Below, one piece after another: positions 1 through 43,570 of a stretch of DNA of 43,570 bases. Below the pieces are notes generated by a model. That model had not been told where the DNA came from and did no database searches. It was given only the letters and a program-made list of their open reading frames with translations. The stretch spans positions 1 to 43,570 of the forward strand of contig OMIX01000043.1 in NCBI GenBank assembly GCA_900299195.1, in the 5' to 3' direction. Origin of the DNA: Deltaproteobacteria bacterium. Its GTDB lineage: Bacteria > Bdellovibrionota > FAC87 > UBA2466. Positions within the stretch are counted from its first letter, which is position 1. Every line of letters starts with the position of its first letter. A program made the translations under genes and the position numbers.

Positions 1-104
1 ATTTCAGCACCGGTGATCTGTTTTTGGGCGATAGCATCAGCGATTGCGCAGAAATTACTGCCGCGTCCTGAAGCTAAGACCACAATTCGTCGACTTATCG
101 CCAT
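1..104 (-). CDS. purN: Phosphoribosylglycinamide formyltransferase, N-terminal fragment (cut by window edge)
   Basis: Reading the minus strand from the ATG at 104 gives about 34 residues beginning [18 protein letters not shown], the N-terminal beta strand and glycine-rich turn (LASGRGSN) of GAR transformylase, which transfers a formyl group from 10-formyl-THF to GAR in purine synthesis. The gene runs off the left edge. Its start overlaps the last 10 bases of purM, as expected for a translationally coupled purM-purN pair. The motif is distinctive, but only the N-terminus can be checked. Confidence 0.88.
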   Translation of the reverse strand, partial: MAISRRIVVLASGRGSNFCAIADAIAQKQITGAE

Positions 105-1147
105 ACGACTTGAGGTTCAGATGCAGGTTCTTTAGCACTGGAACTTTCCACCGTTCCTATTCGTTGCGCTCGTAAACCCGATTGTTCTAAATGGGCTAGC
201 AGTGAGTCTGTATTTTCTGGGCGACAAGCAGCGATCATTCCCACCCCACAGTTGAAGGTGTCCAACATTTGATTTTGTGACAATCCGGTCTTGTTCTTTA
301 TCCAGTTGAACAAGGGACTCAAGACGAGTTTTTCAAATGAGACATGGGCTTCAGTAGCCACAGGGAGAATTCTAGGAAGGTTCCCGTTAATCCCTCCTCC
401 GGTAATGTGCGCTAAACCTGTGAGAGAATTTAAAATAGGTTTTAGCGCTTTAACGTAAATCGTAGTCGGTTTAAGCAATGCCTCTTTCCAAGTTTGTGAG
501 GAGAACGGCGTGTTTTCATTGGGGTTAAGTTTTTCTTGCTCGATCAATTTTCGAACTAAAGAATAGCCATTGGAGTGAAGTCCGTTCGATTCCAGAGCTA
601 CTAAACAATCTCCGGGTCGAACCTTGGTTTCACCTAAAATATTTTTTCTATCGACTAAGCCCACACTAAATCCCGCTAAATCAAAGTCTTGGTCAACATA
701 GAGTCCGGGCATTTCGGCCGTTTCTCCGCCTGCTAAAGAACACTCAGCCATTTCACAAGCGAGTTGAATACTTTTTAGGAGAGGTAGCAGTTGGTTTGAG
801 TCAAGTTTTCCGCACGCATAGTAGTCTAAAAATACGAGAGGGGTTGCTCCAACGCAAAGCAGGTCGTTGACATTCATTGCCACCAAATCTTCGCCAAGTC
901 GGTCGATAGCTCCCCAATCTAAAGCTAGTTTCGATTTGGTTCCCACTCCGTCACAACAGGACACCAGGAGAGGATCTTCAAAACGGGACAAAGTTTCTTT
1001 TAACGAAAAACAGGAAGCATAGGGTCCGATGCCTGAAAGGAGTCTCGGATCTCGGGGTCTGGTTTTTAAAAAGCCACTAAAATGTTCGATGATCTGATCG
1101 GCCTTGTTGGGATCTACCCCGCTTTTTTCGTAGGTTAAACGGTTCAT
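95..1147 (-). CDS. purM: Phosphoribosylformylglycinamidine cyclo-ligase (AIR synthetase)
   Basis: 350 residues, the normal PurM length. It closes the imidazole ring of FGAM to AIR using ATP in cytosolic purine synthesis. The N-terminus reads [18 protein letters not shown]. The conserved nucleotide-binding core is present ([16 protein letters not shown], then [14 protein letters not shown]), followed by GGETAEMPG and, further on, [14 protein letters not shown]. The stop overlaps the purN start and the ATG overlaps the stop of the upstream hotdog gene (ATGA), so the three genes probably form one operon on the minus strand. Confidence 0.97.
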
Positions 1148-1590
1148 AGAGGTTTTCTCTGTAGCTCTTTGGGAGTCACACAGGTTCCGGTAGCTTTAAC
1201 CACCACAATGGGGGCTTTGAGCACTTTGGCAGCACTGGGCGCCACTGAAGGTTCAGGTTCAATCACTTTGCGGGCAGTAAAAGCCATTTTTCGGGAGGTG
1301 TTCCCAATTTGAGTGATTTCCCCTTCAATTTCTAAGTAGTCCCCTCCAAAAACCGGGGCAAGGAACTCAACGTTGTCGTAAGCTCTAAAAAGCCCTTCAT
1401 CGCCATCTAATCGAATGAGAAGCTCAGTAGCTACATCTCCAAAAAACTCCAAAACTTTACTGCCTGAGACCAGGTTACCGCCATAGTGGGCCTCGCTGTT
1501 GGGGACTCTTAAACGTAAAACGGCTTTTAAGTTCTCCGATTTTTGTGGGCTCTTGCTCGAAGTAGTTGATTTCTTTGTTTTTTGCGGCAC
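1144..1590 (-). CDS. Hotdog-fold protein resembling 3-aminobutyryl-CoA ammonia-lyase / acyl-CoA thioesterase
   Basis: A single hotdog domain. The stretch [10 protein letters not shown]...[16 protein letters not shown]...[13 protein letters not shown]...GNTSRKMAF closely recalls Kal-type 3-aminobutyryl-CoA ammonia-lyases of lysine fermentation, but the exact substrate cannot be settled from sequence alone. I chose the GTG at 1590 (148 residues) because a strong GGGAGG lies 8 bases upstream (1599-1604); the frame is open to a TTG at 1659, but that TTG is part of a promoter-like TTGACA. A Lys/Ser-rich N-terminal tail precedes the domain. The gene overlaps purM by four bases and leads the purMN operon. 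Confidence 0.75.
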
Positions 1591-1630
1591 TTTTGAGACC
1601 TCCCTTAAAAGGTTGTTCTTGGGAGCCCGC

Positions 1631-1659
1631 ATACTAACTGGGGGATAAAAGGGTGTCAA
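1631..1659 (-). promoter_or_regulatory. Sigma70-type promoter for the hotdog-purM-purN operon
   Basis: On the minus strand TTGACA (1659-1654) is followed after 17 bases by TAGTAT (1636-1631). Transcription would begin near 1624, upstream of the GTG start at 1590 and its ribosome binding site. This supports the shorter protein start and the operon reading. It is a pattern match only. Confidence 0.6.
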
Positions 1660-1738
1660 AGGGGAGGGATAAAAAGGTGCCCGACGGCAAGTGATTAGAA
1701 TTTAAGGGGTTTATGGCTCCTCTCAACTGAGATTTTTC

Positions 1739-1767
1739 TTGACTAAGTGTGGCCACTTTTTTAGATT
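1739..1767 (+). promoter_or_regulatory. Sigma70-type promoter for rplS
   Basis: TTGACT (1739-1744), a 17-base spacer and TAGATT (1762-1767). The predicted start near 1774 leaves a very short leader containing TTGGAG (1775-1780) before the rplS ATG at 1789. Short leaders with strong promoters are usual for ribosomal protein genes. Confidence 0.6.
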
Positions 1768-1788
1768 GCCCGCTTTGGAGAACTTACT

Positions 1789-2235
1789 ATGCAGAACCCG
1801 ATTTTGGATAATATCAATAAAGCGCAAGAGAAAAAGCGTCCTAACTTTAGAGTGGGAGACCGAGTTAATGTTTCCGTAAAACTTAAAGAAGGTGAAAAGG
1901 AGCGCGTTCAAGCTTTTCGCGGGCTAGTCATCTCCAAAACACCCAAGTCCGGAAAAGGTCCTGGGGCCAACTTTACGGTTCGAAAAATTTCTGAAGGCGT
2001 GGGTGTTGAGAGAATTTTCCCAATCCACTCTCCTTTCATTGAAAAAATTGAAGTCGAATCTTCTAGCGAAGTGCGTCGTTCACGTTTGTATTTCTTGCGT
2101 GAATTAAAAGGTAAGAAAGCTCGATTGAAAGAAGCCACTCGTTTTGGTGAAGAGATGGTCACTGAAGACAATGCACCTGTAGTGACTCCTGAAGTGGCAG
2201 CTGCGCCAGAAGCAGCTCCTAAAGCAGATAAATAA
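1789..2235 (+). CDS. rplS: 50S ribosomal protein L19
   Basis: The first ~115 residues are a complete L19: [45 protein letters not shown] and [20 protein letters not shown]. It lies at the 30S-50S interface of the ribosome. At 148 residues it is longer than typical L19 (about 115), owing to an acidic then Ala/Pro-rich C-terminal tail. It is the first gene of a rplS-rnhB-yraN group that is often conserved in bacteria. Confidence 0.97.
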
Positions 2236-2253
2236 TCTCTCTCTTAAGAATCA

Positions 2254-2856
2254 TTGGATCCTAAATGGACATACGAAGCGGATTGCATCGTAAAAGGTTA
2301 TCGGTGTGTCGCTGGTGTTGATGAAGTAGGAATGGGATGCTTGGCGGGTCCTGTTTTGGCAGCGGCTGTGGTCCTTAATCCCAAAGATCTCCCTCAGGGG
2401 ATTGATGATTCTAAAAAACTTTCTCCCAAAAAGCGTGAGGCACTGAGCCTAGAAATAAAAAAACGTGCGTTGGCTTATTCGATTGCTGAAGCTTCGGTGG
2501 AGGAAATCGATGCTATTAACATTTATCACGCAGCTAAGTTGGCTATGAAGAGAGCCATCGAAGGTTTGAACCTGAAAGCCGATTTTGTTTTGATGGATGG
2601 GAGAGGAAGTCTTAATATCTCGATTCCTCATCTAGCGATTGTCAAAGGAGATTCTCTTTCTCTTTCCATCGGAGCTGCTTCTATTATTGCCAAAGTCACT
2701 CGAGACCAATTCATGGAGAATTGTGACGAAAAGTTTCCAGGTTATGGATTTTCAAAACATAAAGGCTATGGAAGTGTTCTTCACCGTAAGTCTTTAACCG
2801 AAAAAGGGCCTACCGAAATCCATCGCAAGAGTTTTTCCTGGAGTCCCGTGGTTTAG
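2254..2856 (+). CDS. rnhB: Ribonuclease HII
   Basis: 200 residues, the usual size. It cleaves the RNA strand of RNA-DNA hybrids and single embedded ribonucleotides. Catalytic acidic residues are visible: D23-E24 in GVDEVGMG, D115 in VLMDGRG and D133 in IVKGDSLSLSIGAASIIAKVTRD. The motif reads DEVGMG where DEVGRG/DEAGRG is usual. The start used is a TTG at 2254 with a weak AAGAA upstream; no in-frame ATG occurs before the catalytic motif. It lies 18 bases after rplS. Confidence 0.95.
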   Translation: MDPKWTYEADCIVKGYRCVAGVDEVGMGCLAGPVLAAAVVLNPKDLPQGIDDSKKLSPKKREALSLEIKKRALAYSIAEASVEEIDAINIYHAAKLAMKRAIEGLNLKADFVLMDGRGSLNISIPHLAIVKGDSLSLSIGAASIIAKVTRDQFMENCDEKFPGYGFSKHKGYGSVLHRKSLTEKGPTEIHRKSFSWSPVV

Positions 2857-2913
2857 ATTTTCTTCGGGGAGCGTTGAGAAATAAAAGGAATCTAGCTTGC
2901 AAACCCATGCGGG

Positions 2914-3333
2914 ATGAAAAACACTGATTCCCTTCCCTTAAACCCAAAAAACAAAATCCCATTAGGAGCTTTATATGAAAAGTGTGCGGTGGCTTATTGC
3001 CGAAGAAAAAAACTGAAAATCATTTCAAGAAATCTCAGACTCAATCGCGGGGAAATCGATTGCTTGGCTTGGGATAAGAAAAATTCAAAGCTGATTGTAA
3101 TTGAAGTTCGGGGAAGAGCGAAAAAACAGTTTCTTCCTTCCCGATTTATCTCGAAACAGAAAATGGACAAATTAAAAAGTGGGGCTTTGATTTTGGCTCA
3201 CAAGTATCGGTGTCCAGTAAGAATCATTCTGCTTGAAGTGGTAGGCTCTCTCCCCAAAGAATCCCTTGTTTGGGGGTTGGAGTGGTTTCCAGAACGCTTG
3301 GGACTTTCCTTACAAGATTTTGAGATTTATTGA
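2914..3333 (+). CDS. YraN/UPF0102 family endonuclease-fold protein
   Basis: 139 residues with the UPF0102 pattern: an N-terminal helix, then NLRLNRGEIDCLAWD and IVIEVRGR, the acidic/EVR core of a restriction-endonuclease-like (Holliday-resolvase-like) fold. The family often sits beside rnhB or rsmI, as here. The biochemical role of the family is poorly defined. It starts 57 bases after rnhB and is probably co-transcribed. The ATG at 2914 has no clear ribosome binding site. Confidence 0.85.
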   Translation: MKNTDSLPLNPKNKIPLGALYEKCAVAYCRRKKLKIISRNLRLNRGEIDCLAWDKKNSKLIVIEVRGRAKKQFLPSRFISKQKMDKLKSGALILAHKYRCPVRIILLEVVGSLPKESLVWGLEWFPERLGLSLQDFEIY

Positions 3334-3392
3334 GAGTGACAATATTGGGCAACTTGGAAAAAAGTTTCACGGCTGTCAAAGCAGAATCAAGA

Positions 3393-3420
3393 TTGAATAA
3401 AAACTTTTCGTGCCTACAAA
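3393..3420 (+). promoter_or_regulatory. Possible promoter for the secreted protein at 3474
   Basis: TTGAAT (3393-3398), a 16-base spacer and TACAAA (3415-3420) lie after yraN and about 50 bases before the ATG at 3474. The match is moderate, so the gene could instead be read from upstream. Confidence 0.3.
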
Positions 3421-3473
3421 AGTTGTGCACACCTTTTGCTAACTGCAGGCTTGGGTTGGAAAGGGAGTGGACG

Positions 3474-4475
3474 ATGAGAGTCCGAAAATGGGTTGCAATA
3501 CTTTTGTTGGCAGTGGTCACACAAACTGGGTTTGGGTGGAGTTCTTCATCAAATCAAGATGATATTTCAGATGTCTTGAATTATTTGTTTGGTCATGGAG
3601 GAAAGCCTAAAGGGTTACCTGCAGACCCTAGAACGGTCATAAAGCTAGAACAAAAGGAATCGTCTCCTATCAAATTTACTGTGGGAATGCAGACAGACAT
3701 ATTGGGCGTTGTGCAAGCGGACCTTAAAACTGAGGTCGAGTACGAAAGAGATTATCAAGTTACGACCTGGATTTTTGTGGAAGGAGAAAATGCGGATGTC
3801 ATTTCTCGTAAGCCTGAGGGAACTTACTATTTTGACCCGGGAAATCGTAGGGCCGTTCGGTTGTGTGCAGTTAGCGCGTCGTTGACTCTGGCCCAGAGCT
3901 TTATAGGAAAAGTTTTTGTCGCAGCTGGAGGAGTTGAAAAGACCAAGAAGTATTCAGGAATGGAGGAGGTTTTACAAACTTCAGAATTAGTTGAGATAAA
4001 GCCTGGAGAAAGTCCTGAGTTTCATAAAAGAGCCTGTGATGAGTTCGCACAAAAAAAATATGCTCAAGTCATGAAAACTTTAGAGGCATTAGCAACCTCT
4101 AGAATTTATTGGGATGACTTAAGTCAATGCAATCCTAAAGAGGAAATCAATCGAGATTCTGTGTGCGGAACTTGGCACCGAACTTTATTTCCTTCGGTTC
4201 AAGCTTGGACAGTGCCCGTCTGTGAGCGTCGTGCCGGAGAAAAGAACTACTTTTGTAATTTGCATTCCATTAAAGGCGGAGCGTGTCCTTACCGAGATCC
4301 GGAAACCAAACAACGGCTAACCTCGGGAATGTTTGAGTACAGTTGCGCCAAAGGACTTTATTGTGCCCTGACTAAAGAGGGTGGATTTTTTAGTTATGCT
4401 AAGGCACAGTGCAAGGAAGTGGTGGGGATGAATAAGAGTTCACGAAACACACCCCCTACCTCCAAGACGCATTAA
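3474..4475 (+). CDS. Secreted cysteine-containing protein of unknown function
   Basis: I recognise no family. The frame is open from 3330, but the ATG at 3474 has AGGGAG six bases upstream and begins a classic signal peptide (MRVRKWVAILLLAVVTQTGFG), giving 333 residues. The middle is predicted beta-rich (KFTVGMQTDILGVVQADLKTEVEYERDY). The last ~130 residues hold about ten cysteines, suggesting a disulfide-stabilised extracytoplasmic domain. It ends 37 bases before the convergent STAS gene. Confidence 0.75.
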   Translation: MRVRKWVAILLLAVVTQTGFGWSSSSNQDDISDVLNYLFGHGGKPKGLPADPRTVIKLEQKESSPIKFTVGMQTDILGVVQADLKTEVEYERDYQVTTWIFVEGENADVISRKPEGTYYFDPGNRRAVRLCAVSASLTLAQSFIGKVFVAAGGVEKTKKYSGMEEVLQTSELVEIKPGESPEFHKRACDEFAQKKYAQVMKTLEALATSRIYWDDLSQCNPKEEINRDSVCGTWHRTLFPSVQAWTVPVCERRAGEKNYFCNLHSIKGGACPYRDPETKQRLTSGMFEYSCAKGLYCALTKEGGFFSYAKAQCKEVVGMNKSSRNTPPTSKTH

Positions 4476-4511
4476 ACAGGTCGGAAAACGTTAGCTGAGG
4501 ATGGGGTTTTA

Positions 4512-4910
4512 TTAGCCCAATTCAACTTCAGGGTTAGACTTTTTCTTTTTGAGTTTTTTGGGTTCAGGCTCATCGAAAGCTTTTAGGGCTAGCTCGATAT
4601 TTTCATAAACAGAAAAAGGATATTTTTGGGTTCTGTAAGCATTAAATATTTTGTCGAACTCAGCTGAAACGTGGATCATTCTAGGGGTGGGCTTTAGAGA
4701 TAAGATCTGTTTTAAGGTAGTGATGAAGTGATTGATTCCACTGGAACCTACAAATTTCAGTTTTTCAAAGTTGAAAATAAGTTGAGCCTCTGGCTGTTGG
4801 CTTAAAATGGTTTCACATGTCTTTTGGAACTTGAGAGTCGTCTCAAATTCGAGATAGCCTTCAAGTTCAAAAACAACTACTTTACCGTCTTGTTTAGCTC
4901 GCATTATCAT
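4512..4910 (-). CDS. STAS-domain protein (anti-sigma factor antagonist-like)
   Basis: 132 residues: a STAS domain over residues 1-110 and a Lys-rich tail. The core LIFNFEKLKFVGSSGINHF has the (D/N)...SSG loop, with S56 or S57 as the likely phosphorylatable serine. SpoIIAA/RsbV-type proteins bind anti-sigma factors in a phosphorylation-dependent way; no kinase or phosphatase partner is encoded nearby, so the pathway is unknown. AAGGA six bases upstream supports the ATG at 4910. The gap to divergent rsmI is only 31 bases. Confidence 0.85.
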   Translation of the reverse strand: MIMRAKQDGKVVVFELEGYLEFETTLKFQKTCETILSQQPEAQLIFNFEKLKFVGSSGINHFITTLKQILSLKPTPRMIHVSAEFDKIFNAYRTQKYPFSVYENIELALKAFDEPEPKKLKKKKSNPEVELG

Positions 4911-4941
4911 GGTGGTTCCTTAGGAAGAGGGAGAAATTAAG

Positions 4942-5757
4942 ATGACTTCTAAATTATACATCATCGCTACCCCTTTAGGGAATCTGGGGGATATAACGCT
5001 AAGAGCAATTGAAGTATTTAAAACGGTGGATACCTTTTTTGCAGAGGACAGTCGTGAATTTCAGAAACTGTTGATGGCTCTGAACATTCCCACTGAAGGT
5101 AAAAAAATACTTTCTTATGCTTCGCACAATCTCAAAGAAGCGACTGAACAGGCGATTCAATGGCTCACGAGCGGCAGAACTTTAGGGCTTGTGACCGATC
5201 GTGGAACTCCGGCGGTGTCAGATCCCGGAGCTCAGTTAGTCAAACGAGCTCATGAAGAAAAAATTTCGGTCATTCCTATTCCAGGCGTCTCGAGCGTGAC
5301 TACTCTAATTTCGGTGAGTGGAATCGAATCGACTGGCTTTGAGTTTGTCGGTTTTCTTCCTCATACTGACAAGCAGAGAAGCCAATTGTGGGAGCGAGTC
5401 GCAAAGCACGAAATTCCGGTGGTATTTTTTGAATCTCCCAAGAGAATTCAGGCCTCAGTTTTAGAACTTCAAAAAGAATTTCCTGAAGGAGAGATTTTTA
5501 TCGGACGGGAAATGACTAAAAAATTTGAGGAGTATCGTTGGTTAAAATTAAAAGAGGTGAACCCTTCAGCTTTGCCTGAAATAGGGGAGTATGCTGCGAT
5601 TTTGGTCCCGGGAAAGAAGTGGGTGATGGAAGATTGGCAAAAAGAACTAGAGTTGAGGCTTTCCCCCGATAAAGAATGGGCTAAAGAGATCGGGAAACGC
5701 TACGGAATCGCTTCATCAGAAGTGTATAATGCTCTGCAGAAAATTAAAAATAAATAG
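4942..5757 (+). CDS. rsmI: 16S rRNA (cytidine1402-2'-O)-methyltransferase
   Basis: 271 residues, a tetrapyrrole-methylase-fold enzyme that 2'-O-methylates C1402 in the decoding centre using SAM. The N-terminus LYIIATPLGNLGDITLRAI, AEDSRE, and GLVTDRGTPAVSDPG (residues 82-96) with IPIPGVSSV are diagnostic of RsmI. A purine-rich ribosome binding site (AGGGAG) precedes the ATG. The intergenic space to the STAS gene is too short for two full promoters, so at least one lies inside the opposing gene. Confidence 0.96.
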   Translation: MTSKLYIIATPLGNLGDITLRAIEVFKTVDTFFAEDSREFQKLLMALNIPTEGKKILSYASHNLKEATEQAIQWLTSGRTLGLVTDRGTPAVSDPGAQLVKRAHEEKISVIPIPGVSSVTTLISVSGIESTGFEFVGFLPHTDKQRSQLWERVAKHEIPVVFFESPKRIQASVLELQKEFPEGEIFIGREMTKKFEEYRWLKLKEVNPSALPEIGEYAAILVPGKKWVMEDWQKELELRLSPDKEWAKEIGKRYGIASSEVYNALQKIKNK

Positions 5758-5796
5758 ACTGTGAAGAAATCTTCATAATTTGTCGAAAAGTAGAGT

Positions 5797-6204
5797 GTGA
5801 AATATTTCATCTACTTTTTGTGTGGCTTCAATTTCATGGTATCGCAGGCAAACGCCACTGCGATGGGAACCATCATCCAGGTCGCTCGAAGGCTAAGAAT
5901 GAGTTATTCCGAGCCTGTTCCTCCGAAAGACTACTTTATCGATCTAGGAGAAAGAGATGGTCTTAAAGTGGGCGATAGGGTTGAGGTGTATCGATATGTG
6001 CCTGTGCCCAATAGAATGGCTTCGGGAGATTGGCATGTGATGAAAGTGACTTTGGGCGAGTTAAGGATCAAACAGGTGGGGGAATCGACTAGTGTGGCGC
6101 GCTATGAGCGAGAACGTGAAATTAATTCTTTACCTGCTATGGAATATCAAAGTTTAATGTTAGGGGATCAAGTTATATTGAAAACAGGTTTGCCTTTTAA
6201 GTAA
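5797..6204 (+). CDS. Small secreted protein with an FlgT-C/CsgG-like beta domain
   Basis: 135 residues from a GTG start at 5797. Residues 1-20 (MKYFIYFLCGFNFMVSQANA) look like a signal peptide. The central DLGERDGLKVGDRVEVYRYV and the later LGDQVIL resemble the small beta-barrel found at the C-terminus of FlgT-like or CsgG-associated proteins, but the match is short and I treat it as suggestive. It lies 39 bases after rsmI and 24 bases before the HNH gene, all on the plus strand. Confidence 0.6.
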   Translation: MKYFIYFLCGFNFMVSQANATAMGTIIQVARRLRMSYSEPVPPKDYFIDLGERDGLKVGDRVEVYRYVPVPNRMASGDWHVMKVTLGELRIKQVGESTSVARYEREREINSLPAMEYQSLMLGDQVILKTGLPFK

Positions 6205-6228
6205 GGCATTTTAGAATAAAAGTATCTC

Positions 6229-6759
6229 ATGCATCACACTTTGCTTTTAAATGCCGGCTTCGAGCCGTTACGTGTGGTTTCCTGGCAGCGGGCTTTTATT
6301 TTAATTTTTCAGAATAAAGTGGAAATTCTGGAAGAGTACTCCTCTGCTGTAAATACGGTGAATCGAAGTTTCAAAATTCCTGCCGTGATTCGCTTGCGTC
6401 GTTGGGTCAATTTAAAAAAACAAGGTCCAGTGATTAGATTTTCTCGAGCGAATCTGTATGCTCGAGATGAGTATCGATGCCAGTATTGTTATAAAAAATT
6501 TGCTGACAAAGAGTTGACGATGGACCATGTGAAACCTGCGGTGAAAGGTGGAAAAAAAACGTGGGATAATATCGTGACTGCTTGTGTGAAGTGCAATCAA
6601 AAAAAGAGCGATAAGAGTCCTGAAGAAGTAGGAATGCGACTTTTACAAAAGCCTAAAACGCCCACTTGGTTGCCTGGGTTTTATAATACGCTACAAACTC
6701 GAACGGCCCATAGCCTTTGGGAACCTTACTTGAATTTGGTTGAGCAGGTTCTTACTTAA
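6229..6759 (+). CDS. HNH endonuclease family protein
   Basis: 176 residues. The N-terminal ~75 residues (LLLNAGFEPLRVVSWQRAF) match the conserved lead of chromosomal HNH proteins. The nuclease core has zinc-ligand pairs C84xxC87 (CQYC) and C119xxC122 (CVKC), with H100 in MDHVKP and N114 in WDNIVTAC. Many Gram-negative genomes carry such a stand-alone protein without a modification partner, and none is seen here, so a DNA repair or processing role is as likely as restriction. Its stop overlaps that of the convergent HD gene by four bases. Confidence 0.88.
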   Translation: MHHTLLLNAGFEPLRVVSWQRAFILIFQNKVEILEEYSSAVNTVNRSFKIPAVIRLRRWVNLKKQGPVIRFSRANLYARDEYRCQYCYKKFADKELTMDHVKPAVKGGKKTWDNIVTACVKCNQKKSDKSPEEVGMRLLQKPKTPTWLPGFYNTLQTRTAHSLWEPYLNLVEQVLT

Positions 6760-7355
6760 TTCCGCACAGAAGGGTCCATTCCCTCAAAGACAACATTAGA
6801 AAGTAATTTGGTTTGCGTGGCAAACTCACTCACTAATGCTTTGGATCGAACTTCATTTAGTTTTGGGTACAGAATATTTAACAGGGTTCTGAAGTACCAG
6901 CCGACATCTCTGCCGGGAACAGGATAACGTTTCCAAACATCTTTTCCTAAACTTTTAAGATCGAGATTTAGTGTAGTAAGTTCATGAAGCTCTTCGCACG
7001 CGATGACCAGGAGTGAACGTTCAGAAAGAGATTCTACTTTTTTTAGGTAGGCTTTTTTAGCCTCCGACCATTCCCACTTTCCTACCGAGACTTCGGGGGG
7101 ATCTTCGAAAGCTCTCACCAAATCGGCCGTTTCTTCTCCGAATTGTTTTGCTATTTCATCGCAAGAGACTCCCTCGCCGATGAGGTCGTGCAAGAGGGCT
7201 GCTTGAGCTTGTTGAAAATCTCCTCCGTAGAAAAGAACCAAAGCGGCTACCGCAAGAGGGTGATGCAGGAAGGGCAGTGAGGTATTCTTCCATTTTTGTG
7301 TGGAATGAACCTTTTCCGCCCATTCTAAAGCGGCTGCCAAGGAATGATTTTTCAT
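6756..7355 (-). CDS. HD-domain phosphohydrolase, SpoT/MESH1-like
   Basis: 199 residues. The N-terminal half carries the HD signature: H17, HHP at 31-33 and LLHDLIGEG with H56-D57, arranged as in (p)ppGpp hydrolases of the SpoT/MESH1 type (AALEWAEKVH...HPLAVAALV...AQAALLHD...FGEETADLV). The usual ED after HD is replaced by GEG, so the activity may differ. There is no synthetase domain. It begins 9 bases after trxA on the same strand and is probably in its operon. Confidence 0.75.
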   Translation of the reverse strand: MKNHSLAAALEWAEKVHSTQKWKNTSLPFLHHPLAVAALVLFYGGDFQQAQAALLHDLIGEGVSCDEIAKQFGEETADLVRAFEDPPEVSVGKWEWSEAKKAYLKKVESLSERSLLVIACEELHELTTLNLDLKSLGKDVWKRYPVPGRDVGWYFRTLLNILYPKLNEVRSKALVSEFATQTKLLSNVVFEGMDPSVRN

Positions 7356-7364
7356 GTCGCTCGA

Positions 7365-7700
7365 TTAGCCTTGAGCGACCTTAGAAAGCATCATCTTGAT
7401 TTTTTCTTTAGGTTGATTGCCCACCAGCTCATTCACTTTTTTTCCGTCCTGGAAAAGAATGAGGGTCGGAATTCCGCGAATCCCGAATTGACTTGGAACT
7501 GTTTTGCAATCGTCGACGTTGACTTTAGCAAAACGAACTTTGCCTTGAAATTCATTGGCCAATTCGTCAATGACCGGAGCCAAAGCACGACAGGGCATGC
7601 ACCATTCGGCCCAGAAATCAACCAAGATAGGAGTGGAATTCTTTTCCACAGCATCAGAAAAGTTGTTGTCATCTAAATTTACGATATTTGCGTTTGCCAT
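7365..7700 (-). CDS. trxA: Thioredoxin
   Basis: 111 residues, the full thioredoxin fold: ILVDFWAEWCMPCRALAPVIDELA, FAKVNVDD, GIRGIPTLILFQDGK. The active site is WCMPC rather than the canonical WCGPC; the residue between the cysteines tunes redox potential. I chose the ATG at 7700 because AGGAGG lies 7 bases upstream; an upstream in-frame ATG overlaps that ribosome binding site. The protein is cytosolic (no signal peptide). Confidence 0.95.
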   Translation of the reverse strand: MANANIVNLDDNNFSDAVEKNSTPILVDFWAEWCMPCRALAPVIDELANEFQGKVRFAKVNVDDCKTVPSQFGIRGIPTLILFQDGKKVNELVGNQPKEKIKMMLSKVAQG

Positions 7701-7872
7701 TGATATTCCTCCTATCAAGCTTTAAGCCCCACATTATTCAGCGAGTTGTCTCTAAATTCAAGGGGATTATAAGGGGTAATCTTTCAGTTTCTAGAGAGCT
7801 TGTCCTCATCCACGGGCACAACCCCAGGGGCGATTATTTCTAGAACGAAGGGATTACCGTTTTCGTACTCTT

Positions 7873-9222
7873 TTAACGGGCGCGGGTCATCCACTCTACC
7901 AAGTCGATTTTAGTTACAATTTTCTGGGGCCTCTTTTTTGAATCCACCACCACCGCACATGGGGTTCTCATTAAAGTGTCATGTAGAGCATCTAAAGGGG
8001 TGGCCTCCTCGACGCAAGCTACCGAGCGGTCGGTGACCATGTAAACATAGCTGTCTCCTGTCACTTGCTTGCTAGATAACACTTGGAGAATGTAATCTTC
8101 AGTTAAAATGCCTAAAAGCCATCCATCTTGGGTCACGGGAATCTGAGAGATTCCTTTGTCTTTCATGAGAGAAACGGCTTTAGAAATTTTTTCTGTGTGC
8201 TCCAAAGTGATTAAACTTCCCCTGTCTTGGGCTCGGATAAGTTCCGAAACCGTTCCGTGCAACGAAGAGATGCTAGAAAATTTATTTTCTTTCATCCACT
8301 GATTATCAATAAACTTAGTCATGTAGTTTCTCACTCCGTCGGGGAGAATGACCACACAATTTTGTCCTTTTTTCAGGGAACTTGCCGCTTCTAAAGCTCC
8401 AAACATAGCGGCTCCACAGGAACCACCACACAGAAGTCCTTCTTCACGAATCATTCGTCGGGCTAAGATAAAAGATTCTCGGTCCGTGGTTTTTACCCAA
8501 CGGGAGACTAAAGACCGGTCTAGAACATCAGGAATAAAATCGTATCCGATTCCTTCTACTTTATATGGGGCAATTAAGGTTCCCCCTCCGAGGATAGAAC
8601 CTACTGGATCCACCCCAATGATTTGAATATTAGGGTTGTGTTCTCGCAAACGTCGAGCGACTCCGGAGAGGGTTCCGCCAGTCCCAGCTGTCATAACGAC
8701 CATATCAACTTTTCCATCGAGATCTTTGATGATTTCCTCAGCCGTAGTTTCATAATGAGCTTGAGGATTTGATGGGTTGGCGTACTGATCTAAAATGTGG
8801 GCATTAGGTAATTCTTTTTGAAGTTTTCTCGCGACCCCGATGTGGCTTTCAGGAGAATCCCAAGCGGCCGCTGTGGGAGTTCGAATAATTTCAGCTCCTA
8901 GCGCTTCTAAAACCACCTGTTTTTCTCGGCTCATTTTTTCTGGCATCGTGATAATCACTCTATAGCCCTTAACGGCACCGGCCAGAGCAATTCCAATTCC
9001 CGTGTTTCCACTTGTGGGCTCAATCAGAGTGTCGCCAGGTTTGATTCTCCCCGATTTTTCAGCATCCTCAACCATTCTCCAGCCAATACGGTCTTTAACC
9101 GAACCTCCGGGATTCATAAATTCACATTTTGCATAGAGGTTACATTCGAGGTGAGAGGCCAATCGGTTAATTTTTACCAAAGGGGTGTTTCCGATAGCTC
9201 CAAGAATATTGTTGTGTCGCAT
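7873..9222 (-). CDS. cbs: Cystathionine beta-synthase (PLP enzyme with C-terminal CBS domain pair)
   Basis: 449 residues. It is predicted to condense serine and homocysteine to cystathionine. Residues 1-~320 are a fold-type II PLP domain: IGNTPLVKINRL, NPGGSVKDRIGWRMVEDAE with the PLP lysine, EPTSGNTGIGIALA, and GTGGTLSGVARRL for phosphate binding. The C-terminal ~120 residues contain two CBS motifs (ISQIPVTQDGWLLGILTED; TPCAVVVDSKKRPQKIVTKIDL), a module that in the family can bind adenosyl ligands. A TAGGAG precedes the ATG. No methionine-pathway neighbour is present. Confidence 0.9.
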   Translation of the reverse strand: MRHNNILGAIGNTPLVKINRLASHLECNLYAKCEFMNPGGSVKDRIGWRMVEDAEKSGRIKPGDTLIEPTSGNTGIGIALAGAVKGYRVIITMPEKMSREKQVVLEALGAEIIRTPTAAAWDSPESHIGVARKLQKELPNAHILDQYANPSNPQAHYETTAEEIIKDLDGKVDMVVMTAGTGGTLSGVARRLREHNPNIQIIGVDPVGSILGGGTLIAPYKVEGIGYDFIPDVLDRSLVSRWVKTTDRESFILARRMIREEGLLCGGSCGAAMFGALEAASSLKKGQNCVVILPDGVRNYMTKFIDNQWMKENKFSSISSLHGTVSELIRAQDRGSLITLEHTEKISKAVSLMKDKGISQIPVTQDGWLLGILTEDYILQVLSSKQVTGDSYVYMVTDRSVACVEEATPLDALHDTLMRTPCAVVVDSKKRPQKIVTKIDLVEWMTRAR

Positions 9223-9302
9223 ATGGGCTCCTAATTAAGGGGCCAGACTACCAAAAATAACTCAGGTAGGCAAAGCTCTTGGGCAAAGAATCGGGAACTT
9301 TA

Positions 9303-10505
9303 TTATTTGTCGGAAACTAAATTTTTGGGGAAATCTCTGACGTCTCGCAATAAGCCACCTTCTCGAGGGTCTTTTCGAAGAGATTGAATTAAATCTGCAG
9401 TGATGGGTTGCTCTTTAAAGTCTCTTCTCCAGCGGTAAACTCGTACTAAGCCTTCATCCAACGTTCTGTCGTGGTCGTTTTCATAGTAGACCACAAACAG
9501 GCCCCTTCCGATATAGACAATGTTGGCTCCTTCTAATCCATTTTCGGCTGCAGACTCGTCGTCTGGGTTTTTTATCCATCCCCAGTCTCCGGGAACCCAA
9601 TGATCTGCAGGAACTTTAAAATGTCTATCGACTAAAGTGCCTTCTTTCACCATGTCTTTTTTGGATTGGCCGTTGACCCACATTTCCATAGTATCTAATG
9701 GGGTGGGGCTGGTGATTTCATCTAAATGCTCGGCCATTTTGAGGTCTTTTTTGACGTGCTTATAATAATCCAAAATCCCTTGAGCCAAAATGAGTTGGCA
9801 GGCTTTGGTACAGCCCATTTCATAATCTAACTTACCGATAAAAGCGTCCTCAATCGCTTCGCTGCTTTTTACTCCGGGTTGGAGTTTCCAGTCGGAAGCC
9901 CAAAGTTTAGTGTTGGTCTTTGAACCGTCTTCGGGAAATTTCCACAACGCTCGAATTCCCCAACGGATGATATTCTGTCGAATTTTGATGTGCTCTAAAA
10001 ATTTTTCAAAAGAACAAAAACTTTTTTCAAACTCAAACAGACGACCTCTTTGAAGCATAGAGGCTACAATTTCTTTTTCGTCAGCTATTTTATAGTCGTG
10101 CTTTTTACCACTTCGATCGACAAAACGGTCTATGTCTGGATTTATTTTGAATTCTGCTCGATTGTGCAGGGTTAAAGTGTCGGTATCGGTGAGCGGCGTA
10201 TTTAAGTGGATATTAAGTTGAGTTCCCTCCGTAGAAGTTTTTAAGGAAGCCAAGGAGGGATCCCCTAGCCATCCATAACTGCTAAAAAGCTGATTAAATT
10301 CTTTTTCCAATTTTTGGATCTGATCTTTGGAACAGTTAAATTGAACCCCAAATGAACTGAACGAAGATTCCGCGATGGGGCGTGGGGCTTTTTGACTGGG
10401 TTGCGATGAATTTGCCGATGGCGAATGATAGGCTTCGGCAAAAACAACGGTGCTAATCGCTAAATTTATTATGACAAGATGTTTTAATATGAGTTGAACC
10501 ATCAT
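9303..10505 (-). CDS. Secreted protein-glutamine gamma-glutamyltransferase, Tgl-like
   Basis: 400 residues from the ATG at 10505 (ATG at 10502 is equally possible; GAGG lies just upstream). A signal peptide (MMVQLILKHLVIINLAISTVVFAEA) is followed by a Tgl-like domain. The stretch DYEMGCTKACQLIL...YYK (228-248) resembles the catalytic-Cys helix of Bacillus spore-coat Tgl, with C232 or C236 as nucleophile. WVPGDWGWIKNPD (303-315) and GANIVYIGRGLFVVYY match its PGDxxYFKNP...GENxI region. The role would be extracytoplasmic protein cross-linking. The resemblance is from recalled motifs; the exact nucleophile is uncertain. Confidence 0.68.
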   Translation of the reverse strand: MMVQLILKHLVIINLAISTVVFAEAYHSPSANSSQPSQKAPRPIAESSFSSFGVQFNCSKDQIQKLEKEFNQLFSSYGWLGDPSLASLKTSTEGTQLNIHLNTPLTDTDTLTLHNRAEFKINPDIDRFVDRSGKKHDYKIADEKEIVASMLQRGRLFEFEKSFCSFEKFLEHIKIRQNIIRWGIRALWKFPEDGSKTNTKLWASDWKLQPGVKSSEAIEDAFIGKLDYEMGCTKACQLILAQGILDYYKHVKKDLKMAEHLDEITSPTPLDTMEMWVNGQSKKDMVKEGTLVDRHFKVPADHWVPGDWGWIKNPDDESAAENGLEGANIVYIGRGLFVVYYENDHDRTLDEGLVRVYRWRRDFKEQPITADLIQSLRKDPREGGLLRDVRDFPKNLVSDK

Positions 10506-10700
10506 TATCCTCGTACTGTGTACAGTAGCCACTCGGCTGTCGACTTTGGAATGCAAATACAGATCCAAGGGTGCTTGCCCCTGAGATAGTGGGAATCCAT
10601 TTTTTGAGTGACCGATGTGGGCATCAGAGTGTCTAGACTCTAGCGGAATACGCATCGCGAAGCCTAAGCTTGTAGACCTGTTTTTTTTATTTCCTGAGTC

Positions 10701-11378
10701 TTAAATAATGGGAAAGGAAGGAAGTTCGTCGACGATTTTAGGGAGCTTTTGCATCATGGCTAATCGATTTTGTAAGAGATAAATATCGTTTCCAACAGCT
10801 TTGATAATTTCGCTTTTCTCTAATTCCATTAGGCAGAACCGAAATTCTTCTTTAGACATCTGAATGTAAAACTTAAAAAGGCTTGAGGGTAGGTAAATTT
10901 CTAATCCTCTTTCCGTTTTTTTACCGAAAGTATCAAAGAGATAAACCATCAGGTGCATCAAACGATCTTCTTTTTTTTCATATTTAAAGCAATGAATCAG
11001 TTGATTGGCCCTAATTAACCTTTGGTAACTTGTTTTTCCACAAAGTTTCAGCAGTTCCGCATAAAGCGGAGAATCCGAAGTTTTAAGCTTTTCGATTTCA
11101 TCGGCTGTCATTCGAATGCATTGAACCTCGGTGTTAGCTTTTGCAGCGTAAACCCGTTTCATGTTCTTAATTCCAAAGAAAAGATGTTCCCCTAAAACCT
11201 CTCCGGGACCTACATAGTTCACAAAGGTTTCATTTTCCCATTCTCCGTTACACAGCACGACAAACCCAGAGATGATAAAAAAGACGGAGTCGGCATCGGC
11301 ATCTTGAGCGAAAAGATAGGAACCTGGAAGAAGGTTCAGTTTAAACTTTTTTAGAGAATCTGAATTTAGATTGATCAT
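10701..11378 (-). CDS. Crp/Fnr-family transcriptional regulator
   Basis: 225 residues: an N-terminal cyclic-nucleotide-binding-type beta roll (LPGSYLFAQDADADSVFFIISGFV, GPGEVLGEHLFF), a long dimerisation helix near 95-150, and a C-terminal winged helix (LPSSLFKFYIQMSKEEFRFCLMELEKSEII). The ligand pocket is not obviously cAMP-type. Five scattered cysteines (43, 87, 113, 130, 182) exist but not in an Fnr-like cluster. It is divergent from the arsenic-type operon across a 126-base gap, the usual layout of a dedicated regulator. Confidence 0.85.
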   Translation of the reverse strand: MINLNSDSLKKFKLNLLPGSYLFAQDADADSVFFIISGFVVLCNGEWENETFVNYVGPGEVLGEHLFFGIKNMKRVYAAKANTEVQCIRMTADEIEKLKTSDSPLYAELLKLCGKTSYQRLIRANQLIHCFKYEKKEDRLMHLMVYLFDTFGKKTERGLEIYLPSSLFKFYIQMSKEEFRFCLMELEKSEIIKAVGNDIYLLQNRLAMMQKLPKIVDELPSFPII

Positions 11379-11415
11379 AAAATTTCCAAAAAAATAAAAG
11401 GGACTATGAATACTG

Positions 11416-11457
11416 GGGATCGACCCCTTGAGAAAATTCCATACTTTATGATAAACT
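11416..11457 (+). promoter_or_regulatory. Promoter and possible operator of the arsenic-type operon
   Basis: TTGAGA (11428-11433), 18 bases, TAAACT (11452-11457) forms a plausible sigma70 promoter for the radical SAM gene. Immediately upstream, GGGGATCGACCCC (11416-11428) is an inverted repeat abutting the -35 box, a good position for a regulator. Crp-family sites are usually TGTGA-type, so binding by the divergent regulator is only a suggestion. Confidence 0.45.
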
Positions 11458-11504
11458 AAAGCAATCTAATTTCTCCCCTTTTTTTCTTACAATCAGGAAA
11501 CAAA

Positions 11505-12896
11505 ATGAAAACCGAAAGCGCTGCTTATCATATACATCCATCTCAACATTTACATCCATCTCAACATTCAACTTTGGGTTCCAATGGGCCGGAATTCATG
11601 TCTCCCGAAGAGATCAAGTTATTTAAACCCCACCCATGGGTGCAGTCCCAAGACATGGCGTTTGCCGTCGATCGGGCTAAAACCCGAATGGAAGTTGCCG
11701 GAGTTTGGACACCGAATCAAATTCTGGGCCGTCGTTATTCAATTGGTTGTGTGGCCTTAGAAATCACTCAGCGTTGCAATTTAGATTGCACTCTGTGTTA
11801 CCTCTCAGAGCATTCCGAATCTGTGAAAGACATTCCTATGGAGGAGATCTTTCGGCGGATTGACCAAATTAAACTCCAGTTTGGTCCTTCTAATGACATT
11901 CAAATCACCGGAGGAGATCCGACGCTAAGAAAACGCTCCGAATTAATGGAGATTGTTCGATACATTCGAAAAATTGGAATGCGTCCGACACTCATGACCA
12001 ATGGAATCGCTGCTACGCGAGATATGTGTCAGGAGCTGGTAGCCAACGGACTGAATGATATCGCCTTTCACGTAGACTTAACCCAAGAGCGAAAAGGCTA
12101 TAAAACTGAAATGGAGCTAAACAAGTTTAGGAAAGATTATATTGAGCGGGTGCGTGGCCTACCCATCGCTGTCATTTTTAATACGACCGTCTTTAAAGAC
12201 AACTTCCATGAGATTCCTGATCTTATACGGTTTTTCAGAGCCAATACCGACGTGGTTGGAATGGCCTCTTTTCAACTTCAAGCCGAAACAGGAAGAGGAG
12301 TTTTAAGAAAACGTGATGTAGTCATCTCATTAGATTCCGTGTCTGAAAAAATTCAAGAGGGGGCAGGGATTCCCATCTCTTTTGATACCGCAAGAATTGG
12401 ACATCCACGGTGTCATAAATATGGGTTAACTTTAGAATCCAATGGAAAGCTTTTTGATTTTTTTGATGATCCCAAGCTTTTTAATTTAATGATTGAAAAG
12501 ACAAGAACCCTTGAGCTAGACCGAACTCATAAACTGAAACTGACAAAAAATATCCTCACTTGGCTTTTTCAAAACCCCGATTTTGTTATTCCCGCCGTAA
12601 AATTCGCCTTCAGGAAACTTTGGGAAATGAAATGGGACATCCTTAAATCACGTCGTGTAGGAAAGTTATCTTTTTTTATTCAGAATTTTATGGATGCAAG
12701 TTCGTTGGAATTGGATAGAATCCATGCCTGTTCATTCATGGTGATGACACCTCAGGGGCCCATTTCAATGTGTATGCATAACGCAAAACGGGACGATTAC
12801 ATTCTTCAACCTATCAAATTAAAAACTGAACAAATTTGGCAGCCCCTGACCGGCAAAACCGAAGCCTGTTGTTCTGAAGAGAAAAAGGCAGAGTGA
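11505..12896 (+). CDS. Radical SAM enzyme of the arsenic-type operon
   Basis: 463 residues. The [4Fe-4S]/SAM motif C91-x3-C95-x2-C98 is in LEITQRCNLDCTLCYL, and ITGGDPTLRKRS is the SAM-contact GGDP strand. TNGIAATRDM follows in the barrel. The C-terminal part has further cysteines (RCHKYG; HACSFM...ISMCMHN), hinting at a SPASM-like second cluster, and ends in vicinal C455-C456. The N-terminus contains a duplicated HPSQH motif, possibly metal-binding. It lacks the NxxCNQxCxHCH signature I recall for ArsS. The position directly upstream of arsM suggests it acts on an arsenical, but that is inference. AGGAAA precedes the ATG. Confidence 0.82.
   Translation: MKTESAAYHIHPSQHLHPSQHSTLGSNGPEFMSPEEIKLFKPHPWVQSQDMAFAVDRAKTRMEVAGVWTPNQILGRRYSIGCVALEITQRCNLDCTLCYLSEHSESVKDIPMEEIFRRIDQIKLQFGPSNDIQITGGDPTLRKRSELMEIVRYIRKIGMRPTLMTNGIAATRDMCQELVANGLNDIAFHVDLTQERKGYKTEMELNKFRKDYIERVRGLPIAVIFNTTVFKDNFHEIPDLIRFFRANTDVVGMASFQLQAETGRGVLRKRDVVISLDSVSEKIQEGAGIPISFDTARIGHPRCHKYGLTLESNGKLFDFFDDPKLFNLMIEKTRTLELDRTHKLKLTKNILTWLFQNPDFVIPAVKFAFRKLWEMKWDILKSRRVGKLSFFIQNFMDASSLELDRIHACSFMVMTPQGPISMCMHNAKRDDYILQPIKLKTEQIWQPLTGKTEACCSEEKKAE
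11533..11568 (+). repeat. Perfect 2 x 18-bp tandem duplication inside the radical SAM gene
   Basis: The 18 bases at 11533-11550 are repeated exactly at 11551-11568. In frame this doubles a six-residue His-containing unit (H-x-HPSQH twice). The identity implies a recent slippage duplication. Confidence 0.9.
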
Positions 12897-12901
12897 TTCC
12901 A

Positions 12902-13693
12902 ATGAAAACTTATTTAAAAAAAACGGTTCGTTCGCTGCCAGTTTTAGGGCTCTTTTTAGTTTCAAGCTGTTCCACTTTAGTGCGAATGCCAGAGGGACGC
13001 CCTACTTTAACGCCCGATGAGGCACAGAAAGCCTGGGGCCGAGTTCTTAAAGAATTTGTGAATGAGAAGGGGCAAGTGGGTTTCTCTAAACTAGCGCAGA
13101 AAAGGGGAGACCTGGATAGTTATGTAGCTTACATTGCTAAAGTAGGACCTAAGTCCAATCCTACCCAGTTTTCTAATCCCGAAGTTCTTCTAGCTCATTA
13201 CCTTAATTCGTACAATGCCTTGTCCATGTACAATATTTTAGATTCAGAAATTCCTGAGTCTCTGGGTGGTTTAAAAAAAGTAAAGTTTTTTTACTTCAAA
13301 AAGTTTGTGATCGACGGTCAGGAAATGTCTCTCTACGCTTATGAAAACGAAGTGATTCGAAAAGTTGGAGAAGAAAGAGTTCACTTTGCTCTGAATTGCA
13401 TGTCCAAGGGATGTCCTAGGCTTCCCCGAGTTCCCTTTACTGGAAAAAGGTTAAATCAGGAACTCGATGAACAGGCCAAGTTTTTCTTTAGTGAAGAACG
13501 CAACGTTAAAGTCAATGAAACCGATAAAAAAGTAGAGCTTTCAGAAATTCTTGATTTCTTTCCTGGAGATTTTTTAAAGAAGGCACCTAATTTAATTGCT
13601 TATGCTAACCGTTTTCGGCCCAAAGGGAAAACATTACCTGAGAACTACTCGGTTAGTTTTATTCCCTATGATTGGAAAGTGAACAGCTATTAG
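12902..13693 (+). CDS. DUF547 lipoprotein
   Basis: 263 residues from ATG 12902 (an in-frame GTG at 12893 overlaps the radical SAM stop). The signal peptide ends in a lipobox, FLVSSC with C23, so it is probably a lipid-anchored envelope protein. The DUF547 hallmarks are clear: AHYLNSYNALSMYNIL and HFALNCMSKGCPRLP, with two conserved cysteines. The family has no settled biochemical function. It is packed 5 bases after the radical SAM gene and 22 bases before arsM, so it is part of the operon. Confidence 0.88.
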   Translation: MKTYLKKTVRSLPVLGLFLVSSCSTLVRMPEGRPTLTPDEAQKAWGRVLKEFVNEKGQVGFSKLAQKRGDLDSYVAYIAKVGPKSNPTQFSNPEVLLAHYLNSYNALSMYNILDSEIPESLGGLKKVKFFYFKKFVIDGQEMSLYAYENEVIRKVGEERVHFALNCMSKGCPRLPRVPFTGKRLNQELDEQAKFFFSEERNVKVNETDKKVELSEILDFFPGDFLKKAPNLIAYANRFRPKGKTLPENYSVSFIPYDWKVNSY

Positions 13694-13715
13694 TTCTTTT
13701 TAGAGAGGATATAAA

Positions 13716-14774
13716 ATGAATAATAATAAATTTTCAACTTTAGAATCTGTCAAAAATTATTATGGAAAAGTTCTTAAAAACACCGCTGATCTGCAAACTT
13801 CGGCCTGTTGTTCGGCAGAGGCTCTGCCCCGATTTGCAAGAGAGATAGTCAAAGAAATTCATCCCGAAGTTGTTGAAAAGTTTTATGGCTGTGGCAGCCC
13901 TTTTCCACCGGCACTTGAAGGGAGAACTGTTTTAGATTTGGGCTGTGGAGCGGGTCGGGACGTTTATTTGCTCTCCAAATTGGTAGGAGAAAAAGGAAAA
14001 GTGATTGGCGTTGATATGACTGAAGAGCAATTAGAGGTTGCGAAGCGCCATATCGACTATCATCGAGCTAAGTTTAAATATCGTGAGCCCAACGTTCAGT
14101 TTTTCAAAGGCTATATTGAGGATCTCGAATCGGCAGGAATCAAGTCCAATTCAATCGATCTTGTAGTTTCAAATTGTGTGACCAACCTTTCTCCTAACAA
14201 AGATCGAGTTTTTTCTGAGATTTTTCGAGTTTTAAAGCCTGGAGGGGAGCTTTATTTTAGTGATGTTTTTTCAAATCGAAGAATTCCCGAACCTCTTACC
14301 GAGGATCCTGTATTGCTGGGGGAGTGTTTAGGGGGCGCAATGTACAAAGAAGATTTTCGTCGACTTCTCGCTCGCCTTGGATGCCAGGATTTTCGTGTGG
14401 TGTCCTCATCGCCGATCACTCTAAATAACCCTGAAATTGAAAAGAAGATAGGAATGGTGGGTTTTCAGTCTATTACCTTCAGAGCTTTTAAATTGGATTT
14501 AGAAGATCGGTGTGAAGATTATGGACAAATCGCCTTTTATCAAGGAACCATTGAAGATCATCCTCATTCTTTCATGTTGGATGACCATCATCTCTTTAAA
14601 ACAGGACAACCGATGTTGGTGTGTGGAAATACTGCCGACATGATTTCTAAAACTTGGTATAAAAATCACTTTAAGGTTGTTGGAGAAAAGAACACTCATC
14701 TAGGCTTGTTTGATTGTGGCCCCACGCCTATAAGTTCGGCTTCAGCGGATTGCTCAACTGGAGCTTGCTGCTAG
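13716..14774 (+). CDS. arsM: Arsenite S-adenosylmethionine methyltransferase
   Basis: 352 residues. The class I methyltransferase core begins at TVLDLGCGAGRDVYLLSKLVG (71-91). ArsM arsenic-binding cysteines are all present: CC at 31-32 (LQTSACC), C59 (YGCGSPFP), C154 (SNCVTNLSP) and C204 (GECLGGA). The 50-residue spacing from C154 to C204 equals that between the catalytic cysteines of the algal enzyme CmArsM as I recall it. The ~100-residue C-terminal domain is typical of the longer ArsM group, and the protein ends CSTGACC, a further thiol-rich motif. It methylates As(III) with SAM. It is 8 bases upstream of the aquaporin gene. Confidence 0.92.
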   Translation: MNNNKFSTLESVKNYYGKVLKNTADLQTSACCSAEALPRFAREIVKEIHPEVVEKFYGCGSPFPPALEGRTVLDLGCGAGRDVYLLSKLVGEKGKVIGVDMTEEQLEVAKRHIDYHRAKFKYREPNVQFFKGYIEDLESAGIKSNSIDLVVSNCVTNLSPNKDRVFSEIFRVLKPGGELYFSDVFSNRRIPEPLTEDPVLLGECLGGAMYKEDFRRLLARLGCQDFRVVSSSPITLNNPEIEKKIGMVGFQSITFRAFKLDLEDRCEDYGQIAFYQGTIEDHPHSFMLDDHHLFKTGQPMLVCGNTADMISKTWYKNHFKVVGEKNTHLGLFDCGPTPISSASADCSTGACC

Positions 14775-14782
14775 GGGGAAAA

Positions 14783-15445
14783 GTGGAAAAGAAGAAAATA
14801 ATTTCTGAGTTTTTGGGCTCTTTAGCACTTCTGTTAATCGTTGTAGGCTCTGGCATTATGGGGGAGAAACTTGCTGCAGGAAATATCGCGATAGCTTTAC
14901 TCGCCAATTCCTTAGCTACGGGGGCAGGGCTGTACGTTTTGATTACGACGTTAGGACCTGTTTCGGGGGCCCATTTTAATCCGGCGGTGAGTTCCTATAA
15001 AAAGTGGCGAAAAGAGATCTCGACTTCAACTTGGTTGGGTTACATGGTGGCCCAATTAGTGGGTGGGATTTTAGGTGTTTTTTTGGCTCATTATATTTTT
15101 GAGCTCCCCTTGTTTCAGGTTTCTCAACATACTCGAGATGGATTGCCTCAAATTGTTTCAGAAATGGTGGCTACTTTTGGGTTACTCTTTACCATTTCGG
15201 GATTTGGTCGATTTCAGCCTGCTAAGACAGCCATGGGTGTGGCTTTATACATAGTGGGAGCCTATTGGTTTACTTCTTCTACTTCCTTTGCCAATCCCGC
15301 AGTTTCTATCGCACGTAGTTTTACGGATACATTTGCTGGGATTGCTCCACACAGTTTGTGGGGTTACATCGCAGGTCAGTTGGGGGCAGTGGTTTTGTTT
15401 GTGGCGGTGGAGCCTATGTTGTTTGCAAAAGAAATAAACAACTAG
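14783..15445 (+). CDS. MIP-family aquaglyceroporin, AqpS-like
   Basis: 220 residues, predicted six membrane helices. Both channel motifs are present: SGAHFNPAVS in the first half and FANPAVSIAR in the second, the latter with the selectivity-filter arginine. I use the GTG at 14783, 8 bases after arsM with GGGGG just upstream; the ORF is open into arsM but that part has no MIP similarity. In several ars operons AqpS replaces an active pump and lets trivalent or methylated arsenicals diffuse out, a fitting role here. Water or glycerol transport cannot be excluded. Confidence 0.9.
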   Translation: MEKKKIISEFLGSLALLLIVVGSGIMGEKLAAGNIAIALLANSLATGAGLYVLITTLGPVSGAHFNPAVSSYKKWRKEISTSTWLGYMVAQLVGGILGVFLAHYIFELPLFQVSQHTRDGLPQIVSEMVATFGLLFTISGFGRFQPAKTAMGVALYIVGAYWFTSSTSFANPAVSIARSFTDTFAGIAPHSLWGYIAGQLGAVVLFVAVEPMLFAKEINN

Positions 15446-15459
15446 GGAGGTTACTCAAC

Positions 15460-16212
15460 ATGAAAAGCTTTAAAAGTTTGGGGGTAATGCTAATGGCAGG
15501 ACAACTTTTGGGAACTCAACCCGCCAGCGAACAGTTGTTTACAAAGTTAAAAAACCATTTGTCGGGTTTGAGTAAGGAACTTTCAAAAAAGCCGATCACC
15601 CATTTGGATCAAGCCAAAAAAATCGCAGAGGCGATTTCAAAGTTGCATCAGCCCGGGAAAGAGCTCCCGATTGTGGTGGTGTGCACTGGAAATTCAAGAA
15701 GAAGCATGATGGGGGCTGCCATGGGAAATGCTTCGGCAGCTCTTTTTGAACTAGGCGAGTTAAGGTTTTACTCTGGAGGAACGGCCCCAAGCGCTTTTAA
15801 TTCAAGAACTATAGCTTCTTTGAAAGAGGCAGGATTTGAAGTGGAACCTACGGGTAAACAAGCCACCAAGGGGAGTAAAGGGGAAGAAAACCCAATTTAT
15901 TGGGTAAAATGGGGCAAGGGGCAACAGTTTCAAATGGAAGAATACTCGAAACAATATGGGGATCCCCAAAATCCGCAGAAGGATTTTATCGCTCTCATGG
16001 TGTGTGATGAGGCGAGTAAAAACTGTCCAGTCGTTAAAGGGGCGAAGTACCGTTTTGCGATCCCATTTGAAGATCCCAAAGCTTTTGATGGGACCGCTCA
16101 AGAAAAAGCTATGTACAGTGCCAAAAGAGATGATTTGGGAAGATTTATGTTAAAGACCTTAGAGTTGGTTAAGGACTTTGAAGGAAATCAACCCAATTCG
16201 ATGAATCATTAA
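15460..16212 (+). CDS. Low-molecular-weight phosphatase / arsenate reductase-like protein
   Basis: 250 residues from ATG 15460 with GGGAGG nine bases upstream. The active-site P-loop VVCTGNSRRS has C75 and R81 (Cx5R); LMVCDEASKNCPVV and IPFEDPKAFDG match the arsenate-reductase-like branch of the LMW-PTP fold. An N-terminal extension of ~65 residues precedes the fold, and its first 22 residues resemble a signal peptide, so export is possible. It may reduce arsenate to feed ArsM or dephosphorylate another substrate. It lies 14 bases after the aquaporin gene. Confidence 0.82.
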   Translation: MKSFKSLGVMLMAGQLLGTQPASEQLFTKLKNHLSGLSKELSKKPITHLDQAKKIAEAISKLHQPGKELPIVVVCTGNSRRSMMGAAMGNASAALFELGELRFYSGGTAPSAFNSRTIASLKEAGFEVEPTGKQATKGSKGEENPIYWVKWGKGQQFQMEEYSKQYGDPQNPQKDFIALMVCDEASKNCPVVKGAKYRFAIPFEDPKAFDGTAQEKAMYSAKRDDLGRFMLKTLELVKDFEGNQPNSMNH

Positions 16213-16240
16213 TTCAATGAAGTAAAAAGGGATCATCATC

Positions 16241-16930
16241 ATGAAGTTGCAACGCTTACACGCCATATTTCTAATCGGTTTAATTTTGAATCTCTTCCAA
16301 ATTTCCGTAGCCGAAGGGGATTCTAAAATTGAGAACTGGATTCAAATCAATCAAACGTTGAAATTGAATGATTCCTTTTCCTTGTTTACTGAAATACAAC
16401 CTCGAATTTCCTATTCTGAAGGAGAACTTGCTAGCATGATTGCAAGGCTAGCTCCGGTCTTTAACATCAATTCTCACCATCAGGTTGGAGCGGGTTTTCT
16501 GTGGCAAGGCAACTTTTCCCCCAGTGCTTCTAATGAAACCCGTTTATTCCTGCAGTATGTTGCGAACTACGCACCTTTTGAAAAAAGTAATTTCATTCAC
16601 CGGTTTCGGTTTGAACACAGAGCTTTAAGTACCACTTTGGATAAAGCTTATCGACTTCGTTATCAATTAAGAACTTTGCATTCTTGGTTTAGTGACAGTA
16701 ATTTAAGATTTCTATTGTCTGATGAAGTTTTTTTTAATTTGAACACTACCGCTGTTGCGGGACCCGTTTCGGGCTTTGACCAAAATCGATTGGTAGTAGG
16801 AATTAACTATATTTGGGCTAAGAACCTAAATAGTGATATCGGGTATATGTACAACCACATTAAAAAACCCAGGTCTGTTGAGAATCGAGATAATCACATC
16901 TTTTATTATTGTTTGAATGCCAACTTTTAA
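16241..16930 (+). CDS. DUF2490 outer-membrane beta-barrel protein
   Basis: 229 residues. A signal peptide (to ~SVAEG) is followed by alternating beta strands: ENWIQINQTLKLNDSFSLFTEIQPR, RLFLQYVANYAPF, FRFEHRA, RLRYQLRT and a final aromatic strand ending NANF, the pattern of DUF2490 and an outer-membrane C-terminal signature. It is the last gene of the operon, so it may provide an outer-membrane route for the pathway's product; this is inference. GGGATC lies upstream of the ATG. Confidence 0.8.
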   Translation: MKLQRLHAIFLIGLILNLFQISVAEGDSKIENWIQINQTLKLNDSFSLFTEIQPRISYSEGELASMIARLAPVFNINSHHQVGAGFLWQGNFSPSASNETRLFLQYVANYAPFEKSNFIHRFRFEHRALSTTLDKAYRLRYQLRTLHSWFSDSNLRFLLSDEVFFNLNTTAVAGPVSGFDQNRLVVGINYIWAKNLNSDIGYMYNHIKKPRSVENRDNHIFYYCLNANF

Positions 16931-17286
16931 ATAGGTGGATTTAAAACGGGCCAGATATCGATCCCACTGGCTCACATGGGTTAGTCACTAGATAAATTTA
17001 AGAAAATTAAAAAAACTAGGTCTACCGGCTTAGGCTTCGCCATGCGCCGTACGACCTGGTTTTTTATTTTTAGGAAAAAAGTTTTTGAAGTGAGATGAGA
17101 ACCTTTCTCGCCGTAGATAAGCCATAGCTTATCTGATGAAAGTAAAAGGTACGTCTTAGTTGTTTTTTGTTCGCTGTTCGATCCTTAGTCGGCGCATACC
17201 TCATGTAAACACAATCTCTGAGCTTGTTTTATTAAGGCACAGTGTTTGCTCCTTACTCAGACAACTTAACCAAGGAAATTAAGAAT
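16931..17286. other. Intergenic region of 356 bases
   Basis: It holds the terminator at 17014-17071 and, further on, a perfect hairpin GATAAGC/GCTTATC (17116-17122, 17127-17133) in DNA that I cannot assign to a gene. The rest presumably carries the promoter of the secreted peptidase-like gene; I see no clean -35/-10 pair. Confidence 0.6.
17014..17071 (+). terminator. Intrinsic terminator of the arsenic-type operon
   Basis: AACTAGGTC (17014-17022) pairs with GACCTGGTT (17053-17061) over nine positions (one G-T). An inner CGGC/GCCG and GGC/GCC give a long structured loop, followed by TTTTTATTTTT. It is 84 bases after the last operon gene. Part of the loop is shared with a sequence at 10651-10679. 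Confidence 0.75.
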
Positions 17287-18135
17287 ATGTTTTCTAAAGC
17301 AGTCGTTGTCTCTTTTATGGTAACGCATTGTTTTTTTGCCGGTTGGGCAGATCCCTCTCACGACACCTCTTCTGAAAAATCTAAGGGCACAGTCAGGGTG
17401 GTGGAAGCTAAAAAGGAGGGAGAACAAGAGACATGGACGGCTCGGATGGGAGAGACCCATTCCAGTTCGCTTTATCGGCAGCTTTTTATCTATTCAAAAC
17501 AGAAACTTTCCAATGTTGAGTTCTTAATAGGCGATTCCGAGAATTGGGAAAAAATGAAAGTATTTAAAAGCCCAAATCAGTTTGCTTATGGAACCGAGAT
17601 GTTTTTACCCTCGGCTCCCGGTCAAAAGTTTACTGTGAGAGGAACTAACTCAGAGGGTAAACGAATTACCGCACTTGTAACTGTAGAGTCTTCAGATGGT
17701 TTAAAGCTTTCAGTGAAGCCTATTAAAGAAGAGTCGATAGAAAACACGCCTGTCTCCACTGAAAATAGAACGAGTCGAGTGCTCCAGTTGGCACAAGCTA
17801 ATATCGGACGGACGGTAGGTAGTGGTGACTGTTCGGCTCTTAAAGGAGGGGCGCGCTTGGGGAGCCTAGGTGGAGGAGGAGCGGGTATCGATAAGTTGGC
17901 ACCGGGAATGGTGCTTCGGTTATCTCCGGGTTCTAGCTTTAGTGGCAGCATGGGAAGGTTTAATGTGAGCTCGAGTGGGCATTATATTGTTTTGGAAGCG
18001 ATTCGTCCCGACGGAACCTTTACTTTCCTCGACCAAAATTGGATGGGAGGTAGCAGCGCCGGAAGAAAAGTTCGCAGAGCTACTGGAAATTTTAGAACAC
18101 TCAATGGTTCAGCTACTATTTACAGTGGCGACTAA
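17287..18135 (+). CDS. Secreted CHAP/NlpC-P60-like cysteine peptidase or amidase candidate
   Basis: 282 residues from ATG 17287; a signal peptide (MFSKAVVVSFMVTHCFFAGWA) argues against the upstream in-frame start at 17242. Residues 35-145 form a beta-rich region with no recognised family. From 164 the protein resembles a papain-like CHAP/NlpC domain: NIGRTVGSGDCSAL with C182, GHYIVLEAIRPDGT with H232, and LDQNW with N251. Such domains cleave cell-wall peptides or amides. The fold assignment rests on motif order and spacing only. It converges on the pilin-Hint gene with an 11-base gap. Confidence 0.6.
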   Translation: MFSKAVVVSFMVTHCFFAGWADPSHDTSSEKSKGTVRVVEAKKEGEQETWTARMGETHSSSLYRQLFIYSKQKLSNVEFLIGDSENWEKMKVFKSPNQFAYGTEMFLPSAPGQKFTVRGTNSEGKRITALVTVESSDGLKLSVKPIKEESIENTPVSTENRTSRVLQLAQANIGRTVGSGDCSALKGGARLGSLGGGGAGIDKLAPGMVLRLSPGSSFSGSMGRFNVSSSGHYIVLEAIRPDGTFTFLDQNWMGGSSAGRKVRRATGNFRTLNGSATIYSGD

Positions 18136-18146
18136 GCACTGCTTTT

Positions 18147-20630
18147 TTAGGGCAGCGGTTTAACTTGTGTTTTTAGATGTAACTGAGTTTTGAGATCTCC
18201 AGTGGGGATTCCATTGGCCAACAGTAAATGTCCATAGTCTTCGTCAGTGTCCAATTCCAAATTCCAAACATCTTCTGGGGCTTGGTAATTGAGTTTTTTG
18301 ACACTTTTGACTTTTTTACTTTGGCGATCTCCAATCAAAACTGTCCCGGCTTTCAGGGTCTGGGTTTGTACCCAACCGGATGCAGTGAGAAAGGGATGAT
18401 CTTCTGTTACCACCACATCTTGGTTTCCATAATTTACCCGCCATAACGATTTTTTCTCAGGCCCTTTGACGACTTTTTTCACTCGAACCGGAACGTTATA
18501 AAGCGGATTAAGAACCCATTCGTCCGAACTAATCTCAGAAACTTTTCTTTCTGAGCCATCTGCCATTTTTATCGTGGTAGAACCCGCAAAGCATCCGCCT
18601 TGGCGATACATGCTTCGTTTGGTGTTAATCACAGAACACTGGCTATCCCGTTTGACTGCGTTGATGTCGGATGCGATTTTTCTAAGGTAATTGTCTCCAT
18701 AAGGCATCGAAAGGCCCACTTCAATCCAGTAAAACTGAATATTGGAGTAGGTGTTGGATTCATTAAATTCATCCCTTCCATCCAGTTTTACCCCAAAATG
18801 GCCCCCCGCTGATGAGGTTCTTTTTACCACCATGCAATAGTGTCCTGGAGTGCAAAGTTCATTGTGGTCTTTAATGAGAAAGGCTCCGGTGCCCGCGTAC
18901 TCATTGGTAAAATCTGCAGAAAAACCCACTAACGATGCAGGTCCGGAAGTGAGAGTGGCGGTGTAAGGGGAACCCCCAGCCACGTTCGTTCTAGTGTAGG
19001 TTTTGTATCCCATCGTGTAAATAAGATCGTCTGGGGCCACACCCACCCGTCCATCTTCGTCTCCTACTTCTTTAAAAACTGAATTGTTAGCAAAGAGCTT
19101 GGCCTCATAGTTGGTATCATTGAAGGGGCAACCTTGAGAATTTAAAACGACCGAATAGGGGTATTCTCTACCCGTGATCGATTTGACCGTTACTGTGAGT
19201 GTTTGAACTCCAGTTCCTTGTTTTACGAAGGGTTTTGAAAAAGTACGGTTATTAGCGTTGTCGGGTTGATCGGCACTATTGTTAAATTTTTTTGTTCTTA
19301 CTTTAAACTTTTTGCCCTCAATAGTTTTCTCCTCTTCAACTTCGGTGTACTTTCCTCGTCTAAACCCCGAGTTTTGACCGGGGTGTGAATTCACAACTAT
19401 TGATAGGTCAGCCACGGGTCCACCGAGAGGGCTATTACAGTCGGCAATGATATCGATCGTTTCGCCAGGCACGGGATTGGGCTGAGAAGCGTAAACATTA
19501 CAAATAGGCTCTAGCGGATAATCCACTTTCAAAGACATATTACAGTCGGTCGTCGCTCCATCTAAACCCGCAACTCGTGCAATGATATTCCAATTTTGTA
19601 TTCTGGGATTGGTGGGGTCGTAAGTTACTCCGAGTTGTCCCGTCATAGATTCACCCTTACTTTTAGGGATGCGGAAGGTAAATCCCGATGGTTTTAGAGG
19701 CTTCATTTCGCCATAACCACTCATCGCGTAACGATCGAAGCTGTTGTAATTGGCTTCAGTCCCATCGGGTAAAATGATTTTTGCGTTGGAGGTAACGCTG
19801 TCGGTTTGGATTTGAAAAACTGTATCGTAATCTCCTTGGGTAAAAAGAGGGATAGGCTGAGCCGAAATAGCTGAGAGCTGACAAGACGGGGTTGCGGGGG
19901 GATTGATAGGGAAAAGAGCTAAAGTAGATTTTGCCCCCGATTGGATTGAAAAAAGGACTTTGGCAAGCTTGTTAGGATTGCTGCTGTCTGCGATTAGCTT
20001 TTTAAATACGACTCCCGAGTCACTTAACAATTTATTGAGAGGAGCTCGTGCACCGGGAGTAAAAAGATCGAGCCGTTCAGTCAGCGATAAATTGTTGAAG
20101 TTAGGAAAGGAGATAAGTCCAGAGGGAACTTGAGAGAGGTCGGTTCCAGAGGGCTGTGCCGCAGATAGAACACTTCCTAAGCCCGAGCCATCGGCTAGGT
20201 AATTAACTACGTTGCAATCGTCAGGTGACAAGGCTTTTTTGGGGAACGGAGAGATGGCTTGGCAAGTTCCGCTGTCATCTTTGTGTCCTTGAACCCAGTA
20301 GAGCGCCACAAAGGTGTCCGAGGCAATTGCCGAGGGGCTCAGTGCCTTAAGCGTAGGCGAGGGCGCACTGCTCGTCATTTCGCTTGCCACTGGATAAAAT
20401 TGAGTGGACCAATCTGGTTTTAATTTTCCGTTAAGTTGAATTTTTTTATAGACCAAATCGGCTACTAAAGAGCTTTGACCCGAAGCCTGGGCTTGATTTT
20501 GAGCCGTAGCCACCGTTTTAGAAAACTGGCCGATTTGTGAAAGCATGACGGTAAGAGAAGCCAGACCCAACCCTCCCAAAATTACAACTAGGATCAACGC
20601 GTTTCCTTTGCGACTGGTGAGTGTATTCAT
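18147..20630 (-). CDS. Giant pilin-like protein with a C-terminal Hint (hedgehog/intein) domain
   Basis: 827 residues. The N-terminus RKGNALILVVILGGLGLASLTVMLSQI resembles a PilX-type class III signal and transmembrane helix (cleavage after G9), without the Glu5 of major pilins. Residues ~240-640 are beta-rich with Ig-like stretches (PNPVPGETIDIIADC). The final 148 residues start at C680: CFAGSTTIKMADGS, then VVTEDHPFLTASGW and DYGHLLLANGIPTGDL, the ordered blocks of a Hint domain. The C-terminal His-Asn plus nucleophile needed for protein splicing is absent, so cleavage or thioester chemistry is more likely than splicing. It is divergent from a pilin-like operon. Confidence 0.82.
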   Translation of the reverse strand: MNTLTSRKGNALILVVILGGLGLASLTVMLSQIGQFSKTVATAQNQAQASGQSSLVADLVYKKIQLNGKLKPDWSTQFYPVASEMTSSAPSPTLKALSPSAIASDTFVALYWVQGHKDDSGTCQAISPFPKKALSPDDCNVVNYLADGSGLGSVLSAAQPSGTDLSQVPSGLISFPNFNNLSLTERLDLFTPGARAPLNKLLSDSGVVFKKLIADSSNPNKLAKVLFSIQSGAKSTLALFPINPPATPSCQLSAISAQPIPLFTQGDYDTVFQIQTDSVTSNAKIILPDGTEANYNSFDRYAMSGYGEMKPLKPSGFTFRIPKSKGESMTGQLGVTYDPTNPRIQNWNIIARVAGLDGATTDCNMSLKVDYPLEPICNVYASQPNPVPGETIDIIADCNSPLGGPVADLSIVVNSHPGQNSGFRRGKYTEVEEEKTIEGKKFKVRTKKFNNSADQPDNANNRTFSKPFVKQGTGVQTLTVTVKSITGREYPYSVVLNSQGCPFNDTNYEAKLFANNSVFKEVGDEDGRVGVAPDDLIYTMGYKTYTRTNVAGGSPYTATLTSGPASLVGFSADFTNEYAGTGAFLIKDHNELCTPGHYCMVVKRTSSAGGHFGVKLDGRDEFNESNTYSNIQFYWIEVGLSMPYGDNYLRKIASDINAVKRDSQCSVINTKRSMYRQGGCFAGSTTIKMADGSERKVSEISSDEWVLNPLYNVPVRVKKVVKGPEKKSLWRVNYGNQDVVVTEDHPFLTASGWVQTQTLKAGTVLIGDRQSKKVKSVKKLNYQAPEDVWNLELDTDEDYGHLLLANGIPTGDLKTQLHLKTQVKPLP

Positions 20631-20796
20631 TTTCGGGTCCCTTCCTATAGATTATTATCTTCTTAACTATAACAAAGCCTGTGTTCGAGAGACTATGTAG
20701 CAATTGGGGATTTTCCTTCACAATTTCATGAGTCGCTAAAAAACTCAATAATTCAAAGGGTTAAATAGAGTAACTCAAAGTATATCGCTTCAGAAT

Positions 20797-20851
20797 AGCC
20801 CCTTTTCGTTGGGGGGCTCAATTGGAAAATCCAACCAACGTGTGACATAAT
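20797..20851 (+). promoter_or_regulatory. Promoter region of the pilin-like operon, with hairpin
   Basis: TTGGAA (20822-20827), 18 bases, CATAAT (20846-20851) is a fair sigma70 promoter 37 bases before the ATG at 20889. Just upstream, AGCCCC (20797-20802) and GGGGCT (20813-20818) form a hairpin that may insulate or regulate the divergent genes. The 258-base gap holds nothing else I can name. Confidence 0.45.
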
Positions 20852-20888
20852 AAGGTTACAGCCATTCAAACTTAATTGAGAGCTCTTC

Positions 20889-21785
20889 ATGAAAATCAAC
20901 GTAAAGGTTATTCTTGTTTTAGTGGGAGTTGTATTCATAGGTGCGTTAGTTCTAAGAAAGAAACGGTCAAGTTTAGAAACTTTCAAACCGGAAAACAAAG
21001 TTGCCGAGAGTGCTCCAGCGGCACCTAGTCCCGAGATCTTAACTCCTGAGCAGGTTCAGGCTCTGCCCCGATCCCAAGGTAACATTCAAACTATCGTTCA
21101 AAGAGATAAAATGGAGAAGGCCGTCGGTTTTAAGCAAATGCCGCTGACTGTGGAAGGCGGAGAGGCAAAGCTTAAAGTGGTTCTTTCAGTCAAACCCGTC
21201 TGTCATCCCGGAGATGCGGATGCTTTTATTCAAGACCTTAAGGCTGAGCCTTCTCATAAAATTTTGGCCTCTTTAGAGGAACTCACCGGAAAAGAACGAA
21301 AAATCTCCTGGGAAATTCCTAAAACTATTTTTAAAGATGGCAAAGCTGAGAAGGTGTTTCAGATTCCAGTGGGACCGGATCCTGTCCAATACGGTTTTTT
21401 TATTTGCACTGCAAAAAGTCGCGATACTTTTTGTGGGGACAAACCTTTGAAGGATGTGAATGAAATTTTTACAGAACACATGAACAAACAACCCAATGCG
21501 GGCAAAGAGCCCCGAAATATCTTTTTCCAGTATTTTCTGGTCGATGACAGGGGAATATCGGGTCTAACTCACATCCCCAAAGGCCCGGGTAATCCTATTT
21601 TTGATAATCTAAAAAAGTATGTTCAAGATTCTAAAATCGAAAGCAAGCCTAACCATGAAGAAATTGAACTGGTGAAAAAGGGGCTTAAGGCCAATAGTTC
21701 TTTGCCGGCGGTCTTTGATAACGGAACTTTAACCTTAGTTCTTCCTAAATTTAAGGAGTCTGCATGCTTACCCGGCCCAAATTAA
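20889..21785 (+). CDS. Single-pass membrane protein of the pilin-like operon, unknown family
   Basis: 298 residues. The N-terminal helix MKINVKVILVLVGVVFIGALVL is followed by RKKR, so it is an inner-membrane anchor with the bulk in the periplasm. After a Pro/Ala-rich linker, a folded region follows with five cysteines (VCHPGDAD, FICTAKSRDTFCGDK and a C-terminal one). I recognise no domain. Its 3' end overlaps the next prepilin-like gene by 22 bases, implying coupled translation and a role in assembling or presenting the pilin-like proteins. Confidence 0.75.
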   Translation: MKINVKVILVLVGVVFIGALVLRKKRSSLETFKPENKVAESAPAAPSPEILTPEQVQALPRSQGNIQTIVQRDKMEKAVGFKQMPLTVEGGEAKLKVVLSVKPVCHPGDADAFIQDLKAEPSHKILASLEELTGKERKISWEIPKTIFKDGKAEKVFQIPVGPDPVQYGFFICTAKSRDTFCGDKPLKDVNEIFTEHMNKQPNAGKEPRNIFFQYFLVDDRGISGLTHIPKGPGNPIFDNLKKYVQDSKIESKPNHEEIELVKKGLKANSSLPAVFDNGTLTLVLPKFKESACLPGPN

Positions 21786-22489
21786 GAAAAGTTTTAAACA
21801 ATCGAGGGAACAGCATTTTGAATGGGATCGTGGCGACCGCCTTGATTGGGGTCTCTGCTGTTTTAATTTCAAGGGGATATTTCAGCGGTCTTAAATTTAA
21901 ACAACTGGTGCAACAAAAGGCCGGTCTGACGTCAGTAGAAGACGCTTTTGTTTCTGCTTTAACTCAAGCAGCATTTTACTTGCCCCAGCCTTTCACCACA
22001 ACGAACCCTCAATTGACTTCGGCTCAATTTATGAATCGCATGTTGGGAGGATCGGGATTAGATATTTTCGGAACCGGCACTGCTGTCATGTTTGATAATA
22101 CATTGGCCTCGAAGCTAGATAAATCTAATAACGCTAAAGCTGTCCGCGAGAAGTGTAACAGTTCCTCTTTTGCCCCTAAAGTCCCCAACGCCGCTTCCCC
22201 TGCAGAGTTTATTTTTTGCCTCTCTTTTAACAACTCGAATAACAGTGGTAAAAATACTTTTATGGGCTCAGATGCCGCATTTGCATTGGTCAAAGTGACT
22301 CTCAAGGGGAGGAATGGGACGCAACGAGAGTTATTGACGGTGGTTCCTACATGGCAGAGTTTTGTGAGTGACCCACAAAGGACAGGCAATTATCAGGCTC
22401 ATGTGATGTACTCTATTTACTGGGGGAGTGAGACTGGTGAACCCAATGTGTTCGAGAAGGCCGGGTTTGCGATTAAGGATTTGCGGTGA
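21764..22489 (+). CDS. Prepilin-like protein (minor pilin candidate)
   Basis: 241 residues. The N-terminus MLTRPKLRKVLNNRGNSIL continues into the hydrophobic helix NGIVATALIGVSAVLISRGYF: a basic leader ending in Gly and a hydrophobic stretch, as in minor pilins, though Glu5 is missing. The remainder is a Ser/Asn-rich globular domain with two cysteines. AAGGAG seven bases before the ATG lies inside the preceding gene. It is followed three bases later by another prepilin-like gene. Confidence 0.75.
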   Translation: MLTRPKLRKVLNNRGNSILNGIVATALIGVSAVLISRGYFSGLKFKQLVQQKAGLTSVEDAFVSALTQAAFYLPQPFTTTNPQLTSAQFMNRMLGGSGLDIFGTGTAVMFDNTLASKLDKSNNAKAVREKCNSSSFAPKVPNAASPAEFIFCLSFNNSNNSGKNTFMGSDAAFALVKVTLKGRNGTQRELLTVVPTWQSFVSDPQRTGNYQAHVMYSIYWGSETGEPNVFEKAGFAIKDLR

Positions 22490-22492
22490 TTT

Positions 22493-23182
22493 ATGCCAAG
22501 GGAAAAGAGGAGTCATTCAAAAGGATTCTCACTGATAGAACTTTTAATTGGGGGAGTGATCACTGGAATTTTAGTTGTGGGGGCAATACAATTTTTAGAG
22601 TCTTTAAGAACCTCTCAACAAGAGGCTTCTCTTAAGGCCCAAGCGGGGGGTGACATTGCTCTATTTAATGCCAATAGAAGAAAAACTTTAACCAAATTTG
22701 ACCCATCTAATGCGATCATTGCGACTCCTTTAAGTCTCACCATCCCCAAAACCATTGTAAACAGTGTTACTTTGGTCGCTAATATTGTTAATGAAGTTAT
22801 CACCGTGAATTGTGCGGCAGTTCCTGCCAACATGGTTGCCTCTCTCCCTGCCGGATATGATTGCGGTGGGGTTTGTGGGGCTGGAAGAGTGCCGGTTTCC
22901 TTCACGGTTAATGGAGGGGAAGCTTATCCTCCACGGGCTCCTATGGTTTTTCCCGATGGAACGAATGACAAATTAGCTGCTTCGCTATGTATCAACTATA
23001 ATCCAGGGGCAGGAACCTTAAGTTTAAGAACGACTTACATTATCAGAACCGATCCACGATGGAGGGGTACCCTGGATCCACGAAAGGACCGATTGGAATA
23101 TGTTACGGAGACTGCAGTTTTGGCAGTGCCTAGACCTCTTCCCCCTGGTCAAACTCGACCTCAAATTTTAGGGGAGTTCTAA
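22493..23182 (+). CDS. Type IV prepilin-like protein with canonical N-methylation motif
   Basis: 229 residues. The class III leader is textbook: SHSKG, cleavage, then FSLIELLIGGVITGILVVGAI with Glu5. A prepilin peptidase would cleave after G11 and methylate F12. The globular part (residues 60-229) has several cysteines and Gly-rich loops and no recognised subfamily, similar in length to PilW/GspJ-type minor components. It ends the operon; the downstream gene converges on it with a 21-base gap. Confidence 0.85.
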   Translation: MPREKRSHSKGFSLIELLIGGVITGILVVGAIQFLESLRTSQQEASLKAQAGGDIALFNANRRKTLTKFDPSNAIIATPLSLTIPKTIVNSVTLVANIVNEVITVNCAAVPANMVASLPAGYDCGGVCGAGRVPVSFTVNGGEAYPPRAPMVFPDGTNDKLAASLCINYNPGAGTLSLRTTYIIRTDPRWRGTLDPRKDRLEYVTETAVLAVPRPLPPGQTRPQILGEF

Positions 23183-23203
23183 AGAGGGGTCCCAAGAGAT
23201 ATT

Positions 23204-24745
23204 CTAATTAGGAGATAGGTTTTTCCACCGATCAGGAGTTTCCTTTAAAGCATCCAAATTGACAGAGGGTTGGTTCATTCTCTCGTCCACACCCAAAGTA
23301 TCTTGTGACTGACTTTCTGTTTTTAAATGAAAGCTACCCACATAAGCAACCCAAGTGGTTTGAGGATTCTTGTTTAAATATTCCTTGATAGTTTTAATCC
23401 AGTGCTCTTCACGTTTCTCTTTAGACCCATTTTTCTTTGGGAGATCAATCGCGATGGGTCTAATACCTTTAGCAGATAAACTTTTCATTAGCTCAAGTTC
23501 TCCTAACTTCAATTGAGCGTATCCTTGATTACGGCGAGTCACGGTGGTGATGAGTTTGTTAAGATTAACGGTCGTAGGATCTTTAAAAAAAGAATCCAGC
23601 AAAGGTTGTTCAGAGGTACGAAAGTGTTCTAAGAAAAAAACGGAAACACCCTTTTTCTTAAGTTCCTCAAGATGATGAATCAAAATAAAATCAGGCCAAT
23701 CCAATGCATGACCGGGATCTCCATAAAAAAAACCATTTTCAGAGTAGGGGAGTGGAAAGTTTAGATTGTTATGAGCCTTATCTTCATGGATCAGTCGACG
23801 AAAAAAATAGCTTCCTTGGGTTTTGATAAACTTTCCATCAATTTCCATGTGGGGATGAACGAAAAAATTAATCGGTCCATCCTGTGGAGTGGGAGTGAAA
23901 GTTAACTGTCGACCTCGAGTCAATTCGAAACGGTTAGCGGGGTGATGTCCAAAGTAGTAGTCTTTGGCTTCGGGGTGTTTCCAGGCCTCTGAAATATCAA
24001 CCGGAACCCATTTCCCTTGGGCTAGAAATTCGGCCCAGCAATGATAACCCTCGATTTCCCCCTCTGTTTTATCTGGGGGAATGGTAAAGCCTACCATGAA
24101 ACGACTCGGGATTTTAGCAGCTCGGGAGATCGCGATAAAGAGAGCATGAAAATCGCTACAATTTCCCTTTTTGACATCGCAAGCATAGATGGCATCTCCG
24201 CGGCCCCAGCCCACGCCACTTTTGTCGTATTTCATGACGGAGAGAACATATTCATAAATAGCGCGCCCTTTTTCTAGGTCGGTGCCTTGGCTTTTGGTGA
24301 TCTCTTGTGCCAGTTTTTTAAATCTCGGATCTAGGGGAATAAGAGGTTCGGCTTTTAAATACAGGTTAATATTTTTCTCCGTGTTTCGGTATTCCGATTT
24401 TTCAAAACGACGGACTTTGTAGTTAAAAGAAATTTTTTTTCCAGAATCATTGTGATCAAACCTAAAAAACACAGCTTGGTTTTGGAAAACCGGGTCTTTT
24501 GATTCTTTTCCTAACAGAGAACTGAATTGTTTTTGTGTCTCTACTCGTTGAAATACATCGGAATGAGCGGTTGGAATCCAAATTTCCCCTTTTTGTCCCG
24601 GGTTTAATGGGGGCAATGAAATAGAGTAGGTGAATTCAAAGAAATCTTTACCTGGAATGTAAAAAGGCGTTCCGAGAAGTAGGCGGGTGAGAAAAAATCC
24701 AATCAGAAAAAAAAATTTGTGATTCATCGTTGAAAGGTAACTCAT
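23204..24745 (-). CDS. Exported transglutaminase-core protein with ChaN/TraB-like C-terminal region
   Basis: 513 residues. An N-terminal hydrophobic export segment starts after M1 or M7 (24727); neither start has a clear ribosome binding site. Residues ~40-120 are beta-rich, then a transglutaminase/protease core: GNCSDFHALFIAISRAAKIPSRFMVGF with C196, EGYHCWAEF with H235 and VPVDISEAW with D250. The last ~180 residues (KKGVSVFFLEHF, RPIAIDLPKK, TWVAYVGSFHLKT) resemble the ChaN/EreA/Tiki-like fold but this is tentative. Such core domains are usually envelope proteases or amidases. Confidence 0.75.
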   Translation of the reverse strand: MSYLSTMNHKFFFLIGFFLTRLLLGTPFYIPGKDFFEFTYSISLPPLNPGQKGEIWIPTAHSDVFQRVETQKQFSSLLGKESKDPVFQNQAVFFRFDHNDSGKKISFNYKVRRFEKSEYRNTEKNINLYLKAEPLIPLDPRFKKLAQEITKSQGTDLEKGRAIYEYVLSVMKYDKSGVGWGRGDAIYACDVKKGNCSDFHALFIAISRAAKIPSRFMVGFTIPPDKTEGEIEGYHCWAEFLAQGKWVPVDISEAWKHPEAKDYYFGHHPANRFELTRGRQLTFTPTPQDGPINFFVHPHMEIDGKFIKTQGSYFFRRLIHEDKAHNNLNFPLPYSENGFFYGDPGHALDWPDFILIHHLEELKKKGVSVFFLEHFRTSEQPLLDSFFKDPTTVNLNKLITTVTRRNQGYAQLKLGELELMKSLSAKGIRPIAIDLPKKNGSKEKREEHWIKTIKEYLNKNPQTTWVAYVGSFHLKTESQSQDTLGVDERMNQPSVNLDALKETPDRWKNLSPN

Positions 24746-24918
24746 CGATTTTCAATTTTGGAGAAAAAAAATACCGTTGATTGAAATTTTTGTTTAAATT
24801 GGAATCAGGGTAAGGTTCCAAGAAGAACTCGTCTTCATAATTCGCCTACTGTATAGAACTTCTGCAAGTGAGTTTAGGCTCCAAAATAAAAAAAGCTTCC
24901 AAAAAATGCTAAAGATTT

Positions 24919-24962
24919 CATATTTCCATCATATTTCCATCATATTTCCATCATATTTCTTT
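24919..24962 (+). repeat. Tandem array of an 11-bp unit upstream of the subtilase gene
   Basis: The unit CATATTTCCAT is repeated at 24919, 24930 and 24941, with a fourth, diverging copy (CATATTTCTTT) at 24952. It ends one base before GATAAT (24963-24968), a likely -10 box, so the array occupies the -20 to -60 region. The unit length is about one helical turn. Confidence 0.85.
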
Positions 24963-24999
24963 GATAATCTAGTGGCAGATCCATTCTAGCGAGGGAAAT

Positions 25000-27951
25000 A
25001 TGATTAAAATCAAAACTATTATTAGAACATTGATTTTTGGGGCTATTTGGATCCAAGGGTGTGGAGGAACCCCTTGCCCCAGCAACAAAGTGGAGGATCT
25101 TAGCACTAACCGCTTGGCGGAACTAAAAAGCAGGGTTGCTGAAATGTCTGGCGACACTCTCAAAAGCTTAGCGGGACAGTATAGTTTCTCGCTTAAACTA
25201 AAGCCTCAACAAGTCATTATAAAATTCGCTAATGGAACTTCCCAATCCAAAATTTCAAGTGTTTTGAACAGTTTGGAAGCTAAAATTAAATATTCATTTG
25301 TTTCAAACGGGGCTTTATTAGTTGATGTGCCTTCAGCAGTTACTGACCGTGACGTCGTGGGCACGGTTATGGCGCTCTCTGAGTTGAAGTCGGTTGAGTA
25401 TGTGACTCCTAATGCACTGGTACAGGCTATCGATATCCCCAACGACCCCCTTTTTGATGAGCAAGACGATCTGAACCCCAACAGTTCACGATCCCCAGCC
25501 ATTAATATTCACGTTCGAGAGGCGTGGAATAAAACACGGGGGTCGCGAAGTGTTTTGGTTGGAGTTATTGACACCGGTATCGATTATAATCACCCGGACC
25601 TTCGAAACAATATTTGGACCAACCCGGGTGAGACGGGTGCATGGAGCCCCGCGGACCCCGCGTCGACACCATGTCGCGATAAAAGTTGTAACGGCATCGA
25701 TGACGACGGGAACGGATACATAGACGACGTTCATGGATATAATTTTGTCAGTGAAACCAACCATGATCCGATGGATGACCACTTTCACGGAACCCATGTG
25801 GCAGGAACCATTGGAGCTGTGTCGAATAATGCTCAAGGCGTTGCTGGTATTAACTGGAATGTCAGCTTAGTGGCCCTCAAGTTTTTAAATGAGAATGGTT
25901 CCGGAGCCATTGCCGATGCGGTTCGTGCAGTTGAATACGCGACCAAAATGAAAATTCCTATCACTAACAACAGTTGGGGGGGCGGAGGAGCTGACCCCAC
26001 TCTTAAAGCTGCCATCGACGAAGCTCGCAAAGCGGGCAGTGTATTCGTAGCTGCTGCGGGAAATTCAAGCGGAGATACTGATGTTAACCCGGAATACCCG
26101 GCATCTTACAAAGTGGACAATGTGATCTCAGTCGCCGCTGTGGATTCCCAGGGAAACCTTGCCAACTTTTCAAATTACGGTGCAAATTCAGTTCACTTAG
26201 CTGCTCCGGGAGTGGCTATTTTGTCTACCGTCCCACTGCGTGTGGATCCATCCGGATATAAAAGACTGAGCGGAACTTCCATGGCAGCACCCCACGTGGC
26301 TGGAGCTATTGCACTTATTAAAGCTCTTTACCCAGATGCGGGACCTCTCAAAATGAAATCGAGAGTAGTCTATGCAGCATCAAAATCATTAGCTCTCGAG
26401 GGCAAAGTTTTAACATCGGGAATTCTAGATATCGATGCGGCCCTAGTGGAAGATTCGGTTCTTCCTAGCCCAGTGACGGATTTGAAAGTGAATATGTCGG
26501 GTATCACTTCGATGAAACTTAAGTGGTCTCCTAGTGGCGATGACGGCGGCAGTGGCAAAGCCTCTTTCTATATAGCTAGAATTTCAAGCCAGCCCTTAAA
26601 AACCACAGAGGATTGGGCTGCGGCTACACCGACACCGATGGTGGTGACTTCTTCAAGCGATGGTTCTCAAGTTGTAGGCTCAATCAAGGGGCTTGCCCTG
26701 GGCTTGGGAGGGTTCATCACACTTAGAGCTGTAGACAATGTTGGAAATGTCAGTGATATCACGTCCTCTTCCACTTTTCAGCTAGCCGCCCCCGAAGTGC
26801 TTTATGAAAACTCGACCAGCGACCTGAGTACTGTCAGTTTTGACCGCCCGAAAGTGTGGGGTGTAGAGACTGTCGATAAAATAGGTCGAGTTTTTTCTGA
26901 TAGTCCTAATAAGCTCTATGAAAATAATGTTAATGCATCGTTAATTCTCCCACCCGTCCAAGTGGTCTATCCTGATGCTTTATTGCAATTTAGAACAAAA
27001 CTTAGCTGCGACGCCGGTTTTGATTGGGCTTATGTTGAATATCAAATAGGAGCCGAAGTAGACCCCACAACCAAGAAACCTATTTGGAGAAAACTTGCTG
27101 AATATTCTGCTATGGGTTGCGATTGGGCGAATATCAGTTTGCAGTTTGGAGATAAAGTTGCGATGAACGATATCGTCACTTTGAGATTCAGGTTTGAATC
27201 TAATGGTTCGGGTAGGGAAGACGGATGGCTCATTCAGGGGATTAAAACTCTCGGGGTAGCCACACCTAAGACTCCTGCAAACTTCACGCTTTCAGTTTTT
27301 AATAGTAACGAGTCCATTCTAAACTGGGTTAGAACTTCTCGAGATTTAACTCGCTCCGAAATAGGGATTTTCGGCAATGAAAAACAAGGAGAAGTAACTT
27401 TTAGCAGCTTGTTTGAAACTGACAGAGACACTTCCTACATGGAAAACACGATTCCACTCACTGATCCCAAGCTTTCCAAGTTGCGTATTAGAGCTTGCAA
27501 TGGAGTACTTTGCTCCCCTAGCAGTCCCTTCGTGGTCAGACGTGAAATGATGAAGACTTCCATTTTCAGGTACTACAATAAGGTCACCAACGACTATCAA
27601 TACTCTAGGTCTCCTAATAAAAAAGATGCTCAGTACGTGGCTGAAGGGCTAGCCTTTAGTGCTTATGTTAAAAATGAGTCAAGTCGGTCTAACTTGTTGA
27701 GTTGTAAAGAAACCAAGGGAGCTAAGAAATATTACTTAAAACTTGGAGCCCCATGTAACTTTGGGGACGCTCTCATTGAACCTTTAGGGTTTGTAGATAG
27801 CTCTATTCAACCCGATCGATTCAGCCAGGACAACTCGGTGGGCCTGCTTCAATGTTTGTCCTCTAATCTATACACCAAAGCCTCCGAGCCGCTGTGTGAA
27901 AAGAGAAACTTGAAAATAAAACCAGGAGCCATCGGGTTTATTCCGAAATGA
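25000..27951 (+). CDS. Subtilisin-like (S8) secreted serine protease
   Basis: 983 residues. The export signal ends at IQGC (C21), a possible lipobox. A prodomain-like region covers 65-150 (QQVIIKFANG...VEYVTPNALVQ). The catalytic triad is complete: D191 (GVIDTGIDYNHPDL), H263 (HGTHVAGT), S427 (GTSMAAPHVAGA), with oxyanion N355 (AAAGN). An Asp-rich insert (CNGIDDDGNGYIDD) looks calcium-binding. The ~500-residue C-terminal part has a fibronectin III-like segment and a final Cys-containing repeat-like domain (FRYYNKVTNDYQYS). GAGGGA precedes the ATG. It probably degrades extracellular or prey protein. Confidence 0.93.
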   Translation: MIKIKTIIRTLIFGAIWIQGCGGTPCPSNKVEDLSTNRLAELKSRVAEMSGDTLKSLAGQYSFSLKLKPQQVIIKFANGTSQSKISSVLNSLEAKIKYSFVSNGALLVDVPSAVTDRDVVGTVMALSELKSVEYVTPNALVQAIDIPNDPLFDEQDDLNPNSSRSPAINIHVREAWNKTRGSRSVLVGVIDTGIDYNHPDLRNNIWTNPGETGAWSPADPASTPCRDKSCNGIDDDGNGYIDDVHGYNFVSETNHDPMDDHFHGTHVAGTIGAVSNNAQGVAGINWNVSLVALKFLNENGSGAIADAVRAVEYATKMKIPITNNSWGGGGADPTLKAAIDEARKAGSVFVAAAGNSSGDTDVNPEYPASYKVDNVISVAAVDSQGNLANFSNYGANSVHLAAPGVAILSTVPLRVDPSGYKRLSGTSMAAPHVAGAIALIKALYPDAGPLKMKSRVVYAASKSLALEGKVLTSGILDIDAALVEDSVLPSPVTDLKVNMSGITSMKLKWSPSGDDGGSGKASFYIARISSQPLKTTEDWAAATPTPMVVTSSSDGSQVVGSIKGLALGLGGFITLRAVDNVGNVSDITSSSTFQLAAPEVLYENSTSDLSTVSFDRPKVWGVETVDKIGRVFSDSPNKLYENNVNASLILPPVQVVYPDALLQFRTKLSCDAGFDWAYVEYQIGAEVDPTTKKPIWRKLAEYSAMGCDWANISLQFGDKVAMNDIVTLRFRFESNGSGREDGWLIQGIKTLGVATPKTPANFTLSVFNSNESILNWVRTSRDLTRSEIGIFGNEKQGEVTFSSLFETDRDTSYMENTIPLTDPKLSKLRIRACNGVLCSPSSPFVVRREMMKTSIFRYYNKVTNDYQYSRSPNKKDAQYVAEGLAFSAYVKNESSRSNLLSCKETKGAKKYYLKLGAPCNFGDALIEPLGFVDSSIQPDRFSQDNSVGLLQCLSSNLYTKASEPLCEKRNLKIKPGAIGFIPK

Positions 27952-27960
27952 TTTTTCCCC

Positions 27961-28018
27961 CCCTGAAGGTACGGCTTTACTTTTGGTTTTCCAAAAGAAT
28001 AAAATTAAGCCCTCAGGG
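27961..28018 (+). promoter_or_regulatory. Nested inverted repeat overlapping the lipoprotein ribosome binding site
   Basis: Three nested pairs: CCCTGA/TCAGGG (27961-27966, 28013-28018), GGCTT/AAGCC (27973-27977, 28007-28011) and CTTTTGG/CCAAAAG (27980-27986, 27991-27997). The outer right arm contains part of AGGGAG (28015-28020), the ribosome binding site of the gene at 28027. If transcribed from the protease gene it could mask translation or act as an attenuator. A promoter-like TTTACT-18-TAAAAT (27976-28005) is embedded in it, which would exclude most of the structure from a local transcript. Confidence 0.5.
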
Positions 28019-28026
28019 AGAATCAC

Positions 28027-28644
28027 ATGAAACGGGTCCTTTTGCTTTTGGTGTTGCTTCAACTTTTTACCGGTTGTGCCAGCATGAATTATGAGGCTCA
28101 ACATGAATCCATGAAATCGGATCCGAATTCCTCAGGCGCACCTCGGGTCTTTGAGGGTGATATTCCTTTTGAGTCAGCTCGAAAAGTCGCTCTCTTCACA
28201 GAAAAAAGACTTCCTCGGGGTATCAGTTTGAACGAGGAACAAGAAATTCGGGTATCTCCCGGTAGCGAATATGAAGTGGTTGAGAAAGTGTATTTAAAAA
28301 TTCCTTTTATAAACAACCCCTACATCTCTAACGGAACTTTATGGTTTTATTCTTATCGGCCTGAGGAGGGATGGAGAAAACCGTTTTGCCACTGGCAAGT
28401 TCCTCTGCATTGGGTAACTTTGGGGCTGTGGAGTATCGTTCCCCTTTCTTGGCCCTGCCGAGTTTCGATTTTTAATATTTATTTTTCCGATTCCTCAGAC
28501 ACAAAAAAAGACCGATTCTACTTACTTCAACAAGGGCTGAAAGCAGAGGCATTGAGGAAAAAAGGGGATGCGGTCATCAGTGTCTTTCTAACTCCCGAGT
28601 CTCAGAGCGCAAGTGGATATGTTCTGCGGAAGCGGAGGAGGTAG
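28027..28644 (+). CDS. Lipoprotein of unknown function
   Basis: 205 residues. The signal MKRVLLLLVLLQLFTGC ends in a clean lipobox with C17. The mature part has no family I recognise; a Trp-rich stretch (EEGWRKPFCHWQVPLHWVTLGLWSIVPLSWPC) may be a second membrane-associated segment. It is 75 bases downstream of the protease gene and 45 bases upstream of the glycosyltransferase gene, all on the plus strand. Confidence 0.8.
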   Translation: MKRVLLLLVLLQLFTGCASMNYEAQHESMKSDPNSSGAPRVFEGDIPFESARKVALFTEKRLPRGISLNEEQEIRVSPGSEYEVVEKVYLKIPFINNPYISNGTLWFYSYRPEEGWRKPFCHWQVPLHWVTLGLWSIVPLSWPCRVSIFNIYFSDSSDTKKDRFYLLQQGLKAEALRKKGDAVISVFLTPESQSASGYVLRKRRR

Positions 28645-28689
28645 GAGGTTTAAGGAAGAGAGAAATCCATTGAGGGCTTTCACACTAAA

Positions 28690-29493
28690 ATGATCACTTC
28701 ATACGATGTTGTTATTCGGACATTTAATTCGGCTAGGACTTTAAAAAGGGCTTTGGAATCCCTTCATACGCAAACTGTCCCTCCGGCTAATATTATCGTG
28801 ATAGACTCTGGTTCTACTGATGAGACTGTTACTATTGCAAAGTCCCATGGTGCTGATGTCTGGCCTTACGGTAATTTACCGTTCAACTTTTCTCGGGCGT
28901 TAAATTTGGGGGTCGAGCGAGTAAAAGCACCGGCGTGTCTGGTTATTTCTTCCCATGTGATTATTCTTGAATCAGACGTAACTGCTTCGCTTCTAGATCT
29001 TATTTCGAAGGCCGAGGTTCCTGCAGCCTATGTGAATTGGAACAAGACGTCTGGGACTGTTACTTTTGTGGATACCGATACTTTCGATGGTAATAACGGA
29101 CTCTGGAACACTTGTGCGATGTATCGTACTGATGTTCTCCGCAATTTTTCTTTTGATGAGGATGTTCCAAGTGCTGAGGATCAGCATTTAGCCTCTAGAT
29201 TATTTATTGCTGGTTTTAAAACGGGTGTGCTTGGGGGGCCATTACTTTCCTATGAGAATCCCTATTCGAATTCTCGTAAGTGGCGTAATGTCTATGTGTC
29301 AGTTGCTTACTTTTCTTATAGAAAGAATATGTCATGGAGGAATGTTGGGTTTTTGTTGTTGTCTGTACTGAGATTTTTGTGTCGGCTCAGGCCTAGGGCG
29401 GCTTATAATCACTTTGTTGTCGCTATACGCATAGTTTTTGCCAGATACAAAAAGCCACAATTTCCTTCGAGATATTTTAAGGTGTCAAACTAA
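28690..29493 (+). CDS. Family 2 glycosyltransferase
   Basis: 267 residues. The GT-A nucleotide-sugar fold is seen in DVVIRTFNSARTLKRALESLHTQT, IIVIDSGSTDETV and NFSRALNLGVE, with an acidic VDTDTFDGNNGLWNT motif for metal/donor binding and EDQHLASRLFIAGF as the likely catalytic-base region. It would act at the cytosolic membrane face on a surface polysaccharide or glycolipid. No other polysaccharide genes are near, so the acceptor is unknown. Confidence 0.9.
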   Translation: MITSYDVVIRTFNSARTLKRALESLHTQTVPPANIIVIDSGSTDETVTIAKSHGADVWPYGNLPFNFSRALNLGVERVKAPACLVISSHVIILESDVTASLLDLISKAEVPAAYVNWNKTSGTVTFVDTDTFDGNNGLWNTCAMYRTDVLRNFSFDEDVPSAEDQHLASRLFIAGFKTGVLGGPLLSYENPYSNSRKWRNVYVSVAYFSYRKNMSWRNVGFLLLSVLRFLCRLRPRAAYNHFVVAIRIVFARYKKPQFPSRYFKVSN

Positions 29494-29640
29494 AATAGCC
29501 AGTAAAATGCAAACCAAGGGGCCAATACTTATAACAGCCTCCTGATAGGGAACGAAAACCAGTTGATTGCCTTTGCTTCTCATCTCAGTTAAACATGAAG
29601 CATCATTACACTATGAATGATATTTTGCTCGAGAGGTCCA

Positions 29641-30288
29641 ATGAAGTTTTTAATACTGCTAATGAGTCTTTTATTTACCAATCCCATGTTCGCAACTACA
29701 GACACCACCGTGAAGGCTTACTCTAGTGGCGGATTATTTTTTTTGCAGATTCCCGCCCCCAACCCCGATCTGAAAGATGTCTCTTCTTGGCTCGTTGTCG
29801 ACGAACAGGGGCAATGTCGTTTAGTTAACAGCAATTTGCCACGCTCAGCTGAATCCAGTTACGGGCACACCGTTTATGATTCTACAAAAGATGTTATTTA
29901 CTACCTGGCGGTAGATCGGCTCTTTGGCCGCGATCTTGGAGCTGATCAGTGGACTGATTTAGGTGCAGGATCTTTTTTATCTGACAAGCAATGGGTGCAA
30001 AGTGCAACCGCTACAAATGGCGATGTGGCAGAAATTTATGGGGCTTGGTTAAGTGATCAAATCCGATTTCTAAACGATCCTCGGCCTTCCCACAAACAAT
30101 ATTGGTTTCAAGTCGGTCCGCATAAGTCTTGCTACCGATTTTCTGAAAAATCACGTGTTTTAGATTCGAAAAGGATGCAAACCGTTCGGTTGGACAGCGG
30201 TTCGGTGGGTGTGCCCGCTTGGACTTTGACTACTGGCTTTGCATCTTTAGGTCTTTTAGATGTGGTCGGTAATTGGTTTAATCCGTAA
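29641..30288 (+). CDS. Secreted protein, possible paralogue of the next gene
   Basis: 215 residues from ATG 29641 (GAGAGG upstream; the frame is open from 29617 but the signal peptide MKFLILLMSLLFTNPMFA starts here). I recognise no family. The body reads FFLQIP...SSWLVVDEQGQCRLV...YYLAVDRLF...LSDKQWVQ and ends in a hydrophobic strand. The order of features (one Cys after a VVDE/VDD strand, a Trp in the middle, a second Cys, a Gly-rich end) parallels the following gene. Confidence 0.7.
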   Translation: MKFLILLMSLLFTNPMFATTDTTVKAYSSGGLFFLQIPAPNPDLKDVSSWLVVDEQGQCRLVNSNLPRSAESSYGHTVYDSTKDVIYYLAVDRLFGRDLGADQWTDLGAGSFLSDKQWVQSATATNGDVAEIYGAWLSDQIRFLNDPRPSHKQYWFQVGPHKSCYRFSEKSRVLDSKRMQTVRLDSGSVGVPAWTLTTGFASLGLLDVVGNWFNP

Positions 30289-30318
30289 TGAAAAAGTTAA
30301 TAACTGGGGTTCGTATTT

Positions 30319-30987
30319 ATGAGACTGATGATTTTAATTGTATCCATGGTTGGGTGTGTGGTCAGCTCGGCTACAAGCGAAGCAAAAGCCTTTATTTTAG
30401 AGAATAGGATCTATTTTCAGCTGCCTAATAATCCTACACACTGGGTTTCTGTTGATGACCTCACTAAACAGTGCACGGTGATGAAGCAAATAGAAGGTTC
30501 AAAGGGTGTGTACCACCTTCGTTCCATCAAAGATGAAACTCAAGAGGTTATGTTTTCAGACTGGAATGTTTTGTATCAACGAAATGGCACTCAGGATTGG
30601 CAAGCTGCTGCTATGGGGCATTGGTTAGGGGCAATTCTGCCAGGTGTTGCTTGGACGAGAAATGTTTATCGTAATGCTGAGGAAGATCTTATGCCGACGA
30701 CTCATCGCATGTTTTGGGCGGGCGGCTCTATGAGTTTGGCCAATGATTTGCGGTTTGGTGACAACAATTATCATCCAGAAGAGCGCTATAAAAAATCTTG
30801 GTACTTGATCAATGAGCAGGATAATTGTGTTGTTTTAATCGAAGCCAATCGATCTTATGGGCAGTTGGGAATCCAAACCATTCAGTTTCAGCCGCTCACA
30901 GAAGATGGCGGTTATTTTTGGACGTTTGCCACAGGTCGCGCGATTGGACCAAGCGGATCTATTACGCTTGGCAATTGGCAAGACTAA
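30319..30987 (+). CDS. Secreted protein, possible paralogue of the preceding gene
   Basis: 222 residues. The signal peptide is MRLMILIVSMVGCVVSSATSEA, with cleavage likely near residue 22. IYFQLPNNPTHWVSVDDLTKQCTVM parallels LFFLQIP...SSWLVVDEQGQCRLV in the upstream protein, and KKSWYLINEQDNCVVL parallels KQYWFQVGPHKSCYRF, so the two may be a diverged tandem duplication. Function unknown. It is 30 bases after the first gene. Confidence 0.72.
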   Translation: MRLMILIVSMVGCVVSSATSEAKAFILENRIYFQLPNNPTHWVSVDDLTKQCTVMKQIEGSKGVYHLRSIKDETQEVMFSDWNVLYQRNGTQDWQAAAMGHWLGAILPGVAWTRNVYRNAEEDLMPTTHRMFWAGGSMSLANDLRFGDNNYHPEERYKKSWYLINEQDNCVVLIEANRSYGQLGIQTIQFQPLTEDGGYFWTFATGRAIGPSGSITLGNWQD

Positions 30988-31074
30988 GGGTTCACGCCCA
31001 CGGAAAATTTGACCGTACGAATTCACGGAGCTATCGATATTCAGTCAACGGGAGTTTCCTTTTATAGCAGGATT

Positions 31075-31938
31075 TTAATCATCTTTATGAGGTTTCCCGT
31101 CAAAAACGCATCTGACAAAGCCCCTATCGTTATCATCAATTTCATAACCTTCATCTCCTGAAGCAAAAGATCTCACGTTGCGAAACCTTTGTTCTACAGG
31201 TTTTCTAGGCCGAAATATCTTAGCATCTAGGGGAAGACCCAAATCTTTTTCGAGACTCAGAAACTTATCGAAATCCAGATTTCTAAAGGGAAATGGATGC
31301 TCACCAAAGGAACCTACACACCCTATCAGTTCATTCCAATCCGCTCGGCTCGGAAGGCGAGTCCCTTTCTTTGCACAAAATTTGATAGCCTCTTCCGAAT
31401 TAAGAACCACGGGGCTACCATCGGCGTTGACTTCAAAATCTCCCCACACAATTCCTCTTGGAGAACGCCAGGCCTCTCCTAGTGCGGGGTTAAAAGTATC
31501 CCTCACAAATTTGCATCCATTTACTGAAGTCACCGTGTTATTCTCTGTCTCTTCCGCTAGATTTTTATCAGCGTACGCCTGAATCGTCACACTCTTAGCT
31601 TTTAAAACGGGGTCAGATTCTCCCACAATTTCCCCTTTCACTGTGCAAATATCTCCCTTCTCACATTGCGCTATCTGTTCTTGGCAACGGGGGCTTGTCG
31701 TCTCAAGCCGATATTCTTGGTTATTACTTTTTAAGTAGGGCCATTCCAGATTCTTTCCAAAAGGCTTTAGCACAATGACTCCCGTGAATCGCTGAGTCTC
31801 ATCGACGGCTCTTTCTTTCTCTTTGCTAGGTCGCGAAAGATCTAAAGCCTGTCCGTGACTTTCGTCTTGGGCTTTGACCGGCTGAGCCCACAACAGTGCC
31901 AAGCCAATCAAACATGCGGCTCGAGTGATTTTTTTCAT
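31075..31938 (-). CDS. Exported protein with FGE/C-type-lectin-like (DUF1566-like) domain
   Basis: 287 residues. Signal peptide MKKITRAACLIGLALLWAQPVKA. An N-terminal beta segment (residues 45-130) with a CxxxxxxCxxxxxC pattern precedes the C-terminal domain GIVWGDFEVN...EEAIKFCAKKGTRLPSRADWNELIGC...RFRNVRSFASGD...FVRCVFD, the ordered core of formylglycine-generating-enzyme/lectin-type folds. No catalytic cysteine pair of true FGE is evident, so a binding role is likelier. GAGGAG precedes the ATG. It starts 10 bases after the cytochrome gene on the same strand, so they are probably co-transcribed. Confidence 0.7.
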   Translation of the reverse strand: MKKITRAACLIGLALLWAQPVKAQDESHGQALDLSRPSKEKERAVDETQRFTGVIVLKPFGKNLEWPYLKSNNQEYRLETTSPRCQEQIAQCEKGDICTVKGEIVGESDPVLKAKSVTIQAYADKNLAEETENNTVTSVNGCKFVRDTFNPALGEAWRSPRGIVWGDFEVNADGSPVVLNSEEAIKFCAKKGTRLPSRADWNELIGCVGSFGEHPFPFRNLDFDKFLSLEKDLGLPLDAKIFRPRKPVEQRFRNVRSFASGDEGYEIDDNDRGFVRCVFDGKPHKDD

Positions 31939-31948
31939 AACGACTCCT

Positions 31949-33862
31949 CTATCTTAAATCTTTGGAGGGGCGATACCTCTCCAAAAGCTCTTTTAAAACT
32001 AAAAAATTGGCATTAAAAACTTCTCTATCGACGATATTTTCTTTTCCCATTCCCAATCGTTGTTTGATATCTAAGTGCGTTTTTAAATATTCTTCTACCA
32101 CTGCAGGATCATAGTCCAATTCGGCGGCGACAGATTTCAAGTCGATAGGGGCTTCAAACTGAGTTGAGGTTGCAAAAACAGGATCGGCCACTTCAACTGA
32201 ATTCTCTGTTTTTTGAACCGCCAAACTGTAAGCCTCTTCATCTTTTTTATAAGCCTTATTCAGCTCTTCGTTACCTTTGAATAATCTCTTCACATCACGA
32301 ATGGCCTTTCGAAGATTGAAATCAACCCCTAAGTTGATTCCGCCGCCTCTATCATTGCCGGGAGCAAAAGGGACCGGAGTACTTCGTGGCGAGTCTTTTA
32401 ATGTCTCTTCGATACCTTTAAAATGGGCTAGCACATCATCGTCTTGCCTTTTAATTCCCCTCTGATGGCAATTCATGCAAGAGACTCCGTTTAACACCAC
32501 AGCGTCTTTTTGAATGCGATTAGGGTCCACCACTACCTCGGTAGGGGCTCCGTCAAGTCTATCACCTGCGGCATTGGTAATAAGGTAACCGTGCAGACCA
32601 TTCGGAAGACTAAAAATAAATTCCCCTCCGTCTTTTAAATAATCGGTTGGGTGATCAAAAATATTTTGTCGTCCTACCCGGGTTTTAAAATCGTCACTTT
32701 TCCAATAACTGCCGAAAGGTGTTTCGTGCCTTTCAATCGTGCGATTGCTTTTGGTGACATTGGATTGTCGAAAACCGGCTTTGACAAGATTGCCCTCTCG
32801 CTCATTTTTAAGAACATCCACAGAGAGTAATGTGTCTAATGCTCGGTCAGCTTTCGCCGTACCCACTTTGGGTGAAATCCGGGGCAGATCGTAGAGTAGT
32901 TTGTGATACAAAGGCGGCCTTGACGCTTTAAAGACGAGCCAGTCGGCCCTCACATGAGGCGTCTTGGTTCTAGTGAGTGAAGTGAGACTTCCGAGAGCTG
33001 GCCTTTCCTCCCTTTCGGGGTAGGGATTATTACGCGAAATCTCTTCCCACATTTCTTGAGTCCAACGATAGTCTCTTAGATCTATTCTTAGAAGAGTCTG
33101 CGTGCCGTCGACCACAACTGGGTTTTTAATATTTTTAGTCCAAGACAAGCTATTCAATAATTTATTCATTGCAAGGCGAGTCCGCTCAAGTTCACCTCGG
33201 CGATCACTGTTATAGAGATTTCCTAAAGTCACATACCGATAAAAGTGCCTGTCCTCAGGTTCTTGCGCTTTTAGATCTTTCACCATGCAGGCTTCGAGAT
33301 CGTCATTTGAAATAAAACCCACTTCGGGAACGGAGGCGTTTTTGGGAAGAAAACTTGTTGCGCCTTCTTGAATCCAATCTTTGAGAATTTTCTTTTCGTC
33401 TGGAGTTAACTCGGGTTTGCCCATCGGCATCGAGCCGTCTTCAACTCTTTCAATGAGGGTGGATTTGTCAGCACTTCCGGGAATCAAAATCCCTTTAGTG
33501 ATAAGTTCTTTAGCATTCAAGATATCGGAAAAACTATTGGCCCCGGCAGTGCTTGTAGGGTTATGACAGGAGGCACATTTGGAACGTAAGAGATCATAAG
33601 CGCTTTGGGTCTTGCTATCGAGAGTATGACTAGTTTTCTCATTGGGTTTTGATGCTTTGGTTTTTGGAGATTGGCCACAAAGCTCTAAGTATTTTTCGTT
33701 TCTGGATTGTGAATCCACAGGGCGCGAACGACTGCGTTCGGCGTTGTGGTAGGCTTCTCCCAGTTCTCCTTCTTGCCCAAAAGCCATACCGAGACTAATT
33801 AAAGTCAGGAGGGCTAAAGGAATGACATCTCTGCGCGAATTATATCGTCTTCTACGGTTCAC
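31949..33862 (-). CDS. Exported two-haem cytochrome with Planctomycete-type N-terminal domain
   Basis: 637 residues from GTG 33862; GAGGAA just upstream and a basic signal peptide (NRRRRYNSRRDVIPLALLTLISLGMAFG) favour it over the ATG at 34015, whose extra 51 residues come from repeat-containing DNA. CASCH (96-100), followed by ILIPGSADKSTLIERVEDGSMPMGKPELTPDE, matches PSCyt1-type cytochromes. A second haem motif, CMNCH (462-466), lies in a separate domain. It is presumably periplasmic and redox-active; the partner is unknown. It leads a two-gene unit with the FGE-like protein. Confidence 0.82.
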   Translation of the reverse strand: MNRRRRYNSRRDVIPLALLTLISLGMAFGQEGELGEAYHNAERSRSRPVDSQSRNEKYLELCGQSPKTKASKPNEKTSHTLDSKTQSAYDLLRSKCASCHNPTSTAGANSFSDILNAKELITKGILIPGSADKSTLIERVEDGSMPMGKPELTPDEKKILKDWIQEGATSFLPKNASVPEVGFISNDDLEACMVKDLKAQEPEDRHFYRYVTLGNLYNSDRRGELERTRLAMNKLLNSLSWTKNIKNPVVVDGTQTLLRIDLRDYRWTQEMWEEISRNNPYPEREERPALGSLTSLTRTKTPHVRADWLVFKASRPPLYHKLLYDLPRISPKVGTAKADRALDTLLSVDVLKNEREGNLVKAGFRQSNVTKSNRTIERHETPFGSYWKSDDFKTRVGRQNIFDHPTDYLKDGGEFIFSLPNGLHGYLITNAAGDRLDGAPTEVVVDPNRIQKDAVVLNGVSCMNCHQRGIKRQDDDVLAHFKGIEETLKDSPRSTPVPFAPGNDRGGGINLGVDFNLRKAIRDVKRLFKGNEELNKAYKKDEEAYSLAVQKTENSVEVADPVFATSTQFEAPIDLKSVAAELDYDPAVVEEYLKTHLDIKQRLGMGKENIVDREVFNANFLVLKELLERYRPSKDLR

Positions 33863-34060
33863 TAGTTCCTCAATATTAGCTGCCCACTCAGGGCTGCAAA
33901 TTCTATGCGCAAACACACCGTGCGAAAGTAGGGTTGTGAACTTAAAGTCTGCGTGGAAGGGGATTCGGTGGGTGTCTAAAAAGTTGACAGTCTCTAAAGC
34001 TCTCCTTCGAAGCACTCTTGCCGTTTTTTTCCCAATTGACCGAACAGACAGTGTGTTAAT

Positions 34061-34101
34061 GGGTCCTCAAGGGGCTAGCTTCGTTGTTGCAAGCTCTATC
34101 C
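34061..34101 (+). repeat. Repeat module M1, degenerate copy a
   Basis: GGGGCTAGCT, TGCAAGCT and TCTAT fall in the same order and spacing as in the well-conserved M1 copies, with several substitutions and a short gap in the left part. It is the most diverged member. Confidence 0.55.
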
Positions 34102-34200
34102 GATGTCTCGTTCCATTTCAGCTCGCCTGAGCTTATGCTCGAGCTGACGAATCTCCTCATTTCTTGGCTGCAACTTTCCTCACCCTAGAGGAAGGTCAGT

Positions 34201-34243
34201 TGTCAGAGAAGACTGCCCAAGCAATCTTCTCTGACAGGTTTTT
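34201..34243 (+). terminator. Perfect 12-bp hairpin followed by T-run
   Basis: TGTCAGAGAAGA (34201-34212) pairs perfectly with TCTTCTCTGACA (34225-34236) across a 12-base loop; GGTTTTT follows on the plus strand. It has terminator form on the plus strand, yet no plus-strand gene lies upstream for kilobases. On the minus strand it follows the gene ending at 34273 but lacks a T-run. Confidence 0.6.
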
Positions 34244-34272
34244 ATGCTTAGAACAAATAAGGCAGAATCACT

Positions 34273-34680
34273 TTACTCATCCTTTACGAAATCAGGTGTG
34301 GGGGTTAACCCTAAATCCCCAGTTTCCCCGAGCGACATTATACAGGCTGCCCAGATAATATGACACTCACTGCGGTTTAAAGCACTTTCATTACCGCAAA
34401 AATCCTGGTTCCTCCGTAAGTCCATGCAATCCTGGTAAGCTTCGTCTGCGGCAGACAAGCAAGAGAAATAATCATCACCACATTCGTACACTACAAGTGG
34501 AAGATAAACTTTGCTCACACAGCGACCCATAAACTTTATCCAACCACCTGCTTGGGCATGAGCAGGTGATGAGTAGCTTGAAACACTCAATGCTACGAAT
34601 AAGGCTAGGGGAATCAGTGATGTTCGGCTTCTTACAGACTTCGGGACAGTTTTCCTAGGTTTTATAGAGTGAAGATTCAT
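34273..34680 (-). CDS. Small secreted cysteine-rich protein, unknown family
   Basis: 135 residues. A long signal peptide (basic to residue 19, then SLIPLALFVALSVSSYSSPAHA) precedes a mature part of about 90 residues with eight cysteines, including CVSK, CGDDYFSCLSAADEAYQDC, FCGNE and CHIIWAAC. The even cysteine count and spacing suggest a disulfide-bonded exported helical protein. AAGGAG sits six bases before the ATG. No family recognised. Confidence 0.75.
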   Translation of the reverse strand: MNLHSIKPRKTVPKSVRSRTSLIPLALFVALSVSSYSSPAHAQAGGWIKFMGRCVSKVYLPLVVYECGDDYFSCLSAADEAYQDCMDLRRNQDFCGNESALNRSECHIIWAACIMSLGETGDLGLTPTPDFVKDE

Positions 34681-34744
34681 AAGAGACTCCTTGTTTAAAC
34701 ATTTTGCGTTCTAACCAACAAATAAGTGTATGCATTACGGAAGA

Positions 34745-35131
34745 CTACCAATTTCTTACCCCCTTACACCCCAAAGCGGTTGCTGCGAGTTTAGCCTCTG
34801 TACAAATTGTAGGCTCAATAGGACTCTTCCTCGGGCCTACACAAAGTCCATAAAGAGCAAGACAGGCCAATCTTTTCAACGTTTTGATTGGGGGTTTGGC
34901 CGCCGCAACTGGCTCGGACACCTCATATTCACTTTCATTTTCGGAGTAGTCGTTTGGGTCGTATTGTTCCTCAAAGTTGTTTGAATATTCCTGGGACGTG
35001 ATTTGATTGGCATACGGCTGCAAGCTTTCAGGCTCGAGTGCTAAAGATTTAACTGAAACAGTCCCACCTAAAAGCACTGTGCTTAATGTTAAAATCACCG
35101 ACCCTTTTTTAATTGTTTGTAACATTTTCAT
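34745..35131 (-). CDS. Small secreted protein, unknown family
   Basis: 128 residues from ATG 35131 (GGAG upstream; signal MKMLQTIKKGSVILTLSTVLLGG). A second candidate start at 35167 also has a strong AAGGAG but would put an acidic stretch before the signal. The mature part has an acidic linker (EEQYDPNDYSENESEYE) and a short C-terminal domain with four cysteines. Its AAGGAGTC ribosome binding sequence matches that of the downstream secreted gene at 34680. No family recognised. Confidence 0.65.
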   Translation of the reverse strand: MKMLQTIKKGSVILTLSTVLLGGTVSVKSLALEPESLQPYANQITSQEYSNNFEEQYDPNDYSENESEYEVSEPVAAAKPPIKTLKRLACLALYGLCVGPRKSPIEPTICTEAKLAATALGCKGVRNW

Positions 35132-35281
35132 AAGTTCTCCATGGCCTTCAAGTTTTCTTGGATACATTTTCGACTCCTTTTTTTTTAATGCGTAACGATG
35201 AAACACACTCATCGTCACCTGATGAATCCATTGTGCCCAAAAGGCCAAATTATCTAAATCCATAAAAGTGGCGCGAACTGG

Positions 35282-35309
35282 GAATTTACCTGGTGCAAAA
35301 GGCAGATGT
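35282..35309 (+). repeat. 28-bp dispersed repeat, copy 1
   Basis: Identical over 28 bases to 43421-43448. It begins GAATTTACC and ends GGCAGATGT. Here it abuts repeat module M1 copy b. Confidence 0.85.
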
Positions 35310-35312
35310 GAC

Positions 35313-35355
35313 TATTTATGGTCCCAGGAGGGGCTATCTCAGCCGCTATATACGG
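35313..35355 (+). repeat. Repeat module M1, copy b
   Basis: Runs from TATTTATGGTCCCAGGAG to TATATACGG. Compared with the intact copies it has lost seven bases (GCAAGCT region) near the right end. Confidence 0.8.
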
Positions 35356-35752
35356 AGCCCGCAAAAGTAAAGCCGTACCTAAAAAGTGAACTTAAAGTCT
35401 GCATTGAAATTCATTCGTATATTTTTTTGTGAAGCTAAGCTACTTCAATCCTAGCCCGAAGGATTGCTGACGTTCACTGCTTCTTATGGGAATGGTGCCT
35501 AATTCATTCTCTCCGGCGGTTCGCTTAGGCGTTTTTGGCCGTCACATCCTAAGGGAGCGTTGATATACTTGTTAAGCGTTGGCCCCGCTGTTCGTCGGCT
35601 CTCGTCATCAGACTAATGACTGCTTTTCTTTTACGATCCGGATTGGCAATTTCTTACCAAATCGGGCATAAATCGCAATTCATTCGTTGATTCTGAGCTC
35701 TTTCGGCTACCCGCTGGGGTACGAATAAAGTGTCAATATTGCCAGCAGTAAC

Positions 35753-36403
35753 TTAGTACCCAAGTATCCAGCATAGCGGAGAAGCCAGTGGGTTCCATGA
35801 GCCGGCCTGTTTGCAGTAGTTCTGCATTGCAGGTGCTTGGTTAGCATTGACTTTATTGAATTCATCCTTGGCGGATCTCTGGAAATTGTCCATTTTTGCC
35901 TTGCAAATCGCTTCGGCCTCACTGGTGGAAAGCCCGTTATTGTCTATATAGTAATCAACGCAATCGTTAATAAGCGAATTCACTGCCATTTGAACATATT
36001 GTCTTCCACTTTGATATTCCTGATATTTATAAATCGCACCAGCAATTCCAGCTGGGACCCCTACGATCAGAACAGGAATCCCAATCAAAGTACCTACGCC
36101 GGTTGCGGCTGCTCCTGTGCCTACTTCAGCGACCGCTGTAGCTCCGCCAGCTGTGGCGGCTCCTCCAGCTTCTGCGGCACCAGTTGCAATGCCGACATTG
36201 GCTCCAGTGGGAATAAAATATCTGATTCCCTGGTAAACCGCAGTCGACCCGCCCGGAACCGCTCTTAGCGTTGACCTAAGAAGTTCGGAAAATGGAACAA
36301 CCAAGGGGGTGGAACCATCGGCTAAAATTCGGTGGGTCGGCGCAAAACTGAGTAGAACCATGACAAAGGAGCAAACTGATAATGAGAGTCTTTTTAGCAT
36401 CAT
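35753..36403 (-). CDS. Secreted protein with Gly/Ala-rich hydrophobic core, unknown family
   Basis: 216 residues from ATG 36403 (AGGAG upstream; M2 is also possible). The signal peptide is followed by a remarkable Gly/Ala/Thr-rich stretch (GAAEAGGAATAGGATAVAEV) leading into GTLIGIPVLIVGVPAGIAGAIYKYQEYQ, a glycine-zipper-like hydrophobic helix. A C-terminal helical part with four cysteines follows. Glycine zippers occur in membrane-inserting proteins, so a membrane-active role is possible. No family recognised. Confidence 0.7.
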   Translation of the reverse strand: MMLKRLSLSVCSFVMVLLSFAPTHRILADGSTPLVVPFSELLRSTLRAVPGGSTAVYQGIRYFIPTGANVGIATGAAEAGGAATAGGATAVAEVGTGAAATGVGTLIGIPVLIVGVPAGIAGAIYKYQEYQSGRQYVQMAVNSLINDCVDYYIDNNGLSTSEAEAICKAKMDNFQRSAKDEFNKVNANQAPAMQNYCKQAGSWNPLASPLCWILGY

Positions 36404-36518
36404 GACATATCTCCTTAATAATTATTTTGTCGAGGATCGGTACTGCCCTTACGGCTACGTTCCACTGCATCCCCTCACTATGAATAACAAGTAAATGTGA
36501 AGGAAAGATGTCGCCGAG

Positions 36519-36551
36519 CAAAAAAAATAAAAATCAGTGGAATTTTCACTG
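36519..36551 (-). terminator. Intrinsic terminator on the minus strand
   Basis: Read on the minus strand, CAGTG (36551-36547) pairs with CACTG (36539-36535) across a seven-base loop and is followed by a run of T residues interrupted by one A. It probably ends transcription coming from brnTA, about 250 bases upstream, before the secreted-protein gene. Confidence 0.65.
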
Positions 36552-36719
36552 CTTAAGAGCTGTTTTTTTGGGGGGCTGTTTGAGTCAGAAATAGAAAATT
36601 TAACTTAAACTCAAGTTGGATTAAAATTTTCAATAGATAGCTCAACTCTTTTTCCGTATACTGACCACTCCCGGCTCCTCTTTCTGGTTTGAAACCACAC
36701 AACACAGCTTGTTAGACAG

Positions 36720-36789
36720 TTTTATTCGCTATAATTTTAGTTACGAAGATTATAGCCCATCAAAAAATGGGCCTTTGTGCCGCTTATCC
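36720..36789 (+). repeat. Repeat module M2, copy a
   Basis: The order of conserved blocks is TTTATTCG, TATAA(C/T)TTTA, ATTATAGCCCA, CAAAAAATGGGC, TTTGTGCCGCTTATCC. GCCCAT/ATGGGC forms a central hairpin. It is solitary here, without M1. Confidence 0.8.
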
Positions 36790-36807
36790 ATTTCAAACCT
36801 CTAGCAA

Positions 36808-37026
36808 TCAAGCCGCTGTTTTCCAGCTGAACGACGGTTTCTTGCCCGACATCACGCAGTCTTTCAAATAAAGATTTATCAGTAGCTGGTAGGCTATTCC
36901 CGTCTCTTGGGCTAGCTTTTTAAAGTAGTTAATAACATCTTTCTCCAAACGGATAGTCACTTGCTGTTTAAGCTCTTTTGCAAATGGATTTTTCTTTGAT
37001 TTGGAAAAGTCGTATGATTTTTTCAT
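36808..37026 (-). CDS. brnA: BrnA antitoxin
   Basis: 72 residues with the BrnA pattern: YDFSKSKKNPFAKELKQQVTIRLEKDVINYFKKLAQETGIAYQLLINLYL, a ribbon-helix-helix DNA-binding domain. It would neutralise BrnT and repress the operon. Its ATG overlaps the brnT stop (ATGA), and AAGGAG lies upstream. The toxin-first order is typical of brnTA. Confidence 0.92.
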   Translation of the reverse strand: MKKSYDFSKSKKNPFAKELKQQVTIRLEKDVINYFKKLAQETGIAYQLLINLYLKDCVMSGKKPSFSWKTAA

Positions 37027-37310
37027 AATAAGAACTCCTTATATATTTCTTTTTCTTTCTTATCTGCCCTTCTTGCTGAAATAATCCGAATCACCTTATT
37101 TCCACGCCTGTAGCAGTAACAAACGGTAAGAATCCTCAGCCGCTGACTCACTCCCATGATAACAAAACGTTCTTCTTGTTCAGAGTGCGCAGGATCTTCG
37201 ATAACTCGAGCATTGGGGTCGAAAAAGACTGTTTGAGCCTCCTCGAACGAGATTCCGTGCTTCTTTTTGTTAGTTACCGATTTATTGGGATCCCATTCAA
37301 ACTTAAGCAT
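37023..37310 (-). CDS. brnT: BrnT ribonuclease toxin
   Basis: 95 residues matching BrnT: FEWDPNKSVTNKKKHGISFEEAQTVFFDP, DPAHSEQEERFVIMGVS, IRIISARRADKKEKEIY. BrnT is a RelE-fold RNase that inhibits translation until bound by BrnA. No ribosome binding site precedes the ATG; the promoter position suggests a leaderless transcript. It is complete and apparently intact. Confidence 0.93.
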   Translation of the reverse strand: MLKFEWDPNKSVTNKKKHGISFEEAQTVFFDPNARVIEDPAHSEQEERFVIMGVSQRLRILTVCYCYRRGNKVIRIISARRADKKEKEIYKEFLL

Positions 37311-37319
37311 TATGTTATA

Positions 37320-37347
37320 ATTATACTATAATTACACTAAAGCTCAA
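37320..37347 (-). promoter_or_regulatory. brnTA promoter with palindromic operator
   Basis: Minus strand TTGAGC (37347-37342), 16 bases, TATAAT (37325-37320), only nine bases before the brnT ATG. The overlapping AT-rich sequence TAATTATAGTATAATTA is a near-perfect palindrome, a likely BrnA-binding operator for autoregulation. Confidence 0.65.
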
Positions 37348-37567
37348 GAAGCTAACTCCCCTGCCCGAAAGGCTTTCCTAACCTTGAGCTAACTTGGTGC
37401 CCACCAGTGCCCACAATTCCCGAAAACAATCCAAAACGAACTAAAAAGCTTCAAAGCAGTTCAAACACAACCAAAAGAAAACCAGCAGATTTTGCAGTCG
37501 ATTTAATGAGTTATAGATTTGTGATTCCAGCAACTTGAATAGATTCTAACTTCAAATATTTCTTAGT

Positions 37568-37617
37568 TTACCTTGACATGGTAGAGGTCTCCGGTTCGAG
37601 CCCGGACAGACCCACCA
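37568..37617 (+). pseudogene. 3' fragment of a tRNA-Val(GAC) gene, possible attachment site
   Basis: The anticodon arm TTACC-TTGACAT-GGTAG (anticodon GAC), variable AGGTC, T-arm TCCGG-TTCGAGC-CCGGA, acceptor 3' strand CAGACCC, A and encoded CCA are all in register. The acceptor 5' strand (expected GGGTCTG) and D-arm are absent upstream, so it cannot be a functional tRNA. Integrative elements that insert in tRNA genes leave just such 3' duplicates. Confidence 0.8.
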
Positions 37618-37779
37618 TTTGTCAAACTATTCGAACCAAAAACCCCTTTCCCCACAAAATAATGAAGTCTAAGCCCGGCTGGAAGAAGTTCCATTTTGGC
37701 GATTAAGAGCTTAATGATTTTAGATTTTAAAAGAACTGAATTTGTGAAGAAGTAAAATTAGCAGAGAATTTTTTTGAGA

Positions 37780-38043
37780 CTAGTTCTCCTCAACTTTTCT
37801 ACAGGAAATCCCAGTTTCTTGATAAGGCCCACAGTCGGATTTATCTTGAGCCTCTTGCTCGGTAGCACCGGTAGCACTCACGGGTTGAAAGAGATTGGTG
37901 GGAAGATCCCCGACTAAAAAACAATACCCTTCGCAGATCCATGTGGAGTCATTGGAACAATCACTTTCTTCGGGACCAGAGAAACCAAATAGGATTGATG
38001 ACAGTGTTAAATAAAGTAAGCCTACGAATTTTATTTTTTTCAT
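37780..38043 (-). CDS. Small secreted cysteine-containing protein, unknown family
   Basis: 87 residues from ATG 38043, where the signal peptide MKKIKFVGLLYLTLSSILFG begins (frame open from 38079). The mature ~67 residues contain CSNDSTWICEGYC, one more Cys in KSDCGPY and one in ISCRK, plus an Ala/Thr-rich segment like AATEQEAQ seen in short exported repeats. No clear ribosome binding site. No family recognised. Confidence 0.55.
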   Translation of the reverse strand: MKKIKFVGLLYLTLSSILFGFSGPEESDCSNDSTWICEGYCFLVGDLPTNLFQPVSATGATEQEAQDKSDCGPYQETGISCRKVEEN

Positions 38044-38171
38044 AGGGCCGAGAATAGACCGACTGAGGTAAAAAACCACGCCAGCAGCTTAGTGGGTCTT
38101 ATTGGACGAGTTTAGAACCGCCTGCGCAGGGGTAGTTTGACATTTTTAATATTAAAGACAAGCATATTAAC

Positions 38172-38834
38172 ATGGGTAAATCTTTAATGTTATTAGCAAT
38201 TTTATATTTAATAGTCTTGAGTTCGAAGGCCAAGGCTCAAAGTTTAGATGTAAAGACTCTGGAAATATCTGATACAAAAAATGCTGAGCTATTATCAAAA
38301 ATCGAGCATTTTAAAAGTTTAGAAAAGCTATCCATCGTATGCTTGGAAGACCTCAAGGAACTTCCAGAAAGCATAGGTGAACTGAAAAAATTAAAAGAAT
38401 TGAATATGGACAATGGAAATGGCTGCTCGATGAATGCTAAACTGCCCGAGTCCATTGGAAATCTTAGCGAATTACAAATATTAAATCTAGCGGGCGCTCA
38501 ATATACCGGAATCATAGGTAAGAAGACTAAATTACCTCGCCACCCATTGCCTCAGTCGCTAAGCAATCTTAAAAAACTTGAAACATTAAATTTAAGCAAA
38601 AACGGATTTTCAGAAATTCCTACGATAGTTTCCAAAATTCCCAATCTCAAACACCTAGCACTTAATTTCAATTATTTCGAAAATTTGCCCGATTGGTTAA
38701 TAAAATCGAGCATTGTGGAAATATCTTTGGGAGATAATTGCAAAATAACAGGCAATAACCAGAAGCAGAACGAGTTATCAAAGCGATTTCCTAAAATCCG
38801 TTTCGATTTCTCCAACCAATACGACTGCGAATAG
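38172..38834 (+). CDS. Secreted leucine-rich-repeat protein
   Basis: 220 residues. Signal peptide MGKSLMLLAILYLIVLSSKAKAQ. At least five LRR units follow, e.g. ELPESIGELKKLKELNM, KLPESIGNLSELQILNL, PLPQSLSNLKKLETLNL, EIPTIVSKIPNLKHLAL. A Cys-containing cap lies at each end. This is a binding scaffold, probably extracytoplasmic. The gene lies between the minus-strand Cys-rich gene and the M1/M2 composite repeat. Confidence 0.85.
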   Translation: MGKSLMLLAILYLIVLSSKAKAQSLDVKTLEISDTKNAELLSKIEHFKSLEKLSIVCLEDLKELPESIGELKKLKELNMDNGNGCSMNAKLPESIGNLSELQILNLAGAQYTGIIGKKTKLPRHPLPQSLSNLKKLETLNLSKNGFSEIPTIVSKIPNLKHLALNFNYFENLPDWLIKSSIVEISLGDNCKITGNNQKQNELSKRFPKIRFDFSNQYDCE

Positions 38835-38852
38835 TTTCACCGAGATTTATCT

Positions 38853-38978
38853 CGTATATAGCCTGCAGCGGCGGAGCTAGACCCTCCTGGGACCATAAAT
38901 GCGGCGTTTATTAGTTATAACTTTAATTACGGCCATTATAGCCCAACAAGAAAGGGGCCGTTGTACCGCTTATCCGTA
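38853..38978 (+). repeat. M1/M2 composite repeat, copy B
   Basis: M1 on the minus strand (38853-38904) joined directly to M2 on the plus strand (38905-38978). It is about 126 bp and matches, as reverse complement, the composite at 42531-42657. The right end abuts the FkbM gene start. Confidence 0.85.
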
Positions 38979-38979
38979 A

Positions 38980-39714
38980 ATGCTAAAGTATGCCATGAAA
39001 GTTTTTTTAAAGAAGCTACTGCCTGTCTCGTTTATATACAGTTATCGAAAAATCCGATTCGTTGTAAAATCATGGTTGTTTTTACCTCAATTTGTAAAAA
39101 TAGTTGCAAACGGTAAGCAGGCGAGACTCAGCACAAGGGGATTTCCAACGGCCAATATTGCTTTATGGTTAGGGACCCAAGATGTTTTAGACTACGAACC
39201 TGATGAACGCGCGCTTCTTGAACCATTTTTTAAAAGCGCCCGCTGTTTTTGGGATATCGGAGCGCAGGTTGGATTTTACTCGATTGTAGCTGCGCTTCAC
39301 GGGGTGCCTGAAATACTTGCAGTGGATATCGATGAGAGGTATTGCGAGGAGATTAAAAGGCATGCAAAAGCAAATAATTTGAATATTCATGTTCACAAGG
39401 CAGCTACTGGCCTAAGCGGAACAGAAGTCACCTTTGAAAATTTCGGTGCAACATCCACCCAGATGGCAGTTTCCTTAGACGATCTTGTAAAGCTAACCTG
39501 CCAAAAACCGGATCTGATAAAGATCGATATCGATGGGGGAGAAATAGCAACTTTAACTGGGGCGCCTCAGCTTTTTCAGTCTGCTGATGGGCCAATTCTC
39601 TTAATCGAGTTTTTAGCTCAACACAACAATACCTCTGAGCTAAAAACCATTCTCGAACGATACGGCTATCGAATGGTTAAAAAGGCAGGCAACAACACTC
39701 TTTGGTTGAAGTAA
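38980..39714 (+). CDS. FkbM-family methyltransferase
   Basis: 244 residues. Residues 78-105 (CFWDIGAQVGFYSIVAAL) hold motif I of the SAM fold, AVDIDERYCEEIKRHAKANN the second strand, and DLIKIDIDGGEIATLTGA the FkbM hallmark (usually KIDVEGxE). Such enzymes O-methylate sugars or other small substrates. The ATG at 38980 begins one base after the repeat; a second ATG at 38995 is as likely and neither has a ribosome binding site. The repeat may therefore supply, or have replaced, the upstream signals. Confidence 0.85.
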   Translation: MLKYAMKVFLKKLLPVSFIYSYRKIRFVVKSWLFLPQFVKIVANGKQARLSTRGFPTANIALWLGTQDVLDYEPDERALLEPFFKSARCFWDIGAQVGFYSIVAALHGVPEILAVDIDERYCEEIKRHAKANNLNIHVHKAATGLSGTEVTFENFGATSTQMAVSLDDLVKLTCQKPDLIKIDIDGGEIATLTGAPQLFQSADGPILLIEFLAQHNNTSELKTILERYGYRMVKKAGNNTLWLK

Positions 39715-39744
39715 ATAAGAGCTCAGCTTCTACACCGCTGGGCT

Positions 39745-39930
39745 ATGTATGAACAGATCGATGCGTTTTTGAAGGAAGGTAATTTTGCGACCTTGCTGGA
39801 TAAGTTAAGAAAACTTCGAGACCAAACCTTATTGATGGTCCCAGAAGGGTCTAACTCCGCAGCTGCAAGCTATATACGGAGCATCGTCCTATTCGCATTT
39901 TTTAGGAGCTTGTTTAGAACTGTTAATTGA
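39745..39930 (+). pseudogene. Gene remnant running into repeat M1
   Basis: MYEQIDAFLKEGNFATLLDK, a plausible helical protein start, continues for ten more codons and then reads straight through repeat M1 copy d (MVPEGSNSAAASYIR) into a short unrelated tail. The original gene appears to have been cut at the repeat. It could also be a chance frame. Confidence 0.4.
39835..39879 (+). repeat. Repeat module M1, copy d
   Basis: ATGGTCCCAGAAGGGTCTAA through GCAAGCTATATACGG; about five substitutions relative to the copy at 42613-42657, no gaps. Confidence 0.85.
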
Positions 39931-40382
39931 AGTTGAGATAAATCGTCTAGTTTTTCCGAGATTCTTCCTCATCAGAATATTTTATACAAATAGGCTAGAC
40001 TTTAGAACTATCAAATTATTTTGAATTTAACCTTCTAGCTGGCTCATTTCCTTTGTTCTCAACCCAAAGTGTTGTTGGAGTCATTTACAGTTCTTAAGAA
40101 GAATTTCTGGATGTGTTTGGCGGAGGCCAGTCTGGTCTGCCGCACAGCTGCACCCCTGAAAAGGTGTAATTCAAGCCAAACTGCAGGGTGGTTGACCTAC
40201 CTTAATCGTGGATCAGTGTCAGATATAGGTAGATACCTTCTGCGGCTCGTTATTCCAGAAACAAAGATGGTATCTCAAGCACCTTTAAATATTGAAAGTG
40301 AATTGACCCCTTTTTCCCCCTTGTGGTAAGACCCGGGTCCAATTCAATCCTCGGGATAATACGAGGAGAAGGGGTAGAGTAT

Positions 40383-41981
40383 ATGCCAATTCGTGGGTTT
40401 TTAAATTTTGGGGTGATACTTCAAGTCATTGCTAGTTTGTCCACCATTGCTTATTCCCAAGGCGCCCCCAAACCCATCAAATCCATGCAGGAAAATCGGG
40501 CCGATTTTTCGTTGGTAGCCGCCTCTGATGGTTTGATCTACGCTATTGGCGGAGAATCCGAAACTCCCTCAATGGAAGCTCTGGATCTAGAGACGATGAC
40601 TTGGAGTAAAAAGCCAGCCCCCTTTTCTCTCCGTTACGGGGCAGGGGCAGTGGAGGTCGATGGAGAAATCGTGGTGATCGGAGGGACCACCGATTTTGAT
40701 CACAGCGATAATCATGCCGGGGGGGACAATTACGTAAGCGATATTTGGAGTTATCATCTCGGCGAGAAGTCTTGGTCTGTGCCTCGAAAAGTAGATTTTC
40801 CAAGGACCAATCTTGCAGTAGCGAAGGTCGGTGGTACGGTTTACGCAGTTGGAGGATCTGGGAGAGAGAGAGGCGCAGGTGAAACGGTCTTAGCGTCAGA
40901 TCCTAAACTATTATCTGCTCATTTCACAGATGCGCATGGTATCCGTCTTGCTAACTCCTTTGAGCTTGTCACAGGATTGTCATCCTTGTTCTCACCGATG
41001 CGTTTTCGAAGGACTCAACATGCTTTTGTGAGTGGTCTCAATCACCAGCTTTACGCTTTGGGAGGAAATTTGCAGGGAGACATGTATGGTTATCCATTAC
41101 ATTCCGTGGAGTTTGGAAAGTGGTATTTGAACGGTATCATTGAAAGCTATGACCCTAATACCCAAAAGTGGACATCCGTGGCACGAATGAGAACCCCGAG
41201 AGTGGGGCTTGCGGCAGTCACTGCGATGAATGGAAAAATCTACGTGATCGGTGGAGCGACTCGAGCGAGTGGAGGAAGTGGAATCACTAACTTAGTTGAA
41301 ACTTTTGATCCCGTGACCCGAAAATGGGAAGTCAAATCTCCGATGCCCACTCCTCGTTGGCGACATGCGGCTACACTAGGAAAAGATGGGCGAATTTACG
41401 TAGCGGGTGGGGTTTCTACAAAGCAGTCCATTAGTAGTGTGGTAGAGGTTTACGATCCTGCCACCGATAAATGGGAAACCAGTGCACTACCCACGTTTGA
41501 AGATGGCCTCGATTTTAATACTTTGAACAAACTTTTTTACTCGTCTGAGGTGACTCCCCCTGGGGCATTGAATGAGTTGGTAGGATGGCGGACTGGAAGG
41601 TGCTTTCGCTATGATGAACCGGAAATTCCCTACGCTGCATTACTGATTGGGTACGAATCAAGTACCCACATTAAGGTCTATGACGCTCATTATGAAGGTC
41701 GAAGTGCTCAGTATTTTGATGTGATCTCGGAGAAGAAGCGTTCCGAAATTGTTTATGAGATAGAAAAAAATAATCAGTATTTAAACCCTGCTCGATTGAT
41801 CCCTGGAAAATATGTCAGTGCTATTTTGGATTACGATTCTAAACAAAAAAGACGAGTGTTCGAGCAGCAGATCAAGCAAACTCAAGATTACTTCATTGTG
41901 CAGACTAAAATCATCACCGACACCGCCCTCGAGAGAGTCATAGATTTTTGCTATCATAAAAAAACATCCATCCGTGATTGA
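40383..41981 (+). CDS. Secreted Kelch-repeat beta-propeller protein
   Basis: 532 residues from ATG 40383; GGAGAAGGGG and the signal peptide (MPIRGFLNFGVILQVIASLSTIAYS) favour it over 40323. Six Kelch units are recognisable by their double glycine: LIYAIGG, EIVVIGG, TVYAVGG, QLYALGG, KIYVIGG, RIYVAGG, each followed by W-containing strands. After the propeller (~residue 390) comes a ~140-residue C-terminal region with two cysteines and no recognised family. Kelch propellers bind carbohydrates or proteins; an extracytoplasmic adhesin or enzyme scaffold is plausible. Confidence 0.87.
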   Translation: MPIRGFLNFGVILQVIASLSTIAYSQGAPKPIKSMQENRADFSLVAASDGLIYAIGGESETPSMEALDLETMTWSKKPAPFSLRYGAGAVEVDGEIVVIGGTTDFDHSDNHAGGDNYVSDIWSYHLGEKSWSVPRKVDFPRTNLAVAKVGGTVYAVGGSGRERGAGETVLASDPKLLSAHFTDAHGIRLANSFELVTGLSSLFSPMRFRRTQHAFVSGLNHQLYALGGNLQGDMYGYPLHSVEFGKWYLNGIIESYDPNTQKWTSVARMRTPRVGLAAVTAMNGKIYVIGGATRASGGSGITNLVETFDPVTRKWEVKSPMPTPRWRHAATLGKDGRIYVAGGVSTKQSISSVVEVYDPATDKWETSALPTFEDGLDFNTLNKLFYSSEVTPPGALNELVGWRTGRCFRYDEPEIPYAALLIGYESSTHIKVYDAHYEGRSAQYFDVISEKKRSEIVYEIEKNNQYLNPARLIPGKYVSAILDYDSKQKRRVFEQQIKQTQDYFIVQTKIITDTALERVIDFCYHKKTSIRD

Positions 41982-42182
41982 ACTTAAAAAGAGGCGCTCG
42001 AATTTTCCCAATCTCAGTCACATCGGCTATTTGGCGGGTGCCCACCTAAACAGAAGCCTGTTCCAATGCTCTGATATCTTTGGCCCCCCCTAAAACAAGT
42101 CTCTGAAAAGTTATTTTTTATAAACGAGAGGGTTCTTGGCTAATGATATTTATCTGTTTTTTCTTTTGAAAATCATTCATAA

Positions 42183-42205
42183 GACCGCATCAAAAAAAGC
42201 GGTTT
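42183..42205 (+). terminator. Weak intrinsic terminator after the Kelch gene
   Basis: ACCGC and GCGGT pair over five bases around an A-rich loop and are followed by TTTT. It lies about 200 bases downstream of the Kelch stop, so the assignment to that gene is uncertain. Confidence 0.45.
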
Positions 42206-42530
42206 TTACGGCTCACCTTGATGTTAGGGGTGTAGGGATCCGTTGGAGGGTTTTTCAATGCTTCGTTATGTAGGATTGTACTAGCCAGTTCTTGGAAGTT
42301 TCCGGAAGAAAGCAGTCATCTGTCCCAGGAACGGAATTGTGGGGTAAAAAATTCCGGGTAGTGGTGAGAAAGATCTTGAGATCTGATTTGGGTTTTTCCC
42401 TTCGGAAAATCCTGGACATAAAAAATTAATGATCATGAGCTCCGGGCTTCATGGTTTGGAGGGTTTTACTGGTAGCGCTGTTCAACGATTGTTCCTTGAG
42501 GAAATACTCCCACAAGCTTAATCGACAAAA

Positions 42531-42657
42531 TACGGATAAGCGGCACAAATGCCCATTTTTTGTTGGGCTATAATGGCCGTAATTAAAGTTATAACGAATA
42601 AACACCGCATTTATGGTCCCAGGAGGGGCTAGCTCCGCCGCTGCAAGCTATATACGG
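42531..42657 (-). repeat. M1/M2 composite repeat, copy C
   Basis: M2 on the minus strand (42531 to about 42605) joined to M1 on the plus strand (to 42657). It is the best-preserved copy. Its M1 end TATATACGG is fused directly to the tRNA-Gly fragment. Confidence 0.85.
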
Positions 42658-42718
42658 TTGGTAGAGCATCAGCTTCCCAAGCTGAGGGTCGCGGGTTCGA
42701 GCCTCGTCACCCGCTCCA
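42658..42718 (+). pseudogene. 5'-truncated tRNA-Gly(CCC) gene
   Basis: From the D-loop TTGGTAGAGC on, the tRNA is intact: anticodon arm TCAGC-TTCCCAA-GCTGA, variable GGGTC, T-arm GCGGG-TTCGAGC-CTCGT, acceptor 3' CACCCGC, T and encoded CCA. The expected 5' strand GCGGGTG and the left of the D-arm are replaced by repeat M1, whose end cannot pair with the acceptor. It is not functional as read unless another copy exists elsewhere. Confidence 0.8.
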
Positions 42719-42808
42719 AATCCTAATAGCTTTGACTTCAAAATCCTGTTCCCGATATAATTCAGAGAATGTTTTTGCCCCTTACCATCATTTTTAATGG
42801 AGTTTTGA

Positions 42809-43405
42809 GTGAAACTTTTAAAAGCATTAACCTGTAAAGCCACCTGGATACCACTTGGTTTTGTCGTGCTCCTATCCTGTTTTCAATCGCAAGGTGCCAA
42901 TGAAAATCGTTATGTCGTGAGTTTGTATACAGGGATTCAGAATTTGGTAACTTTAGGTGAAAATCGCAATAACTTACTCAAGAAAAAGGAAATAAAATAT
43001 TCCGAAATCAAAATTCCAGAAACTGAGGAATTCAAAGAGTCCGGAATTTCTTCAGGATTAAATTTTTTGAACCTAGGAGTAAAAATTTTCTTCATAGAAA
43101 ATGATGCTTCTCTTTTGATTCTTGAGAATCCGTTTTCAGGAACTATTCAAGGCAAAGATCTCAATATCTTTGATGGCAAAAAGCCTACTGAGGAAAAGTG
43201 GCCGGAGTTTATTATTCGGAGATTCGGAAAACCCGACTTGATTCGCTCTAGCAACAGTGCCCTATTGGGTGATGTCTTCTTTTACAACTGGGGCGAGATT
43301 CATCTTTCTAACTACGGGATCAGAAAATTTTTTATTTATCGAAATACTAAAATCAAAAAATTTAGAGAAACTTCTGATTTGCTGCCCGAGGTGTTTACAA
43401 ACTAA
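42809..43405 (+). CDS. Secreted protein of unknown function
   Basis: 198 residues from a GTG at 42809 with GGAG seven bases upstream. The N-terminus MKLLKALTCKATWIPLGFVVLLSCFQSQGA is an export signal, possibly a lipobox ending LLSC. The body (YVVSLYTGIQNLVTLGENRN, KIFFIENDASLLILENPFSG, FIIRRFGKPDLIRS) is alpha/beta without a recognised family. It stands alone between the tRNA-Gly fragment and the right-hand 28-bp repeat. Confidence 0.75.
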   Translation: MKLLKALTCKATWIPLGFVVLLSCFQSQGANENRYVVSLYTGIQNLVTLGENRNNLLKKKEIKYSEIKIPETEEFKESGISSGLNFLNLGVKIFFIENDASLLILENPFSGTIQGKDLNIFDGKKPTEEKWPEFIIRRFGKPDLIRSSNSALLGDVFFYNWGEIHLSNYGIRKFFIYRNTKIKKFRETSDLLPEVFTN

Positions 43406-43420
43406 CCTATCATAAAAAGT

Positions 43421-43448
43421 GAATTTACCTGGTGCAAAAGGCAGATGT
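43421..43448 (+). repeat. 28-bp dispersed repeat, copy 2
   Basis: Identical to 35282-35309. It starts 16 bases after the stop of the last gene. Beyond it, to the window edge, I see only a palindrome GAACCAGGTTC (43483-43493) and no gene. Confidence 0.85.
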
Positions 43449-43570
43449 AAGCCTGGCACTGTTGGAAAGCTTATCTAATTTTGAACCAGGTTCGGGATGA
43501 TTAGATTATTTTGGGTTGGTATGCTAGAAGCTTTTTTGAAAAGCGGACCGTGAAATATCGCAGCCATTGA

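Follow-up and report, generated by a model that had tools for sequence, protein, structure and literature searches.

Arsenosugar gene clusters combine ArsM and ArsS with TIGR04282, TIGR04283, and MTAP genes. To our knowledge, the genes that act downstream of ArsM and ArsS in the making of arsenosugars and arsenolipids are poorly defined, and the literature searched contained nothing to the contrary. In the arsinothricin cluster arsQML, ArsM likewise adjoins a radical SAM gene; ArsQ shows relationship to GntP permeases, and the radical SAM enzyme, ArsL, is noncanonical (PMC8552651). For the tetraether lipid synthase Tes (GDGT-MAS), a sulphur-containing lipid intermediate is reported to point to C–S storage on the C-terminal cluster (PMC9433317); the Tes paper also notes homologues in bacteria for which biphytanyl chains are not known.

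We analyzed a window of 43,570 nucleotides from a relative of predatory bacteria. Like arsQML, its six-gene operon combines ArsM with a neighbouring radical SAM gene, and it contains no counterpart of the GntP-related permease. Unlike the arsenosugar clusters, it lacks ArsS and carries an extra radical SAM gene (here rSAM) and a DUF547 gene. It is nonetheless tied to them: its ArsM is orthologous to one beside ArsS in a genome of the same family, ArsS occurs elsewhere in the window genome, and in Cupriavidus an rSAM–DUF547 pair ends an operon of the arsenosugar type. The open-licence literature searched contained no description of rSAM or DUF547 as parts of an arsenosugar pathway, and this previously unstudied pair is the new part of the locus.

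Operon layout and arsenic-related genes

All six ORFs proposed by the sequence-only reading are present on the + strand, at 11505–16930, with the following flanking features:

10701..11378, − strand: divergent cNMP-binding-domain protein (Pfam cyclic-nucleotide-binding domain, 5.1e-14)
11428..11457, + strand: weak sigma-70-like promoter match, TTGAGA-18-TAAACT (promoter scan)
11505..12896, + strand: rSAM, Tes-like radical SAM protein of 463 aa (ORF and Pfam Radical_SAM, 4.2e-19)
12893..13693, + strand: DUF547 protein, GTG start (Pfam DUF547, 2.5e-18)
13716..14774, + strand: ArsM, long type (Pfam Methyltransf_31, 1.2e-34)
14783..15445, + strand: MIP-family (aquaporin/AqpS-like) channel, GTG start (Pfam MIP, 4.2e-20)
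15460..16212, + strand: ArsC-like protein (LMWPc family) with N-terminal extension (Pfam LMWPc, 3.4e-7)
16241..16930, + strand: DUF2490 protein with hydrophobic N-terminal stretch (Pfam DUF2490, 7.8e-39)
17010..17066, + strand: intrinsic terminator, hairpin then T-run (−26.7 kcal/mol)

Intergenic gaps in operon order are −4 (or +5), 22, 8, 14, and 28 bases. The GTG start of DUF547 overlaps rSAM by 4 bases; an alternative ATG at 12902 leaves a 5-base gap and agrees with the gaps of 5–28 bases originally given. Of the single promoter and single terminator proposed for the operon, the terminator is strong (0/200 shuffles equally stable; z −5.9), although absent from the list of a simple terminator scan, whereas the promoter is a weak match from a scan that did not rise above chance (10 matches found, 15.9 expected in shuffles). 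Proposed Crp regulation is unsupported: no homologue of the divergent gene was called at the other 85 rSAM loci, including the nearest relatives, L016 and L017; the upstream DNA of these two is poorly conserved; and the divergent protein had no Pfam HTH match.

The assignment of the operon to arsenic stands, with an ArsM that matches solved enzymes over its full length and an ArsC-like protein whose cysteines have the expected spacing. ArsM scored 371.7 bits against the arsenite methyltransferase 5evj (residues 10–347 of 352) and 338.2 bits against 4fr0; these structures go by the names CrArsM and CmArsM. It carries cysteines at C31/32 (SACC), C59 (YGCG), C154 (SNCV), and C204 (GECLGG), and the single Cys of SAC, together with YGCG/WGCG, SNCV, and GECL, is common to the window protein, 5evj, and 4kw7; these cysteines presumably have the roles of the conserved ArsM cysteines. 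Its score against the arsenite methyltransferase model NF008823 is below cut-off (187.8 vs. 263 bits). We predict from these sequence features a long-type As(III) S-adenosylmethionine methyltransferase.

The ArsC-like protein has a CX5R motif at C75 and a CX6C pair at C182/C189; a CX5R P-loop with a CX6C cysteine pair is the pattern of thioredoxin-type ArsC (pI258). At 34.9 bits against TIGR02691 (cut-off 174.3), it is termed ArsC-like only, a candidate reductase with three cysteines in ArsC spacing. The slot after ArsM in the sister genome (L017) holds another ArsC-family protein, so an ArsC-type gene recurs there; that protein scored 103.2 bits against the same cut-off, and its CX5R lies just upstream of the called start, which the caller placed ~15 residues late. 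The channel (PF00230, 72.9 bits vs. a cut-off of 25; NPA motifs at 66 and 171) is AqpS-like, with putative conduction of arsenite or methylarsenicals. The DUF2490 protein, the putative outer-membrane step of the export first proposed, belongs to a family that resides in the outer membrane; no homologue of this member was found beyond the window among 88 sources with longest-ORF calls or 86 with codon-based calls.

The absence of ArsS and of a pump, as first described, holds for the operon itself. ArsS is encoded on another contig of the window genome (G000:C95) with a TIGR04169 neighbour, and neither an ACR3-family (PF01758) nor an ArsB (PF02040) pump was matched in this 97% complete genome. 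Within the same family, genome G006 carries the orthologous ArsM immediately beside ArsS, together with MTAP-like and TIGR04283-like genes; a congener, G002, encodes ArsM, ArsS, and DUF547 and gave no rSAM match.

The radical SAM protein and its DUF547 partner

In both sequence and fold, rSAM comes closest to Tes. Tes structure 7tol was the best structure match by sequence (2.1e-29) and by Foldseek (4.7e-14), and VIA gave it Z 25.1 over 343 residues, vs. 14.6 for the best non-Tes structure. Since rSAM misses the cut-off of the Tes/GDGT-MAS model NF045702 (99.1 vs. 450 bits), we label it Tes-like rather than Tes. The two share the RS core, the C-terminal domain, and an FMDA..R..C...C pattern, whereas rSAM lacks the N-terminal rubredoxin and [4Fe-4S]N domains of Tes: its alignment begins at Tes chain residue 112, and no Cys precedes C82. 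Tes Met439 and Tyr459 are replaced (alignment read by eye). Two sets of cysteines are invariant in 28/28 aligned sequences: the CX3CX2C motif (C91/C95/C98) and Cys 303, 409, and 423, which align with cysteines of the Tes C-terminal cluster domain and would bind a cluster. A C-terminal CC pair is present in the window, L016, and L017, with C-rich tails also in L048 and L071; considered as an arsenic-binding tail, the pair was rejected on its absence from the other 11 arsenic-linked loci.

The best NCBIfam match was the TrsS radical SAM (seleno)protein NF045646 (103.7 bits over residues 82–427), well below its cut-off of 490. The ArsS model TIGR04167 (curated cut-off 300 bits) was absent from the best 25 of 57 matches, the 25th of which scored 31.5 bits, and none of those 25 was an ArsL-named model, judged by model names alone. 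With the Tes-like fold, these results bear out the claimed distinction of rSAM from ArsS and lend no support to the suggested arsinothricin-like chemistry. Direct action of rSAM on arsenic, by adenosyl or aminocarboxypropyl transfer as in ArsS or ArsL, is a reading we regard as very improbable: rSAM does adjoin ArsM, as in arsQML (PMC8552651), but TIGR04167 is missing from its best matches, its fold is that of a Tes-like protein, and a true ArsS shares the operon with rSAM in L039 and L131.

The DUF547 protein carries a lipobox-like LVSSC at Cys26, and Y107, N108, E151, R162, H164, C169, C174, and P175 are invariant in 31 aligned sequences. Foldseek of its model against the PDB gave no match (best E 2.4), and VIA-align 2 gave nothing above Z 5.1, from which we draw no fold.

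Recurrence of the pair and its linkage to arsenic genes

Loci were found by two peptide patterns, which biases the sample, and the scan kept 80 of 87 confirmed loci. A codon-based caller replaced longest-ORF calls, which were poor at GC-rich loci, and linkage was checked on six-frame translations; profile searches recovered an ArsM (L016) and an ArsS (L117) that gene calling had missed. Genes named VTT, FADox, MerR, or copper-ATPase in unannotated loci were identified by eye or from profiles seeded with such genes. In the linkage tally, "GT2", the TIGR04283-type "arsenosugar" glycosyltransferase, denotes a match of a custom profile; the TIGR04283 model proper exceeded its cut-off in L039, L041, L057, L062, and L084. 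Linkage counts are minimum values, since many contigs do not span the full 10-kb flank.

DUF547 lies within 1.5 kb of rSAM in 69/81 loci (window included), whereas ArsM is in the flank of only 7/81 (window included). The proposed rSAM–DUF547–ArsM synteny thus divides: the pair recurs widely, mostly without ArsM, so it is not arsenic-specific, and a pathway dedicated to arsenic is weakened. ArsM, ArsS, or a TIGR04283-type gene flanks rSAM at 14/81 loci, a distribution that needs no fewer than 7 changes on a quick tree of rSAM (77 family rows plus one outgroup; L027, L044, L047, and L081 left out for short or missing calls). ArsS was found at 4/80 loci (3 changes) against 0.27 expected and ArsM at 6/80 (2 changes) against 0.20, giving, by changes, P ~0.003 and P ~0.02; expectations derive from 96 ArsS and 73 ArsM matches in 185 background genomes and a mean genome of 2.6 Mb, estimated from 114/185 genome sizes.

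Individual loci differ in gene order. The Cupriavidus laharis operon (L039) reads ArsS-FADox-VTT-TIGR04283-TIGR04282-MTAP-rSAM-DUF547, and a plasmid of Cupriavidus KK10 (L130) keeps this order, DUF547 included. One Burkholderia glumae plasmid (L131) has ArsS-hypothetical-NlpC/P60-rSAM-DUF547, and L054 is arranged similarly. In an Acidiphilium MAG (L041), AQP-ArsM is divergent from rSAM-DUF547, with AQP 58% and ArsM 45% identical to the window proteins; the gene set thus recurs across phyla in another order. TIGR04282 lies beside DUF547-rSAM in Roseomonas, and TIGR04283 adjoins rSAM in L057, L062, and L084. Linkage to ArsM, ArsS, TIGR04283, or TIGR04282 in several separate lineages supports recruitment of the pair to organoarsenical pathways, in keeping with the arsenosugar or arsenolipid direction first suggested.

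The same survey bears on a broader reading, in which rSAM–DUF547 modifies membrane lipids (or the envelope) in general and has no arsenic substrate; its co-transcription with the arsenic-methylation genes of the window would then be incidental, perhaps reflecting a shared response to envelope or oxidative stress. We doubt this reading but consider it a serious possibility. It accords with the Tes-like fold, with the 67/81 loci that have no ArsM, ArsS, or TIGR04283-type gene within the available flank, and with the 15/49 rSAM genomes (including the three Alteromonas genomes tested) in which searches at E 1e-30 found no ArsS and no ArsM. Other recurrent neighbours fit it as well: a MauE-type membrane protein profile matched at 16/81 loci, an orphan family (cluster c2) adjoins rSAM in 23 marine loci, and DedA/VTT-like proteins were named by eye. 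Against it stands the repeated arsenic-gene linkage, which involves separate lineages and varied gene orders. In the rSAM tree, a clade of 36 rows from marine gammaproteobacteria and Nitrospinota has no ArsM, ArsS, or TIGR04283-type linkage. In Alteromonas (L065, L069), the DedA/VTT-like membrane protein follows DUF547. The c2 orphan, judged catalase-like by eye, matched nothing in Pfam or among PDB sequences, and that identification was dropped.

Genome-level occurrence was set aside as support: ArsS occurs no more often in rSAM genomes (22/49) than in background gammaproteobacteria (94/185). ArsM (NF008823, E 1e-30) was found in 24/49 rSAM genomes vs. 63/185 background genomes, a comparison without taxonomic matching. 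Among the 185 background genomes, 5/5 rSAM-positive ones carry ArsS; one of these was the chosen centre, and each of the remaining four has rSAM and ArsS on different contigs.

Linkage could also reflect resistance islands rather than a pathway, the pair traveling with mercury, copper, and arsenic resistance. The rSAM homologues on 47 PLSDB plasmids and the MerR-like and copper-ATPase-like genes (named by eye) near L037, L040, L042, and L044 would suit such hitchhiking. We think it unlikely, given that the pair stands in line with the ArsS operon in L039, L130, and L131, not loosely nearby, and that no metal-resistance gene is among the 13 other window ORFs scanned with Pfam (of 29 ORFs ≥150 aa outside the operon).

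A candidate role in organoarsenical biosynthesis

The reading we favour, tentatively and with somewhat less than even confidence, is an organoarsenical operon carrying a tailoring module: a lipid-type radical pair recruited repeatedly to arsenosugar-type gene sets. Because the pair stands beside arsenic-sugar genes in several unrelated bacteria, it may supply a missing step to arsenic-containing sugars or lipids. Under this proposal, the ArsC-like protein would reduce arsenate, ArsM would methylate arsenite, and the methylarsenicals would feed the ArsS encoded on the other contig, towards arsenosugar. Arsenite or methylarsenicals may pass through the channel, a route suggested by the lack of ArsB and ACR3-family pump matches. 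The radical SAM protein would bind SAM at CX3CX2C, form a 5′-deoxyadenosyl radical, and strip hydrogen from a lipid-like substrate at an unactivated carbon; the carbon radical could then be held or coupled at the C-terminal [4Fe-4S] cluster, as in Tes. DUF547, outside the cytoplasm, would handle or anchor the product. An arsenosugar or arsenosugar-lipid would serve as substrate at this locus, and some other lipid would take its place where a genome has no arsenic genes. Weighing against this proposal are the 67/81 loci and the 36-row marine clade without flanking arsenic genes, the 15/49 rSAM genomes with neither ArsM nor ArsS, the equal frequency or less of ArsS in rSAM genomes relative to background, the G002 genome with ArsM and ArsS and no rSAM match, and the replacement of Tes Met439 and Tyr459.

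A narrower version makes rSAM a dedicated arsenolipid synthase. As in Tes, a carbon radical would be captured on the C-terminal iron–sulphur cluster and coupled to a second unactivated carbon, so that a lipid chain becomes joined to the carbon of an arsenosugar or of a methyl group on arsenic; DUF547 would be the envelope partner. We consider it quite unlikely; if true, it would constitute a genetically encoded route to arsenic-containing lipids.

The rSAM–DUF547 pair recurs in ArsM/ArsS clusters of unrelated bacteria, and its radical enzyme is built like a lipid C–C coupling enzyme, which makes it a testable candidate for these steps. It also opens a way into two further groups: one of bacterial Tes-like proteins, the other of DUF547 proteins, where the model had no match in the PDB.

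The ArsM operon and its arsenic genes

The window corresponds to contig C43 of the G000 genome, whose nearest named relatives are labeled Bdellovibrionaceae or Deltaproteobacteria MAGs.

11505-16930, + strand: six-gene operon (ORF positions), in order a radical SAM protein (rSAM), DUF547, ArsM, a MIP channel, an ArsC-like protein, and DUF2490

The sequence-only reading had described this operon, and Pfam families agree with its assignments for all six genes. Intergenic gaps are −4 (+5 with the DUF547 ATG start), 22, 8, 14, and 28 bases, and the operon is closed by a hairpin (−26.7 kcal/mol) and T-run equaled in 0 of 200 shuffles; gene content, families, and linkage are known. The promoter is a weak match, of a kind found at least as often in shuffled sequence. 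The divergent gene at the operon's side encodes a cyclic-nucleotide domain. At neither L016 nor L017 is this gene called beside the operon, and conservation of the upstream DNA is poor at both loci; we therefore do not retain the proposed Crp regulation. Other genes in the window include

18147-20630, − strand: 827-aa protein next to the operon with a C-terminal Hint-type domain, barely under Pfam cut-offs (Vint, 26.7 bits vs. 27; PT-HINT, 26.5 vs. 27.7)
9303-10655, − strand, and 23204-24745, − strand: two transglutaminase-type proteins (TGL, 4.6e-15; Transglut_core, 7.9e-26)

The 352-residue ArsM can be aligned from residue 10 to 347 with arsenite methyltransferases of solved structure (5evj, 371.7 bits; 4fr0, 338.2 bits), and it retains the cysteine motifs. 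The ArsC-like protein carries an N-terminal extension, CX5R, and CX6C, and scores 34.9 bits, far below the curated pI258 ArsC cut-off of 174.3. In the sister genome (L017), the gene after ArsM encodes a different ArsC-family protein (TIGR02691, 103.2 bits, also under cut-off), with its CX5R loop immediately before the start picked by the gene caller. The MIP channel carries two NPA motifs; among 14 genomes searched, close copies occur only in G000 and G004, and an Acidiphilium MAG encodes a channel 58% identical to it, adjoining ArsM and an rSAM–DUF547 pair. The ArsB profile PF02040 found no match in any of 14 relatives. PF01758, to which ACR3 belongs, matched 6 of the 14 and none of genomes G000–G004; methylation and the MIP channel may therefore be the main arsenic route in this genome.

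Of these 14 genomes, 8 carry ArsS. The G000 copy lies on another contig, where its neighbor is a TIGR04169 protein ("arsenosugar biosynthesis-associated"). Genome G006, from the same family as G000, has an ortholog of the window ArsM directly beside ArsS; genes for an MTAP-like phosphorylase and a glycosyltransferase resembling TIGR04283 (165.7 bits; cut-off 182) follow. We consider it highly probable that the operon as a whole has an arsenic role. A vicinal Cys pair lies at or near the C terminus of both the window rSAM (455-456) and ArsM (351-352); among rSAMs, it is common only to the window and its two closest relatives.

The radical SAM protein and its DUF547 partner

The rSAM is not ArsS: the ArsS model is absent from the best 25 of its 57 NCBIfam matches. 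Among solved structures, the closest in sequence is the tetraether lipid synthase GDGT-MAS/Tes (7tol, 2.1e-29). For the AlphaFold2 model (pLDDT 84.8), 7tol is the best Foldseek match (4.7e-14), and VIA-align 2 gives Z 25.1 over 343 residues for 7tol, 23.1 for the other Tes entry, and 14.6 for MoaA, the next match. The alignment begins at Tes chain residue 112; rSAM thus lacks the rubredoxin domain and the N-terminal cluster domain of Tes. Both proteins share a C-terminal FMDA..R..C...C pattern, and rSAM Cys 303, 409, and 423 are invariant in 28/28 aligned family members. The alignment and the residue names in PMC9433317 together point to a 20-residue tag offset, by which Tes Met439 and Tyr459 would correspond to Gln/His and Val in the rSAM family; that article reports robust activity for Tes variants at both positions, and Tes homologues in bacteria not known for biphytanyl chains (PMC9433317). 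By NCBIfam, rSAM scores slightly higher against TrsS than against the Tes model (103.7 vs. 99.1 bits), the TrsS score also being far below its own cut-off. From sequence and model together, we infer that rSAM works like a Tes-type radical enzyme, with lipid-type chemistry, yet do not file it as Tes.

The window DUF547 protein has a lipobox-like N terminus, and Tyr-Asn, Glu, Arg-x-His, Cys, and Cys-Pro are invariant across 31 DUF547 sequences. Structure searches of the PDB with its confident model (pLDDT 93.6) returned no clear match. DUF547 might handle the rSAM product at the envelope.

Distribution and arsenic linkage of the pair

With the rSAM alignment as query, a species-genome collection yielded 87 confirmed loci, and 80 of these were kept. 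Counting the window, DUF547 lies within 1.5 kb of rSAM in 69/81 loci, and 14 have any of ArsM (7), ArsS (4), or a TIGR04283-type glycosyltransferase (5) in the rSAM flank; rSAM–DUF547 is therefore an independent module, with arsenic genes mostly not nearby. Within the suggested radical SAM–DUF547–ArsM synteny, the first two genes do recur together, and ArsM is not a regular partner. In genome G003, rSAM lacks an adjoining DUF547, and DUF547 adjoins ArsM on a different contig. In G002, DUF547 lies near ArsM, and the search for rSAM gave no match.

Operons joining the pair with ArsS or TIGR04282 are the strongest cases for an arsenic link:

L039, Cupriavidus laharis: ArsS-FADox-VTT-TIGR04283-TIGR04282-MTAP-rSAM-DUF547, one strand, gaps <200 bases (ArsS 464.6, TIGR04283 274.8, TIGR04282 201.7 bits; all over cut-off)
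L130, Cupriavidus KK10 plasmid: order as in L039, including DUF547
L131, Burkholderia glumae plasmid: ArsS-hypothetical-NlpC/P60-rSAM-DUF547
L054: ArsS, the same hypothetical protein as L131, NlpC/P60, rSAM, DUF547
L129, Roseomonas plasmid: TIGR04282-DUF547-rSAM

Chance expectations were based on 185 gammaproteobacteria (96 ArsS and 73 ArsM matches; mean genome estimated at 2.6 Mb). Across 80 loci, ~0.27 ArsS and ~0.20 ArsM neighbors were expected, and 4 and 6 were seen. A quick rSAM tree requires 2 changes for ArsM, 3 for ArsS, 4 for the TIGR04283 type, and 7 for any; counted by changes, Poisson P is ~0.003 for ArsS and ~0.02 for ArsM, which makes the ArsM link alone modest. Two observations weigh against arsenic linkage: ArsS is not enriched at genome level (22/49 rSAM genomes vs. 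94/185 background), and a 36-member clade of marine gammaproteobacterial and Nitrospinota rSAMs shows none.

In marine gammaproteobacteria, a ~320-aa family (cluster c2; e.g., L067:8941-9912, − strand) lies divergently upstream of rSAM. It adjoins rSAM in 23 loci, has two Cys invariant in 18 sequences, and matches nothing convincingly in Pfam or the PDB; it may be a partner of the module where arsenic genes are absent. The pair is followed in Acetobacteraceae by another radical SAM protein (L026:13106-14065, L036:2421-3377, L129:10359-11306); its nearest NCBIfam family at L026 is Rv1681 (89.6 bits vs. cut-off 380), and at L129 phosphonate-type ABC transporter genes come after it. A chalcone-isomerase-like protein recurs beside rSAM–DUF547 or DUF547–ArsM at L022, L024, L026, L028, L092, L129, and, by eye, L113; a MauE-type membrane protein recurs at all of these except L113. 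Nearly identical rSAM rows in L083 (Alphaproteobacteria MAG) and L087 ("Anaerolineae" MAG) reflect either mis-binning or recent transfer. PLSDB holds rSAM homologues (<60% identity) on 47 plasmids (45 Burkholderia records, one Roseomonas, one Cupriavidus); in the single B. glumae copy read, the homologue sits inside an ArsS operon.

Reading of the locus

Bacterial radical enzymes forming bonds to arsenic include ArsL and ArsS, according to PMC8552651 and PMC12159101, and PMC11009773 discusses whether arsenolipid synthesis is under genetic control. No text searched linked DUF547 with radical SAM, or with arsM plus radical SAM, and "arsen" accompanied DUF547 only in a single paper, on tomato; this coverage lacks most subscription papers, so the absence is weak evidence of novelty.

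The original observation is confirmed and its interpretation holds in part: An arsenic operon with ArsM stands, and Crp control is not supported. That the pair acts on an organoarsenical in this locus is conceivable, at somewhat under even odds. On our best reading, this is an ArsM operon carrying a Tes-like rSAM–DUF547 tailoring module, which is widespread and on several occasions has been recruited to gene sets of the arsenosugar type.

What the first reader, a model, noticed from the sequence alone, without database searches (positions are those of the whole stretch)
18147..20630. Pilin-like protein fused to a Hint autoprocessing domain
An 827-residue protein combines a prepilin-like N-terminus with a C-terminal Hint domain (C680, TEDHPF, LLLANGIPTGD). 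Hint domains normally cleave or splice their own chain. At the end of a surface-exposed pilus protein this could release or covalently attach the exposed tip. The lack of the splicing Asn and +1 nucleophile suggests cleavage or attachment rather than splicing.
Basis: partly seen in the sequence, partly recalled or inferred. Interest (0 to 1): 0.75.

Follow-up and report, generated by a model that had tools for sequence, protein, structure and literature searches.

The report
Self-processing minor pilin, Hint-type tail
A large pilus-tip protein of an uncultured relative of the predatory bacterium Bdellovibrio ends in a hedgehog/intein-type domain that probably cuts the chain and may bond its tip to something else, a domain combination that recurs in several families of this phylum and that I did not find described.

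Summary
The protein is real: 827 aa, on the minus strand (18147-20630). It has a prepilin-type leader (SRKG|NALIL...), a predicted long alpha1 helix, beta domains, a poorly predicted stretch, and a C-terminal Hint domain (680-827). AlphaFold plus Foldseek put the Hint fold beyond doubt (gp41-1 intein TM 0.87; Tetrahymena BIL2 best E-value). Cys680 with Gly at -1 and the T742/H745 pair are conserved wherever covered. The splicing His-Asn is always replaced by Gly-Asp, followed by a conserved tail (GDLxTQ). So it is a cleavage/transfer type of Hint, not a splicing one. The same pilin-Hint gene occurs in six of about fourteen family genomes and in one genome of another family, in a four-gene set with an anchored Cys-containing protein and two pilins. 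Elsewhere in the phylum other pilins carry a canonical His-Asn Hint, in at least two further separate lineages of the Hint tree. The domain class is probably known (B- or C-type bacterial intein-like domains; the Bdellovibrio C-type paper was not held), but I found no report of the pilin fusion. Best reading: a tip minor pilin that self-cleaves at Gly679/Cys680 after export, by hydrolysis or transfer. No activity has been shown. New variant of a known kind.

The parts
18147..20630 (-). Pilin-Hint gene, 827 aa
20604..20630 (-). Prepilin-type leader, residues 1-9 (MNTLTSRKG), predicted cut before N10
   Evidence: sequence; genome has two prepilin peptidases
20439..20600 (-). alpha1 helix, residues 11-64 (hydrophobic half, no Glu at +5)
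   Evidence: AlphaFold model
19107..20438 (-). Pilin-head and beta/Ig-like body, residues 65-508
   Evidence: AlphaFold model; diverges fast between homologues
18639..19106 (-). Variable, poorly predicted stretch before the Hint, residues 509-664
   Evidence: pLDDT mostly below 50
18150..18593 (-). Hint domain, residues 680-827
18591..18593 (-). Cys680, the predicted nucleophile; Gly679 precedes it
   Evidence: Gly-Cys in 12 of 12 junctions of the pilin family
18390..18407 (-). Block B T742-E-D-H745-P-F
   Evidence: T and H invariant in A1
18183..18200 (-). Gly811-Asp812 (in place of His-Asn), L813, then Gln816
   Evidence: G, D and Q invariant in A1 and nearly so in A3
20889..21785 (+). Partner protein, 298 aa, N-terminal membrane anchor, four conserved Cys
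   Evidence: no Pfam match
21764..22489 (+). Minor pilin A, 241 aa (NNRGNSILNG...)
22493..23182 (+). Minor pilin B, 229 aa (KGFSLIELLIGG...)
   Evidence: Pfam N_methyl 23.6 bits, over its cut-off

Best explanation
It is a large minor pilin that sits at the pilus tip with two minor pilins and an anchored partner protein. The prepilin peptidase cuts its leader. After export the Hint domain folds and moves the Gly679-Cys680 peptide bond to a thioester (N-S acyl shift helped by T742/H745). Because the terminal His-Asn is replaced by Gly-Asp and no +1 nucleophile exists, splicing and Asn cyclisation cannot follow. The thioester is instead resolved by water (release of the Hint and exposure of a new C-terminal Gly on the tip) or by a nucleophile, as in hedgehog and BIL2, joining the tip covalently to an acceptor. 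The partner protein, found beside every copy whose flank towards the pilins is intact, is the first candidate regulator or acceptor. Shown: gene, fold, conserved residues, recurrence, gene set. Inferred: tip location, thioester, cleavage. Open: hydrolysis against transfer, and the acceptor.
For: Hint fold (best hits BIL2 6y75 and gp41-1 intein 6qaz). In A1 the block B T and H and the ending G, D, Q are invariant; Gly-Cys in 12 of 12 junctions and Arg at -4 in 11 of 12. The Hint is under the strongest constraint of the protein: dN 0.23 against 0.36-0.85 elsewhere. Prepilin leader, pilin neighbours, prepilin peptidases and assembly ATPases. The same gene set occurs in G000, G001, G003, G004, G012, G013 and, far off, G146, where the divergent order is as in the window. 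Pilins with a terminal Hint also occur in other families with a His-Asn Hint. BIL2 is reported to make a Lys isopeptide bond (PMC8616854).
Against: No cleavage has been measured. In all members the residue in the Asn position is Asp and the chain runs on as a conserved helix, so the class could have kept the fold for binding only. The N-terminal helix is predicted with low confidence at its start. One complete related tip gene lacks a Hint (G001:C52, L045), so the Hint is not needed by every tip. Genome-level co-occurrence with the partner may reflect gain and loss of the whole gene set.
Confidence: 0.55

Rival explanations
1. Release only (one branch of the best explanation): the Hint is a timed protease-like tail. 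It blocks the tip during export and is shed by hydrolysis, leaving a mature 670-residue tip; nothing is attached.
For: BIL domains mostly give cleaved products (PMC7664689); B-type BILs, which lack the C-terminal motif, cleave at their N-terminus (PMC7765530). No sterol-recognition-like extra region follows the Hint.
Against: Gly at -1 and Arg at -4 are kept and the tail GDLxTQ is invariant, which is more than simple hydrolysis would need.
Confidence: 0.4
2. Covalent attachment (the other branch of the best explanation): the thioester is passed to an amine or hydroxyl of a partner (the 298-aa protein, a pilin, or the surface of another cell).
For: Closest solved structure is BIL2, which forms isopeptide bonds; lack of Asn as in hedgehog; constant partner protein beside intact copies; invariant Gly at the junction.
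Against: No acceptor known; the partner could simply be a pilus part of the same gene set; closest fold does not mean same reaction.
Confidence: 0.25
3. Inactive Hint kept as a binding or structural cap at the pilus tip.
For: Penultimate His and terminal Asn are lost in all members.
Against: Cys, block B T and H are invariant where covered in a family whose bodies fall to 25-35% identity; the Hint has the lowest dN.
Confidence: 0.15
4. Polymorphic-toxin arrangement: the Hint releases a toxin behind it.
For: Best Pfam hits include PT-HINT.
Against: Nothing but about 15 conserved residues follows the Gly-Asp in all pilin copies with an intact end; no immunity-like gene was recognised.
Confidence: 0.03
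5. Selfish intein remnant.
For: Shares the intein fold.
Against: No endonuclease; always C-terminal; conserved tail; same position in several pilin lineages.
Confidence: 0.02

Closest known systems
Bacterial intein-like (BIL) domains, B-type, and the C-type named from Bdellovibrio bacteriovorus (Dori-Bachash 2009, not held; cited in PMC9185962)
   Same: Hint with intact N-terminal motifs, no C-terminal His-Asn, in variable secreted proteins of the same phylum; the Gly-Asp class seen here may well be the C-type
   Different: Host protein is a pilin in a minor-pilin gene set; the C-type is said to come with a PPS-1 domain, which I could not compare
BIL2 of Tetrahymena BUBL1 (PDB 6y75, 6tmm)
   Same: Closest solved structure by sequence and fold; Gly-Cys junction in our family recalls its ubiquitin-like extein
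   Different: BIL2 has the terminal Asn and sits between two ubiquitin-like domains
Hedgehog Hog domain
   Same: C-terminal Hint without Asn, N-terminal thioester, resolved by a nucleophile
   Different: No region for sterol binding after the Hint; only 12% identity to 1at0 in the fold search
Vint (Pfam PF14623, PDB 8r2c) and PT-HINT (PF07591)
   Same: Best Pfam matches
   Different: No VWA domain, no toxin; scores at the cut-off
Minor pilins with exposed tip domains (Streptococcus sanguinis PilB/PilC; Myxococcus Kil Tips, PMC12075869)
   Same: Several minor-pilin sets per genome, each with one large variable tip protein; predator-rich lineage
   Different: Those tips carry adhesin or other variable domains; the text of PMC12075869 does not mention Hint

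Membership tests
HINT superfamily | Hint fold | tested here: met
   pLDDT 87 model; TM 0.87 to 6qaz, 0.80 to 6y75
HINT superfamily | Cys/Ser at position 1 and block B TxxH | tested here: met
   C680, T742, H745; conserved in the family
Intein (class 1) and A-type BIL | C-terminal His-Asn | tested here: not met
   Gly811-Asp812 in its place in all members
Intein (class 1) | Cys/Ser/Thr at +1 | tested here: not met
   Leu813, invariant
B-type BIL | Intein motifs present except the C-terminal one | tested here: met
   definition from PMC7765530
B-type BIL | N-terminal self-cleavage | not testable with these tools
   needs protein
C-type BIL | PPS-1 domain and type-specific motifs | not testable with these tools
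   original paper not held
Hedgehog Hog | Sterol/adduct recognition region after the Hint | tested here: not met
   Only one short helix and 15 residues after Asp812
PT-HINT polymorphic toxin | Toxin domain after the Hint | tested here: not met
   Protein ends 15 residues after Asp812
Type IV (minor) pilin | Prepilin leader with Gly at -1 and hydrophobic alpha1 | tested here: met
   SRKG|NALILVVILGGLGL; helix 11-64
Type IV (minor) pilin | Glu at +5 | tested here: not met
   Leu14; tip pseudopilins such as GspK also lack it (own knowledge)
Type IV (minor) pilin | Prepilin peptidase and assembly ATPase in the genome | tested here: met
Kil-type tip complex | Homology to KilL/KilM/KilN | not tested
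   resemblance in arrangement only

The most novel reading that the evidence does not exclude
The pilus tip carries its own ATP-free ligase: the Hint passes the tip's C-terminal Gly679 to an amine or hydroxyl on the partner protein, on the pilus or on another cell, so a bacterium of a predator lineage covalently locks its pilus tip, in the way BIL2 conjugates a ubiquitin-like domain.
Probability: 0.2. Interest if true: 0.88.

Novelty: new variant of a known kind. Interest (0 to 1): 0.6.

Why it matters
Self-processing Hint domains in bacteria are known mostly from toxins and secreted proteins without a clear role. A fusion to pilus-tip pilins, reached in several Hint lineages of one phylum that includes predators and kept with a constant partner gene, gives a defined place where their role can be tested. 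If the thioester is transferred, it would be a covalent adhesion mechanism not known for type IV pili.

Tried and rejected
First genome-contig scan with the whole protein found nothing; the conserved Hint alignment was needed. Phage and plasmid searches gave only distant Hints; two plasmid proteins share the GD..Q ending. I considered that genomes with the partner are exactly those with the pilin-Hint as proof of a Hint-partner link, but pilin A is gained and lost with them, so only one gene set (G001:C52: complete tip without Hint, no partner between tip and pilin A) speaks for the specific link; G004:C75 (L042) also lacks the partner but its tip runs off the contig. Whole-protein fold search matches to TEP1, complement and transglutaminase have rmsd near 30 and were discarded. 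The 146-aa 'orphan' Hints of G003 are contig ends at a 115-bp exact repeat, not orphan modules.

Full report
Observation. The ORF 18147-20630 is real and lies on the minus strand. It encodes 827 aa with an SD-like GGAAGG upstream. Residues 1-9 are a short positively charged leader ending in Gly, followed by an uncharged hydrophobic stretch; +5 is Leu, not Glu. Pfam finds Vint (679-761) and PT-HINT (735-794) just under the cut-offs, and NCBIfam the intein N-terminal region from 680. The nearest PDB sequence is the BIL2 domain of Tetrahymena.

Fold. With 15 homologues AlphaFold2 gives a long N-terminal helix (11-64), beta domains with Ig-like order up to about 500, a badly predicted stretch 509-653 and a well predicted C-terminal domain. 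The Hint alone with 22 relatives reaches mean pLDDT 87 and about 95 in its core. Foldseek places it with BIL2 (E 7e-11), the gp41-1 intein (TM to target 0.87, rmsd 1.9), the Clostridium BIL (0.83) and hedgehog (0.73).

Family. A paralogue lies in the same genome (G000:C61, 851 aa). Further copies are in G001, G003, G004, G012 and G013. Public titles of matching contigs name uncultured Bdellovibrionales/Bdellovibrionaceae and other metagenome bins. The Hint stays at 46-72% identity to the target while bodies fall to about 25-35% between paralogues. Against the orthologue L032 the Hint has dN 0.23, other segments 0.36-0.85, with dS saturated. The junction is Gly-Cys in 12 of 12, with Arg at -4 in 11 of 12. 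The terminal His-Asn is replaced by Gly-Asp, then Leu, then x-Thr-Gln, in every member that reaches the end.

Hint class. The same ending (Gly-Asp/Glu/Ser, Gln four on) closes many secreted proteins of the phylum with signal peptides (A3), and distant ones in Pseudoalteromonas and Tistrella. Cys1 is present in these too, also in L108, L113 and L119. So the target belongs to a wider non-splicing Hint class. It fits the stated definition of B-type BIL (all motifs but the C-terminal one; PMC7765530). A C-type BIL was described from Bdellovibrio in 2009 (cited in PMC9185962); that paper was not held, so identity of this class with the C-type is likely but untested.

Recurrence of the fusion. In 369 genomes of the phylum, 47 have a match to the Hint profile. 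Outside the home family, ten Hint proteins have a prepilin-type N-terminus by eye or rule: L105 (Gly-Asp type) and L049, L114, L118, L121, L123, L129, L132, L136, L138 (His-Asn type). The strict rule finds nine of them, against 25 of 434 other ORFs in the same stretches, many of those being true neighbouring pilins. In the Hint tree the His-Asn pilins need four label changes, two forced by well supported branches, and the Gly-Asp pilins stand apart. The fusion therefore arose, or was exchanged, more than once.

Gene set. Beside the pilin-Hint gene lie a 298-aa protein with an N-terminal anchor and four conserved Cys, and two pilins. In the window and in G146 the pilin-Hint gene is divergent from the other three; elsewhere it is co-directional. 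The 298-aa family occurs in seven of 369 genomes, the same seven that have the Gly-Asp pilin-Hint. In G146 one Cys pair is missing as a pair, as expected for disulfides. Since pilin A comes and goes with the set, this shows a unit, not yet a direct Hint-partner link; G001:C52, a complete tip without Hint and with no partner between tip and pilin A, is the one case that separates them.

Mechanism. The conserved Cys, Thr and His support the first step of Hint domains, the N-S shift at Gly679-Cys680 (established for inteins, BILs and hedgehog). The missing Asn and +1 nucleophile exclude canonical splicing. What follows is open: hydrolysis, or transfer as in hedgehog or in BIL2, where an isopeptide bond is reported (PMC8616854). 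Location at the pilus tip is inferred from the pilin signal without Glu5 and the minor-pilin neighbours; prepilin peptidases and pilus-type ATPases are in the genome. Myxococcus uses interchangeable minor-pilin tips in predation (PMC12075869), which is a model for several such sets in one genome here; whether this organism preys is unknown.

Verdict. The finding is confirmed and broader than reported; the domain class is probably known, the pilin fusion with its partner gene I did not find in the searched papers. Activity remains to be tested.

Noticed in passing
L034 8861-8863; L036 9013-9015; L038 6252-6254: Three of about ten pilin-Hint genes carry exactly one in-frame stop, each time TAA, at different places and without other damage. 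Pseudogenes or assembly errors not told apart.
   Followed up: partly
L043, L044, L039, L040 (G003): Two paralogues are about 76% identical in DNA over the pilin body but 95-100% over the start and 97% over the rest of the Hint: the Hint end looks homogenised by recombination.
   Followed up: partly
L041, L042, L045: Related tip pilins end differently: a Thr-rich linker with Ig-like and Cys-rich part, a Gly-rich part (runs off the contig), or a short Cys-rich end instead of a Hint; interchangeable tips.
   Followed up: partly
L121 4923-8984: A 1354-aa pilin-type protein of another family with two Hint domains.
   Followed up: no
window 13716-16212: Methyltransferase with CC motifs, aquaporin-family channel and low-molecular-weight phosphatase-like protein in a row: looks like an arsenic resistance cluster.
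   Followed up: partly
window 23204-24745: Secreted-looking transglutaminase-core protein next to the pilin set on the other strand.
   Followed up: no
L128, L140, L143: GyrB-like proteins of three genomes with a Hint/intein insertion after the GDSAGG motif.
   Followed up: no
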